Shown here: in pieces, positions 1-42,571 of the stretch
Position numbering within the stretch: position 1 is the first letter of the stretch
Layout: every line of letters starts with the position of its first letter
Source of the DNA: Solirubrobacterales bacterium
GTDB taxonomy: Bacteria; Actinomycetota; Thermoleophilia; Solirubrobacterales; 70-9
Reading direction: 5' to 3'
Assembly (NCBI GenBank): GCA_025964255.1
Contig: JAOPZF010000264.1
Coordinates: 1-42,571 of the forward strand
DNA length: 42,571 bases
The notes under the pieces: model-generated
The model's database searches: none
Seen by the model: the letters and a program-made list of their open reading frames with translations, nothing else
What the model was told of the DNA's origin: nothing
Translations under genes and position numbers: made by a program

Positions 1-326
1 TCCGCGCCCGCGGGCCCTTCGAGCGGCTGCCCGCGGCCGCCTCCGACGCCTACTTCGCGAGCCGCGCTCGGGAGAGTCGGCTCGGCGCCTGGGCCTCGCC
101 GCAGTCGCGGCCGCTCGCCGACCGGGCGGAGCTAGTCGCGCGCCTCGCTGGGGTCCGCGAGCGCTTCGCCGAGGTGGAGGACGTCCCCCGCCCGGAGACC
201 TGGGGCGGCTTCGTCCTCCGCCCGCGGACGATCGAGTTCTGGCAGGGGCACCAGGCCCGCCTCCACGACCGCCTCCTCTACACGCGTGCGGCGGACGGCT
301 GGAGCATCCAGCGCCTGGCTCCCTGA
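1..326 (+). CDS. pdxH: Pyridoxamine 5'-phosphate oxidase, C-terminal part (5' end outside window)
   Basis: Oxidises pyridoxine or pyridoxamine 5'-phosphate to pyridoxal 5'-phosphate with FMN, in the cytoplasm. The frame is open from base 3 and ends at TGA 324-326, giving about 107 residues. The tail matches the PdxH C-terminus closely: a SRLGAWASPQS segment, then RPETWGGFVLRP, IEFWQG and RLHDR, and a final RLAP. These are the substrate- and FMN-contacting blocks of the family. The N-terminal half lies upstream of the window. No link to the catabolic genes downstream is evident. Confidence 0.93.
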   Translation, partial: RARGPFERLPAAASDAYFASRARESRLGAWASPQSRPLADRAELVARLAGVRERFAEVEDVPRPETWGGFVLRPRTIEFWQGHQARLHDRLLYTRAADGWSIQRLAP

Positions 327-382
327 GCAGGACCTCTACTTCGAATCGGCGAGACGGAGGCCATCGCGGGAGACTCCGGTCT

Positions 383-868
383 ATGAGCGGCGAGTCGATC
401 CCGCTGATTCGCGAGGAGGAGATCCGTGGGCGGGTCGCGAGGGTCTTTGCCCGGCGGCGGGGGGAGCTCGAAGGGATGCTGCCGGGGGCGCGGATCGAGC
501 ACGTCGGCTCGACCGCCGTGCCGGGATCGCTGACCAAGGGGGATCTCGACATCTGCATGATCGTCGCGGGCCCGGAGTTCGAGCGGGCGAGCGGCGTCCT
601 CGCCGACCGCTTTGAGATCCACCAGCCGGAGAACTGGTCGGCGACCCTCGCCAGCTTCACCGCGCCGAACGAGGACGGCATCGACGTCGGCATCCAGCTC
701 GTCCCGGCGGGCAGCGCGGATGAGCGCCACTTCGTCGGCTGGCGCGACCGCCTCCGCGCCGACCCCGAGCTCCGCACCCGCTACGACGAGGTAAAGCGCC
801 GCCACCAGGACGGCGGCATGGACGCTTACCGAGCGGCGAAGGAGCAGCTGATCCGGGCTTCGGACTAG
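383..868 (+). CDS. GrpB family protein (UPF0157, nucleotidyltransferase-like)
   Basis: A 161-residue protein, the usual size for GrpB/UPF0157. It carries the family signature HVGSTAVPGS followed by KGDLDI, which resembles the GS...D-x-D metal site of the nucleotidyltransferase fold. A second acidic pair lies near DGIDVGI at about residue 93. The biochemical role of the family is poorly known; some members are fused to dephospho-CoA kinase. The gene lies 56 nt after pdxH in the same direction and could be cotranscribed. There is no clear Shine-Dalgarno before ATG 383, so the start is moderately certain. Confidence 0.85.
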   Translation: MSGESIPLIREEEIRGRVARVFARRRGELEGMLPGARIEHVGSTAVPGSLTKGDLDICMIVAGPEFERASGVLADRFEIHQPENWSATLASFTAPNEDGIDVGIQLVPAGSADERHFVGWRDRLRADPELRTRYDEVKRRHQDGGMDAYRAAKEQLIRASD

Positions 869-905
869 CCCGGCCCCGACTCCACTGCACGGCTATCGGT
901 CTCCT

Positions 906-933
906 GTTGATCAACATCAACGTTGATGCTGTT
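906..933. promoter_or_regulatory. TetR-type operator, site 1 (core 916-933)
   Basis: The core ATCAACGTTGATGCTGTT matches the 18-bp motif found at eight places in this window. It contains a perfect 14-bp palindrome (915-928) and abuts a perfect 10-bp palindrome GTTGATCAAC (906-915). It ends 14 nt before the ATG of the SDR gene at 948, so a bound repressor would cover the promoter or leader. Confidence 0.75.
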
Positions 934-947
934 AGGATCCGGACGGG

Positions 948-1865
948 ATGACGGAGGAGTCGAAAGGGCTGCTCGAGGGACGCGGGATCGTCGTGACCGG
1001 CGCCGGTCGCGGACTCGGCCGCGCCTACGCGATCGACGCGGCACGAGCCGGCGCCGCGGTCGTCGTCAACGACGTCGATGCCGGCCCGGCCGAGGCGGTG
1101 GTGGCCGAGATCGCCACGCTCGGCGGCCAGGCCCGTGTCAGCACCCACGACATCAGCGACGCCGCCGAGGCCGAGGCGCTCATCGCGGCCTGCGTCGACG
1201 CGTTCGGCCATCTCGACGGCCTCGTCAACAACGCCGGGCTCTACCACGAGGCACCGATCTGGGAGGAGGAACCGGCCCGCGCTCGCCGTGTCGTCGAGGT
1301 CAACCTGATCGGCGCGATGAACTGCACGATCTTCGCGGCGCGGGCGATGGCCGCCGGCGGCTCGATCGTCAACGCCTCCTCGGGCGGCATGTTCGGTTTC
1401 CCGACCACGGTCACCTACGGGACGACGAAGGGTGGCGTCGCGGCGCTCACCTACGGGGCGGCGCTCGACCTCGAAGAGCGCGGCGTCCGGGTCAACGCGA
1501 TCTCCCCCAAGGCCTTCACCCGGATGACCGCGAACGCCCTCGGCCGTGACGCGAAACCGCTCGGCGGCGACGAGGCACCGCTCGCCGACATCGAAAACCG
1601 CCTTCCCGAGACGATCGCCCCGCTCACCACCTTCCTGCTCAGCGACCTCGCCGTCGGCATCACCGGCCAGTTCCTGCGCTTCGACGGCCAACTCCTCTCG
1701 GTCGTCCCGACCGTCGCCTTCGCCGACCATCCCCATGAGTACGCCGAGGAGGGATGGACCCCGGAGGCCCTGTCGGCCGCCTTCGACGGCCCGCTCTCCC
1801 CCGCCCTCCAGCCGTTCGGGGTCGAGCGCCGCGTCCCGCCGCGCGTAGGATCCGGATCGGAATGA
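948..1865 (+). CDS. SDR family oxidoreductase, (R)-hydroxyacyl-CoA dehydrogenase-like
   Basis: Short-chain dehydrogenase of 305 residues. The NAD(P)-binding motif TGAGRGLGRAYA is at about 17-28, NNAG at about 90, and the catalytic YGTTK at about 158-162. The glycine motif followed by AVVVND resembles the dehydrogenase part of peroxisomal multifunctional enzyme 2, so a 3-hydroxyacyl-CoA substrate is plausible but not shown. The C-terminus extends some 50 residues beyond the usual SDR core. Its stop overlaps the next start (ATGA at 1862), so it is translationally coupled to the HMG-CoA lyase-like gene. Operator site 1 lies directly upstream and the Shine-Dalgarno is weak, suggesting a short leader. 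Confidence 0.88.
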   Translation: MTEESKGLLEGRGIVVTGAGRGLGRAYAIDAARAGAAVVVNDVDAGPAEAVVAEIATLGGQARVSTHDISDAAEAEALIAACVDAFGHLDGLVNNAGLYHEAPIWEEEPARARRVVEVNLIGAMNCTIFAARAMAAGGSIVNASSGGMFGFPTTVTYGTTKGGVAALTYGAALDLEERGVRVNAISPKAFTRMTANALGRDAKPLGGDEAPLADIENRLPETIAPLTTFLLSDLAVGITGQFLRFDGQLLSVVPTVAFADHPHEYAEEGWTPEALSAAFDGPLSPALQPFGVERRVPPRVGSGSE

Positions 1866-2776
1866 GCGACGCCGACCGGTATCCAGCGGGGGTCGAAATT
1901 TGTGACGTCGGGCCGCGGGACGGGCTGCAGAACGAGGGCAGGTCGCTGGCGCCGGAGGTGCGGGCGGAGCTTTGCGATCGGCTCGCGGGCGCCGGGCTGC
2001 GGCGGATCGAGGCGGTGTCGTTCGTCAATCCGGCGCGGGTGCCGCAGATGGCGGGCGCCGAGGAGGTGATGGAAGGGATCGACCGGGTCGAGGGGGTCAG
2101 CTACTCGGGGCTCGTGCTCAACGGGCGCGGGTACGAGCGGGCGCTTGCCGCCGGGGTCGACGAGGTCCACTACGCCTTCCCCGTCACCGACACCTTCGCC
2201 GAGCGCAATCAGGGGACGTCCGTCGAGGCGGCGATCGACACCGCCGCCAAGATCACCTCGCGTGCCCACGAGGACGGCCTGCGGGTGTCCGTGACTCTCG
2301 CCGCTTCGTTCGGCTGCCCGTTCGAGGGGCGGGTCGCGACCGACCACGTCATCTCGGTCGCCGAGCGGGTGCTCGCCGGCGCGCCCGACGAGATCGTCCT
2401 CGCCGACACGATCGGGGTCGGCGTCCCCTCCCAGGCGACCGAGCTGGTCGAGCGCACTCTCGCCCTCGGCGCCAAGGTCGGCTGTCACTTCCACAACACC
2501 CGCAACACCGGCTTCGCCAACGCCATCGCCGCCCTCGAAGCGGGCGCCTCCCTCCTCGACGCATCGGTCGGTGGCAGCGGCGGCTGCCCCTTCGCCCCGG
2601 GCGCCGCGGGCAACATCGCCACCGAGGACCTCATCTACATGTTCGACGGCATGGGCGTCGAGACCGGCATCGACCTCGACGCCCTGCTCGCGATCACGCC
2701 CTGGCTCGCCGAGCAACTCGGCCGCGAGCTGCCGAGCATGACCTCGAAGGCGCCGCCGTTCCCGACGCCCGCCTAG
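1862..2776 (+). CDS. Hydroxymethylglutaryl-CoA lyase family protein
   Basis: Cleaves HMG-CoA, or a related 3-hydroxy-3-methylacyl-CoA, to acetyl-CoA and a 3-oxoacid. The 304-residue TIM barrel starts with DVGPRDGLQNE (catalytic Arg19/Asp20) and ends with the lyase signature GGCPFAPGAAGN, whose Cys (about 242) sits on the active-site loop, followed by ATEDLIYM. ATG 1862 was chosen because it overlaps the upstream stop as ATGA and begins just before the first strand. It may act on the terminal branched product of this cluster, as in leucine or acyclic terpene catabolism. The gene converges with the CaiB-type gene: the shared CTAG at 2773-2776 supplies the TAG stop of both. Confidence 0.92.
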   Translation: MSDADRYPAGVEICDVGPRDGLQNEGRSLAPEVRAELCDRLAGAGLRRIEAVSFVNPARVPQMAGAEEVMEGIDRVEGVSYSGLVLNGRGYERALAAGVDEVHYAFPVTDTFAERNQGTSVEAAIDTAAKITSRAHEDGLRVSVTLAASFGCPFEGRVATDHVISVAERVLAGAPDEIVLADTIGVGVPSQATELVERTLALGAKVGCHFHNTRNTGFANAIAALEAGASLLDASVGGSGGCPFAPGAAGNIATEDLIYMFDGMGVETGIDLDALLAITPWLAEQLGRELPSMTSKAPPFPTPA

Positions 2777-3969
2777 ATCACGCCGTCGTCGCGGAGCTCT
2801 TTACGGCGATCGGCGTCGAACCCGGCTTCCTCCAACACGTCATCGGTGTCGACGCCGAGCTGCCAGCGTGCCGATTGGCGGATCGAACCGGGGGTCACGG
2901 TCAGCTTGGGGACGACGCCGGGGACGGTCGAGGTGCCGTGGACTTCGTCCTCGACCTCGACCAGGAGCTCGCGTTCGCGGAAGTAGGGGTCGTTGTAGAT
3001 GTCCTCGGCCGAGTAGACCAAAGCGCAGACGACGCCCGCGCCGTTCACCGTCTCGTCGAGCTCGGCCGCCGTGTAGCCGGAGGCCCAGGCACCGATCAGG
3101 TCGTCGAGCTCGTCCTCGTGCTCGCCGCGCGCGTGGTGGTCGACGTAGCGCGGGTCCTCGGCGAGCTCGGGGTGGCCCATCAGGGTCGCGAGCCGTTTCC
3201 AGAGCGTGTCGTGGTTGGCGGCGATCACCACCCAGCGCTTGTCCTTGGAGAGGTAGACGTTGCTGGGCGCGATCCGCGGCAGGCGCGAGCCGGTCGGCTG
3301 GCGGACGATCCCCGTCTTCTCGTACTCGAGCACGGCGCTCTCGGTGAGGGCGAAGCAGGCGTCGGTGATCGAGGCGTCGACGACCTGCCCCCCCGCCCCG
3401 CCCGCGTCGCGCGCGTAGAGCGCCAGCAGGATCCCCTGGAAGGCCGACTGCGCGGCGAGCGTGTCGCCGAGCGAGATGCCCGAGCGCGGAGGGGCCTGGT
3501 CGGGGTGGCCGTTGATGTGGCGCAGGCCGCCGATCGCCTCGCCCGCTGAGGCAAATCCAGGACGGTCGCGGTAGCGCCCCGTCTGCCCGTAGCCGGTCAC
3601 CCGGGCGTAGACGAGGCGCGGGTTCAGCTCGTGGAGCTGCTCGGGGCCGAGGCCCCAGCGCTCCATCGTCCCGGGGCGGAAGTTCTCGACCACGACGTCG
3701 GCCTGAGCGGCGAGGGCGCGGGCGACCTCCTGGCCCTCCTCGACCCGCAGGTTCAACGTCACCGAGCGCTTGTTGCGGGCGATGATCGACCACCACATCG
3801 AGCGGTCGTTGTGGCGCAGGCGCCCCCAGTCGCGCATCGCGTCGCCCTTCCCGGGCGCCTCGACCTTGACCACGTCGGCGCCGAAGTCACCCAGCAGCGA
3901 GCCGGTGTAGGGGCCGGCCAGGAGCTGGCCGAACTCGACGACGCGGATCCCGGCGAGCGGCTCGGCCAT
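2773..3969 (-). CDS. CaiB/BaiF (class III) CoA transferase
   Basis: Transfers CoA between acyl groups through an aspartyl-CoA thioester intermediate. A 398-residue protein beginning MAEPLAGIRVVEFGQ, with ADVVKVE at about 31-37, NKRSVTLNL at about 66-74 and VVVENFRPG at about 92-100, all typical family blocks. Asp169 in SLGDT falls at the position of the catalytic aspartate of formyl-CoA transferase. The start at 3969 gives the normal family length and overlaps the upstream stop by one base (TGATG). It is the last gene of a six-gene operon starting at 9432. The acyl donor and acceptor are unknown. Confidence 0.92.
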   Translation of the reverse strand: MAEPLAGIRVVEFGQLLAGPYTGSLLGDFGADVVKVEAPGKGDAMRDWGRLRHNDRSMWWSIIARNKRSVTLNLRVEEGQEVARALAAQADVVVENFRPGTMERWGLGPEQLHELNPRLVYARVTGYGQTGRYRDRPGFASAGEAIGGLRHINGHPDQAPPRSGISLGDTLAAQSAFQGILLALYARDAGGAGGQVVDASITDACFALTESAVLEYEKTGIVRQPTGSRLPRIAPSNVYLSKDKRWVVIAANHDTLWKRLATLMGHPELAEDPRYVDHHARGEHEDELDDLIGAWASGYTAAELDETVNGAGVVCALVYSAEDIYNDPYFRERELLVEVEDEVHGTSTVPGVVPKLTVTPGSIRQSARWQLGVDTDDVLEEAGFDADRRKELRDDGVI

Positions 3970-4715
3970 CAGGACCGCGCCTCCGCCAGCGCCCGGCGGG
4001 CGACCACGTAGCCGCGAGCGGCGGCGCGCTCGAGCACCGCGGAGGCGGCCTCGCGCTCGGCCTCGGTCGGCGCGGTCCAGTCGGTTGCTGCGTCCATGCG
4101 TACCCCCAAACTTTTCAGGTGTGTGAGTGCCTCGGCGGCTCCGGCGACGTTCTCGTCGACCCTGAGCAGGCGCGGCGGGTCGGTGTCGAGCCCGACGATG
4201 CCCCAACGGGTGACCAGGCGGACCGGGACTCCGGCGGGCGGGCACGCGGTGACGTGCTCGACCGCGGTGACAATCCGGCCCGGGGTGTCGGCGCCGTGCA
4301 GGAGGACCAGTTCGTGGGCGGCGGCCGCGGCGTCGGCGGCGCCCCCGCCGCCGGGCAGGCGGACCTCGGGCCTCGCGTAGGAACCGATCGCGGTCGAGTT
4401 GACGCGGCCGCGGATGTCGAGGTTGGCGGCGTCGAGGACGACCCGGTCGGCACGGCGGACGATCCCGGCGAAGACCGCCGCGGTCGAGCCGCACCAGGAG
4501 AGCGCCGAGCCGAAGGCGGCGAAGTCGGTGGTCGAGGTCGGCAGCTCATCGGCGGCGCCGTGGGTGATCGCGCCGGCCTCGAAGATCTGGGCGAAGGCGT
4601 CGGGGGCGAGCCGTGCGGCGGTCTCGCCGGCGAGCACCGGCCAGTGGAAGCCGGTGAAGACCCAGCCGCCGCGGGTGTACTCACGCGAGGCGCGGGCGAG
4701 GAAGTCGACGCTCAT
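3969..4715 (-). CDS. Class I CoA transferase, subunit B (glutaconate CoA-transferase/IpdB-like)
   Basis: A 248-residue subunit of the class I CoA transferase fold. An EAG motif near residue 46 falls where GctB-type subunits carry the catalytic glutamate, and a GGGGAADAA stretch near residue 122 fits the glycine-rich segment of the family. It overlaps subunit A by 4 nt (ATGA at 4712-4715), as expected for an alpha/beta complex. The closest functional models are glutaconate CoA-transferase and the IpdAB ring-opening hydrolase of steroid catabolism. The sequence alone does not decide between them. Confidence 0.8.
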   Translation of the reverse strand: MSVDFLARASREYTRGGWVFTGFHWPVLAGETAARLAPDAFAQIFEAGAITHGAADELPTSTTDFAAFGSALSWCGSTAAVFAGIVRRADRVVLDAANLDIRGRVNSTAIGSYARPEVRLPGGGGAADAAAAAHELVLLHGADTPGRIVTAVEHVTACPPAGVPVRLVTRWGIVGLDTDPPRLLRVDENVAGAAEALTHLKSLGVRMDAATDWTAPTEAEREAASAVLERAAARGYVVARRALAEARS

Positions 4716-5455
4716 GCTGACGCCCCCGCGTAGGTCTCGTAGGCGGCGACATCGCGCTCGTAGAGACCGGGGACGCCATCCGGCGCCGCGGCCCCGGGGT
4801 GCTCGACGATCAGGTCGATGAGGATCGAGGGCAGGGCGACCCCGGTGAGTTGGAGGTCGATGATCTGCTCGACGACGGCGACGGTCCGCCTCGCCGCGGC
4901 GACCGCGGCGGGGGCCTCGCCGGCGGGGGCGCCGATCTGGACATTGCCTTCGTGGTCAGCGCTCCGTCCGTGGACGAAGGCGACGTCGGGACGCAGGGCG
5001 CGCACGACCGTAGCCTGGCCGAACGGGCTCTCGGCGGTGCCGATCATCTCCGGCGTCCAGTCCGGGTATCCGGTGCCGGGATCGAGCGCGACCGGGGCGA
5101 AGGGGACGCCGGCGGCGCCCGCCTCGAGCGCCGCGACCAGGGCGCCGAGCGGCAGCTCATGGAAGCGCACCTCGCTCCCCTCCTCCCAGGCGGCGCGGAA
5201 GGCGCGGGTCGGACGTGGGCCGACCGGGCTCCAACAGTGGGTGAAGGTGACCTCGGCGGCGACGCCCTCGGCGAGCAGGCGGTCGAGCAGGATGCCGCCC
5301 GATCCGACGACCAGGTGCAGGTCCCTCCGACCCTGTCGGATCAGCTCCTCGGCGACCGCGAAGAGCTGGGTGCCGAAGTTGCCGATCCAGACGCAATCGC
5401 CGTCGGCGACGGTCGACGCGACGGCGTCCTCCAGGCTGGGCAAGTCGATGCTCAT
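4712..5455 (-). CDS. Class I CoA transferase, subunit A (glutaconate CoA-transferase/IpdA-like)
   Basis: A 247-residue partner of the following gene. The N-terminal region (DAVASTVADGDCVWIGNFG) and LHLVVGSGG near residue 46 match the alpha subunit of class I CoA transferases. FVHGRSADHEGNVQIG near 158-173 is the usual A-subunit core (DPEGN-like). It starts with an ATGA overlap on the hydroxyacyl-CoA dehydrogenase gene. Position in a beta-oxidation operon suggests activation or thiolytic/hydrolytic processing of a dicarboxylic or 3-oxo acyl-CoA. An IpdA-like role is an alternative. Confidence 0.8.
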   Translation of the reverse strand: MSIDLPSLEDAVASTVADGDCVWIGNFGTQLFAVAEELIRQGRRDLHLVVGSGGILLDRLLAEGVAAEVTFTHCWSPVGPRPTRAFRAAWEEGSEVRFHELPLGALVAALEAGAAGVPFAPVALDPGTGYPDWTPEMIGTAESPFGQATVVRALRPDVAFVHGRSADHEGNVQIGAPAGEAPAAVAAARRTVAVVEQIIDLQLTGVALPSILIDLIVEHPGAAAPDGVPGLYERDVAAYETYAGASA

Positions 5456-7044
5456 ATCGGCAGCCGTAGGAACGATTCGCCGCCGCCGCGCAGGCCGCGG
5501 CGGAGCTTCCCGGCGGCCCGGCGCACCAGCAACGGCGCCGGCCGGTAGCGGGGATCGCCGAAGGACTCCTGCATGCCTCGCAGTCCCGCCAGCACGGTCC
5601 CCTCGCCACGCGCCGCGAGCACCTCGAGCGGACCGCGCGGGTGGTTCATGCCCAGCTTCAGTGCCAGATCGACCGCCGTTTCCTCGGCCGTCCCCTCCTC
5701 GACCACGCCGATCGCCTCGTTGGTCAGCGTGTACTGGAGCCTGTCGGCGACCAGGCCCGGCAGCGCGAGCACCTCGACCGAGGGCGCGCCGATCGCATCG
5801 AGCAACCCCGCCGTCGCCGACACCGAGGCGATCCCGGCCTCCTCGTCGACGACGACCTCGGCGAACGGCGTCTCCCCTTCGGCGTGCAGCCGGATCCAGC
5901 CGGCGCCCTGCGGCAGCGCCGTCAGCCAGCCCGGATGTGAGGAGTCGACCAGCACCCGCGTCCCCGCCGACATCAGCTCGCGCACCGCGTGGACGTCGGC
6001 CTGGTCGCAGGAGGACGGGGCGCTGTAGACGGTCAGCGGGGCGACCGCGTCGGCCCCCCCGGCGATCGCCGGATGGGTGAGCAGCGCTCGCGCTCCCGGC
6101 CCGGAGACGGCGATCCGCCGCTCCGGCGCCTCGCCCGGCTCGCGCACCACCGCGGCCCGCGCCGCTTTCGGCGGCAGCTCGGCGTAGTCGTAGAAGCCCT
6201 GCCCGGCGGCGCGCCCGGTGGACCCGGCACGGACCAGCGCGCGGGCGATCGGGATCGGCCGGTAACGGGGGTCGCCGAACTCGCGCAGCGCGGTTTCGGA
6301 GGAGCCGAGGTGGGTGTGGAGGCCGGCGAAGTCGAGCAGCTCGAGCGGGCCCATGCGATGGCCGAGGGCGCCGCGCGCGATCGCGTCGACGACCGCCGGC
6401 TCGACCCCCTGGGTGACGAGCAGCTGGGCCTCGTAATAGAGCGGCCGGCAGACCCGGTTGACGATGAAGTTGGGCGAGTCGGCGCAGACGACCGGCGTCT
6501 TGCCGAGCGCCTCTACCCAGGCCTTCGCCCGCTCGACCACGGCGGCGTCGGTGCGCGGCCCGCGCACCACCTCGACCAGGCGCATTTTCTCGGCCGGGTT
6601 GAAGAAGTGGAGGCCGAGGACGCGCTCGGGGGCGCCGAAGGCGACGCCCATCTCGCCGATCGAGAGCGATGACGTGTTCGAGGCGACGACGAGCTCCGGC
6701 CCGCCGGCGGCGGCGATCTCGCCGAGCAGCTTCGCCTTCAGCTCCGGAATCTCGGCGACCGCCTCGATCACGAGGTCGGCCCCCGACACGGCCGCGGCGA
6801 GTGACTCGCCCGCCCCGACCGCCGGCGTCGGCGCGCCCTCGGCGACCTCCGAGCGCAGCAGGTCGAGCTGGCGCGCGGTCGTCTCGGCGTCGACGTCGAT
6901 GACCTGGACGGACGCGCCGACGCCGGCGAAGCAGCGGGCTATCCCCCGCCCCATCGGGCCGAGCCCGATGACGACGACCGACAACCCGTCGAGCGTCGGC
7001 GCGCCCGGCGCGCTCGTCCCGGTCGAGGCGTTGGCGGCGCTCAC
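5452..7044 (-). CDS. 3-hydroxyacyl-CoA dehydrogenase, long form with duplicated C-terminal domain
   Basis: Oxidises an L-3-hydroxyacyl-CoA with NAD+. The 530-residue protein has GLGPMGRG (28-35) in the Rossmann domain and HFFNPAEKMRLVEVV starting at His146, the catalytic His-Glu region. HCDH C-terminal domains lie at about 200-290 and again at about 440-520, both containing a GPLE(L/V)LD/A element and a GDPRYRP motif. This tandem architecture and size match PaaH-type enzymes, which act on 3-hydroxyadipyl-CoA. The start is GTG at 7044, overlapping the thiolase stop as GTGA. Confidence 0.92.
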   Translation of the reverse strand: MSAANASTGTSAPGAPTLDGLSVVVIGLGPMGRGIARCFAGVGASVQVIDVDAETTARQLDLLRSEVAEGAPTPAVGAGESLAAAVSGADLVIEAVAEIPELKAKLLGEIAAAGGPELVVASNTSSLSIGEMGVAFGAPERVLGLHFFNPAEKMRLVEVVRGPRTDAAVVERAKAWVEALGKTPVVCADSPNFIVNRVCRPLYYEAQLLVTQGVEPAVVDAIARGALGHRMGPLELLDFAGLHTHLGSSETALREFGDPRYRPIPIARALVRAGSTGRAAGQGFYDYAELPPKAARAAVVREPGEAPERRIAVSGPGARALLTHPAIAGGADAVAPLTVYSAPSSCDQADVHAVRELMSAGTRVLVDSSHPGWLTALPQGAGWIRLHAEGETPFAEVVVDEEAGIASVSATAGLLDAIGAPSVEVLALPGLVADRLQYTLTNEAIGVVEEGTAEETAVDLALKLGMNHPRGPLEVLAARGEGTVLAGLRGMQESFGDPRYRPAPLLVRRAAGKLRRGLRGGGESFLRLPI

Positions 7045-8240
7045 GAGACGCGCTCCAGCACCGCGGCGACGCCCTGGCCGCCGCCGACGCAGAGGCTCGC
7101 GACGCCTAATGACTCGCCTCTTCGTCCCAGCTCCCCGAGCACGCTGACCACCAGCCGGCAGCCGGTCTGCCCGGTCGGGTGCCCGAGCGCGATGCCGCCG
7201 CCGTTGACGTTGGTCCTCTCCTCGTCGAGCCCCAGCTCGCGGACGTTGTGGACGATCTGGGCGGCGAAGGCCTCGTTGATCTCGAACAGGTCGACGTCAT
7301 CCTTGACGACCTCGGCCGCGGCCAGCGCCTTGGGGATCGCCTCGACCGGCCCGACCCCCATCACCGCCGGCTCGACGCCGACCGCGGCGAACGAGCGCAG
7401 CACACCGATCGGGGTCAGCCCGTACTTCTCGACCGCCTCGCCGGAGGCGACGATGACCGACGCGCCGCCGTCGGCCATCTGGCTCGCGTTGCCCGCGGTG
7501 ACGGTGCCGTCGGCCTTGAACGAGGGACGCAGCTTCGCCAGCTTCTCCGGTGTCGAGTCCTCGCGGAAGGTCTCGTCGCGCTCGAGCCGCACCTCGTTGC
7601 CCTCCCACTCGGCGTCGACCGGCACCACCTCGTCGGCGAAGCGGCCGCTCGCCCAGGCGGCGGCGACGCGGGCGTGGCTACGCGCCGACCAGGCGTCCTG
7701 CGCCTCCCGCTCGATCCCGTAGCGCTCGGAGATCAGCTCGGCGGTTTCGCCCATGTTCATGTCGCAGATCGGGTCGGTGCCGCCGTCGCGCCAGCCGTCG
7801 TAGAGGACGATGTCGCCGCGTCGCTGTCCCTGCCAACGCAGGTTGTACGGGGTGAAGTAAGGCATCCGGCTCATCGACTCGGCGGCGACCGCGACGGCGA
7901 TCTCGGCGGCGCCGCTGCGCACCGCGTCGTCGGCCAGCGCCACCGACTTCAGACCCGAGGCGCAGGCCATGTTGATCGTCTGCGCGGGCACCCGCTCGGG
8001 CAGCTCGGCGCGCATCACCACCTGGCGGCCGGGGTTGGGACCATTCCCGGCCTGGCGGCAGTTGGAGAAGACGACCTCGTCGACCGCGTCGGCCGGGACC
8101 CCGGCGCGCTCCAAGACCGCCCGCAACGTGTACGCCCCCAGTTGCACCACCGGGAGCTCGGTCAGCGCGCCCCCGTAGCGCCCGTTCGGGGTGCGGACGG
8201 CGCCGACGATGAAGGACTCGCGCCCGGCTCGCGTAGCCAT
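7041..8240 (-). CDS. Acetyl-CoA acyltransferase (thiolase)
   Basis: Cleaves 3-oxoacyl-CoA with CoA to acetyl-CoA and a shortened acyl-CoA. The 399-residue protein has the nucleophile Cys93 in NMACASGLKS, NEAFAAQ near 315, His354 in GGGIALGHPTG and Cys384 in ASLCVGGGQG, all at standard thiolase positions. ATG 8240 gives the normal N-terminus (SFIVGAVRTPNGRYGG). A longer open frame upstream would add 53 residues inside the acyl-CoA dehydrogenase gene and is not expected. One base separates it from the upstream stop. Confidence 0.95.
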   Translation of the reverse strand: MATRAGRESFIVGAVRTPNGRYGGALTELPVVQLGAYTLRAVLERAGVPADAVDEVVFSNCRQAGNGPNPGRQVVMRAELPERVPAQTINMACASGLKSVALADDAVRSGAAEIAVAVAAESMSRMPYFTPYNLRWQGQRRGDIVLYDGWRDGGTDPICDMNMGETAELISERYGIEREAQDAWSARSHARVAAAWASGRFADEVVPVDAEWEGNEVRLERDETFREDSTPEKLAKLRPSFKADGTVTAGNASQMADGGASVIVASGEAVEKYGLTPIGVLRSFAAVGVEPAVMGVGPVEAIPKALAAAEVVKDDVDLFEINEAFAAQIVHNVRELGLDEERTNVNGGGIALGHPTGQTGCRLVVSVLGELGRRGESLGVASLCVGGGQGVAAVLERVS

Positions 8241-8241
8241 C

Positions 8242-9432
8242 TCAGGCACCGACCGTCGCGGCGGCCTCGGCGCGGACGCTGTCACCGATCGCGCGTCCCA
8301 GCACCAGCCGCTGGATCTCCGAGGCGCCCTCGTAGATCTGCAGGATGCGCTGATCGCGGTAGAGGCGCTCGGCCGGGCACGGCTTGCAGAAGCCGTCACC
8401 CCCGTATATCTGGACGGCGAGGTCGGCGGCGCGGTGCGCCACCTCGCTCGAGTAGAGCTTCGCCATCGCGCCGGGGAGCGAGATCCGCTCGCCGCGGTCG
8501 TGGGCGGCGGCCGCCTCGTAGGTCAGCATCCGCGCCGCCGAGAGCTCGGTGGCGATGTCGGCGAGCGGGAAGGCGATCCCTTGGTTCTCGATCAGCGGCT
8601 TGCCGAAGGTTTCACGGCGGACCGCCTCGGCGGCGGCGAGGCGGTAGGCGGCGAGGGCGATGCCGAGCCCCTGGGCGGCGACGCTGACGCGGCCGAGGTC
8701 GAGCGTCTGCAGCGCCAGTTTGAGGCCGCGGTTCTCCTCGCCGACGATGTTGGCCGGGGTGACGTGGACGCCCTCCAGCCGCAGGTTCGAGGTCAGCGTG
8801 CCGCGGATCCCCATCTTGTCCTCGTAGCGGTCGACGACCAGGCCGGCCGCGTCGCCGGGAACGGCGAAGGCGGTGATCCCACGCGGGCCGGCGTCGACGT
8901 CGGTCTTGGCGAAGACGATGTAGTGGGCGGCCGCACCGCCGTTGCCGACGTAGATCTTTTCGCCGTCGATCCGCCAGCCGTCGCCATCCGCCAGCGCCGT
9001 CGTGGTGATCGCGGCGGCGTCGGAGCCGGCGCCCCGCTCGGTGAGGGCGAAGCTGACCGCCTTGCCCTGGAGCAGGTCGCCGAGCATCGTCTCGCGCTGC
9101 GCGACGGTCCCGCCGATCTGCAGCGGCACGGCGCCGAGCGCGTGGGCGGCGAGGATCGCGCCGGTCGAGGAGCAGGCCGCCGAGACCTCTTCGACGATCG
9201 CGCAGATCGCGACCATCGAAAGGCCGGCGCCGCCGAGCTCGCGGGGCACCAGGATGCCCGAGAGGCCGGTCTCGACGAAGGTCTCGATGTGCTCGTGGGG
9301 ATAGCGCTGCTCGCGGTCGAGCTCCTCGGCCAGCGGCGCGAACCGCTCGGCGGCGACCGCCCGGGCGCGCTCCTTCCATTCGGTGGCCTCGGCGTCGAGC
9401 CGTGGCTCCCAGATGACGTCCTTCGCTTTCAC
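8242..9432 (-). CDS. Acyl-CoA dehydrogenase
   Basis: FAD enzyme introducing the alpha-beta double bond into an acyl-CoA. The 396-residue protein has FALTERGAGSDAA near 128-140, a flavin/substrate loop, and RILQIYEGASEIQRL near the C-terminus, where Glu368 is the catalytic base. Residue count and base position are those of short/medium-chain enzymes. The start is GTG 9432, preceded by a strong GGAGGA about 4 nt away. It is the first gene of the six-gene minus-strand operon. Operator site 2 lies 63 nt upstream, shared with the divergent crotonase operon. Confidence 0.95.
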   Translation of the reverse strand: MKAKDVIWEPRLDAEATEWKERARAVAAERFAPLAEELDREQRYPHEHIETFVETGLSGILVPRELGGAGLSMVAICAIVEEVSAACSSTGAILAAHALGAVPLQIGGTVAQRETMLGDLLQGKAVSFALTERGAGSDAAAITTTALADGDGWRIDGEKIYVGNGGAAAHYIVFAKTDVDAGPRGITAFAVPGDAAGLVVDRYEDKMGIRGTLTSNLRLEGVHVTPANIVGEENRGLKLALQTLDLGRVSVAAQGLGIALAAYRLAAAEAVRRETFGKPLIENQGIAFPLADIATELSAARMLTYEAAAAHDRGERISLPGAMAKLYSSEVAHRAADLAVQIYGGDGFCKPCPAERLYRDQRILQIYEGASEIQRLVLGRAIGDSVRAEAAATVGA

Positions 9433-9488
9433 GTTCTCCTCCGCGTTTCGCTTCCCACTTGCTCGACGTGAGAGAAGGAAGAAATTCC

Positions 9489-9512
9489 GTCAACGTCAAC
9501 GCCGATGTTGAT
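9489..9512. promoter_or_regulatory. TetR-type operator, site 2 (core 9495-9512) in a divergent promoter region
   Basis: The core GTCAACGCCGATGTTGAT matches the eight-member motif. A second GTCAAC half-site directly precedes it (9489-9494), giving overlapping half-sites. It lies between the divergent acyl-CoA dehydrogenase (start 9432) and enoyl-CoA hydratase (start 9536), so one bound repressor could control both operons. Confidence 0.75.
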
Positions 9513-9535
9513 ACTGTGTCACAGGGTCATCTGGG

Positions 9536-10330
9536 ATGTCAAGCAACGGGAATGCCACGTCTTCACCGCCGATCGTCGTGCAGCGCCACGGCGCGGTCGG
9601 CCTCGTCCGCTTCGCGCGGCCGGAGAAAAAGAACGCCCTGACGACCGAGCTTCTGACCTCCTTGGCGGGGGTGCTGGAGGAGCTCGACCGTGATCCCGAG
9701 GTGCGCGCCGCGGTGATCACCGGCGGGCCGAAGATCTTCGCCTCGGGCGCCGACGTGCGCGAGCTGCGCGACGTCGAGCCGGTCGCCTACGCGACCTCCG
9801 ACCGGGTCGCCTGCTGGAAGCGCCTCAACGCGATCGAGCTGCCGCTGGTCGCGGCGGTAGCCGGGATCGCGCTCGGCGGCGGCTGCGAGCTGGCGCTGCT
9901 CTGCGACCTCGTGGTCGCCGGCGACGACGCCGTCTTCGGACAGCCCGAGGTCGCCCTCGGCCTCCTCCCCGCCGCCGGTGGAACCCAGCGCTGGGCGCGG
10001 GCGGCGGGACGCTACCGGGCGGCCGAGGTGGTGCTGGCCGGGCGCAAGCTCGACGCGATCGAGATGCGCGACGCCGGCCTCGTGGCGACGGTGGTGCCTT
10101 CGGAGCGGGTCGAGGAGGCGGGACTGGCGCTGGCGACGAAGGTCGCGGCGGGCGCGCCGCTCGCGTTGCGCGCCTCCCGGGCCTCGGTCCGCGCCTCCGA
10201 GGAGCTGCCGCTCTCGGCCGCTCTGGACGCGGAGCGCGCGCGTCTCCTTATGTTGCTGTCGAGCGAGGACCACCGCGAGGGGATCGACGCCCTGCTCGAG
10301 CGGCGGCCGGCGAGGTTCGAGGGGCGATGA
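9536..10330 (+). CDS. Enoyl-CoA hydratase (crotonase)
   Basis: Hydrates 2-enoyl-CoA to 3-hydroxyacyl-CoA. The 264-residue protein has ASGADVRELRD near 69-79 and the oxyanion loop GIALGGGCELAL. Both catalytic glutamates are present: Glu118 in GGGCEL and Glu138 in GQPEVALG, followed by LLPAAGGTQRWAR. The first gene of a plus-strand operon, 23 nt downstream of operator site 2. The Shine-Dalgarno is weak. Its stop overlaps the next ATG by 4 nt. With the divergent acyl-CoA dehydrogenase, thiolase and hydroxyacyl-CoA dehydrogenase it completes a beta-oxidation set. Confidence 0.95.
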   Translation: MSSNGNATSSPPIVVQRHGAVGLVRFARPEKKNALTTELLTSLAGVLEELDRDPEVRAAVITGGPKIFASGADVRELRDVEPVAYATSDRVACWKRLNAIELPLVAAVAGIALGGGCELALLCDLVVAGDDAVFGQPEVALGLLPAAGGTQRWARAAGRYRAAEVVLAGRKLDAIEMRDAGLVATVVPSERVEEAGLALATKVAAGAPLALRASRASVRASEELPLSAALDAERARLLMLLSSEDHREGIDALLERRPARFEGR

Positions 10331-11013
10331 GCGTGCGGGTGGTGGGCCTCGACGCGGCGGAGCTCAAAGCTCTGCGGAAGGACCCGGAGTACCGGGGCGG
10401 GCCGGTGATCCTGGATGGGATTGGCGGGGGCGAGGATCCAGGGACCCCCTCACTCACGAACAGCGTGGAGGTTCGTTCGGGGGTCCCTGGATCCTCGCTC
10501 GTGGGCGCCGATGTGGCTTCGTTGCTCGCCGCGATCGAGCGACTGGGGAGTCCCGTTGTCTTTGTGGCGGCGGGGAGGCTCGGTGCCGGAGGGCTTGCGC
10601 TCGGCTGCGTTTGCGTGGCGACTTACGTTGGGGCGGACGCCGAGGTCGGAGCGATCGATCCGGCCGGGACGCTCGCCCTCGGGCTTGCCGGGCGACTCAC
10701 CGACCGCGTAGGGCCCGCGGCCGCTGCGCGGCTGCTGCTCGATTCGACACCTTCGTCCCAAACCTTAGACCTTGGTAACCCAGAGGGCGACAAAGGTCTA
10801 AGGGTTGCCGTCGGACTCGGCTTGGTGCGGGTTGCGGACGATCCGCTCGCGCACGCCCGGGCCCTCGCCGAGCGGCTCACGGACCCCGCGGGCAGGCTCC
10901 TCACCCGCTCGCTTGCCTTCGCCGCTCGCAGCACTCCCGCACAGGCAGCCGCCTACGACGCCGAACTTCTTGCCCTGCTCGACCAACGCGACGACCCGCA
11001 GACCGACCGATAG
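10327..11013 (+). CDS. Divergent crotonase-fold protein carrying two inserted palindromes
   Basis: A 228-residue protein with a recognisable crotonase middle: GSPVVFVAAGRLGAGGLALGC near 74-94, the oxyanion-hole segment, then a DAEVGAIDPAG stretch. The GGCEL glutamate is replaced by leucine/alanine residues, so canonical hydratase activity is doubtful. Two segments encoded by palindromic DNA (about residues 35-57 and 146-159) interrupt the fold where crotonases have none. Reading frame and context are kept: ATGA overlap with the hydratase upstream and E1 alpha 9 nt downstream. It may be a decaying paralogue or a noncatalytic partner subunit. Confidence 0.65.
   Translation: MSVRVVGLDAAELKALRKDPEYRGGPVILDGIGGGEDPGTPSLTNSVEVRSGVPGSSLVGADVASLLAAIERLGSPVVFVAAGRLGAGGLALGCVCVATYVGADAEVGAIDPAGTLALGLAGRLTDRVGPAAAARLLLDSTPSSQTLDLGNPEGDKGLRVAVGLGLVRVADDPLAHARALAERLTDPAGRLLTRSLAFAARSTPAQAAAYDAELLALLDQRDDPQTDR
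10431..10497. repeat. Palindromic insertion 1 inside the crotonase-like gene (19-bp perfect arms)
   Basis: Arms 10431-10449 (CGAGGATCCAGGGACCCCC) and 10479-10497 are exact reverse complements. In the 29-nt spacer, ACGAAC (10457-10462) and GTTCGT (10472-10477) can pair as an inner stem. The element lies in frame and encodes roughly EDPGTPSL to GVPGSSL. Such a perfect 19-bp inverted repeat inside a coding region is unusual and suggests an inserted palindromic element. Confidence 0.85.
10763..10803. repeat. Palindromic insertion 2 inside the crotonase-like gene (11-bp arms)
   Basis: CCTTAGACCTT (10763-10773) and AAGGTCTAAGG (10793-10803) are perfect reverse complements with a 19-nt loop. The flanking AA/TT extends the pairing after one bulged G. 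It is more AT-rich than the surrounding gene, which supports insertion. Unlike palindrome 1 in sequence, but in the same gene. Confidence 0.7.
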
Positions 11014-11022
11014 AGAGGCCGT

Positions 11023-12096
11023 ATGCCCAACCTTCATCCCACGCTCGAGTCACCCGCACCGAACCCAGGCAGCGCTCCGCCGGAGGAGTTGCAGGGGGAC
11101 GCGGGCAAGGCCCTGGCGGTCGAGATGCTCGACCGCATGCTCCGCATCCGCCTCTTCGAGGAGGCGACGATCAAGCTCTTCCAGGCGGCCGAACTGCCGA
11201 CGATGGCGCACCTCTCGATCGGCCAGGAGGCGGCGATCTCCGGCGCCTGCCTCGCCACCACCATCAGCGACACGATGACCGGCAACCACCGTTCACACGG
11301 CCACCCGATCGCCAAGGGCGCGCGGCTCGACCGGCTGATGGCCGAGCTCTTCGGCAAGGCCACCGGGGTCTGCGGCGGCAAGGGCGGCAGCATGCACCTC
11401 GCCGACTTCTCGGTCGGCTCGCTCGGCGAGTCGGGCATCGTCGGCTCGGCGATCCCGGTCGCCACCGGCGCGGCGCTCTCCGAGCAGGTGCGCGGCACCG
11501 ACCGGGTCTCCCTCTGCTTCTTCGGCGACGGCGCCGCCAACGAGGGCGTCCTGCACGAGTCGATGAACATCGCCGGCGCCTGGCACCTCCCGGTCATCTA
11601 CTTCTGCGAGAACAACGGCTACGCGGTGAGCGTGCGGATGGAGGACTCGACCGCGGTCCCGGACATCGCGATCCGCGCGGCGGGCTACGGGATGCCGGGG
11701 ATCGTCGTCGACGGCCAGGACGTCGTCGCCTGTTACCGGGCGACGAAGGAGGCGGTCGACCGGGCGCGGCGCGGCGAGGGCCCGTCGCTGGTCGAGGCAA
11801 AGACCTACCGCTTCCACGAGCACGCCTACGGGCTGAAGCTGCCGGAGCCCTACCTCGAGGACTCGGTGGTCGAGGGGTGGCGCGCGGACCAGGACCCGAT
11901 CGCGCTCTTCGAGGCGCGGCTCGAGTCCTGGGGCACCATCGCCGCCGACGAGCGCGCCGACATCCGCAAGGCGGCGCAGGAAGACGTCGACGCGGCGGTC
12001 GAGTTCGCCCGCGAGAGCCCCTATCCCGACCCCGCCGAGGCCTACACCGATATCTACGCCGACACCCCCGGCACCGAGACGGAGGAGGACCGATGA
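11023..12096 (+). CDS. 2-oxoacid dehydrogenase E1 component, alpha subunit (PdhA/AcoA type)
   Basis: Thiamine-diphosphate subunit that decarboxylates a 2-oxoacid (or cleaves acetoin). The 357-residue protein has the GKGGSMH segment near 118-124, the TPP/Mg motif GDGAANEG with ENNGYAVS some 25 residues later, and YRFHEHAYG near 267, matching the phosphorylation-loop region YRxxGH. It resembles pyruvate and acetoin dehydrogenase alpha subunits; the true substrate is not readable. An AGAGAGG precedes ATG 11023. It overlaps E1 beta by 4 nt. Placement in the regulon suggests oxidation of a 2-oxoacid product of the pathway. Confidence 0.92.
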   Translation: MPNLHPTLESPAPNPGSAPPEELQGDAGKALAVEMLDRMLRIRLFEEATIKLFQAAELPTMAHLSIGQEAAISGACLATTISDTMTGNHRSHGHPIAKGARLDRLMAELFGKATGVCGGKGGSMHLADFSVGSLGESGIVGSAIPVATGAALSEQVRGTDRVSLCFFGDGAANEGVLHESMNIAGAWHLPVIYFCENNGYAVSVRMEDSTAVPDIAIRAAGYGMPGIVVDGQDVVACYRATKEAVDRARRGEGPSLVEAKTYRFHEHAYGLKLPEPYLEDSVVEGWRADQDPIALFEARLESWGTIAADERADIRKAAQEDVDAAVEFARESPYPDPAEAYTDIYADTPGTETEEDR

Positions 12097-13103
12097 ACCC
12101 CGCGACCGCGGCGAAGGCGCCGCAGCTCAGCTTCCTGAAGGCGATCAACGAGGCGCAGACGGAGGAGATGGAGCGCGACGAGCGCGTCATCCTGATGGGC
12201 CAGGACCTGCGGGCGAACGTCTTCGGCGCCGCTGCGGGAGCGCTCGACCGCTTCGGCCCCGCGCGGGTGCGCGACCTGCCGCTGAGCGAGGCGGCCTCGG
12301 TCGGGATCGCGGCGGGGGCGGCGATGAACGGGCTGCGCCCGATCGTCGACCTCACCGTCGCCAGCTTCGTCTTCAACGCGACCGACCAGCTGATCTCGCA
12401 GTGCGCCAAGGCGCGCTACATGTTCGGCGGCCAGGCGCGGCTGCCGCTGGTGGTGCGAGCGGCGCTCTACTACCACGGCGGCACCGCCGGTCACCACGCC
12501 GACCGGCCCTATCCGATGTTCATGAACGTGCCGGGACTGAAGATCATCGTGCCGAGCACGGCGCCCGACCTGAAGGGGCTGCTGAAGTCGGCGATCCGCG
12601 ACGACAACCCGGTGCTCTGCTTCGAGGACGCGAACCTCTGGGGCAAACGCGGCCGCGGGGCGATGCCCGAGGAGGAGGATCACCTCGTGCCGCTCGGGGT
12701 CGCGGCGACGCGGCGGGCCGGCGAGGACGTGACCATCGTCGGCATCGGCCACGGCGCGATGCTCGGCGTGCAGGCGGCGGAAGCCTTGGAGGCCGACGGG
12801 ATCGACTGCCAGGTGATCGACCCGCGCACGCTGGTGCCGCTCGACTGGGCGGCGATCGAAGCGTCGGTGCGCAAGACGGGGCGGCTCGTCGTCGTCGATC
12901 CGGCGACGCGCACCTGCTCGGCGGCGAGCGAGATCGCCGCGCGGGCGGCGGAGAGCTGCTTCGACGCGCTCCGCGCCCCGGTCCTCCGCGTCACCACCGA
13001 CGACACCCACGTCCCCTACTCGAGGCCGCTCGAGAAACAGATCTATCCCAACCTCGAGAAGGTGACGGCGGCGGTCCGCCGGGTCACCGGGGAGGCGAAA
13101 TGA
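12093..13103 (+). CDS. 2-oxoacid dehydrogenase E1 component, beta subunit (PdhB/AcoB type)
   Basis: A 336-residue partner of E1 alpha. DLPLSEAASVGIAAGAAMNG near 63-82 contains the conserved Glu that activates TPP (LSEA). FMNVPGLKIIVPSTAPDLKGLL near 145-166 and CQVIDPRTLVPLDW near 239-252 are standard E1 beta blocks, and HVPYSRPLEK ends the C-terminal domain. ATG 12093 overlaps the alpha stop as ATGA and yields the normal N-terminus. The stop overlaps the lipoyl-domain gene by 4 nt. Confidence 0.93.
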   Translation: MNPATAAKAPQLSFLKAINEAQTEEMERDERVILMGQDLRANVFGAAAGALDRFGPARVRDLPLSEAASVGIAAGAAMNGLRPIVDLTVASFVFNATDQLISQCAKARYMFGGQARLPLVVRAALYYHGGTAGHHADRPYPMFMNVPGLKIIVPSTAPDLKGLLKSAIRDDNPVLCFEDANLWGKRGRGAMPEEEDHLVPLGVAATRRAGEDVTIVGIGHGAMLGVQAAEALEADGIDCQVIDPRTLVPLDWAAIEASVRKTGRLVVVDPATRTCSAASEIAARAAESCFDALRAPVLRVTTDDTHVPYSRPLEKQIYPNLEKVTAAVRRVTGEAK

Positions 13104-13342
13104 GGATCGAAGTCAAGCTTCCGCAGCTGAGCATGGGCATGAGCGACGCCGACGTCATCGAGTGGATGGTGGCCGTGGGCGACAAGGTCGAGGAGGGCCA
13201 GGAGATCGTCGAAATCGAGGCCGAGAAGGCACGCACCGCGGTCCCCTCCCCCGCCGCCGGCACCGTCGTCGAGATCGTCGCCCAGCCCGAAGACACGATC
13301 GAGGTGCAGGAGGTTCTCTGCCACCTCGAAACCGAGTCGTGA
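13100..13342 (+). CDS. Stand-alone lipoyl-domain protein (N-terminal part of a split E2)
   Basis: An 80-residue protein consisting of one biotinyl/lipoyl domain. Lys43 in EIEAEKARTAVPSP is the lipoylation site, and PAAGTVVEI plus EVLCHLE complete the barrel. It starts at ATG 13100, overlapping the E1 beta stop (ATGA), and its TGA overlaps the GTG start of the E2 catalytic gene (GTGA). In most bacteria this domain is fused to the E2 acyltransferase. Here the two are separate genes in different frames. It would carry acyl groups from E1 to E2. Confidence 0.88.
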   Translation: MRIEVKLPQLSMGMSDADVIEWMVAVGDKVEEGQEIVEIEAEKARTAVPSPAAGTVVEIVAQPEDTIEVQEVLCHLETES

Positions 13343-14088
13343 GCGCCGAGAGGGCGCCGGGCGCGACCGGCGCGGGCGCCGTGGAGGCGCCCCACTTCGA
13401 GGACCCGCGGGGCGAGCCGCAGCGGGAGAAGCCATCGCGGATCCAGCGGACGATCGCGGCGCGGATGCTCGAGGTGAAGAACACCGTGCCGGAGTTCACG
13501 GTCTCCGACGAGATCGACATGGAGCCGGTGACGAAGATCCGCGCCGCCTGGGACCGCGACGATCCCGACCGGCCCTCGGTGAACGACTTCATCGTCAAGG
13601 CCGCCGCGCTGACCTTGAAGGAGCACCCGACCCTGAACGGCTCGTGGACCGACGAGGGGATCGAGCGCTATTCCCGCGTCAACGTCGGCATCGCCGTGGC
13701 GGCGCCCGGCCTCCTCCTCGTGCCGACGATCTTCGACGCTGACCGGCTCGACCTCACGGCCCTCGCCCGCGAGTCCCGCCGCCTCGCGGCCGCGGTCCGC
13801 GAGCGCTCGATCCAGCCCGCAGAGCTATCCGGCGCGACCTTCACCGTCTCCAACCTCGGCATGTTCGGCATCGCCGACTTCGAGGCGATCATCGCCGCCC
13901 CCCAGGCCGCGATCCTCGCCGTCGCCGCCGCCCGCGAAACTCCGGTAGTGAAGAGCGGCACGCTCGTCCCCGGCATCCGCATGTCCGCCCGCCTAGCCTC
14001 CGACCACCGCCTCGTCTACGGCGCCGACGCGGCGGCGTTCATGCGCGACCTCCGCACCCGCCTCGAGTCCCCCGCCGACTGGGCCTAG
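13339..14088 (+). CDS. 2-oxoacid dehydrogenase E2 acyltransferase, catalytic domain only
   Basis: A 249-residue E2 core: KPSRIQRTIAARM opens the catalytic domain, followed by VNVGIAVAAPGLLLVP near 115-130 and FTVSNLGMFGI near 171-181, with the active-site histidine in SDHRLVYGADAA near 219-230. Most E2 enzymes have an Asp in the DHRxxDG position; here it is Tyr. No lipoyl domain and no recognisable peripheral-subunit-binding domain precede the core, only a short Ala/Gly/Pro-rich stretch. GTG 13339 overlaps the upstream TGA. It is the last gene of the operon. No E3 gene is present in the window. Confidence 0.88.
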   Translation: MSAERAPGATGAGAVEAPHFEDPRGEPQREKPSRIQRTIAARMLEVKNTVPEFTVSDEIDMEPVTKIRAAWDRDDPDRPSVNDFIVKAAALTLKEHPTLNGSWTDEGIERYSRVNVGIAVAAPGLLLVPTIFDADRLDLTALARESRRLAAAVRERSIQPAELSGATFTVSNLGMFGIADFEAIIAAPQAAILAVAAARETPVVKSGTLVPGIRMSARLASDHRLVYGADAAAFMRDLRTRLESPADWA

Positions 14089-14230
14089 TCCAGGGCCGTT
14101 GCCCGCCGCCGCCCGTCCGAGGTGCGTCCCGGGCGTCTCGTGGCGGCCCGGGCAAGGCCGTAGCCGCCGCTTGGCGTCGAACGTCATAGGTCCTCATGAG
14201 TTCGGGACCCTTTGCGGGGAGGCGAGTAAA

Positions 14231-14334
14231 AGCGTTCGTCGCTTGTACCCCTATACGGCTACAAGCGACGAACGCCAGGTCCCGGCGCCTGAAGATGACG
14301 GGAGGAAGCGTGACGTTCCATGGGTCTTCGTCAC
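14231..14334 (+). repeat. Two-hairpin repeat element, copy A
   Basis: The 45-nt core (14231-14275) is a palindrome: a 16-bp stem GCGTTCGTCGCTTGTA paired with its complement around a 13-nt loop. A 59-nt tail follows (14276-14334), ending in a second stem, CGTGACG/CGTCACG, with a 13-nt loop. Copy B at 22247-22350 (opposite strand) matches the core at 44 of 45 positions and the tail without gaps, about three quarters identical. Both copies sit between convergent genes. Weaker similarity extends about 30 nt upstream of the core. Confidence 0.9.
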
Positions 14335-14370
14335 GGGACTGGGCGCCAGCTTCCCGGCGCCGACGAAAAA

Positions 14371-14454
14371 GCCGGCGCGCGGTCGGAGGAGAGAGTGGCC
14401 GCGCGCCGGCTGGGTGGCACCCGCCGGGCCCGGGGTATGGGCCCGGCGGGTGCC
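14371..14454 (-). terminator. Tandem hairpins downstream of the substrate-binding protein gene
   Basis: On the minus strand, 17 nt after the stop at 14472, a perfect 16-bp GC-rich stem forms from 14416-14431 (GGCACCCGCCGGGCCC) and 14439-14454 with a 7-nt loop. It is followed by a 10-bp stem (14371-14380/14401-14410). No U-run follows, as is usual in high-GC actinobacteria. Likely the terminator or 3'-stabilising structure of the Liv operon. Confidence 0.7.
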
Positions 14455-14471
14455 GGTGGGTAAACCTTGGG

Positions 14472-15992
14472 TCAGCCTTCTTCTTGGACTTCCTGGTAGT
14501 TCTTCGGTTCGCCTTCGTAGTTGTAGATCGGGCTGGCGGCTTTCCATTCGCCCGTTTCACTGCCCGACGCGCCGGTGTATTCGAACATTCCGGCGGCCTG
14601 GTACGGGAAGGCCTTTTCGACGCCTTCCATCTTGCCTTCCACACCCTTCATCAGGAGCGGCCAGTTGGAAGTGTAGGAGTGGGCGGCGATGTTGATGGTC
14701 GCCCGGTTCAGGCCACCTTTCATCCGTGCCGCGTCCTCGAGCACCTGGGTGAAGTCCCAGGCCCACCACCAACCGTTGGCGTACTGGGCGTTGCTCGCTT
14801 CGAGGCCCTGGGCCTTCAGCGTTTTTTCGTACAGCGCCACGTATTCCGGCGCTTCGACGTCGTTGTCACCCGGGACCGAGTAGTAACGAGTGGTGAAGGA
14901 CCCGTTGCCGGTCGCCCCCGCTTCGAGCAGCGGCGCGTAGGTGGTCGAGATCTGGGCGCAGGTGTTCGGGGTGATGACCACCGGCTTCCAGGAGCTCTTT
15001 TCGATTTCCGCCAGCGCCTCGGTGCAGTACGTGCCCGCGACGTTGAGGATCACCACCGGCGCCTTGGTCGCCGCCGCCGTCGTGATCTGGTTCTTGATCG
15101 ACGGCGCCGTCGCCGCGAAGATCTCGTTGCCGACGATCTTCATCTTCGAGCCTTTGGCGGCCCGTTCGTAGTTGCTCGCGTACGATTCGCCGAGGTCGCC
15201 TTCCATCGTGATCATCACGGCTTCGTTGTCTTCGGGGTATTTTTCTTCGAGGAATTCCTGCCACACTTCGGTTTCGTTGTAACGGTCGATCCCGAAGCCG
15301 GTGGTCCAGGGGTAACCCTGCGGATCGAAGAATTCACCGTCGGAGGTCGCAACCATGTACTGGCCTTCGCAGCCTTTGTTCATCGTGTCGCGCACCGCGA
15401 GGTTGTTCGGCGTGCCGAAGACGGCGAAGCTGGTCGCGTAGTCACCGGACTGCATCGCCTTGTTGACGTTCTGCGCCGTGATCGCCGGTTCGTACTGGTC
15501 GTCCATGATTTCGTATTCGATCTTTCGACCGTCGACGCCACCATTTTCGTTCAGGTAGTCGAAGTAGCTCTTGGCGCCGTCCTCGATCGCACCGTACGCG
15601 GCCAACGCTCCGGAGTGCGGCGCACTGGTGAACAGTTTGATCGAGCTTTCGGTGATCCCCTGGTTGATGTTCCAGTTACTCGGACATTTGGAGAGGTCGA
15701 CGCTGAAGTTGCCGGGCCCTTCGTAGACGCATTCGTTCGACGAGGACTGGCCCCATTCTTCGACGCCTTCGTTCGGTTCCGGCATCCCTTCGATCGCTTT
15801 CGGTGCCCCCGAGATCGGTTCGCCGCCCCCACACTGGGTCGACCCTCCGCCACTGCCGCCGGAGCTCGCCGACGCGGTGGTGCTCGATCCGGAAGTCGAG
15901 CTCGAGCTGGTCGCGCCACAGCCCGCGACGGCCAGCACCCCGACCACCCCGAGTGCGACGATGAGACACAGGGGTCTCGTGATTGCCCTCAT
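14472..15992 (-). CDS. ABC transporter substrate-binding lipoprotein (Liv/branched-chain type)
   Basis: Extracytoplasmic binding protein for the adjacent Liv-type importer. The 506-residue precursor has a signal peptide with lipobox LAVAGC (Cys about 25), then a Ser/Gly/Thr-rich linker to about residue 52 and a two-lobed periplasmic-binding fold. It is longer than classic LivK. Six cysteines beyond the lipid anchor may form disulfides. Glutamate is encoded by GAA in about 43 of 47 cases, whereas neighbouring genes use mainly GAG, a sign of special translational selection or a separate origin. It is the last gene of the operon and followed by strong hairpins. The ligand is unknown; the regulon context suggests the pathway substrate rather than leucine. 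Confidence 0.9.
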   Translation of the reverse strand: MRAITRPLCLIVALGVVGVLAVAGCGATSSSSTSGSSTTASASSGGSGGGSTQCGGGEPISGAPKAIEGMPEPNEGVEEWGQSSSNECVYEGPGNFSVDLSKCPSNWNINQGITESSIKLFTSAPHSGALAAYGAIEDGAKSYFDYLNENGGVDGRKIEYEIMDDQYEPAITAQNVNKAMQSGDYATSFAVFGTPNNLAVRDTMNKGCEGQYMVATSDGEFFDPQGYPWTTGFGIDRYNETEVWQEFLEEKYPEDNEAVMITMEGDLGESYASNYERAAKGSKMKIVGNEIFAATAPSIKNQITTAAATKAPVVILNVAGTYCTEALAEIEKSSWKPVVITPNTCAQISTTYAPLLEAGATGNGSFTTRYYSVPGDNDVEAPEYVALYEKTLKAQGLEASNAQYANGWWWAWDFTQVLEDAARMKGGLNRATINIAAHSYTSNWPLLMKGVEGKMEGVEKAFPYQAAGMFEYTGASGSETGEWKAASPIYNYEGEPKNYQEVQEEG

Positions 15993-16024
15993 GTGTTGTG
16001 TTCCTTTCGTAGAGACCGCCGGGG

Positions 16025-17167
16025 CTATCCCGGACGGGTGGAGGTGGCCGTCTCGCCGGCGGCGAGCGGACCATCAGCGGTCGACGGCTGCGGGGCATAG
16101 CGCTCCCAGCCGTCGGGTGGGGGTCGTTCGACGCGCACCAGCCGTCGAAGCAGCTTCTCGAGGGAACCCGCCACCCCATCGGGGAGCAGGAAGGCGAACA
16201 GGATCAGGCCGATCCCCGAGACGATCCCGACCAGCTGCCCCCCACTCGCACCATTGTTGGTGACGTGGAGGCTGTCGATCAGGTTGGGGATCGAGTTATG
16301 GAGGAGCTCGACCACGATGCCGCCGGCGACGGCGCCGGGGATCGTCGCGCGCCCGCCGACGATCAGGCCGATCACCAGCAGGATCGCGAAGAGAAGTTCG
16401 AACTGCTGGTCGGAGACGACAGGCAGCTGGATCATCAACAGCGACCCGGCGACGCCTGCGAACGAGGCGCTGACGGCGAAGGCCGCGACCTTGTACCAGG
16501 ACACTTTCACCCCGGCCGAGGCGGCACTGTAGGGAGAGTCGCGGATCGCGATCAGGGCCCGGCCGAAACGTCCGCGCGCCAGGTTCCAGGCGACCCCGAA
16601 CATGATCGCCCCGACCGCGAGGATCACGTAGTAGTGGAAGATCTGCGGCCCGGCGATCGAGTCACGGAAGGGGAACCAGCTCGGCGCTTCCATCTGGTTC
16701 AGCGCGGTCATCCCGTTCGGGCCGCCGGTGAGGTGCGGGAACTGGTCGATCAGGGTCGGGAAGACCGCGGCGACGGCGAGCGTCACCGCCGCCAGGTAAA
16801 GGCCGCTGATCCGCAGCGCCGGGATCCCGACCAGGACTCCCGCGATGAGGCAGAAGAAGGCCGCGACCGGGATCGTCGCCAGGTAGGACCAGCCGTGTAC
16901 GGAGACCAGGATCACGGTCGTGTAAGCGCCGATCCCGACGAAGGCGCTGTGGCCGATCGAGATCTGGCCGCAGTAGCCGGTGACCAGGGTCAGCCCGAGG
17001 ATCGCCACCGCATAGGCGGCGATGCGCGAGAACGAGTCGACCTGGCTGGCGCTCCCGGCGACCAGCGGTAGGCAGAGCAGGACGATGACGACGACCGCCG
17101 CGAGGCCGAGCCGGCCCGCCTTGTAACGGGACCCCGCCGCATCGAGGTTGTAGCGGCGCTCGCTCAC
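16025..17167 (-). CDS. Branched-chain-type ABC permease, LivM family
   Basis: Inner-membrane permease of 380 residues with about ten hydrophobic segments. The family motif GYCGQISIGHSAFVGIGAYT lies near 64-83, and GGPNGMTAL near 148-156 is typical of LivM. ARGRFGRALIAIRDSPYSAASAG near 198-220 is the cytoplasmic EAA-like loop contacting the ATPases. It starts at GTG 17167, overlapping the LivH stop as GTGA. A hydrophilic C-terminal tail of about 40 residues follows the last membrane helix. It partners LivH, LivF and LivG encoded upstream. Confidence 0.92.
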   Translation of the reverse strand: MSERRYNLDAAGSRYKAGRLGLAAVVVIVLLCLPLVAGSASQVDSFSRIAAYAVAILGLTLVTGYCGQISIGHSAFVGIGAYTTVILVSVHGWSYLATIPVAAFFCLIAGVLVGIPALRISGLYLAAVTLAVAAVFPTLIDQFPHLTGGPNGMTALNQMEAPSWFPFRDSIAGPQIFHYYVILAVGAIMFGVAWNLARGRFGRALIAIRDSPYSAASAGVKVSWYKVAAFAVSASFAGVAGSLLMIQLPVVSDQQFELLFAILLVIGLIVGGRATIPGAVAGGIVVELLHNSIPNLIDSLHVTNNGASGGQLVGIVSGIGLILFAFLLPDGVAGSLEKLLRRLVRVERPPPDGWERYAPQPSTADGPLAAGETATSTRPG

Positions 17168-18228
17168 ACGCGCTCCAGGTAGCGCCGGCCGAAGAGCCCG
17201 CTCGGCTTGAACTGGAGGACGACGATGATCAACGCCAGCGCCACCGCGAGGCTGAACTGGGAGCTGAGGCCGGGCACGTAGCCGGGGATCAGCGAGGCGC
17301 AGAGCCCGACCAGGATGCCGCCGACGATGCTGCCGCCGATCGAGTCGAGGCCGCCGAGCGTCGCCGCCGCGAAGGCGTAGATCAGCACGTTGTTCATGAA
17401 GGTCGGGGTGAGGCTGGTGGTCGGCGCGATCAGGCAGCCGGCCAGCGTCCCGGCCGCGGCGGCGAGCATCCAGCTGCCCTGGACGGCGCGGCCGATGTCG
17501 ATGCCGAGGAGCTGCGCCGAGCCGGCGTCGTCGGCGACGCAGCGCATTGCCAGGCCGATCCGGGTGCGGGAGAGCAACAGGTGGATCGCCCCGACGACGA
17601 GGAGGATCAGCAGCACGGTGCCGATCTCGGCGTACTGCAGCTGGGCCCCGAAGATCGTCACGTTGTCGCCGTTGCCATTCGGGAAGAGGCTCGGGAAGCC
17701 CTTCGGTTCGAAGCCCCAGAGCAGGCCCGCGAACGAGCCGACGGCGAGGTAGAGCCCCAGCGTCACCATCGTGATCGCCAGGTGGTTGCCGGGGTCGAAG
17801 GGCCGCACCAGGCCGCGCTCGAGCAGACCCGCACCGAGCGCCGAGACGATCACCGCCGCCGCGACGGCGATCCCGATTCCCATGCCCATGTGGGCGTGCG
17901 CCTCCCAGGCCAGGTAGGTGCCGAACATCGCCAGGCCGCCCTGGGAAAAGTTGATCACCCGGGTGGAGCGGAAGACGAGCACCAGCGCCAGCGCCGTCGC
18001 CCCGTAGAGCGAGCCCTGGGTGGCGCCGTCGAAGCAGCGCTGCAGGTAGAGGCTGAAGCCGCCGTCGGAGATCGCGTAGATCGAGAAGGCGACGAGGAAC
18101 GCGGCGACGACGGCGAGCGCGGTGAGGGCGCTGCGGCGGCGCTCGACCGCGATCACGTCGAGGGCGCGCTCGGTGCGCGGCGGCAGCTCCTGCTGCGGCT
18201 CGGTTGCGGGTGCGGTCAGGTCGCTCAT
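17164..18228 (-). CDS. Branched-chain-type ABC permease, LivH family
   Basis: Second permease subunit, 354 residues. After a hydrophilic N-terminus of about 30 residues come hydrophobic helices, with TQGSLYGATALALVLVFRST near 70-89 and VINFSQGGLAMFGTYLAW near 91-108, the hallmark LivH N-terminal region. RTRIGLAMRCVADDAGSAQLLGID near 225-248 is the ATPase-contacting loop. The C-terminal GGLDSIGGSIVGG is also characteristic. One base separates it from the LivF gene upstream. Confidence 0.92.
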   Translation of the reverse strand: MSDLTAPATEPQQELPPRTERALDVIAVERRRSALTALAVVAAFLVAFSIYAISDGGFSLYLQRCFDGATQGSLYGATALALVLVFRSTRVINFSQGGLAMFGTYLAWEAHAHMGMGIGIAVAAAVIVSALGAGLLERGLVRPFDPGNHLAITMVTLGLYLAVGSFAGLLWGFEPKGFPSLFPNGNGDNVTIFGAQLQYAEIGTVLLILLVVGAIHLLLSRTRIGLAMRCVADDAGSAQLLGIDIGRAVQGSWMLAAAAGTLAGCLIAPTTSLTPTFMNNVLIYAFAAATLGGLDSIGGSIVGGILVGLCASLIPGYVPGLSSQFSLAVALALIIVVLQFKPSGLFGRRYLERV

Positions 18229-18229
18229 G

Positions 18230-18994
18230 TCAGTAGCCCAGATAGGCCCGCCGCACGGCCTCGTTGTCGTTTAGCTCGGTCGCGGTCCCTTCGACCGCGA
18301 TCTGGCCCGCCTCGAGCACGTAGGCGCGGCTCGCCAGCTCGAGGGCGATGTTGGCGTTCTGCTCGACCAGGACGATCGCCAGGTCCTGGCCCTGCTTCTG
18401 GACGTCGGCGAGGACCGCGTAGACCTGCTCGACGATCAGCGGTGCGAGGCCGAGCGAGGGCTCGTCGAGCAGCAGCAGGCGGGGCGCGCTCATCAGCGCG
18501 CGGGAGACGGCGAGCATCTGCTGCTCGCCACCGGAGAGGCTGCCGGCGGAGATGCGGCGCCGCTGGCCGAGACGCGGGAAGACCTCGTACCAACGCTCGA
18601 TCTCGGCGCCGATCGCGCCGCGGTCCTTGCGCAGGTAGGCGCCGGCGCGGAGGTTGTCCTCGACGCTCAGGTCGGTGAGGGTGCCGCGTCCCTGCGGGAC
18701 CGTCGCGATGCCCTTGCGGATCACCGCGGTGGCGGACTTGCCGACGACCGACTCGCCGTCGAACAGGAGCTCGCCCTTGGTCGAGACGAGCCTGCAGATC
18801 GAGCGCAGCATCGTCGTCTTGCCCGCCCCGTTGGCGCCGAGGAAGACGATCGTCTCCCCCTTATTGACGTGGAAGTCGATCCCGTGGAGGGCCTCGACGG
18901 CGCCGTAGGAGGCGTGCAGGCCGCGGGCCTCGAGCAGCGGCGGGCCGGTGCGCGGCGCGGTCGGCGCGGCGGCCGTGTCGGTGGCGGCGTTCAT
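18230..18994 (-). CDS. ABC transporter ATP-binding protein, LivF family
   Basis: ATPase of the Liv-type importer, 254 residues. Walker A GANGAGKT near 54-61, Q-loop region VPQGRGTL near 97-104, ABC signature LSGGEQQ near 152-158 and Walker B LLLLDEPS near 172-179 are all intact. The VEAL/IDFHVNKGE start and C-terminal YLGY are LivF-like. It overlaps LivG by 4 nt (ATGA). Hydrolysis would drive import of the pathway substrate. Confidence 0.94.
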   Translation of the reverse strand: MNAATDTAAAPTAPRTGPPLLEARGLHASYGAVEALHGIDFHVNKGETIVFLGANGAGKTTMLRSICRLVSTKGELLFDGESVVGKSATAVIRKGIATVPQGRGTLTDLSVEDNLRAGAYLRKDRGAIGAEIERWYEVFPRLGQRRRISAGSLSGGEQQMLAVSRALMSAPRLLLLDEPSLGLAPLIVEQVYAVLADVQKQGQDLAIVLVEQNANIALELASRAYVLEAGQIAVEGTATELNDNEAVRRAYLGY

Positions 18995-19800
18995 GACGCG
19001 CTGCCTCCCAGGTAGGCCTCGATCAGGCGCTCGTCGGCCTGCACCGCTGCGGGCGTGCCCTCGACCAGTCCGCGGCCGAAGTCGAGCGCGACGACGTAGT
19101 CGGAGACGTCCATGACTAGCGCCATGTGGTGCTCGACCAGGAGGATCGTGATGCCCTCCTCGTCGCGCAGCCGGCGCATCGTCTCGCCGAGCTCGCGGAC
19201 CTCACCGTGGTTGAGGCCGGCGGCGGGCTCGTCGAGCATCAGCAGGCGTGGGCGTGAGACGATCGCCCGGGCGAGCTCGATCTGCTTCAGCGTGCCGTAG
19301 GGGAGGCCCGAGCAGGGGTCGAAGGCGATCTCGCCGAGGCCGAAGAGCTCCAGCGCGGCGTAGGCGCGGGCGCGCAGGTCGCGTTCGGAGCGCCGGGCGG
19401 CGCCGACCATCTGGGCGACGAAGCTCGCGCCGCCACCGCCGTGGGCGCCGACCATCACGTTCTCGATCACGCTCAGCGCCGGCCAGAGCGCGAGGTTCTG
19501 GAAGGTGCGGCTGATGCCGAGGCCGATCAGGTCGGCGGCGCGGCGGTCGGTGAGGCGGGTGCCGTCGAAGTCGATCGTCCCGGCGGCCGGGCGGACGAAG
19601 CGGCTGATCGCGTTGAAGGCGGTCGTCTTGCCGGCGCCGTTGGGCCCGATCAGCGCGCAGATCTCGCCCTGGCGGACGCCGAAGCTGACGTCCTCGAGCG
19701 CGGTCACGCCGCCGAACCGGACCGTCAGGCCCTCGACCTGCAGCAACTGGGAACCGGTTCGGCTCCCCTCGGACTGTGCGCTCGGATAAGTGGTTTCCAT
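18991..19800 (-). CDS. ABC transporter ATP-binding protein, LivG family
   Basis: First gene of the importer operon, 269 residues. Walker A GPNGAGKTTAFNAISRF near 52-68, LivG-type ISRTFQNLALWP near 97-108, a degenerate signature LPYGTLKQIELARAI near 186-200 (usual for LivG) and Walker B LLMLDEPAAGLNHGE near 206-220. The signal immediately before ATG 19800 (GAGGG) is too close to be ideal, so the start could lie a few codons downstream. Operator site 3 lies 58 nt upstream in the region shared with the divergent SDR operon. Confidence 0.93.
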   Translation of the reverse strand: METTYPSAQSEGSRTGSQLLQVEGLTVRFGGVTALEDVSFGVRQGEICALIGPNGAGKTTAFNAISRFVRPAAGTIDFDGTRLTDRRAADLIGLGISRTFQNLALWPALSVIENVMVGAHGGGGASFVAQMVGAARRSERDLRARAYAALELFGLGEIAFDPCSGLPYGTLKQIELARAIVSRPRLLMLDEPAAGLNHGEVRELGETMRRLRDEEGITILLVEHHMALVMDVSDYVVALDFGRGLVEGTPAAVQADERLIEAYLGGSAS

Positions 19801-19858
19801 CCCTCGAAGACCCCGGTTGTTCGTCCCTCATCGACCCATCCCAAGGGCCGACCTAAAC

Positions 19859-19876
19859 GTCAACGTTGACGCTAAC
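19859..19876. promoter_or_regulatory. TetR-type operator, site 3
   Basis: GTCAACGTTGACGCTAAC, one of the best matches to the shared motif, with an internal 14-bp perfect palindrome (19858-19871). It lies between the divergent LivG operon (start 19800) and SDR operon (start 19989), nearer the LivG side. Confidence 0.78.
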
Positions 19877-19982
19877 GGGTCATGAGGAGATCGTCAAGCA
19901 AGACTTTCCGATCGCCCTCGTTTCGGGGAAATGCGGAGGTCATCGCCGGGCGTTGACCGGCGAACCGCATCGCGCTACCGTC

Positions 19983-20000
19983 GTCAACGTGAGCGCTGAC
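19983..20000. promoter_or_regulatory. TetR-type operator, site 4, overlapping the SDR start codon
   Basis: GTCAACGTGAGCGCTGAC has complete outer half-sites (GTCAAC and GCTGAC). It covers the proposed GTG start at 19989, so the transcript is probably leaderless or very short, or the true start is slightly downstream. Confidence 0.7.
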
Positions 20001-20786
20001 GCAACTCCTCGCGACGAGCGGGTGACCCTGGTTACCGGCGGCGGGAACGGGATCGGTGCCGCGGTCGTGAATCGGCTGGCGGCGAGCGGCGTGACGGTCG
20101 TGATCGCCGACCGCGACCTCGAAGGCGCCGAGCGCACCGCGGCGCGGATCCGCGCGGAGGCTTCCGCGGAGCCGAGGGCGCGCGTCGCCGGTGTCGGCCG
20201 AGTCGAGGTCCGCGGAATCGACGTCAGCGACTTCGACGCGGTCGACGCCCTCGTCGACTGGATCGTCGAACGACACGGGCGACTCGACGATGCCTGCAAC
20301 TGCGCCGGAGTGACCGGCGTTCGGGCCGACCTCGCCGAGTATCCGGAGGCGGTTTTCCGCCGCGTCCTCGAAGTCGACGCCGGCGGCGTCTTCGCCTGCC
20401 TGCGGGCCGAGCTCGGGGCGATGGCGACGCGTGGCGGAGGCCGGGTCGTGAACGTCGCCTCCGGCGCCGCGGCCCTCGGCGTCGCGGGCAGCTCCGCCTA
20501 CGTCGCCGCCAAGCACGCCGTCGCCGGCCTGACCCGCACCGCGGCGATCGAGTACGCGGCGCGCGGAATCGCCGTCAACGCCGTCTCCCCCGGCCTCGTC
20601 ATGACCGATGCCGTCGACCTCGACGTCGACCGATTCGTAGCCGCTCATCCGAGCGGGCGCCCGGTGACACCGGAGGAAGTCGCCGATGTCGTCGCCTGGC
20701 TCCTCCTCGACGCCCCGCCGCAACTGACCGGCGCCCTGATCCCGATCGACGGCGGCCTCACGGCGCAGATCGCGGGGGTCGCATGA
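19989..20786 (+). CDS. SDR family oxidoreductase (classical)
   Basis: NAD(P)-dependent alcohol/ketone oxidoreductase of 265 residues. TGGGNGIG near 16-23 binds the cofactor. The NNAG position reads CAGV, and YVAAK (about 169-173) is the catalytic Tyr/Lys pair. The end, TGALIPIDGG, is typical. GTG 19989 gives the usual SDR N-terminus and coincides with operator site 4. No Shine-Dalgarno is visible, which favours leaderless translation. GTG 20022 is an alternative but would start directly at the first beta strand. It overlaps the next SDR gene by 4 nt. Confidence 0.87.
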   Translation: MSADATPRDERVTLVTGGGNGIGAAVVNRLAASGVTVVIADRDLEGAERTAARIRAEASAEPRARVAGVGRVEVRGIDVSDFDAVDALVDWIVERHGRLDDACNCAGVTGVRADLAEYPEAVFRRVLEVDAGGVFACLRAELGAMATRGGGRVVNVASGAAALGVAGSSAYVAAKHAVAGLTRTAAIEYAARGIAVNAVSPGLVMTDAVDLDVDRFVAAHPSGRPVTPEEVADVVAWLLLDAPPQLTGALIPIDGGLTAQIAGVA

Positions 20787-21592
20787 ACCGGCCTCGGCCT
20801 CTCGGCCTCGTTCCCGGTTCGCTCAGCGGCAAGCGAGCTCTCGTCACCGGTGCCGGGACCGGGATCGGCCGCGGCATCGCGATCCGCCTGGCGGAGCTCG
20901 GTACCGACGTCGTCGGCGTCGGCCGGCGGGTCGAGCCGCTGATCGAGACCGGTTGCCTCGCGGCCGCGGCGACGGCGGGGACGACCACGGGTGGTTTCTC
21001 GTGGCGAGCTCTCGACCTACGGGACAGAGACGCGGCGACGGCCGCGGTGGCGGAGGTCGCCGGCGCGGGCGGTCTCGACCTCCTCGTCAACAATGCGGGC
21101 GGCCAGTTCATCGCTCCCGCGACCGAGATCTCCGACCGCGGCATGGCTGCCGTGCTCGACCTGAACCTGACCGCGGTGGCCAACCTGACCCGGGCGGCGC
21201 GGCCCTCGCTGGCGGAGAGCGGCGGGACGGTGGTGACGATCTCGCTCTCCTCGCCCGAGCGCGGGATCACCGGCCTTGCCCACTCGGCGACCGCCCGCGC
21301 CGCCTTCCTCGCCCTCACCCGCCGACTCGCCGGCGAGTGGCGCGAGGGCGGGATCCGCCTCTACGGCGTCGCGCCGGGAACCGTCTTCACCGACGGCGTC
21401 CGCGGCGAGATGTCGGCGGAGGCGCTGCAAGAGACCCTCCGCAACACGCCCCTCCGCACCGACACCGCGACCTGGGAGATCGCCGAGTGGGTCGCCGCGC
21501 TCGCCGCCGGCGTCGGCCCCCTTCCATCCGGCACCGTCCTCCAACTCGACGGCGGCGCCGGCATCCACGGCGTCGAGGGGCTGACCGGATGA
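20783..21592 (+). CDS. SDR family protein of the trans-2-enoyl-CoA/2,4-dienoyl-CoA reductase type
   Basis: A 269-residue SDR fold with TGAGTGIGRGIA (22-33). It departs from classical SDRs at the active site: YxxxK is replaced by AHSATARAA near 166-174. NNAGGQFIAPATEIS (103-117) plus this HSxxAR segment and LAGEW match my recollection of peroxisomal trans-2-enoyl-CoA reductase (PECR) and its bacterial relatives, which lack the classical Tyr. It would reduce a double bond in an unsaturated acyl-CoA intermediate. Coupled to both neighbours by 4-nt overlaps. The substrate is not known. Confidence 0.78.
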   Translation: MNRPRPLGLVPGSLSGKRALVTGAGTGIGRGIAIRLAELGTDVVGVGRRVEPLIETGCLAAAATAGTTTGGFSWRALDLRDRDAATAAVAEVAGAGGLDLLVNNAGGQFIAPATEISDRGMAAVLDLNLTAVANLTRAARPSLAESGGTVVTISLSSPERGITGLAHSATARAAFLALTRRLAGEWREGGIRLYGVAPGTVFTDGVRGEMSAEALQETLRNTPLRTDTATWEIAEWVAALAAGVGPLPSGTVLQLDGGAGIHGVEGLTG

Positions 21593-22212
21593 GCGCCCTC
21601 GCCGCCGACGCCCTCGCCGGGATCGCGGTCGCGGTGGCGCCGAACGCCGCCGCCGAAGAGACGGGTGCGGCCGCGACGCTGACCGACGGCCTGATCGCGC
21701 TCGGCGCGAATCTGGTCACCGACGAGGGGCCGGTCGACCTGGCCGTCGTCGCGATCGACGGCGTCGGCCGGCGATCGAATCCCGATGAGCCGCAGCCGGT
21801 CGCGGCACGCGCGCTCGACGCCTCCTATCCGCGACCGGTCACGGCTCCCCCGCTCGATGACGCTGATCCGCAGCCGGTCGCGGCACCCTCGCTCGACGCC
21901 GCCGCGGATGGAACGCTCGCCGCGGGACTCACCGAGGCTTTCGCCGCCGCGCGTGACGCGTTCCCGCGCTTACGCCCGGGCGGGTGCCTGCTCTTCGTGC
22001 TCGCCGACGCCTCGGCCGACCATGCCGACACCGATCCGGCCCGCGCCGCGATCGGCTCGCTCACCCGCACCCTCGCGCTCGAGTGGGCCCCGGGGCGCCG
22101 GGTCAACGCGCTCATCTGCGCTCGGCCCGAGGACGCAATCGAGGTGGCCGCGCTGATCGCCTGGCCCGCGTCGCGGACCCTTACCGGCGCGGTGCTCGAC
22201 CTCGTCGCGTGA
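21589..22212 (+). CDS. Unknown protein with SDR-like C-terminus and three tandem 13-residue repeats
   Basis: A 207-residue protein, no family recognised with confidence. The C-terminal part (RAAIGSLTRTLALEWAPGRRVNALI, about 150-174) resembles the helix-strand after the active site of an SDR, and TLTGAVLDL resembles the usual end. The glycine-rich cofactor motif and catalytic residues are absent. Residues about 66-104 are three 13-residue repeats (DEPQPVAARALDA type). It starts at ATG 21589 overlapping the upstream stop. It may be a degenerate SDR acting as a partner subunit of the preceding reductase. Confidence 0.6.
   Translation: MSALAADALAGIAVAVAPNAAAEETGAAATLTDGLIALGANLVTDEGPVDLAVVAIDGVGRRSNPDEPQPVAARALDASYPRPVTAPPLDDADPQPVAAPSLDAAADGTLAAGLTEAFAAARDAFPRLRPGGCLLFVLADASADHADTDPARAAIGSLTRTLALEWAPGRRVNALICARPEDAIEVAALIAWPASRTLTGAVLDLVA
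21784..21900 (+). repeat. Three tandem 39-bp in-frame repeats
   Basis: Units 21784-21822, 21823-21861 and 21862-21900 each encode a 13-residue segment of pattern xxPxPVxAxxLDx. Units 1 and 3 are nearly identical and unit 2 is more diverged. Because 39 is a multiple of three, copy-number change would keep the frame. Confidence 0.85.
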
Positions 22213-22246
22213 ATCGGCGGGAGGGTCGGCGCCGAGGCCCGGGGTT

Positions 22247-22350
22247 CGTGACGAAGGCTCCTGAAACGTCACGGTTCGTCCCGTCTCCTTCATGCCTCGG
22301 AATACGGCGTTCGTCGCTTGTAGCCGTATAGGGGGACAAGCGACGAACGC
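22247..22350 (-). repeat. Two-hairpin repeat element, copy B
   Basis: Read on the minus strand, the 45-nt palindromic core (22306-22350) differs from copy A at one position. The 59-nt tail (22247-22305) aligns to copy A without gaps and keeps the second CGTGACG/CGTCACG stem. It lies between the convergent ends of the gene ending at 22212 and the TetR gene ending at 22410, filling most of that intergenic space. Confidence 0.9.
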
Positions 22351-22409
22351 ACTGTCCCGACCCTCCGCGAAGGGTGCCGGGACACGTGCGGAACTGTGAC
22401 GGTCCGCGG

Positions 22410-23075
22410 CTACTTCGGCGGCTGGAGGGCGGCGAGGGACATCGTCACGAAGTCCTCGCCGATTGCCGAAAGCGATTCTTTGCCGGAGGGGACGTACCAG
22501 CGGTGCATCCAGTTGAACATGCCGATGATCCCGAGGACGGCGACCTGGGGGCGGATGTCGTCGCGGAATTCGCCCGACTTCATGCCTTCGGAGACGATTT
22601 TGGTGAGGACGCGGCCGTAGGAGTCGGCGTTGGCGCGAATTTCGTCGGCCTCGGGCCCGGACATCACTTTGTGGATGTTCTCGGAGAGGAAGATGAAGAG
22701 CGTCGGGTGCTCCTCCAACAGGTGGAGGTACTCCCGCAGCGACGCGACCAGCTTCTCTTCGGCGGGAATCTTCTCGGCCGCCACTTTTTTGAGGCTCGCG
22801 GTGACCGCGGCGATCGGATCCTCGAGCAAGGCGACGAGGAGCTCCTCCTTCGTCCCCACGTAGTAGTAGAGCGTCGCCCGGCTGATCCCGACCTCCTGCG
22901 CGACGTCCTCGAGGCGCGCCTGGCTGTACCCGAGACGCCTGAATACCTCGGCGGCCGCCGTGAGCACGTCTTGCCAGCGCTCGTCCGAGCGTCGGCCCTC
23001 CGCCTCGCGCCGCTCGGCGCGTCGGCGACCGATCTCGCTCGGCGGCTCCTCCTCTTGCTTTCGTTTGGTCGGCAC
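22410..23075 (-). CDS. TetR family transcriptional regulator, candidate repressor of the whole cluster
   Basis: A 221-residue regulator. A charged N-terminal extension of about 32 residues precedes the helix-turn-helix region (about 36-83), where LEDVAQEVGISRATLYYYVGTKEELL is the diagnostic TetR segment. The remaining 135 residues form the helical ligand-binding domain. It starts at GTG 23075, which lies inside operator site 5. No Shine-Dalgarno is visible, so it is probably leaderless and autorepressed. As the only regulator among 30 kb of genes sharing the 18-bp motif, it is the obvious candidate to bind it. The effector is probably an acyl-CoA intermediate, by analogy with KstR2/FadR-like TetR proteins. 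Confidence 0.88.
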   Translation of the reverse strand: MPTKRKQEEEPPSEIGRRRAERREAEGRRSDERWQDVLTAAAEVFRRLGYSQARLEDVAQEVGISRATLYYYVGTKEELLVALLEDPIAAVTASLKKVAAEKIPAEEKLVASLREYLHLLEEHPTLFIFLSENIHKVMSGPEADEIRANADSYGRVLTKIVSEGMKSGEFRDDIRPQVAVLGIIGMFNWMHRWYVPSGKESLSAIGEDFVTMSLAALQPPK

Positions 23076-23091
23076 GAGTGTTGATGCTGAG
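23074..23091. promoter_or_regulatory. TetR-type operator, site 5 (autoregulatory)
   Basis: ACGAGTGTTGATGCTGAG on the plus strand aligns without gaps to the shared motif. The right half is well conserved and the left half is the most degenerate of the eight sites. It overlaps the GTG start codon of the TetR gene, which suggests moderate autorepression. Confidence 0.6.
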
Positions 23092-23137
23092 CATATGGGC
23101 CGAGGCGGCAGCCCGCAGTCACGGGCGGCCGCCCGGC

Positions 23138-24670
23138 TCAGAGCTTGCGCAGCTCGCGCTTCAGGATCTTGCCGCTCGCATTGCGCGGTAGCTCGTCGTG
23201 GATCGAGAAGTGGGCCGGGACCTTGTAGCCTGCCAGCCGCTCGCGCGAGTACACCCGCACCGCTTCCTCGTCGAAGACCGAGCCGTTTTCGCTGTAGACG
23301 ACGTGGGCGCGGACGACCTCCCCCCAGCGCTCGTCGGGAACACCGACCACCGCCGCCTCCTCGATCCCGGGGAACGACAGCAGCACGTCCTCGATCTCGA
23401 TCGGGTAGATGTTCTCGCCGCCGCGGATGATCATGTCGTTGCGCCGGCCCGCCAGGTAGAGGTAACCCTCGGGGTCCCGGTGGGCCATGTCGCCGCCCCG
23501 GAACCAGCCGTCGACGAGCACCTCGGCGGTCGCCTCCGGCTGGTCGAGGTATCCGCTCATGCAGGCATCCGAGCGGGTCACGATCTCCCCCACCTCACCA
23601 TCGGGCACGTCGTTCATGTCCTCGTCGACGAGGCGCAGCACGATCCCGATCCCCGGCTTGCCGATCGAGCCGAGCAGGTGCTCGTGCCCTTCCAAGGCGC
23701 GCCGGTGGTCCTCCGGCCCGAGCACCGTCTGCAACCCGGCCTCGGTCCCCGCGCCGAACATGTTGAGGAACTCGCAATCGAAGGTGTCGATCGCCCGCCG
23801 CAGAAGCGATGGCGACATCGGCGCCGCCCCGTAGGCGATCGACTGGAGCCGGCTGAAGTCGGCCTTCTCGAGGTCGGGATGGGCGAGCACCATGTCGATC
23901 ATCGTCGGCACCAAGAAGACGCCGTCGAGCCGGCCGGAGCCCATCCAGCGCAGCACCGTCCCGGCGTCGAAGGGGATAACCAGGGTCATGTGCCCGTGAG
24001 CGATCCCCGACAGCGCGTAGAGCATCCCGCCGACGTGGAACAGCGGCGCGGGCGAGTAGTGCGACGCCATGCCGGTCATCCGCCGCTCGAGGATGCACTG
24101 GTTGACCATGTGCTTGACCATCCGCTGCGAGTGCATGACGCCCTTCGGCAGCGAGGTCGTGCCACTGGTGAAGGCGATGCACATGATGTCCTCTTCACCG
24201 ACCGGCACGTCGATCTCCTCGTCGGTCCCGCGCTCCAGCAGCTGGTCGTAGGAGAGGTCCCCCGACTCGGATTCGAAGCTGATCGTCGTCCGCAGCCCGG
24301 GCACGTCGACCGAGCGGATCAGGTCCGTGTAGCGGTCCGAGAAGAAGAGCGTTTCCGCCCCCGAGACCCGCAGCAGCAGCTCCAGCTCGGGCTCGGCGAG
24401 GCGGAAGTTCAGCGGCACGTAGATCGCCCCGAGCTTGGCGCAGGCGAGCAGCGTCTCGATGAACATCGTCGAGTCGGTGGCGAACAGCGCCACCCGGTCG
24501 CCCTGCTTCACCCCCAGCCCGCGCAGCCCGGTCGCCGCCCGGTTCACGCGCGAGTTGAGCTCGGCGAAGGTGAGCGTGTAGTCGTCGGTCGCCAGCGCAG
24601 GCTTGTCCGGGGTCCACTCGGCGTGGGTGCGAACCCAGTCCGCGACCCTGCTGTTCTGGTGCCCGCTCAT
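23138..24670 (-). CDS. AMP-forming acyl-CoA synthetase (FadD-like)
   Basis: Activates a carboxylic acid to its CoA thioester via an acyl-adenylate. The 510-residue protein has the P-loop IAFTSGTTSLPKGVMHS near 166-182, the A5-A7 region GWFRGGDMAHRDPEGYLYLAGR near 384-405, the hinge RRNDMIIRGGENIYP and the C-terminal catalytic Lys in NASGKILKREL. It is the last gene of the six-gene operon led by ribBA. The lactone-opening and oxygenase genes upstream suggest it activates the acid they produce. Specificity cannot be read from sequence. Confidence 0.94.
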   Translation of the reverse strand: MSGHQNSRVADWVRTHAEWTPDKPALATDDYTLTFAELNSRVNRAATGLRGLGVKQGDRVALFATDSTMFIETLLACAKLGAIYVPLNFRLAEPELELLLRVSGAETLFFSDRYTDLIRSVDVPGLRTTISFESESGDLSYDQLLERGTDEEIDVPVGEEDIMCIAFTSGTTSLPKGVMHSQRMVKHMVNQCILERRMTGMASHYSPAPLFHVGGMLYALSGIAHGHMTLVIPFDAGTVLRWMGSGRLDGVFLVPTMIDMVLAHPDLEKADFSRLQSIAYGAAPMSPSLLRRAIDTFDCEFLNMFGAGTEAGLQTVLGPEDHRRALEGHEHLLGSIGKPGIGIVLRLVDEDMNDVPDGEVGEIVTRSDACMSGYLDQPEATAEVLVDGWFRGGDMAHRDPEGYLYLAGRRNDMIIRGGENIYPIEIEDVLLSFPGIEEAAVVGVPDERWGEVVRAHVVYSENGSVFDEEAVRVYSRERLAGYKVPAHFSIHDELPRNASGKILKRELRKL

Positions 24671-24671
24671 C

Positions 24672-25781
24672 TCAGCTCGCGGCGGCGGTGGCCGGGGTCG
24701 ACAGTTGCGGCAGCACCTCGGTCCCGAGCAGCTCGATCGAGCGCATCACCTTCTCGTGCGGGATGTCATGGGACTGCACGTGCAGCAGCAGCAGGTCGAT
24801 CCCCACCGCTTCGTAGCGCCGGCACATCTCGAGACAGTGGTCGGGATCTCCGCACATCACCGTTTCGTTCTCGGTCAGGTAGTCGAAGGTGAGGTCCTCG
24901 ATCGACATCCCGTCGAGGAGTTTCTTCGCGTACTCGTAGCTGCCGAGGTTGCCGCCGTCGGTCCAGGCACCGAGCCCCGCAACCTGCTCGAGCGAGGTCT
25001 GGATGTACCAAGGGAACGGCTCGCGGGCGTCGTCGTGCGCCTGTTGGGTGGTCTCGGCGCAGTGGGTCTGGCAGAAGGTGCCGACCCGCTCGTTGATGAA
25101 CTTGCCGACCGGCACCGCTTCCTTGATCCCGTCGCGGTAGCGGGTGATCCGTTTGGTCAGCGCCTCGGGCGGCACGGCGACCGAGAACGACAGCAGCCCC
25201 ATCCCCTTGCGGCCGACGATTTCGTGGCTCTCGGCCGAGGAGGTCGCGCCCCAGAGCGGCGGGTGCGGCTGCTGCATCGGCTTCGGCACGATGCCGCGCG
25301 GCGGCAGCTTGAAGAACTCGCCGTCCCAGCTGAACTCGTCCTCGGTCCAACAGCCGACGACGACCTCGAGCGCCTCTTCCCACATCGGTCGCGTGTCGGC
25401 CGGGTTGATGCCGAAGCCTTCGATCTCGATCCGCGTGCCGGATCGCCCGGTTCCGAACTCGAGCCGGCCATTGGAGAGCAGGTCGACCGTCGCCGCCGCC
25501 TCGGCGGCGCGCACCGGATGGTTGTACGGGAACGGCAGCAGCCGCACCCCGTGGCCGATGCGGATGTTCTCGGTCCGCTCGGCGATAGCCCCGTAGAGGA
25601 CGCCCGGCGCGGAAGACTGCGAGTACTCGTCGAGGAAGTGATGCTCGACCGTCCATACGCTGTCGAAGCCCAGGCGGTCGGCCAGCTCGATCTGCTCAAG
25701 CGTGTTCTGGAAGGCGTCGTAGGCGCTGTTGGGCCCCCACGGACGCGGGACCGGGATCTCGTACATCAGTGCGAGCTTCAT
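24672..25781 (-). CDS. LLM class (luciferase-like) flavin-dependent monooxygenase
   Basis: A 369-residue TIM-barrel protein of the bacterial luciferase-like superfamily. DSVWTVEHHFLDEYS (40-54), IRIGHGVRLLPFPYNHPVRAAE (73-94) and GRLEFGTGRS (105-114) are the core family blocks. HHF is typical of FMNH2-using two-component enzymes. The flavin reductase encoded three genes upstream could supply reduced FMN. Luciferase-like proteins in catabolic operons often perform Baeyer-Villiger oxidation or hydroxylation; which one applies here is unknown. Coupled to the lactonase gene by a 4-nt overlap. Confidence 0.9.
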   Translation of the reverse strand: MKLALMYEIPVPRPWGPNSAYDAFQNTLEQIELADRLGFDSVWTVEHHFLDEYSQSSAPGVLYGAIAERTENIRIGHGVRLLPFPYNHPVRAAEAAATVDLLSNGRLEFGTGRSGTRIEIEGFGINPADTRPMWEEALEVVVGCWTEDEFSWDGEFFKLPPRGIVPKPMQQPHPPLWGATSSAESHEIVGRKGMGLLSFSVAVPPEALTKRITRYRDGIKEAVPVGKFINERVGTFCQTHCAETTQQAHDDAREPFPWYIQTSLEQVAGLGAWTDGGNLGSYEYAKKLLDGMSIEDLTFDYLTENETVMCGDPDHCLEMCRRYEAVGIDLLLLHVQSHDIPHEKVMRSIELLGTEVLPQLSTPATAAAS

Positions 25782-26671
25782 GCCGTCGCCTCCGCGACGA
25801 TCGAACCCCGATGCAATGCCAACTGCTCCGCGCCAACCCCGAGCGCAATCAGTTCGCCAGTTTTAGCCAGCGTCACCAGAACCTCTCCCTTCCCATTAAG
25901 ACAACAGTTCGTCGGTTGGCTGCCCTCCGGCAACGCGTAGGTCTCCGCGAGCTCACCGTCCCTGAACAAGTGCAAAGAGTCGTCGATCGAGCCGCATACC
26001 CAAAGCGAACCGTCGGCGGCCACGCAGATCCCGTCCGGCATCCCGCTCGGCAGCTTCACCCAGGTGGAGGGCTCGCCGAGCTCCCCGTCGGCATCGACCT
26101 CGAAGGCGAGGATCTTGCGGGTCATCGATTGGGCCAGGTACAGCGTCGACCCGTCGGGCGAGAAGGCGAGCCCGTTCGGCACCCCCTCGATCTCGGCGAG
26201 CACCGTGACGGCGCCGTCGGGCGCGATCGCGATCAGCCGCCCGGTCTTCAGGTCGCGCGGTTCGTTCCAGTTCGCCGAGTCGGTGACCAGCAGGCGCCCG
26301 TCGGGGGCGAAGCAGATGTCATTGGGCCGGTGCGGGCTCGGCCCCGGAAGCGCGTCGGCGAGCGTCGCCACGGTGCCGTCGGCGTCGATCCGCTGGACGA
26401 TCCCGTCGAACTCGCGGTCGGCGTGGACGATCCCTTCCGGGCCGAGCGAGAGACCGCCGTTGTTGGCGACGTAGACCGCGCCGTCGGCGCCGAGGACGCT
26501 GCCGTTCGGTCCGCCGCCGCAATCACCGAGCCGCGAGACGGTGCCGTCCGGGGCGACCCGGGCGACCGCTTCACCTTGCATCTCGACCACGGCGACCGAG
26601 CCGTCGTCGAGCAGGCTCGGCCCCTCGGGAAACCGCAGGCCCGAGGCGACCGTCCGCGGCTCGGCCGCCAT
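25778..26671 (-). CDS. SMP-30/gluconolactonase/LRE family protein (candidate lactonase)
   Basis: A 297-residue six-bladed beta-propeller protein. The first blade holds FPEGPSLLDDGS with the metal-binding Glu (about 17). PNDICFAPDG near 137-146 and DSANW near 152 fit the Ca/Zn-site Asn and Asp, and the late MPDGICVAADGSLWV carries the third ligand Asp, as in SMP-30 and gluconolactonase. It probably hydrolyses a lactone. Its position between two luciferase-like monooxygenases suggests it opens a Baeyer-Villiger product. ATG 26671 overlaps the upstream stop (TGATG) and gives the family-typical N-terminus. Confidence 0.85.
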   Translation of the reverse strand: MAAEPRTVASGLRFPEGPSLLDDGSVAVVEMQGEAVARVAPDGTVSRLGDCGGGPNGSVLGADGAVYVANNGGLSLGPEGIVHADREFDGIVQRIDADGTVATLADALPGPSPHRPNDICFAPDGRLLVTDSANWNEPRDLKTGRLIAIAPDGAVTVLAEIEGVPNGLAFSPDGSTLYLAQSMTRKILAFEVDADGELGEPSTWVKLPSGMPDGICVAADGSLWVCGSIDDSLHLFRDGELAETYALPEGSQPTNCCLNGKGEVLVTLAKTGELIALGVGAEQLALHRGSIVAEATA

Positions 26672-27792
26672 CAGGCCCGCTCCGCGGTTCCCGCGCCGAC
26701 GGCCGCGTCGAGCTCGGCGGTGTCGATCGGCGCCAGTTCCTTCACCCGCGGCATCACCTCGGTGGCGAAGAGGCGCAGGTTCGCCTCGCCGGTCTCCGGC
26801 GACATGCCGCTGAACGAGCAGACCGCGTTGAAGCCGTCGTTGCCGACCTTCGACTGGATGTCGACGATCCGCTGGTAGCACTCGTCCGGCGTGCCCCAGA
26901 TCTGCAGGTTGATGAAGTTCTCGATCACCTTGTCGGAGCCGTTCTCACCGATGTAGGAGGCGAGGCGGCGGTAGTACTCGTAGCCGCGGGTGCTCTCGAA
27001 GTGGCGGCCGCCGAGCTCGTAGTGGTCCATCACCGACTCGTAGTAGGCGCCGATGTACTCGCGCGCCATCTGCTCGGCGGTGTCGTGGTCCTCGTGGCAG
27101 CAGACCCAGCCGGTGACCATCGGCGCGGGCGGGTCGGTCCCTTTCAGCTCGCGGAACTGGGCGCGGTAGGCCTTCATGTCTTCGGCCACGTCCTCCCAGT
27201 CCTTCTGCGGGTTGATCAGGATCCCGGCGCCGACGTCGGCCATGATCCGCACCGACTCGGGCGAGACCGCGGCAGCGTAGAGGCGATCGCGGAAGCCGCG
27301 CACCGGTCGCGGCCGAAGCTCACGCTTGGGGATCTTGTAGAACTCGCCGTCGGCCTCGAGGATGCCGGTCTCGAGCGCCCGCACGACGATCTCGGCGGAC
27401 TCGACGAAGCGCGCCCGCGACTCGTCCATCGGGACTCGCAGGCCCTCGAACTCGATCCGCCCGAGGCCGCGGCCCATGCCGAAGATGAAGCGCCCGTCGC
27501 ACAGAAGGTCGAGCATCGCGACGCACTCGGCGACGCGGACCGGGTCGTGCCAGGGCAGGATCACGGCGCCGGAGCCGAGCTGGATGTTCTTCGTGCGCGC
27601 CGCCATGTAGGAGAGGAACTGCAGCGGTTCGGGGCACATCGTGTACGAGGTGAAGTGGTGCTCCACGGCCCACAACATTTCGAAGCCCAGCGGCTCTGCC
27701 AGGTCGCACAACGCCAGCTCGTTCTTGTAGACCTCATGGTCGACGGCGGCGTCGCCCCCGCCCTGAAAAATGGTCGTGTAACCGACGCGCAT
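26671..27792 (-). CDS. LLM class flavin-dependent monooxygenase
   Basis: A 373-residue luciferase-like protein beginning MRVGYTTIFQ. FEMLWAVEHHFTSYTMCPEP, IQLGSGAVILPWHDPVRVAE and DGRFIFGMGRGLGRIEFEG are the family core. A GGGRH-like segment near ELGGRHFESTRGYEYY and LINLQIWGTPDEC near the C-terminus are also typical. ATG 27792 is preceded by GGGAGGA about 10 nt upstream, supporting this start. It follows the flavin reductase gene by 5 nt, so a two-component FMN-dependent system is likely. Confidence 0.9.
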   Translation of the reverse strand: MRVGYTTIFQGGGDAAVDHEVYKNELALCDLAEPLGFEMLWAVEHHFTSYTMCPEPLQFLSYMAARTKNIQLGSGAVILPWHDPVRVAECVAMLDLLCDGRFIFGMGRGLGRIEFEGLRVPMDESRARFVESAEIVVRALETGILEADGEFYKIPKRELRPRPVRGFRDRLYAAAVSPESVRIMADVGAGILINPQKDWEDVAEDMKAYRAQFRELKGTDPPAPMVTGWVCCHEDHDTAEQMAREYIGAYYESVMDHYELGGRHFESTRGYEYYRRLASYIGENGSDKVIENFINLQIWGTPDECYQRIVDIQSKVGNDGFNAVCSFSGMSPETGEANLRLFATEVMPRVKELAPIDTAELDAAVGAGTAERA

Positions 27793-27797
27793 GGCGT

Positions 27798-28346
27798 TCA
27801 GTCCTCCCGTTGGTTGTCGTTGGAAAGGCGGCTGTAGCCACCGCGGTGAAAGACGAGTGGGGCGGCCTCGGGGCCGGCGTCGACATCGAGGACGCGGCCG
27901 AGGACGAGGACGTGATCGCCCGCCGGGTAGGTCGCCTCGAGGTCGCAGTCGACCCAGGCGACGGCGCCCGGCAGCATCGGCGCGCCGCCCGGCGAGCGGC
28001 CCCAGTCGAGGCCGGCGAACTTGTCGCCGCCGCTGACGGCGAAGCGGCGGGAGACGTGCTCGTGGTCGTCGGCGAGGACGCTGATGCAGAAGGAGCCGGC
28101 TTCCTCGACCCGCGGCCAACTGGTCGAGGTCGAGGCGACGAAGACGCCGACCAGTGGCGGGTCGAGCGAGACCGAGACGAAAGAGCCGACCGAGAGGCCG
28201 GCGGGGCCGTCGGCGTGGGTGGCGGCGATCACGCAGACCGACGTCGGCACCTGCGCCATCACGTCGCGGAACCGGCGCGGGTCGACGCTCGGCGCCGCGC
28301 CAGCCTCGACGGACGTGACCGGTTCGGCCTTCGTCGCGGCGGCCAT
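27798..28346 (-). CDS. Flavin reductase (HpaC/flavin reductase-like domain)
   Basis: A 182-residue FMN-binding split-barrel protein. FRDVMAQVPTSVCVIAA near 26-42, GLSVGSFVSVSLDPPLVGVFV near 50-70 and SFCISVLADDHEHVSRRFA near 85-103 match the short-chain flavin reductases that supply FMNH2 or FADH2 to monooxygenases. An alanine-rich 25-residue N-terminal stretch precedes the domain. ATG 28346 shares one base with the ribBA stop. Flanked by ribBA and a luciferase-like monooxygenase, it is the likely reductase partner of both LLM enzymes of this operon. Confidence 0.9.
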   Translation of the reverse strand: MAAATKAEPVTSVEAGAAPSVDPRRFRDVMAQVPTSVCVIAATHADGPAGLSVGSFVSVSLDPPLVGVFVASTSTSWPRVEEAGSFCISVLADDHEHVSRRFAVSGGDKFAGLDWGRSPGGAPMLPGAVAWVDCDLEATYPAGDHVLVLGRVLDVDAGPEAAPLVFHRGGYSRLSNDNQRED

Positions 28347-29581
28347 CAGACCACCGCTCCCCGGGTCCGCGGAGCGGGCAGGTCGTGGCCGAAGCGCAGC
28401 CGCTTCGTCTCCAGGTAGTGGATGTTGTCCTCGTGCGGAGTCGCCCGCAACGGGCGGGCGATCGCGTCGATCCCGGCGGCGCGGACCGCGCCGATCTTCT
28501 CCGGGTTGTTGGTCAACAGCACCGCGGTGGTGACCCCGAGCTGGCCGAGCACCGCCGCGGCGGGCCGGAAGTCGCGGCCGTCGGCCGGGTGGCCGAGCTG
28601 CAGGTTGGCGTCGATGGTGTCGGCTCCCTGGTCCTGGAGGACGTAGGCGTGCAGCTTGTCGACGAGGCCGATCCCGCGGCCCTCGTGGCCGCGCTCGTAG
28701 ATCACGAGGCCGCGGCCGGCGGCGCCGATCGCCCGTAGCGAGGCTTTCAGCTGCTCGCCGCAGTCGCAGCGGCGCGAGGCGAAGAGGTCGCCGGTGGCGC
28801 ATTCGGAGTGGATCCGGACCAGCGGTGGCGGCCCCTCAGCCTCGAGGTCGCCGAGCTTCAGCACCACGTGCTCACCACCGTCAGGGAGGGTGCGCAGCAT
28901 CTCGATCGTGAAGTCGCCGTAGCGGCTGGGCAGGGCCGCCTCGGCCAGTGGCTCGACGGTGATCGCCGGCGCTCCCTCGCGGGTGGCGCTCGCGGCGGCG
29001 ATCTCGTCGACGCCGAGGGGGACGAGGCCGTGGCGGCGGGCGAAGCCGGCGACTTCCGGACCGCGCATGACGGTGCCATCGTCGTTGGCGAGCTCGCTGA
29101 TCACGGCGACCGCGGTGAGGTCGGCCATCCCCATCAGCTCGACCGCGGCCTCGGTGTGGCCGGCGCGACCGCTCAACAGCTCGGCGTGGGCGCGCAGCGG
29201 GAAGACGTGGCCGGGCCGGACGAAGTCGGCCGGGACCGAAGTTGGCGCGGCGAGCGCGCGCAGGGTCTCGGCGCGGTCGGAAGCGCTGATCCCGGTGGTC
29301 GTGTTGGCCGCCGCGTCGACCGAGACGGTGAAGGCGGTCCGGTGCGGATCGGTGTTGTCGACGACCATCGGCGGCAGGCCAAGGGCGTCGGCGCGCTCGG
29401 CGTGCATCGGCGCGCAGACGATCCCCGAGCTGTGCCGGATCAGGAACGCGAGGCGCTCGGCGGTCGCGTGCTCGGCGGCGAGGATCAGGTCAGCCTCGTT
29501 CTCACGATCGGTCGCGTCCGAGACGACGACGAACTGACCGTCGCGCAACGCGGACGTGGCTCTCCTCAAGTTGTCGGTCAT
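28346..29581 (-). CDS. ribBA: Bifunctional 3,4-dihydroxy-2-butanone-4-phosphate synthase/GTP cyclohydrolase II
   Basis: Catalyses the two entry reactions of riboflavin synthesis. The 411-residue protein has an N-terminal DHBP synthase domain (about 1-200) with DATDRENEADL and SGRAGHTEA, and a C-terminal GTP cyclohydrolase II domain (about 205-405) with zinc ligands in SECATGDLFASRRCDCGEQ and the RGHEGRGIGL motif. ATG 29581 is preceded by GGAGGG 4 nt away; in-frame ATG 29593 is an alternative. It heads a catabolic operon rather than a rib operon, 17 nt downstream of operator site 6. This suggests extra FMN/FAD supply for the flavoenzymes below. Confidence 0.95.
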   Translation of the reverse strand: MTDNLRRATSALRDGQFVVVSDATDRENEADLILAAEHATAERLAFLIRHSSGIVCAPMHAERADALGLPPMVVDNTDPHRTAFTVSVDAAANTTTGISASDRAETLRALAAPTSVPADFVRPGHVFPLRAHAELLSGRAGHTEAAVELMGMADLTAVAVISELANDDGTVMRGPEVAGFARRHGLVPLGVDEIAAASATREGAPAITVEPLAEAALPSRYGDFTIEMLRTLPDGGEHVVLKLGDLEAEGPPPLVRIHSECATGDLFASRRCDCGEQLKASLRAIGAAGRGLVIYERGHEGRGIGLVDKLHAYVLQDQGADTIDANLQLGHPADGRDFRPAAAVLGQLGVTTAVLLTNNPEKIGAVRAAGIDAIARPLRATPHEDNIHYLETKRLRFGHDLPAPRTRGAVV

Positions 29582-29597
29582 GGTTCCCTCCATCTGC

Positions 29598-29615
29598 GCC
29601 AACGTTGACGCTGAC
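29598..29615. promoter_or_regulatory. TetR-type operator, site 6 (ribBA-led operon)
   Basis: GCCAACGTTGACGCTGAC differs from the consensus only at position 2. It lies 17 nt upstream of the ribBA ATG and would control the six-gene flavin/oxygenase operon. Confidence 0.78.
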
Positions 29616-29637
29616 GGTACAGGATGGAACGGCGTCC

Positions 29638-29655
29638 GTCAACACGTATGCTGAC
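29638..29655. promoter_or_regulatory. TetR-type operator, site 7
   Basis: GTCAACACGTATGCTGAC has both outer half-sites intact. It lies 57 nt upstream of ribBA, 22 nt beyond site 6, and faces no intact plus-strand gene. It may bind cooperatively with site 6, or be left from a divergent gene now lost. Confidence 0.68.
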
Positions 29656-29833
29656 AAACCATGAAACGTCTGCAGATTGGCAATCTCGTCTGACTCCTGA
29701 CGCCGCCCGCGGTGGCGGCGCCTACGACTTCAGCGCCGCCGGCGTGCGGGCGACGCTCGCCTCCGACCTCGCCCTGATCGCCACCCCCTCCCGGACCCCC
29801 TCTGGGCCGAGCTCGACGCCCTCCTCAGAGGTT
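29656..29833 (+). other. Noncoding stretch with possible gene remnant
   Basis: No intact gene is convincing. From ATG 29661 a frame of ten codons ends at TGA. Further on, one frame reads a plausible interior (AYDFSAAGVRATLASDLALIATP) and another a plausible C-terminus (PLWAELDALLRG, stop 29833-29835). A frameshift between them would join the two, as in a decayed gene. The composition is coding-like but the evidence is thin. Confidence 0.25.
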
Positions 29834-29876
29834 GATGGGCCGAAAACCAGTCAGATAGTCCGGTTTTCGGCCCATC
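29834..29876 (-). terminator. Hairpin terminator downstream of the crotonase gene
   Basis: Arms 29834-29848 (GATGGGCCGAAAACC) and 29862-29876 are a perfect 15-bp inverted repeat with a 13-nt loop, starting 10 nt after the crotonase stop at 29887 on the minus strand. There is no U-run. It separates the acyl-CoA dehydrogenase/crotonase unit from ribBA. Confidence 0.7.
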
Positions 29877-29886
29877 GACGGCAGCG

Positions 29887-30651
29887 CTAGGACTTCTCGT
29901 CGGTTTCCCAGGGACGGAAGCGCGGGTCGAGGCGGGCGAGCGACTGCTCCTCGAGGGCGAGCGCGAGCGGCATCACGTTGGCGACCGCGGCGCGGAGGTG
30001 TTGGTTCAGCGCCCGCTTGGTCGTCTGCAGCGCGTAGGCGGGCATCGCCGCCCAGGCGACGGCCTGCTCGTGGGCGGCGGCGAGCGGGTCGTCGGCGACG
30101 GCGGTGATCAGCCCGACCTCGACCGCCGTCGCGGCGTCGAGCAGCTCCGCGCCGAAGAGCAGCTGCTTGGTGCGGTTGATGCCGACCAGCAGTGGCCAGA
30201 GGGCGGCGCTGCCGTTGCCCGCGGTCACGCCGCCCATCACGTGGCGGTCGCCGAGCTGGGCGGTCGGGAGCGCGAAGGCGGCGTCGGCCAGCGTCGCCAG
30301 GATCGCACCGAGGCCGATCGCGTCGCCGTTGACCGCGGCGACCAGAGGCTGGTCGATCGAGAGGATGCCATCGACGATCGCCTGGCCCTCCTCCATCGCG
30401 GTGAGGCCGGTGAAGGTCTCGAACTTGCGGTCGGGCCCGCCGTCGCCGCCGGCGCAGAAGGTGTCCCCCGCGCCGGTCAACACCACCGCGGCGATCGACT
30501 TGTCGCGGCGGACCGCGGTGAAGACGTCGGACAGCTCCGAATGCATCCTGTCGTCGACTCGGTTTTCGAACTCGGGGCGGTTCAGGGTGAGCGTGGCGAT
30601 GCCGTCCTCGACGGCGACCGCGATCGTGCTGAAGTCACCGGCGCGCAGCAC
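29887..30651 (-). CDS. Crotonase-fold protein (enoyl-CoA hydratase/isomerase family), noncanonical active site
   Basis: A 254-residue crotonase: IATLTLNRPE near 18-27, GDTFCAGGDGG near 62-72 and the oxyanion loop VAAVNGDAIGLGAILATLADAAFA near 103-126. Neither hydratase glutamate is present: GGCEL is GAIL here and the PEVxLG segment is DRHVMGG. It is therefore probably not a simple hydratase; isomerase, hydrolase or C-C lyase roles are known in this fold. The start is GTG 30651, with GAGGG 5 nt upstream, 8 nt after the acyl-CoA dehydrogenase stop. It is followed by a hairpin. Confidence 0.85.
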   Translation of the reverse strand: MLRAGDFSTIAVAVEDGIATLTLNRPEFENRVDDRMHSELSDVFTAVRRDKSIAAVVLTGAGDTFCAGGDGGPDRKFETFTGLTAMEEGQAIVDGILSIDQPLVAAVNGDAIGLGAILATLADAAFALPTAQLGDRHVMGGVTAGNGSAALWPLLVGINRTKQLLFGAELLDAATAVEVGLITAVADDPLAAAHEQAVAWAAMPAYALQTTKRALNQHLRAAVANVMPLALALEEQSLARLDPRFRPWETDEKS

Positions 30652-30659
30652 GGTCGCCC

Positions 30660-31847
30660 TCAGGCTGCCGCCGGCGCGCGTTTGCGCTCCCGCTCCGAGG
30701 AGCGCAGCCCGAGTTGGTCTTCGGCGATCAGCAGCTTGTGCAGGTCGTTCGACCCCTCGACGATCTGGAAGATCTTGGCGTCACGCAGATGGCGGCCGAT
30801 CGCGTACTCGGGGCTGGCGCAGTAGCCGCCGAAGATCTGCGCCGCGTCGACCGACGCCCGCATCAGGGCGTCGGAGGCGTGCATCTTCGCCAGCGAGGAC
30901 TCGCGCCGCAGCCGCTCGACCCCCTCGTCCTTCAGCTCGGCGAGCCGATAGGTGAGCAGGCGCGCGGTCTCGAGGCCGACGACCATGTCGGCGACCTTCG
31001 ACTGGACCAGCTGGTAGGTGCCGATCGGGTTGCCGAAGGTCTCGCGTGTCCGCGCGTACTCGGTCACCTCGTCGACCACGGCGGCGAGCACGCCGACCGC
31101 CCGCGAGGCGACCCCGAGGCGTCCGTTCTCGACCGCCGCCATCGCCACCGCGAAGCCCTTCTCGGGCTCGCCGACCAGGTTCTCGTCGGGGACGAAGACG
31201 TCGTCGAAGACGACCTCGCCGGAGCTGAGCGGGCGGAAGCCGAGCTTGTCCTTGACCGGGGCGGTGCCGACGCCTTCGCTGTCGCGGTCGACGACGAAAG
31301 CGCAGACGCCGCCGCGCTCGCCGCCCTCGACCAGGCGGGCGAAGGTGATGAACCACCTGGCGTGCTCGAGGTTGGAGATCCACATCTTCGACCCCTGCAG
31401 CAGGTAGCCGCCGTCGACCCGGCGGCAGGTGGTGCGCATGCCGGCGACGTCGGTGCCCGAGCCGGGCTCGGTGACCGCGGCAGCGCCGAGCGCCTCGCCC
31501 TGGCAGAACGGCTTCAGGTAGCGCTGCTTAAGGTCCTCACTGCCATAGCGGTAGATGCCACCACCACAGAGGCCGGAAGGGAAGCTGGCGAGGCAGGCGA
31601 TCGAGTGGTCGACCTTCGACAGCTCCTCCAGCATCAGCGCGTAGGAGACGTAGTCGAGGCCCGCGCCGCCGTACTCCTCCGGGATGACGCCGCCGAGGAA
31701 GCCGAGCGAGGCGACCTTCTCGATGATCTCGGCCGGGATGTGCTCGCCCGCGTCGCGCTCGGCGGCTCCGGCGGCCAGCTCACCCTGGGCGAAGGCGCGC
31801 GCGGCATCGCGGACGGCCTCTTGCTCGGCGGTGAACCCAGCTCCCAT
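30660..31847 (-). CDS. Acyl-CoA dehydrogenase
   Basis: Second acyl-CoA dehydrogenase of the window, 395 residues. GAAAVTEPGSGTDVAGM near 121-137 and WISNLEH near 158 are flavin-binding segments. IFQIVEGSNDLHKLLI near the C-terminus keeps the catalytic Glu, although the usual IYEGT reads IVEGS. ATG 31847 gives the typical N-terminus (FTAEQEAVRDAARAF). GTG 31865 would add six residues. Neither start has a clear Shine-Dalgarno. Operator site 8 lies 22 nt upstream and is shared with a divergent LLM gene. The gene forms a two-gene unit with the crotonase downstream. Confidence 0.93.
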   Translation of the reverse strand: MGAGFTAEQEAVRDAARAFAQGELAAGAAERDAGEHIPAEIIEKVASLGFLGGVIPEEYGGAGLDYVSYALMLEELSKVDHSIACLASFPSGLCGGGIYRYGSEDLKQRYLKPFCQGEALGAAAVTEPGSGTDVAGMRTTCRRVDGGYLLQGSKMWISNLEHARWFITFARLVEGGERGGVCAFVVDRDSEGVGTAPVKDKLGFRPLSSGEVVFDDVFVPDENLVGEPEKGFAVAMAAVENGRLGVASRAVGVLAAVVDEVTEYARTRETFGNPIGTYQLVQSKVADMVVGLETARLLTYRLAELKDEGVERLRRESSLAKMHASDALMRASVDAAQIFGGYCASPEYAIGRHLRDAKIFQIVEGSNDLHKLLIAEDQLGLRSSERERKRAPAAA

Positions 31848-31868
31848 GGCGCGGCAGTATGGCACAAT

Positions 31869-31886
31869 GTCAACGCGAACGTTGAT
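31869..31886. promoter_or_regulatory. TetR-type operator, site 8 in a divergent promoter region
   Basis: GTCAACGCGAACGTTGAT matches the shared motif, with complementary half-sites GTCAACG and CGTTGAT. It lies between the divergent acyl-CoA dehydrogenase (start 31847) and LLM oxidoreductase (start 31919). Confidence 0.75.
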
Positions 31887-31918
31887 GTCGATGAGGACTC
31901 GGGGACAGGGGCGGTTCG

Positions 31919-32782
31919 ATGACGTGGAACGGGGACGACGGAGTGCGCTTCGGCGCCCTCCTCCTGCCGAGCCAGACGTGGCCGGAGATGGTCAGGCGGG
32001 CGCGGGCGGTCGAGGCCGCCGGCTTCGACGCCCTCTGGATCGACGACCACATCGTCCACCCGGCCCGGCCGGAGGCGCATTGGCTCGAGTGCTGGACGAC
32101 GCTGGCGGGGCTGGCGACGGTGACCGAGCGGATCACGCTCGGGCCGCTGGTATCGAACATCGTCCTGCGCCCGCCGGCGCTGCTGGCGCGCCAGGCCCTG
32201 ACCGTGGCGGAGATGAGCGGCGGGCGAGTCGACCTCGGCGTCGGATCCGGCTACGCGCCGAGCGACCACGAGGGCGTCGGAGTCGAGATGTGGAGCGGCC
32301 CCGAGCGGCTGCGCCGGTTCCGCGAGGCCGTCGCGACGATCGAGAAGACGCTCGACGGAGGCACCGGTGAGGTCGCGGCGGCGACGCCGAGCGAGCCCTC
32401 GCCCCGCGTCCCCCTCACCATCGCCGCCCACGGCCGCGGCGCCCTCGCCGTGGCCGCCGAGCACGCCGATACCTGGGCCTCCTTCGGCGGCTTCGAACTC
32501 GACCCCGACCCGAACTTCGCCCTCACCCGCGAACGGAGCGAGATCCTCACCGAGCTCGCCACGGGCCGACCGCTTCACCGCCGCCTCCTCTGCGGCAGCG
32601 CCGCCCTCACCCGCGAGCCGATCTGGCAGTCGGTCGACGCCTTCGAGGACTTCGTCGGCCGCTACCGCGAGATCGGCATCGACCAGTTCACCTTCCACTG
32701 GCCGCCGACCGACACCAACCCGACCGCCGACCCGACCGTGGTCGAGGAGATCGTCACCCGCCTCCCCGCCCTCCGCGGCTGA
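31919..32782 (+). CDS. LLM class oxidoreductase (F420- or flavin-dependent)
   Basis: A 287-residue luciferase-like protein, shorter than the two in the ribBA operon. FDALWIDDHIVHPARPEA near 35-52, ITLGPLVSNIVLRPPALLARQALTVAEMSGGRVDLGVGSGY near 71-112 and the C-terminal YREIGIDQFTFHWPP follow the pattern of F420-dependent LLM enzymes more than FMNH2 monooxygenases (DDHI rather than EHHF), but the cofactor is not certain. It is transcribed divergently from the acyl-CoA dehydrogenase with operator site 8 33 nt upstream. It is the last gene of the proposed regulon. Confidence 0.87.
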   Translation: MTWNGDDGVRFGALLLPSQTWPEMVRRARAVEAAGFDALWIDDHIVHPARPEAHWLECWTTLAGLATVTERITLGPLVSNIVLRPPALLARQALTVAEMSGGRVDLGVGSGYAPSDHEGVGVEMWSGPERLRRFREAVATIEKTLDGGTGEVAAATPSEPSPRVPLTIAAHGRGALAVAAEHADTWASFGGFELDPDPNFALTRERSEILTELATGRPLHRRLLCGSAALTREPIWQSVDAFEDFVGRYREIGIDQFTFHWPPTDTNPTADPTVVEEIVTRLPALRG

Positions 32783-32812
32783 TTCGACTCATCTCGGCGG
32801 GCGCCATCCATC

Positions 32813-33103
32813 TCAGCGTCGGGAAATCGCTGACTTTGAAGTCCTCGCATCGTGAAAGGCGATGACGACCGCGCGATCGTCGTTCTCCAGGTAGACGTAG
32901 ACCACGATCAGCCAGCCCCACGGACCGATCACCGCGCGACAGTCTCGCCACACTCCCGACAGTCGTTTTCCTGCGCGAGGAAACTCGCCGAGGATGCGCA
33001 ACGAGCGGGTGACGCGAGCCCGCGTGTCATCCGGTAAGGCTCGCGTCTCGATGAGGTCACGAAGTTCTTCACGCGCCTGGCGCGTGACCTCTATGGCAGC
33101 CAC
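32813..33103 (-). CDS. RelE/ParE-type toxin
   Basis: A 96-residue protein with the size and layout of RelE/ParE toxins: IEVTRQAREELRDLI at the N-terminus, then SLRILGEFPRAGKRL, WRDCRAVIGPWGWLIVVYVYLENDD and a C-terminal VVIAFHDAR. The GTG start at 33103 lies 2 nt after the antitoxin stop, the usual antitoxin-toxin order. RelE would cleave mRNA on ribosomes and ParE would poison gyrase; the sequence does not decide. The frame continues upstream to 33175 but inside the antitoxin gene. Confidence 0.75.
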   Translation of the reverse strand: MAAIEVTRQAREELRDLIETRALPDDTRARVTRSLRILGEFPRAGKRLSGVWRDCRAVIGPWGWLIVVYVYLENDDRAVVIAFHDARTSKSAISRR

Positions 33104-33105
33104 GA

Positions 33106-33363
33106 CTAGAGCTCGGAAAGCGGCACGGTCTCGCCGCGCCGAGCCTGCTCGATCGACTCCTGGGCCCTCTCCCACGCGCCGGGAATCCCGTCCAGGATCT
33201 CGGTGATCCGGGATGCCTCGGGATCTGCCTCGTCGAGCGCGCCCGAAAGCAGCGACCCCGCCAACGCGTCCTCCTGCACGTGCATGCGCTCCGCGAGGCT
33301 GGACAGCTTCCGCGCATAGCTCGGGTCCAAGTCCACGTTGATCCGTCGATTCGGCTCAGCCAT
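33106..33363 (-). CDS. Ribbon-helix-helix-type antitoxin
   Basis: An 85-residue protein directly upstream of the toxin. NRRINVDLDPSYARKLSSLAER near 5-26 looks like the strand-helix of a ribbon-helix-helix DNA-binding domain. The C-terminal ARRGETVPLSEL is typical of antitoxins of RelE/ParE partners. ATG 33363 was preferred; a TTG nine bases upstream is possible. It should bind the toxin and repress its own promoter. Confidence 0.7.
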   Translation of the reverse strand: MAEPNRRINVDLDPSYARKLSSLAERMHVQEDALAGSLLSGALDEADPEASRITEILDGIPGAWERAQESIEQARRGETVPLSEL

Positions 33364-34123
33364 GGCTCCCAAGTTACACCGCGAGAGCGTCGATGAGGAG
33401 CGGCCGAGCTGGGGGGATCGGGCTCAGCCGAAGGTGAAAACGTAGGCCTCGACCCCGGGTGCGTCAAAGGTCACCTCGAAGGGTGGCGTCGCCGCCGCGG
33501 CCGGGGCGGCGGACCAGTTGGTAGAGGCGCGGGTCGCGCACCTCGCCCTCCCCCGCCGAGTCGACCTGCAGCGCCACGACCTCAGCGCGCCCGGGCGCGG
33601 GGTGATCCAGAACCGCGTCGAGATCTCGCCCGAGGCGCGACGCGCCTCTTCCACCCCGGCGAGGAGGTCATCTACGTCCTCCGAACGGTCCACTCGGCCA
33701 AGGGGCGGGTCGCGAACGCGAGACAGGCGAGTCGGATCAGAGCGCTGCGCGGCATCTGGGCAAACGACGGCGTGGGCACCCAAGTCCTTCTGGAGGAGTG
33801 CCGGCGCGAACGCGAGCTCGAGGAGCGCAAGGCCGAGGATCGCGGCGTCGGCCGTCTTTGACGGCTGGGCGCTACTGGCCTTCCTCGCGGACGAACCGGC
33901 AGCGGAGCGGATCGGATCGGAGTTGCTCGACGGTCAGCACGTCTCTCGAGGTGATCGATCCGATGCCTTGCGCCTCCAGGCGCGGTCGTCCTAACCCGCG
34001 GCCTGCCCCGGCGCGGTCGTCGTAAGCGGCGCTATAGGTGGGAAGGGTCGACCGCGCCTGGAGGACGGTCGGAAGGGTCGACCGCGCTGCGCGGGTCCTG
34101 GCGCCGCTCGGCGAATCGACCAT
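33364..34123. other. Gene-poor 760-nt region with decayed fragments
   Basis: No intact gene is convincing. It holds a minus-strand C-terminal scrap ending VEAYVFTFG with stop at 33424, a plus-strand stretch reading FHPGEEVIYVL (cupin-like) at about 33646-33678, a probable antitoxin/PIN toxin remnant, and inverted (33972-33986/34050-34064, 15 bp) and direct (GGAAGGGTCGACCGCGC at 34041 and 34071) repeats. Confidence 0.5.
33661..33994 (+). pseudogene. Probable VapBC-type toxin-antitoxin remnant
   Basis: A frame ending at TGA 33859-33861 reads VGTQVLLEECRRERELEERKAED, like the C-terminus of small actinobacterial antitoxins that precede PIN toxins, but no start codon is available. Overlapping it in another frame, AVFDGWALLAFLADEPAAERI (from about 33852) matches the first strand and helices of a PIN domain, including the first catalytic Asp (VFD). 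The toxin frame stops at 33994, far short of the usual 130 residues. Both parts appear truncated or frameshifted. Upstream material in the antitoxin frame looks cupin-like and may be a fused scrap. Confidence 0.45.
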
Positions 34124-35824
34124 CTAGGAGCTGGCGCGGGTCTCGGCGGGGGCGCGGCGGCGGGACTCGAACAGCTCGTGCACGAAGCGGACGGCGATCG
34201 AGCCCTCGCCGACGGCCGAGGCGACGCGGCTCATTGAGCCGGCGCGGACGTCGCCGACGGCGAAGACGCCGGGCATCGTCGTCTCCAGGCCGAAGGGGGT
34301 GCGGTCGAGGGGCCAGGCAGGGGTCCCGGCGATGTCGCGGCCGGTGCGGATGAAGCCGGCGACGTCGCGCTCGACCTCGGCCGGCAGCCAGTCGGTGTGG
34401 GGACGGGCGCCGATCATCAGGAAGAGCCCGTCGGCAGGGACCGACTCCTCCTCCCCGCTCGCCCGGTCACGCAGGCGCAGATCCTCGAGCCGGCCGTCTC
34501 CGCCGCCGCCGACGATCTCGGTCTCCGTCCGCGCTTCGATGTTCGGCGAGGCCTCCACCTGCTGCACCAGGTAGTGCGACATCCCGGCGGCGAGCGAGTC
34601 CTTGCGGATGACGAGGGTCACCCGGCGCGCGTATTCGGCCAGGTGGAGCGCCGCCTGGCCGGCCGAGTTGGCGCCGCCGACGACGAAGACGTCGCGACCG
34701 AGCATCGCCGGCGCCTCGGTCGCGGTGCTGCCGTAGAAGACCCCGGCGCCGCGGGCTGCCAGCGCCTCCAGCTCGTCGACCTCGAGCCGGCGATAGGCGG
34801 CGCCGGTGGCGAGGACGACGGCGCGCGCCGCCACGTCGTCGAAGTCAGAGAGGCCGACGAGGATCCGGTCGCCCTCGGCGCGCAGGCCGGTCGCATGCTG
34901 GACGAAGGCGAACTGGGCGCCGAAGACCCAGGCCTGCTCGTAGGCGCGCTCGGCAAGCTGCCGGCCGCTGACCCCGCGCGGGAAGCCGAGGTAGTTGCGG
35001 ATCAGCGAGCTGAGCGTCGCCTGGCCGCCGATCCCCCCCTGGTCGACGACCAGCGTGCGGAACCCTTCCGAGGCGCCGTAGACCGCCGCCGAGAGACCCG
35101 CCGGGCCGGCGCCGACGATGATCAGGTCGAAGTCCCGCCCCATCGGGTCGACGGGCCCGCCCGCGGCGAGGGTCAGCTCGGCGTTCGACGGGTCGCTCAG
35201 ATGCTCGCCGTTGGGGAAGACGACCAGTGGCAGGCAGGCGTCGTCGCCGACCTCCTCGACCAGCTGCCGGCCTTCGTCGGAATCGGCGAGGAGGAAGTTG
35301 TGGGGCAGCGCGCAGCGACCGAGGACCTCGCGCAGCTCGTGCGCCCGCCCGGCCCAGGACTCGCCGATGATGTGGACGGTGTGCGAGGAGAGGCGGCGGG
35401 CGTGCTGCCACTCGAGCAGGAAGCTCGAGATCGCCTGGTGGAACAGCTCGTCGGGTGAGCGGGTCGGGCGGATCACGTAGTAGTCGATCTGCCGCTGCGC
35501 CATCGCCTCGAAGATCTCGCGGCCGGTCGGCCCGGTCCCCCAGCTGCCGTAGTCGATCAGCAACGCCCGCTGCGCCTGCTGGTGGAGCTTGCGCACGCGG
35601 CCGAGGATCTCCCGTCCCGGCGTGCCGTCGAGCGAGGAGCCCGCGAGCACCAGCGCCACCTCTTCGCCCGCGTCGGCCCCTCGTCCCAGCTCCGCCTCCG
35701 CCTCGGCGACCGTGCCGACGCAGACAACCCGGTAGCTCGCCCGGTAGCGCTCGAGCAGCTCGCCCTCGATGTCCTGCAGCGACCCCTCGTCGGCGTCGAT
35801 GGCGAGGATCGTCGGACGGGACAC
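34124..35824 (-). CDS. Fused receiver-like/thioredoxin reductase-like FAD oxidoreductase
   Basis: A 566-residue three-part protein. Residues 1-125 form a response-regulator receiver-like domain (ILAIDADE at 6-13), but the phosphoacceptor position falls in VALVLAGSS and is not Asp. Residues 146-222 look like a glutaredoxin/thioredoxin-like domain without CxxC. From 233 on it is thioredoxin reductase-like: FAD motif IIVGAGPAGLSAA, NAD(P)H motif VFVVGGANSAGQAA near 378, and GVFAVGDVRAG near 530. The redox CxxC of true reductases is missing (GVFYGSTATEAP instead). The substrate is unknown. The start is GTG 35824 without a clear Shine-Dalgarno. Confidence 0.85.
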   Translation of the reverse strand: MSRPTILAIDADEGSLQDIEGELLERYRASYRVVCVGTVAEAEAELGRGADAGEEVALVLAGSSLDGTPGREILGRVRKLHQQAQRALLIDYGSWGTGPTGREIFEAMAQRQIDYYVIRPTRSPDELFHQAISSFLLEWQHARRLSSHTVHIIGESWAGRAHELREVLGRCALPHNFLLADSDEGRQLVEEVGDDACLPLVVFPNGEHLSDPSNAELTLAAGGPVDPMGRDFDLIIVGAGPAGLSAAVYGASEGFRTLVVDQGGIGGQATLSSLIRNYLGFPRGVSGRQLAERAYEQAWVFGAQFAFVQHATGLRAEGDRILVGLSDFDDVAARAVVLATGAAYRRLEVDELEALAARGAGVFYGSTATEAPAMLGRDVFVVGGANSAGQAALHLAEYARRVTLVIRKDSLAAGMSHYLVQQVEASPNIEARTETEIVGGGGDGRLEDLRLRDRASGEEESVPADGLFLMIGARPHTDWLPAEVERDVAGFIRTGRDIAGTPAWPLDRTPFGLETTMPGVFAVGDVRAGSMSRVASAVGEGSIAVRFVHELFESRRRAPAETRASS

Positions 35825-35837
35825 GCGCGCGCCGCCC

Positions 35838-36905
35838 CTACGGCTTCGCTTCGAGGATCAGGTTGAAGGGCGTCTCCGTCGCCCGTCGCACCGAGGCGAA
35901 GCCGCCCTCTTTGATCACCTCGGTGAGCCGCTCCTCCCCGGCCTGAGCGCCGAGGGCCAGGCCGACCTCCTGGTCGAGCGAGGCGGGCGTGCAGATCATC
36001 GTCGAGGCGCCGTAGAAGATCCGGCCGACCGGGTTGAAGTTGTCCTCGGGGTGGTCGCCGGCGAACGGCTCGACGATCATCCAGGTGCCGTCGTCGGCGA
36101 GCGTCTCGTGGATGTGGGCGGAGGCGCCGACCGGGTCGCCCATGTCATGCAGGCAGTCGAAGACGGCGACCATGTCGTAGCCGCCCGCGGGGAAGTCTTT
36201 CGCCGTGGCGACGTCGAACTTCGCCCGGCCACCGACCCCGGCCGCGTCGGCGGCCTCGCGGGCGCGCTCGATCGAGGCACCGTGGTAGTCGAAGCCGTGG
36301 AACTCGGAGGCGGGGAACGCTTCCGCCATCAGCACGGTCGAGGCGCCGTGTCCGCAGCCGACGTCGGCGACCTTCGCTCCCTCCGCCAGCTTCTCCTCGA
36401 CCCCGTCGAGCGCCGGGATCCACTCGGCCACCAGGTTCCCTTTGTAGCCGGGGCGGAAGAAGCGCTCGGTGCCGCGGAAGAGCCGGTGGTCGTGCTCATG
36501 CCAGCCCATCCCCTCGCCGCTGCGGAAGGCGTCGAGGATCCGGTCCTCGTCGGCGTACAGCGAGGCGATCAACTCGAAGGCGCCGAGCAGGTAGTACGGG
36601 CTCTCCTCGTCGGCCAGGGCCAGCGCCTGCTCGGGCGGCAGCTCGTAGGTGTCGGCGCCGGGGTCGTAGTTGACGTAGCCGGCGGCGGCCTGGTTGCGCA
36701 GCCACTCGCGCACCGAGCGCTCGGCGACGCCGGCGCGTTCGGCCACCTCCGTCGAACTCAGCGGGCCGGCGTCGGCCATCGCCTTGTAGAGGCCGAGCCG
36801 GTCGCCGATCACGAACAGCGGCGCGCTGATCGCCGCGCCCATGTCGAGGACCGCCTGGCCCATCACTGCTTCCAGTTTCTGCGGGTCGATCTCGGTCGCG
36901 CTCAT
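35838..36905 (-). CDS. SAM-dependent methyltransferase with N-terminal winged helix (Rv2258c-like)
   Basis: A 355-residue class I methyltransferase. The N-terminal part (about 30-95) is a winged-helix domain: SSTEVAERAGVAERSVREWLRNQAAAGYV. The SAM-binding motif VADVGCGHGASTVLMAEAFP lies near 178-197, with acidic FHGFDYH 10 residues on and FDCLHDMGDP near 253. Architecture and length recall mycobacterial Rv2258c. ATG 36905 is preferred over the adjacent ATG 36908 because GGAGG lies 5 nt before it and only 2 nt before the other. The substrate is unknown. It ends 13 nt upstream of the fusion oxidoreductase gene and may be cotranscribed with it. Confidence 0.87.
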   Translation of the reverse strand: MSATEIDPQKLEAVMGQAVLDMGAAISAPLFVIGDRLGLYKAMADAGPLSSTEVAERAGVAERSVREWLRNQAAAGYVNYDPGADTYELPPEQALALADEESPYYLLGAFELIASLYADEDRILDAFRSGEGMGWHEHDHRLFRGTERFFRPGYKGNLVAEWIPALDGVEEKLAEGAKVADVGCGHGASTVLMAEAFPASEFHGFDYHGASIERAREAADAAGVGGRAKFDVATAKDFPAGGYDMVAVFDCLHDMGDPVGASAHIHETLADDGTWMIVEPFAGDHPEDNFNPVGRIFYGASTMICTPASLDQEVGLALGAQAGEERLTEVIKEGGFASVRRATETPFNLILEAKP

Positions 36906-37061
36906 CATCGCCTCCAGGCGTGTTTATGCGGTTTTAGTGGCGAGATCCCTGCCTTTCCCGAGTAGAGCCGACGCGCCGAGGAGTGTCAAGACGCGCCGGG
37001 CAAGTTGAGAGGGCCACTCAGGTCAGCGACCGCGCCTCACTCCTCCCCTCGAGCGGTACCC

Positions 37062-37868
37062 CTAGTAGTCGAGGCCGGCGAGGAGCCGGACCGCGAGGCC
37101 GCGAAGAGTTTCTTTGCCGTAGGCGTGGTCGGGGTCGAACTGGGTGAAGAGCGCCAGGGCGATGCGGTGGTGGCCGCGCCGCAGCAGCGCCACCTGGTGG
37201 TCGACCCGGCCGCTGCCGCTCCCCCAGCCGCCCTTCAGGTAGAGCCGCCAGCCGGTGGGGACGACACGGCCGATCCCCCAGCGCTGGGCGCGGATCACGC
37301 GGGAGAGCAGGTAGCGGGCGTAGGCCCGGTGGTCCTTTGGGATGTACGACATCAGGTGGTCGATGAAGCGGACCTGGTCGCGCGGGCTGGTCCGGCTTTC
37401 GCCCCAGACCCAGGCGTAGCGGAAGTCGCGCATCCCCGCGACGCGCGCGAGCCGCTCGATCCGACGCCGGCCGACGAGGTCGCGGACCTCGGTCGCCGCG
37501 ACGCTGTCGGAGCGGCGGATCATCGGCCCGAGCAGCCCCCGGTCGCGCGCCGAGATCCCGCGCCCGTCGCGCATCCGCAGGAACGAGGCGAGCAGCATCA
37601 CCTTGAAGACGCTCGCCGCCGGCGCCGTGCTCGCCGCGTGGTAACCGTAATACCGCCCCCGCTGATCGATCACCGCGAAGGCGATGTCGCCCTCGCGGTG
37701 GCGGGCGTAGCGCCGCGCGGCCGCGACGTCCGGGCGCCAATGCGGAGGGAGCGGCGACGCGCCGGCGGCGCGCGCGCCCGCCGGCGCCAGGAGGCAGGCG
37801 ACCGCGGCGACGCCGAGGAGGAGCCCGTGCCCAGGCGACAGGCGGCGCGGAGCCGCGGCCCGCTTCAT
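37062..37868 (-). CDS. Secreted serine hydrolase, class A beta-lactamase-like
   Basis: A 268-residue exported protein. The first 35 residues form a signal peptide (basic MKRAAAPRR, hydrophobic LLLGVAAVACLL, cleavage near ARA-A). The active-site SxxK is SVFK near residue 83. The SDN position reads SDS (RRSDSVAA) and the KTG position KGG (LKGGWGSGSG). The Glu166 omega-loop is not obvious, so beta-lactam hydrolysis is doubtful; such proteins may act on peptidoglycan or other substrates. ATG 37868 places the start at the signal peptide; a further open stretch upstream is unlikely to be translated. Confidence 0.78.
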   Translation of the reverse strand: MKRAAAPRRLSPGHGLLLGVAAVACLLAPAGARAAGASPLPPHWRPDVAAARRYARHREGDIAFAVIDQRGRYYGYHAASTAPAASVFKVMLLASFLRMRDGRGISARDRGLLGPMIRRSDSVAATEVRDLVGRRRIERLARVAGMRDFRYAWVWGESRTSPRDQVRFIDHLMSYIPKDHRAYARYLLSRVIRAQRWGIGRVVPTGWRLYLKGGWGSGSGRVDHQVALLRRGHHRIALALFTQFDPDHAYGKETLRGLAVRLLAGLDY

Positions 37869-37977
37869 CGCGCCGATCGTCCCACACAGCTGCGGCAACA
37901 TCGCCGAGCTCTTCTGGACCGCGCACACCGATCCGAAGGACGCCTGGCAGACCGAATACCGGTTCACCGGCTCCTAG
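37866..37977 (+). pseudogene. Possible C-terminal gene scrap
   Basis: A plus-strand frame reads HSCGNIAELFWTAHTDP and ends in YRFTGS before TAG 37975-37977. It looks more protein-like than the surrounding frames but has no start of its own, and it overlaps the 5' end of the beta-lactamase-like gene by a few bases. The family is not recognised. It could be the 3' remnant of a gene truncated here. Confidence 0.25.
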
Positions 37978-38073
37978 GGGGACGGCCTTCCTGGCCCCTG
38001 GACAAAGGGGCCCGCCGGAGGGAGACTCGGCGCGGACCGACGAGGGAGGGAAGAGATCTCCTCACACAATCAT

Positions 38074-40342
38074 GTGGATCGCGAGCAGGCGATGCTCGCC
38101 GCGTCGCCGGGAGCGCCGGCCGTGGGGCGCGGGCCGGTCACCGACGAGGCTTTCACCAGCCACGAATACGAGCACCCGGCCGCGGGATGGGGCGCGGCGC
38201 GGAGCGTGGCGAAAGTGCTCGAGCGGGCGGGCGAACCGCTCGAGGGCATGCGCGCGCTGCTGACCATGAACCAGGAGGGACGGCGGCAAGCACGTCACCT
38301 GGGAATTGGCGCCCGAGCGCGTGGACGGCGAGTTCTTCGCCGCGCACACAGTCGCCGAGCTCGACGGCTGGACCGACTACGACCTGGAGGCCGCCGGGCG
38401 GCTCGCCGAGCCACTGAGCTACGACGAGGCGACCGACACCTACCGGCCGATCCCCTGGGCGGACGCGTTCGCCCTCGTCGGCGACACCCTGAGAGGGCTC
38501 GCCGGCCCGGACGAAGCTTGCTTCTACACCTCGGGCCGGCTCAGTAACGAGGCGACCTTCCTCTACCAGCTCTGGGTGCGCGAGTTCGGCACCAACAACC
38601 TCCCCGACTGCTCGAACATGTGCCACGAGGCGAGCGGGCGGGCGCTCACCGCGGCGATCGGCACCGGCAAGGGCACCGTCACCCTGGAGGACTGGGAGGT
38701 GGCCGACGCGATCATCCTGCTCGGCGACAACGCCGCGACGAACGCCCCGCGGATGCTGACCTGGCTGGCCGAGGCCGACCGACGGGGAGCGGCGCTGATC
38801 CACGTCAACCCGCTGATCGAGGCCGCCTCGCGGCGCACGATCGTGCCCCATGAGTTCGTCGACATGGCGACGTTCCACACCACCTCGACGGGCACCTTGA
38901 ACGCCCAGGTGAGGATCGGCGGCGACTTCGCCCTGCTGCGGGGCGTCGCCAAGGGCGTGCTGGAGAAGGAGCGATCAGAATCCGTGGCGATCGACCGCGA
39001 CTTCCTCGACGCGAAGACCGAGGGCTTCGACGAGTACAAGGCCCTCTGCGAGTCGACCCCGTGGGCCGACCTCGTCCGCGACTCCGGGGTTCCGGAGGAG
39101 ACGATCCGCCGGATCGCCGACATCTACGTGTCATCGGAGCGGCTGATCATCGCCTGGTGCCTCGGCATCACCCAACACGAGCACGGCGTCGAGACGATCC
39201 GGGAGATCGTCAACCTGCTGCTCTTGGGCGGTCACATCGGACGCGAAGGCGCCGGCCCCTGCCCGGTCCGTGGGCACAGCAACGTCCAGGGGAACCGGAC
39301 CTGTGGCATCAACAACCGACCCGACCAGGCCTTCCTCGACCGGCTCGCCGCCGCCTGCGGGATCGACCCGCCGCGCGAGCACGGGCTGGGCACCGTGGGG
39401 ACGATCAACGCGATGCACCGCGGCGACGTCAAGGCCTTCGTCAGCCTCGGCGGCAACTTCGCGCTCGCCGCGCCCGACACCCCTTACACCTACGAGGCGC
39501 TGCGCAATTGCGAGCTGACCGTGCAGGTCAGTACCAAACTCAACCGCAGCCACATCGTGCACGGCAAGCGGGCGCTGATCCTGCCCTGCCTGGGGCGCTC
39601 GGAGATCGACGTCCAGGCGGGCGGAGAGCAGGGGATCACGGTCGAGGACTCGATGGCGATGGTGCACATCTCCCGCGGGATGAAGAAACCGCACTCCGAC
39701 GAGCTGCGTTCGGAGTGTTCGATCCTCGCCGGGATGGCGACGGCCACGCTGCCGGAAAGCAAGACGCCGTGGCAGTCCTACGTCGACGACTACGACCGCA
39801 TCCGCGACAAGATGGAAGAGGCGCTCGACGGCTTCGAGGACTTCAACGAACGCGCCCGGCACCCGCATGGCTTCCGCCTCGCCCAGCCGGCCCGGGAACG
39901 GATCTTCCTGACGCCGTCGGGCCGAGCCGAGTTCTCCCAAGCGCCCCTGCCCGACGATGTCGATCCGGGCGAGGGCCGCCTCACTCTCGGGACGGTGCGC
40001 TCGCACGACCAGTTCAACACGACGATCTACAGCAACGACGACCGCTACCGCGGCCTCAAGGGCCTGCGGACGGTGCTCTTCATGAACGACGAGGACATGC
40101 GCGAACGCGGGCTCGACGAAGGTGGCCTCATCGACATCACCAGCGTCAGCAAGGACGGGAGCAGGCGCAGCGCATACGGCTACCGAGCGGTGTCCCACGA
40201 CATTCCCCGCGGTTGCACGATCGGCTACATGCCGGAGCTCAACGTGCTGTGCGGGATCGCCGACTACAGCACCGAGAGCGAGCAGCCCGTCACCAAGCAC
40301 CTTGTCGTCGAGGTGACGGGTCAAGGCGTGGCGGCGAAGTAG
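38074..40342 (+). pseudogene. FdhF/YdeP family molybdopterin oxidoreductase, broken by a deletion-frameshift
   Basis: The N-terminal part is read from GTG 38074 to about 38280 (GWGAARSVAKVLERAG, then MRALLTMNQEG). The rest is read in another frame from about 38282 (GGKHVTWELAPERV) to the stop at 40342. The roughly 20 residues expected between them, which carry the family CPGCAW cysteine motif, are missing. The long remainder is well conserved: FYTSGRLSNEA, NLPDCSNMCHEASG, GITQHEHGVE, RGHSNVQGNRT, NRSHIVHGK and SHDQFNTTIY. If translated from TTG 38306 or GTG 38320, the product would lack the N-terminal domain. Either a real pseudogene or an assembly error in a GC-rich spot. The 3' end overlaps the convergent MFS gene by 53 nt. 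Confidence 0.8.
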
Positions 40343-41531
40343 CTTTTCGCGAGGGGATCAGCGTCGCCAGGGCCACCGCGGCGATCGCGGCGACGACGAC
40401 GCTGAAGGCGATCCCGGCGGTCCGCAGGCCGAGGCCGGTCTCGGCGATGCCCTCGCCGATCACCGGTATCGAGATCCCCAGGTACATGACGATGAAGAAG
40501 CTCGAGGCGACGGCGCTGCGGCGCTCGGCGGGCGCCTTCGAGTTGACCGCGTCGAGGCCCGCGTGGAAGCTGAACCCCTGTCCGAGCCCGGCGACGATCG
40601 CGGCGGCGATGACGAGCGCCAGTGACTCGACGGCGAGGCTCGCGGCGAGCAGTCCCATCCCCGCGATCAGCAGGGCACAGCCGATCTGCAGGGCCCGGGG
40701 ACCGATCCGCCTGGAGAGGGCAACCTGGCCGAGGGTCGATGCCCCGAACACCGCGAAGACGATCGCCCCCGAGAGGGCGTGGCTCGGCTCGTGAAGCAGC
40801 TCGCCGAGGAACGAGGGCGCGACGGCGGCGAAGAGGCCGAGGACGGCGAAGCCGGCGAACCCGGCGGTGGCCGCGGGCACGAACGTCGGCCGCACCTCCG
40901 GTGGCACTTCGGGGAGCCGGAAACGGAAGCCGGTGCGGTTGCCCGCCGGGACGGTCTCCGGGGTCGCCCAGACGGCGAGCGCCGCGACGAGCACGAACCC
41001 GAGGACGATCCAGAACGGCAACCGCAGCGGCAGCGGCGCGAACTGGGCGAGCAACCCGGCCAGTAGCGGGCCGATGGCGAGGCCGCCCATGTTGAAGGCG
41101 GTCGCCACCAGGGTCGGCTGGGGGCCGCGCTTGCTCGGCGCGAGCTCGACCAGCGTCGCGGTCGCGGTGCCGGTGAAAATGCCTGCCGAGAAGCCCGAGA
41201 GCACCCGACCGACGAAGAGCAGCGGCAGGTCGTGGGCGAGCAGGAAGGCGACTGCCGATAGCGCGGCGCAGGCAAGTCCCGCGAGCAACAGGGGCCGCCG
41301 GCCGAGATCGTCGGAGGCATGGCCGACGACGACGAGCGTGAACAGGACGCCGACCGCGTAGGCGGCGAACAGCAGCGTCAGCATCAGGGCGGAGAAGCCC
41401 AGCTCCCCCTGATAGATCACGTAAAGCGGCGTGGGAAGGGTCGTCCCGAGCATCGTCACCGACAGCGCCAAAGCGACCAGCCAGAAGGCCAGGCGCGGCG
41501 ACGCGGTTCTGCTCAGTCGTATGCGGTCCAT
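40290..41531 (-). CDS. MFS transporter
   Basis: Inner-membrane major facilitator of 413 residues with about 12 hydrophobic helices. The motif A region between helices 2 and 3 reads GHASDDLGRRPLL near 70-82, followed by FVGRVLSGFSAGIFTGTATATLVEL, typical of drug/sugar efflux proton antiporters. A central loop of about 25 residues precedes helix 7. The basic C-terminal tail overlaps the 3' end of the molybdoenzyme gene. The substrate is unknown. A direct repeat in the promoter region (41553-41575) could bind a local regulator. Confidence 0.88.
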   Translation of the reverse strand: MDRIRLSRTASPRLAFWLVALALSVTMLGTTLPTPLYVIYQGELGFSALMLTLLFAAYAVGVLFTLVVVGHASDDLGRRPLLLAGLACAALSAVAFLLAHDLPLLFVGRVLSGFSAGIFTGTATATLVELAPSKRGPQPTLVATAFNMGGLAIGPLLAGLLAQFAPLPLRLPFWIVLGFVLVAALAVWATPETVPAGNRTGFRFRLPEVPPEVRPTFVPAATAGFAGFAVLGLFAAVAPSFLGELLHEPSHALSGAIVFAVFGASTLGQVALSRRIGPRALQIGCALLIAGMGLLAASLAVESLALVIAAAIVAGLGQGFSFHAGLDAVNSKAPAERRSAVASSFFIVMYLGISIPVIGEGIAETGLGLRTAGIAFSVVVAAIAAVALATLIPSRKATSPPRLDPSPRRQGAW

Positions 41532-41552
41532 CCCGGTTCCTTCTGGTCGCTG

Positions 41553-41575
41553 AAATTCGCAATGTCAAATTCGCA
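41553..41575. repeat. Direct repeat AAATTCGCA upstream of the MFS gene
   Basis: Two exact 9-bp copies (41553-41561 and 41567-41575) spaced 14 nt start to start, 22-44 nt upstream of the MFS start codon. The stretch is unusually AT-rich for this window. A possible promoter or regulator-binding site; unproven. Confidence 0.4.
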
Positions 41576-41738
41576 GGGCCACGGACCCGTGCCATCACGG
41601 CCAGCTTCAGAACCGGCTGGGGGTTAACCCGAAAGGTCGATCGACCCGCTCCCCACTCTCTGACCGCGTCCACGTTTGATTTGGCGTGGGATCGTGGGAG
41701 GGTAGGCCGGAGATCCATCACGAAGGAAGGAGCAGGAC

Positions 41739-42206
41739 ATGGCAACTCTCCACTTCGAGGCGACCACCACGGCGACGCCCGAGCAGTTCGTCGCAGCGCT
41801 GACCGACTTCGGCCCAGGCCGGTCGAAGATCTTCGAAAACAGCGCCGACGACGACCTGAAAGTGCACAGCCAGGGGCCGACCGAGGCCGACGTCACCGAA
41901 GGCTCGAGCGGTATCTGGGAGCGCCTCCACTACGACTGGTCGGATCCGGAGCGCGTCGTCCTCACCACCACCGATTCGAACACCTGGGGCGGCAACTCGG
42001 GTCACACCTACGCGCTCACCCGACTACCGGACGGCAAGACCAAAGTCGACTACACCGTCGTCCGTGACGGGAAGACCTTCAAAGGAAAGGTCCTCGGCGT
42101 CGTCATCGACACGGTCGGCAAGGGCAGGCTCAAAAAGGCGTTCGACGGCTCGGTGAAAGCGATCGAGGCGCGGGGCGAGGCGGCCGGCACGGCCGGAGCG
42201 GTCTGA
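41739..42206 (+). CDS. SRPBCC family protein (polyketide cyclase/START-like)
   Basis: A 155-residue protein starting MATLHFEATTTATPEQFVAALTDF, the strand and helix that open SRPBCC hydrophobic-pocket proteins. Later strands SGIWERLHYDWSDPERVVLTTTDS and TKVDYTVVRDGKTFKGKV and a C-terminal helix (KKAFDGSVKAIEAR) complete the fold. The ligand is unknown. ATG 41739 is preceded by AAGGAG about 8 nt away, a good ribosome-binding site. It is followed 2 nt later by the VOC gene, so the two are probably cotranscribed. Confidence 0.82.
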   Translation: MATLHFEATTTATPEQFVAALTDFGPGRSKIFENSADDDLKVHSQGPTEADVTEGSSGIWERLHYDWSDPERVVLTTTDSNTWGGNSGHTYALTRLPDGKTKVDYTVVRDGKTFKGKVLGVVIDTVGKGRLKKAFDGSVKAIEARGEAAGTAGAV

Positions 42207-42208
42207 CC

Positions 42209-42571
42209 ATGAGACCGGCGACGGTCGAGATGGGGATCGAGGTCGTCACCATCCCGGTCGCCGACGTCGACCGGGCGAAGGGCTTCTACGAAGGCCTCGG
42301 CTGGCGCCTCGACGCCGACATCCACCTGAGTGAGGAGATCCGGGCGGTGCAGTTCACCCCGCTCCACTCGGGCTGCTCGGTCGCCTTCGGCAATGGCCTG
42401 ACTACCGCCGAGCCGGGCTCGGCGCAGCGGCTCGAGCTCGTCGTCGCCGACATCGAGGCGGCTCGCGCCGACATGATCGAGCGCGGCGTCGAGATCAGCG
42501 ACCTCTTCCATCTCGGCCCGTCCGGCTTCGAGCCCGGGCCCGATCCGGAACGCGCCTCCTACCGAACGTTG
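42209..42571 (+). CDS. VOC family protein (glyoxalase/dioxygenase-like), 3' end outside window
   Basis: A partial protein, 121 codons up to the window edge. EVVTIPVADVDRAKGFYEGLGWRLD near 11-35 is the classic first beta-alpha-beta unit of the vicinal-oxygen-chelate fold. VQFTPLHSGCSVAFGNGL and LELVVADIEAARADMIERGVE follow in the expected order. The typical metal ligand His of glyoxalase I at the first strand is not present, so function is open. It starts at ATG 42209, 2 nt after the SRPBCC stop. Confidence 0.85.
   Translation, partial: MRPATVEMGIEVVTIPVADVDRAKGFYEGLGWRLDADIHLSEEIRAVQFTPLHSGCSVAFGNGLTTAEPGSAQRLELVVADIEAARADMIERGVEISDLFHLGPSGFEPGPDPERASYRTL

What the first reader, a model, noticed from the sequence alone, without database searches (positions are those of the whole stretch)
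10431..10803. Two palindromes inserted in frame within one crotonase-like gene
A perfect 19-bp inverted repeat (10431-10449/10479-10497) and an 11-bp one (10763-10773/10793-10803) interrupt a crotonase fold at positions where the family has no extra residues. The frame is kept both times. This recalls the palindromic elements that insert into Rickettsia genes, but in a high-GC actinobacterium. The two palindromes differ in sequence, so two families or two events are needed.
Basis: partly seen in the sequence, partly recalled or inferred. Interest (0 to 1): 0.6.

Follow-up and report, generated by a model that had tools for sequence, protein, structure and literature searches.

The report
Self-matching hairpin repeats inside genes
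A soil-type bacterium carries many copies of two families of short DNA hairpins, some sitting in frame inside working genes; the tip of each hairpin is conserved while its two arms change freely yet keep matching each other, which suggests that one arm is repeatedly copied onto the other.

Summary
Palindrome 1 (10430-10498) has perfect 20-bp arms around a 29-nt loop; palindrome 2 spans 10759-10807. Both lie in frame in a weak crotonase-like gene. They belong to two dispersed repeat families: family 1 has 65 model matches in this genome and occurs in 12 of 12 genomes of the genus; family 2 has at least 17 places here and occurs in 11 of 12. Family 1 has a conserved loop, but nearly every copy has its own stem: among 106 distinct copies there are 103 different left arms, yet 97.1% of 2014 stem cells are Watson-Crick, with only 14 G-T. 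Orthologous copies sit at the same site in conserved genes (MenD in five species, in frame; seven species lack it), with stems that differ but stay paired. Twice the loop is inverted in place. Arm matching plus loop inversion is the known footprint of replication template switching. The elements work like Rickettsia palindromic elements, but share neither their taxon nor a REP transposase (Y1_Tnp: 0 of 12 genomes), and unlike the Rickettsia elements as reported they keep matching arms. New variant of a known kind. How copies first spread is unknown; insertion into this particular gene is inferred, because no orthologue was found.

The parts
10327..11013 (+). host gene, weak crotonase-like protein of 228 aa, overlaps the stop of the crotonase gene 9536-10330
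   Evidence: ORF; Pfam ECH_1 E = 0.014 at aa 59-140; GC3 0.76 against 0.92-0.96 for three neighbours
10430..10498 (+). family 1 palindromic element, 20-bp perfect arms
   Evidence: model R1 89.6 bits; 40 places by BLAST, 65 model matches
10430..10449 (+). left arm of family 1 element (copy-specific sequence)
10450..10478 (+). conserved 29-nt loop; inner stem ACGAAC (10456-10461) with GTTCGT (10471-10476)
10479..10498 (+). right arm of family 1 element, exact complement of the left
10759..10807 (+). family 2 palindromic element
   Evidence: model R2 68.4 bits

Best explanation
Two families of short dispersed palindromic repeats, old residents of this Solirubrobacterales genus, lie mostly at gene ends and sometimes in frame in linkers or loops of proteins, where they appear to be translated. 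Shown by sequence: two families with many copies; a conserved loop with copy-specific but almost perfectly paired stems; inheritance at the same sites with stems changing on both arms together; two in-place loop inversions; frame kept. Inferred: the arms match because replication template switching at the hairpin copies one arm onto the other (homogenisation) and sometimes inverts the loop, so the stem drifts in sequence without losing pairing, and the loop is what identifies the element. Transposition by an unknown enzyme is assumed for the original spread and is not shown.
For: 65 model matches in the own genome, 12 of 12 genus genomes. 97.1% Watson-Crick cells over 106 copies with 103 distinct left arms and 14 G-T cells. 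A loop-only pattern with no demand on the stem gives 42 of 42 paired copies (at least 16 of 19). In seven gene-embedded orthologous sets, 92 of 108 changed stem cells differ on both arms, 21 expected if the arms were independent. MenD: 5 of 12 genomes with the element at one site in frame, 7 without. Loop inverted in place in a GH15-like ORF (L172 against L112, nearly the same arm) and in FbiC of G003. Arm homogenisation and spacer inversion are the published footprint of template switching (PMC8604942, PMC8794818, passages).
Against: Cmk-EngA: 6 of 10 changed cells are one-sided, so correction is not universal. The conserved loop is not explained by template switching alone. No template-switch event was observed in close strains; relatives are only about 65-70% alike in DNA. 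The two loop flips could instead be independent insertions in opposite orientation; in FbiC the arms also differ. Non-carrier G007 falls among the MenD carriers with weak support.
Confidence: 0.68

Rival explanations
1. A structured RNA or a hairpin-binding element under selection: compensatory mutations keep the stem, and the loop is bound by a protein or RNA, for example at gene 3' ends as a terminator or mRNA stabiliser.
For: Very strong covariation; 34 of 55 own copies intergenic, of which 12 of 29 with both neighbours called lie between convergent genes and 4 between divergent ones (rough ORF caller); loop strongly conserved.
Against: G-U intermediates nearly absent (4 of 760 outer-stem cells; 14 of 2014); in-gene copies lie in both orientations to the gene, 8 sense to 6 antisense; loops invert in place; no Rfam match in the window at gathering cut-off and no credible family among 12 loci.
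Confidence: 0.18
2. REP-type elements moved by a RAYT or other IS200/IS605-type Y1 transposase.
For: Short palindromes, inverted pairs of elements (L034, L044, L141), frequent position at gene ends; a one-sided G-rich flank next to the stem (by eye; weak in the profile).
Against: Y1_Tnp (PF01797) found in 0 of 12 genus genomes while the control rings in 5 of 14 known genomes; stems of 19-22 bp and 29-nt loops exceed the reported REP ranges; stems are not conserved.
Confidence: 0.05
3. Translational bypass or RNA excision: the hairpin in genes is skipped by the ribosome or cut out, as for the untranslated hairpins of Magnusiomyces mitochondria.
For: Very stable hairpins within conserved genes.
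Against: Inserts keep frame: loop length class 13 of 13 inside genes against 20 of 42 elsewhere (13 of 14 against 20 of 41 with L048), and all 12 MenD regions are multiples of three. Skipping would not need this. Caveat: 'inside' was called from open ORFs, which partly builds in the result.
Confidence: 0.05
4. Assembly artefact of metagenome bins.
For: All carriers that the pattern scan named are metagenome-assembled.
Against: The same loops occur at orthologous sites in MAGs of several record series (70-9, SZAS-9/10/14), with different but paired stems.
Confidence: 0.02

Closest known systems
Rickettsia palindromic elements (RPE)
   Same: Palindromic repeat families, several per genome, many inserted in frame in unrelated genes with the product kept (PMC10969869, passage; PMC3733652, passage).
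   Different: RPEs are described as about 150 bp, each encoding a conserved peptide, and are reported to lose repeat identity with time (PMC6649704, passage). Here the hairpin is about 67-75 bp, arms stay matched, stems are private to each copy, and loops flip. Another phylum, high GC.
REP / BIME / GTAG and CGTC palindromic repeats
   Same: Short dispersed hairpins, often extragenic, sometimes inside genes, sometimes in inverted pairs (PMC3733652, passages).
   Different: REP stems 5-13 bp and loops 2-20 nt with a GTAG or CGTC tag; here 19-22 bp stems, 29-nt loop and no Y1 transposase in the genus.
Coding palindromes of Nematomorpha mitochondria
   Same: Near-perfect inverted repeats within coding genes, arms actively kept alike; template switching proposed by the authors (PMC6649704, abstract and passages).
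   Different: Those arms encode conserved protein regions and are not a dispersed repeat family; here inserts of a repeat family with a conserved loop.
Template-switch mutations at inverted repeats
   Same: Arm homogenisation and spacer inversion (PMC8604942, PMC8794818, passages).
   Different: Those are scattered events in yeast genes or rRNA stems; here one repeat family shows the footprint over about a hundred copies.

Membership tests
Rickettsia palindromic elements | Multi-copy palindromic repeat | tested here: met
   65 and at least 17 places in the own genome
Rickettsia palindromic elements | In-frame insertion in unrelated genes, orthologues without it | tested here: met
   MenD with and without; Pfam-supported hosts
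Rickettsia palindromic elements | Sequence relation to an RPE family | not tested
   no RPE sequence was compared; the loop pattern scan of species genomes returned only MAGs titled Solirubrobacterales or Actinomycetota
Rickettsia palindromic elements | Arms decay with age | tested here: not met
   arms stay matched while sequence changes
REP / RAYT system | Y1 tyrosine transposase in the genome | tested here: not met
   0 of 12 genus genomes
REP / RAYT system | Stem 5-13 bp, loop 2-20 nt, GTAG or CGTC tag | tested here: not met
   19-22 bp stem and 29-nt loop; no GTAG or CGTC tag seen in the flanks (by eye)
Rfam structured RNA | Match to a curated family | tested here: not met
   0 matches in the window; chance-level rows at the elements among 12 loci
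Template-switch maintained inverted repeat | Both arms change together, without intermediates | tested here: met
   92 of 108 changed cells; 14 G-T of 2014 cells; Cmk-EngA is an exception
Template-switch maintained inverted repeat | Spacer inversion with arms retained | tested here: met
   GH15-like ORF, L112 against L172; FbiC G003 against G000 and G006, where the arms also differ
Template-switch maintained inverted repeat | Events seen between very close strains | not testable with these tools
   genus members are about 65-70% alike in DNA over the operon genes compared

The most novel reading that the evidence does not exclude
The conserved loop is a recognition site: a host or element-encoded factor binds the extruded hairpin and drives copying of one arm onto the other (and perhaps new insertions), giving a self-repairing palindrome whose identity lies in its loop while its stem is free, even within conserved metabolic genes.
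Probability: 0.15. Interest if true: 0.85.

Novelty: new variant of a known kind. Interest (0 to 1): 0.62.

Why it matters
In-frame palindromic repeats are best known from Rickettsia. Here they occur in high-GC Solirubrobacterales, in at least two families, in conserved genes such as menD, the FbiC-type radical SAM gene and a cmk-engA fusion. The near-perfect but private stems form a natural experiment on template switching: about a hundred copies, with orthologues and empty sites, in coding and non-coding DNA. Such stems would also pass as very strong RNA covariation, so the case warns that two-sided changes alone do not prove a functional RNA; the lack of G-U intermediates and the loop flips are the tell-tale.

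Tried and rejected
Structure prediction was uninformative: host protein alone mean pLDDT 40.4, MenD of L125 with a 3-row alignment mean pLDDT 37.6; no fold search was run on either. That the MenD insert lies between domains rests on PDB sequence matches that stop before it and resume after it. The RAYT hypothesis was rejected. Viral origin: the loop pattern has 0 hits in viral contigs. Orthologues of the window's host gene were sought in 61 genomes without success and in operon neighbourhoods of relatives, where three loci read had an SDR-type gene in that place (named by eye from the translation, no family search) and others a different arrangement. Exact element ends and target duplications could not be fixed because relatives are only about 65-70% alike in DNA. 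The first alignment of family 2 was misregistered and was redone. L048 was dropped from the in-gene set for lack of Pfam support while L058, also without it, was kept; one search gives the test with L048 included and with the 10 Pfam-supported copies only. In one search, FbiC L071 and AlkZ-up L118 were misregistered and inflated the mismatches; one search leaves both out, and also leaves out the intergenic and L048 groups, using 7 of the 15 groups.

Full report
Observation. The window carries a perfect 20-bp inverted repeat around a 29-nt loop (10430-10498) and a second hairpin (10759-10807) in one open reading frame, 10327-11013. Hairpins of this length are not expected by chance: no arm above 14 bp in 20 shuffles. 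The host is a weak crotonase-like protein; its only Pfam match at E <= 1, ECH_1 at E = 0.014, spans aa 59-140, exactly between the two hairpins.

Two families. A DNA search with palindrome 1 gave 41 rows (40 places) in the own genome; all share a loop close to CTCACGAACWGCGKGGAGGTTCGYTC, while the arms differ. A covariance model from 40 copies finds 65 matches in the own genome and matches in 14 of 61 genomes: 12 of 12 of the genus, 2 of 25 other family members, 0 of 24 others of the order (copy numbers there are lower bounds). A loop-only scan of 84,980 species genomes returned 39 stretches, all in MAGs titled Solirubrobacterales or Actinomycetota; contig lengths tie G011 to 70-9, G006 to SZAS-10, G005 to SZAS-9, G008 to SZAS-14, G007 to SZAS-15 and G001 to MGR_bin420 (my reading). 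No viral contig matched. Palindrome 2 belongs to a second family: 17 distinct places among the listed own-genome rows, with matches in 11 of 12 genus genomes.

Private stems, conserved loop. In 40 aligned copies, 17 of 19 outer pairs show changes on both sides, 2 never vary, and G-U cells number 4. In 106 distinct copies from all loci there are 103 different left arms; of 2014 cells 1956 are Watson-Crick, 14 G-T, 20 A-C, 24 other. That set was filtered at 13 of 19 pairs; without a filter, 4 more of 110 rows appear, which read as misregistered copies. The loop-only set, gathered without any demand on the stem, is paired in 42 of 42 (at least 16 of 19, best of three registers). Family 2 shows the same pattern more weakly on 7 copies: 5 of 21 pairs with changes on both sides.

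Inheritance. tblastn of own ORFs near elements against relatives' loci shows elements at the same places in orthologous genes. In MenD the element sits in the linker before the C-terminal domain in G000, G005, G006, G008 and G011, in frame, and is absent in the seven others (linker position). A tree of MenD plus FbiC (two of 12 genomes lack FbiC in it) puts G001-G004, G009 and G010 in one clade (support 100) and leaves non-carrier G007 among the carriers with weak support: one gain and one loss, or more gains. In seven gene-embedded orthologous sets, 92 of 108 changed stem cells differ on both arms, against 21 expected if the arms were independent; Cmk-EngA is the exception, with 6 of 10 one-sided.

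Loop inversion and site reuse. In the FbiC linker, G000 and G006 carry the loop forward, G003 carries it inverted, G010 a variant loop, G002 and G009 a different palindrome with long matching arms, G001, G007 and G008 none, and G011 has masked bases there. In the GH15-like ORF, L112 and L172 share nearly the same arm around oppositely oriented loops.

Coding. Of 55 own copies placed with a rough ORF caller, 14 are inside ORFs, 7 overlap an edge and 34 are intergenic. Pfam hosts: CopC/CopD, GDSL lipase, hydantoinase A and B region (two copies), a UvrD-PDDEXK protein, MenD-like TPP enzyme, FbiC-type radical SAM, an FAD-binding protein, a Mur ligase, and a cmk-EngA fusion. The loop length class is compatible with frame in 13 of 13 in-gene copies and in 20 of 42 others (p = 0.0007); p = 0.004 with L048 counted inside, or with the 10 Pfam-supported copies only. 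Since 'inside' needs an open frame, this is partly ascertained. Orientation is 8 sense to 6 antisense over all 14.

Mechanism. Matching arms with almost no G-U intermediates, and in-place loop inversion, are the footprint described for replication template switching (PMC8604942 and PMC8794818, passages). I therefore read the elements as old dispersed palindromic repeats whose arms are homogenised by template switching and which are tolerated in frame in protein linkers. How they first spread is unknown; no Y1 transposase was found in the genus. The strong loop conservation, also in gene-embedded copies, is not explained by template switching alone, and is the ground for the bolder reading that the loop is recognised.

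Comparison. They work like Rickettsia palindromic elements (reviewed in PMC10969869, passage), but those are reported to lose repeat identity with age (PMC6649704, passage). REPs have 5-13 bp stems, 2-20 nt loops and, for GTAG types, a RAYT (PMC3733652, passages). Seven literature searches listed no report of such elements in Solirubrobacterales, judged from titles and abstract starts; the library lacks most subscription papers.

Noticed in passing
window 14232-14275 and 22307-22350: Two further hairpins with the same 16-nt left arm and oppositely oriented loops, about 8 kb apart; the second matches the family 2 model weakly (E = 0.012), so they may be a third, related family.
   Followed up: partly
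window 14370-14454, 29834-29876, 33973-34064: Other long perfect hairpins in the window, not assigned to a family.
   Followed up: no
L197 and L199 (FbiC of G002 and G009): A different palindrome with another loop sits in the FbiC linker where other species carry family 1: linker hot spot or loop replacement.
   Followed up: partly
L137:809-2977: Cytidylate kinase and EngA/Der GTPase are encoded as one ORF with a family 1 element in the linker.
   Followed up: no
L074, L075, L086, L087, L144-L146: Variant hairpins keep only the apical core around AACAGCGGGGAGG while even the inner stem changes, also in a second genus (L086 comes from G031).
   Followed up: no
L063:1482-1583 (G000 C257:6381-6482): Two family 2 copies lie head to tail about 54 bases apart.
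   Followed up: no

What the first reader, a model, noticed from the sequence alone, without database searches (positions are those of the whole stretch)
14231..14334. Two-hairpin repeat present twice, inverted, each time between convergent genes
Copies at 14231-14334 (+) and 22247-22350 (-) share a 45-nt palindromic core differing at one position and a 59-nt gapless tail with a second conserved stem. Weaker similarity continues upstream. Conservation of both stems, tail length and the convergent-gene setting suggests a mobile or selected structured element, perhaps a bidirectional terminator or 3'-end RNA structure. No transposase or known repeat family name fits from memory.
Basis: seen in the sequence. 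Interest (0 to 1): 0.8.

Follow-up and report, generated by a model that had tools for sequence, protein, structure and literature searches.

The report
Genus-wide composite hairpin repeat family
The two hairpins are decayed copies of a large, apparently undescribed family of composite palindromic repeats that fills the spaces behind genes in six species of one uncultured bacterial genus, behaves like small mobile DNA, and is not accompanied by the enzyme that moves the known elements of this kind.

Summary
The two ~104-nt copies are real, inverted, and lie between convergent genes. The same genome holds about 20 full copies and ~20 partial ones. They are central pieces of a composite unit: two inverted terminal hairpins (conserved loop CACAGCCTGCC[A/C]GG, different stems) 230-840 nt apart, with interchangeable central hairpins and a GTGACGTTCC...CTTCGTCAC module between them.
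The loop occurs 62-311 times in each of six species of genus 70-9 (Solirubrobacterales), never in six other species of that genus, and at most once per genome elsewhere in the class. Adjacent loops face -/+ in 69 of 70 cases. Terminal stems covary strongly (91% paired; 17 of 18 pairs with double changes). Units favour convergent gaps (odds 7.4) and avoid divergent ones (odds 0.1). Orthologous sites are occupied in one species and empty in another, in both directions.
No Y1/RAYT transposase or TnpB was found in the genus. The hairpins lack T-tracts. Best reading: non-autonomous, REPIN/BIME-like mobile repeats tolerated at gene 3' ends, mover unknown.

The parts
14232..14275 (+). Copy 1: central hairpin GCGTTCGTCGCTTGTACCCCTATACGGCTACAAGCGACGAACGC (16-bp stem)
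   Evidence: ~20 homologous full copies in the genome
14276..14334 (+). Copy 1: 59-nt tail ending in the module GTGACGTTCCATGGGTCTTCGTCAC (14310-14334)
   Evidence: degenerate form of the module found in 49 stretches of named genomes, all from MAGs of genus 70-9
14183..14231 (+). Copy 1: upstream arm (GTCATAGGTCCTCATG...), homologous to GTCACAGGTCCTCATG... of other copies
14113..14170 (+). Copy 1: left end motif (CCGTCCGAGGTGCGTCC) and decayed left terminal hairpin (intact arm 14126-14146, other arm degenerate)
   Evidence: compared with intact copies
14341..14353 (+). Copy 1: right end motif GGGCGCCAGCTTC; the right terminal hairpin that precedes it in complete units is missing here
22307..22350 (-). 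Copy 2: central hairpin
22247..22306 (-). Copy 2: tail with module GTGACGTTTCAGGAGCCTTCGTCAC (22248-22272)
22351..22400 (-). Copy 2: upstream arm; no terminal hairpins remain
29834..29876 (+). Another central hairpin type of the same system (GATGGGCCGAAAAC...GTTTTCGGCCCATC), alone in a tandem gap
13339..14088 (+). Gene left of copy 1: 2-oxoacid dehydrogenase acyltransferase
14472..15992 (-). Gene right of copy 1: periplasmic binding protein (Peripla_BP_6); called start 15947
21589..22212 (+). Gene left of copy 2 (weak SDR-like match)
22410..23075 (-). Gene right of copy 2: TetR-family regulator

Best explanation
The two copies are truncated members of a non-autonomous, mobile composite palindromic repeat. 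A complete unit has two inverted terminal hairpins with one conserved loop and different stems at the two ends, bracketing one or more interchangeable central hairpins and GTCAC/GTGAC-rich spacers. Units are copied to new places by an enzyme acting in trans that I infer recognises the folded hairpins through their loops, so stems may drift as long as they pair. Insertions survive mainly just behind stop codons, upstream of the next promoter, which produces the convergent and 3'-end bias. Shown here: unit anatomy, copy number, loop conservation with stem covariation, positional bias, occupied and unoccupied orthologous sites, and restriction to six species of one genus. Inferred: transposition, trans-acting enzyme, loop recognition and selection as the cause of the bias. 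Any effect on 3'-end formation or mRNA stability is secondary and untested.
For: About 20 full copies at 77-96% identity in the own genome. Loop CACAGCCTGCCMGG: 62, 311, 64, 83, 307 and 193 copies in six genus members, 0 in six others, at most 1 in any genome outside the genus among 399 class genomes. 69 of 70 neighbouring loops face -/+, always with different stems at the two ends. Terminal stems: 104 sequences, 91% paired, 17 of 18 pairs with double changes, 487 double-change cells against 180 in shuffles. Context: convergent odds 7.4 (P 3e-16), divergent odds 0.10 (P 2e-9); in tandem gaps the unit lies nearer the upstream stop (median 101 nt) than the next start (272 nt). Occupied sites with an unoccupied orthologue in another species, in both directions: G000 vs G005, G005 vs G000, G006 vs G000 and G008, G008 vs G000 (cases 1-4). 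Solo, truncated and re-combined modules.
Against: No mover identified: Y1_Tnp absent from 12 genus genomes searched or held, TnpB absent, RT and IS110 genes present in some but not tracking the repeats. No target-site duplication could be defined because flanks have diverged. No ORF-bearing autonomous form was seen. Occupied and unoccupied sites could also arise by loss or by recombination.
Confidence: 0.68

Rival explanations
1. Host-selected 3'-end elements: bidirectional (possibly Rho-dependent or actinobacterial-type) terminators or mRNA 3'-end stabilisers, multiplied because they are useful.
For: Strong convergent/3' bias; long stable stems on both strands; stem covariation.
Against: No T-tract after the hairpins; case 6 site already has a conserved T-tract terminator; six species of the same genus have none; orthologous gaps do without them. 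The bias is equally expected from selection against promoter disruption.
Confidence: 0.18
2. A canonical REPIN/REP system moved by a RAYT transposase.
For: Inverted doublet of palindromes, extragenic, high copy, compensatory stem changes, as in REPINs (PMC3116915).
Against: No Y1_Tnp match in any of 12 genus genomes although the same search finds it in control genomes and elsewhere in the order; the two ends are 230-840 nt apart instead of ~71 nt; stems are 16-24 bp.
Confidence: 0.04
3. A large structured RNA gene (~500 nt) present in many copies.
For: Many stable hairpins and covariation.
Against: Hundreds of copies at gene 3' ends, modular swapping, no Rfam match at gathering level and only sub-threshold ones for a complete unit, no fixed internal architecture.
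Confidence: 0.04
4. Old intergenic sequences homogenised by recombination or gene conversion, without transposition.
For: Near-identical terminal hairpins within a species; hairpin loop flipped in place in L011.
Against: Unoccupied orthologous sites in both directions between species and absence from the other half of the genus require gain or loss of whole units.
Confidence: 0.06

Closest known systems
REPIN (REP doublets forming hairpins; PMC3116915)
   Same: Two inverted palindromic ends with a spacer, extragenic, high copy, compensatory changes in pairing, singlets as likely remnants
   Different: The two ends have different stems; spacer 230-840 nt with swappable hairpin modules (REPIN GI distance 71 bp); no RAYT found in the genus
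BIME / REP mosaics (PMC2817692)
   Same: Mosaic arrays of palindromes in alternating orientation, intergenic
   Different: Longer stems, conserved large loops, no REP tag established, no RAYT
GTAG/CGTC-tagged REPs (PMC3733652)
   Same: CGTC families also lack a dedicated transposase; dimers in opposite orientation, often heterodimers
   Different: CGTC REPs have 8-9 bp stems, 4-5 nt loops and a short unpaired tail; these have 16-24 bp stems and a 14-nt conserved loop
MITEs
   Same: Non-coding, inverted ends, many copies, occupied and unoccupied sites
   Different: Ends are themselves hairpins with covarying stems; no parental IS and no target duplication shown

Membership tests
REPIN/REP (RAYT-dependent) | Palindromes in inverted doublets, extragenic, high copy | tested here: met
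   69 of 70 pairs -/+; 62-311 loops per carrier genome; almost none inside genes
REPIN/REP (RAYT-dependent) | Associated RAYT (Y1/IS200-like) transposase gene | tested here: not met
   PF01797: 0 of 12 genus genomes; found in controls and in other families of the order. Genomes are drafts, 78-100% complete
REPIN/REP (RAYT-dependent) | Short palindrome (20-40 bp) with GTAG or CGTC tag at one end | tested here: not met
   Terminal hairpins are about 50-60 nt; CGTC occurs at the foot of one end type, inside the paired stem
MITE | Inverted terminal sequences and no coding capacity | tested here: met
   Inverted ends with the same loop but different stems; no ORF-bearing form seen among fetched units
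MITE | Target-site duplication and parental IS | tested here: inconclusive
   Flanks too diverged at the orthologous sites; no parent found
Intrinsic terminator | GC-rich hairpin followed by T-tract | tested here: not met
   No terminator-like hit at either element (sequence)
Known Rfam RNA family | Match at gathering score | tested here: not met
   None in the window; only sub-threshold matches in a complete unit

The most novel reading that the evidence does not exclude
A new class of composite mobile DNA moved by an unrecognised, non-Y1 enzyme that reads the loop of a hairpin and needs only pairing, not sequence, in the stem, so that stems are free to diverge between the two ends and between species.
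Probability: 0.3. Interest if true: 0.78.

Novelty: new variant of a known kind. Interest (0 to 1): 0.6.

Why it matters
High-copy palindromic repeats of the REP/REPIN type are mostly tied to RAYT transposases. Here about a thousand terminal hairpins in six related species show the signs of mobility and strong selection on pairing without any such enzyme being found, while the other six species of the genus have none. That contrast makes the search for the mover, and for any cost or benefit at gene 3' ends, directly testable.

Tried and rejected
Rfam: no family. Exact palindrome pattern in named genomes: none (the own genome may be left out there). Viral contigs and plasmids: none. The periplasmic-binding-protein neighbour could not serve for a site comparison because no clear orthologue was found in the genus. 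Candidate movers Y1_Tnp, RVT_1, IS110, TnpB and rve: none tracks the repeats. The gene caller is home-made (codon-usage ORF scoring); the stretches of relatives were partly chosen because they hold the repeat, so the multi-species context odds are less clean than the own-genome ones (which themselves include contigs chosen for holding copies).

Full report
Observation. The two copies exist as described. Copy 2 aligns to copy 1 without gaps over 104 nt at 85% identity, E 6.6e-27; the 44-nt palindrome differs at one base. Gene calls place each between convergent genes (Pfam names). RNA folding gives the long stem on either strand; z-scores are -3.6 and -4.3 for the two strands of copy 1 and -2.7 and -2.3 for copy 2, so copy 2 is less exceptional than copy 1.

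Copies in the genome. The window is contig C189 of a 4.0-Mb draft genome (90.9% complete, 6.5% contamination, 277 contigs). The 136-nt query finds about 20 full-length copies and about 20 partial ones, some with only the palindrome, some with only the tail.

Lineage. A degenerate form of the tail module scanned over 84,980 named species genomes hits only contigs titled Actinomycetota SZAS-9, SZAS-10, SZAS-14 and Solirubrobacterales bacterium 70-9. The genus name 70-9 is my inference from these titles; the unnamed set only says 'same genus'.

Complete unit. Complete copies are bounded by two terminal hairpins whose loop reads CACAGCCTGCC[A/C]GG, in inverted orientation. Among fetched stretches 69 of 70 neighbouring loops are -/+, 227-844 nt apart, and in all 69 the stems at the two ends differ. 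Many of these stretches were fetched because such a pair had been seen there, but the genome-wide list of positions shows the same alternation. The interior holds one to three central hairpins and spacers rich in GTCAC/GTGAC (346 seen against 53 in mononucleotide shuffles). Window copy 1 keeps a decayed left terminal hairpin and the right end motif; copy 2 has lost both ends.

Distribution. Exact loop counts: G000 62, G005 311, G006 64, G007 83, G008 307, G011 193; none in G001-G004, G009, G010. Among 399 class genomes no genome outside the genus has more than one. In a recA tree the six non-carriers group together (82/97 support) and the carriers are unresolved; in a seven-taxon rpoB tree carriers and non-carriers separate (99/100). 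One gain, or one loss in the non-carrier group, suffices.

Selection on pairing. In 104 distinct terminal hairpins 91% of stem cells pair (shuffles 65%, slid partners 34-45%), and 17 of 18 pairs show double changes while the loop stays constant; the loop was the search key, so its constancy is partly by construction. At one orthologous site (case 6) the hairpin differs by a double change that keeps the pair (GTTGATGGG/CCCATCAAC against GTTGGTGGG/CCCACCAAC).

Position. In 699 kb of the own genome, stems of 13 bp or more occur in 17 of 43 convergent, 18 of 169 tandem and 2 of 86 divergent gaps of 50 nt or more (this hairpin search is not limited to this family). Terminal hairpins over six species sets: 51 convergent, 36 tandem, 4 divergent gaps against 133/332/181 overall; convergent odds 7.4, divergent odds 0.10. 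In tandem gaps the unit is nearer the upstream stop (median 101 nt) than the downstream start (272 nt).

Occupied and unoccupied sites. Cases 1-4 are orthologous gene pairs that carry a unit in one species and a gap of 15-217 nt without one in another: G000 against G005, G005 against G000, G006 against G000 and G008, G008 against G000. In case 3 the unit lies between the stop codon and a promoter-side region that is conserved in all three species. Case 5 (G006 against G005, 720 against 33 nt) carries a unit plus other hairpins. Case 6 is different: both species have a hairpin there, next to a T-tract terminator that both share. The direction of change (insertion or loss) is not proved for any single site; the reciprocity across species is what argues for gain.

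Mechanism. I infer copying of whole units by an enzyme in trans and loss of most copies that hit genes or promoters. The usual enzyme for such repeats, a Y1/RAYT transposase, gave no match in the 12 genus genomes. TnpB is absent, RT occurs in one carrier and one non-carrier, IS110 in two of each, and rve transposases are spread over carriers and non-carriers in low number. No T-tract follows the hairpins, so simple intrinsic termination is not supported; Rho-dependent termination or mRNA protection remain possible.

Known relatives. The design is closest to REPINs (PMC3116915) and BIMEs (PMC2817692); CGTC-tagged REPs (PMC3733652) also lack a dedicated transposase but have much shorter stems and loops. 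It works like these, but fails the tested RAYT and tag criteria, so I do not file it as a member. Five paper searches found no description of these repeats in Solirubrobacterales; only open-licence papers were searched, so 'undescribed' is limited to that library.

Limits. All genomes are draft assemblies and the repeats often lie at contig ends, so counts are lower bounds. No expression data exist here.

Noticed in passing
window 10431-10498; also L129, L180, L181, L118, L186, L095: A second hairpin class with a conserved ~34-nt loop (CGAACCTCCCCGC[A/T]GTTCGTGAG) inside a ~20-bp stem that is different in every copy, in several species.
   Followed up: partly
L011 1563-1604: Central hairpin whose inner loop is flipped (GCCGTATAGGGG instead of CCCCTATACGGC) within unchanged flanks, as if the hairpin had inverted in place.
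   Followed up: no
L177 15450-15570: Three tandem hairpins with different stems; two share the loop GTTGCCATAGGAC.
   Followed up: no
Interiors of 68 units: GTCAC/GTGAC pentamers are about 6.6 times enriched over mononucleotide shuffles, possibly protein-binding arrays.
   Followed up: partly
Genus of the window, 12 genomes: Carriers have assemblies of 3.8-4.7 Mb, non-carriers 2.4-3.4 Mb.
   Followed up: no
window 10759-10807: Hairpin CAAACCTTAGACCTTGG...CAAAGGTCTAAGGGTTG resembling others in L131 and L172.
   Followed up: no
window 14370-14454: Two very GC-rich hairpins without T-tract between copy 1 and the next gene.
   Followed up: no
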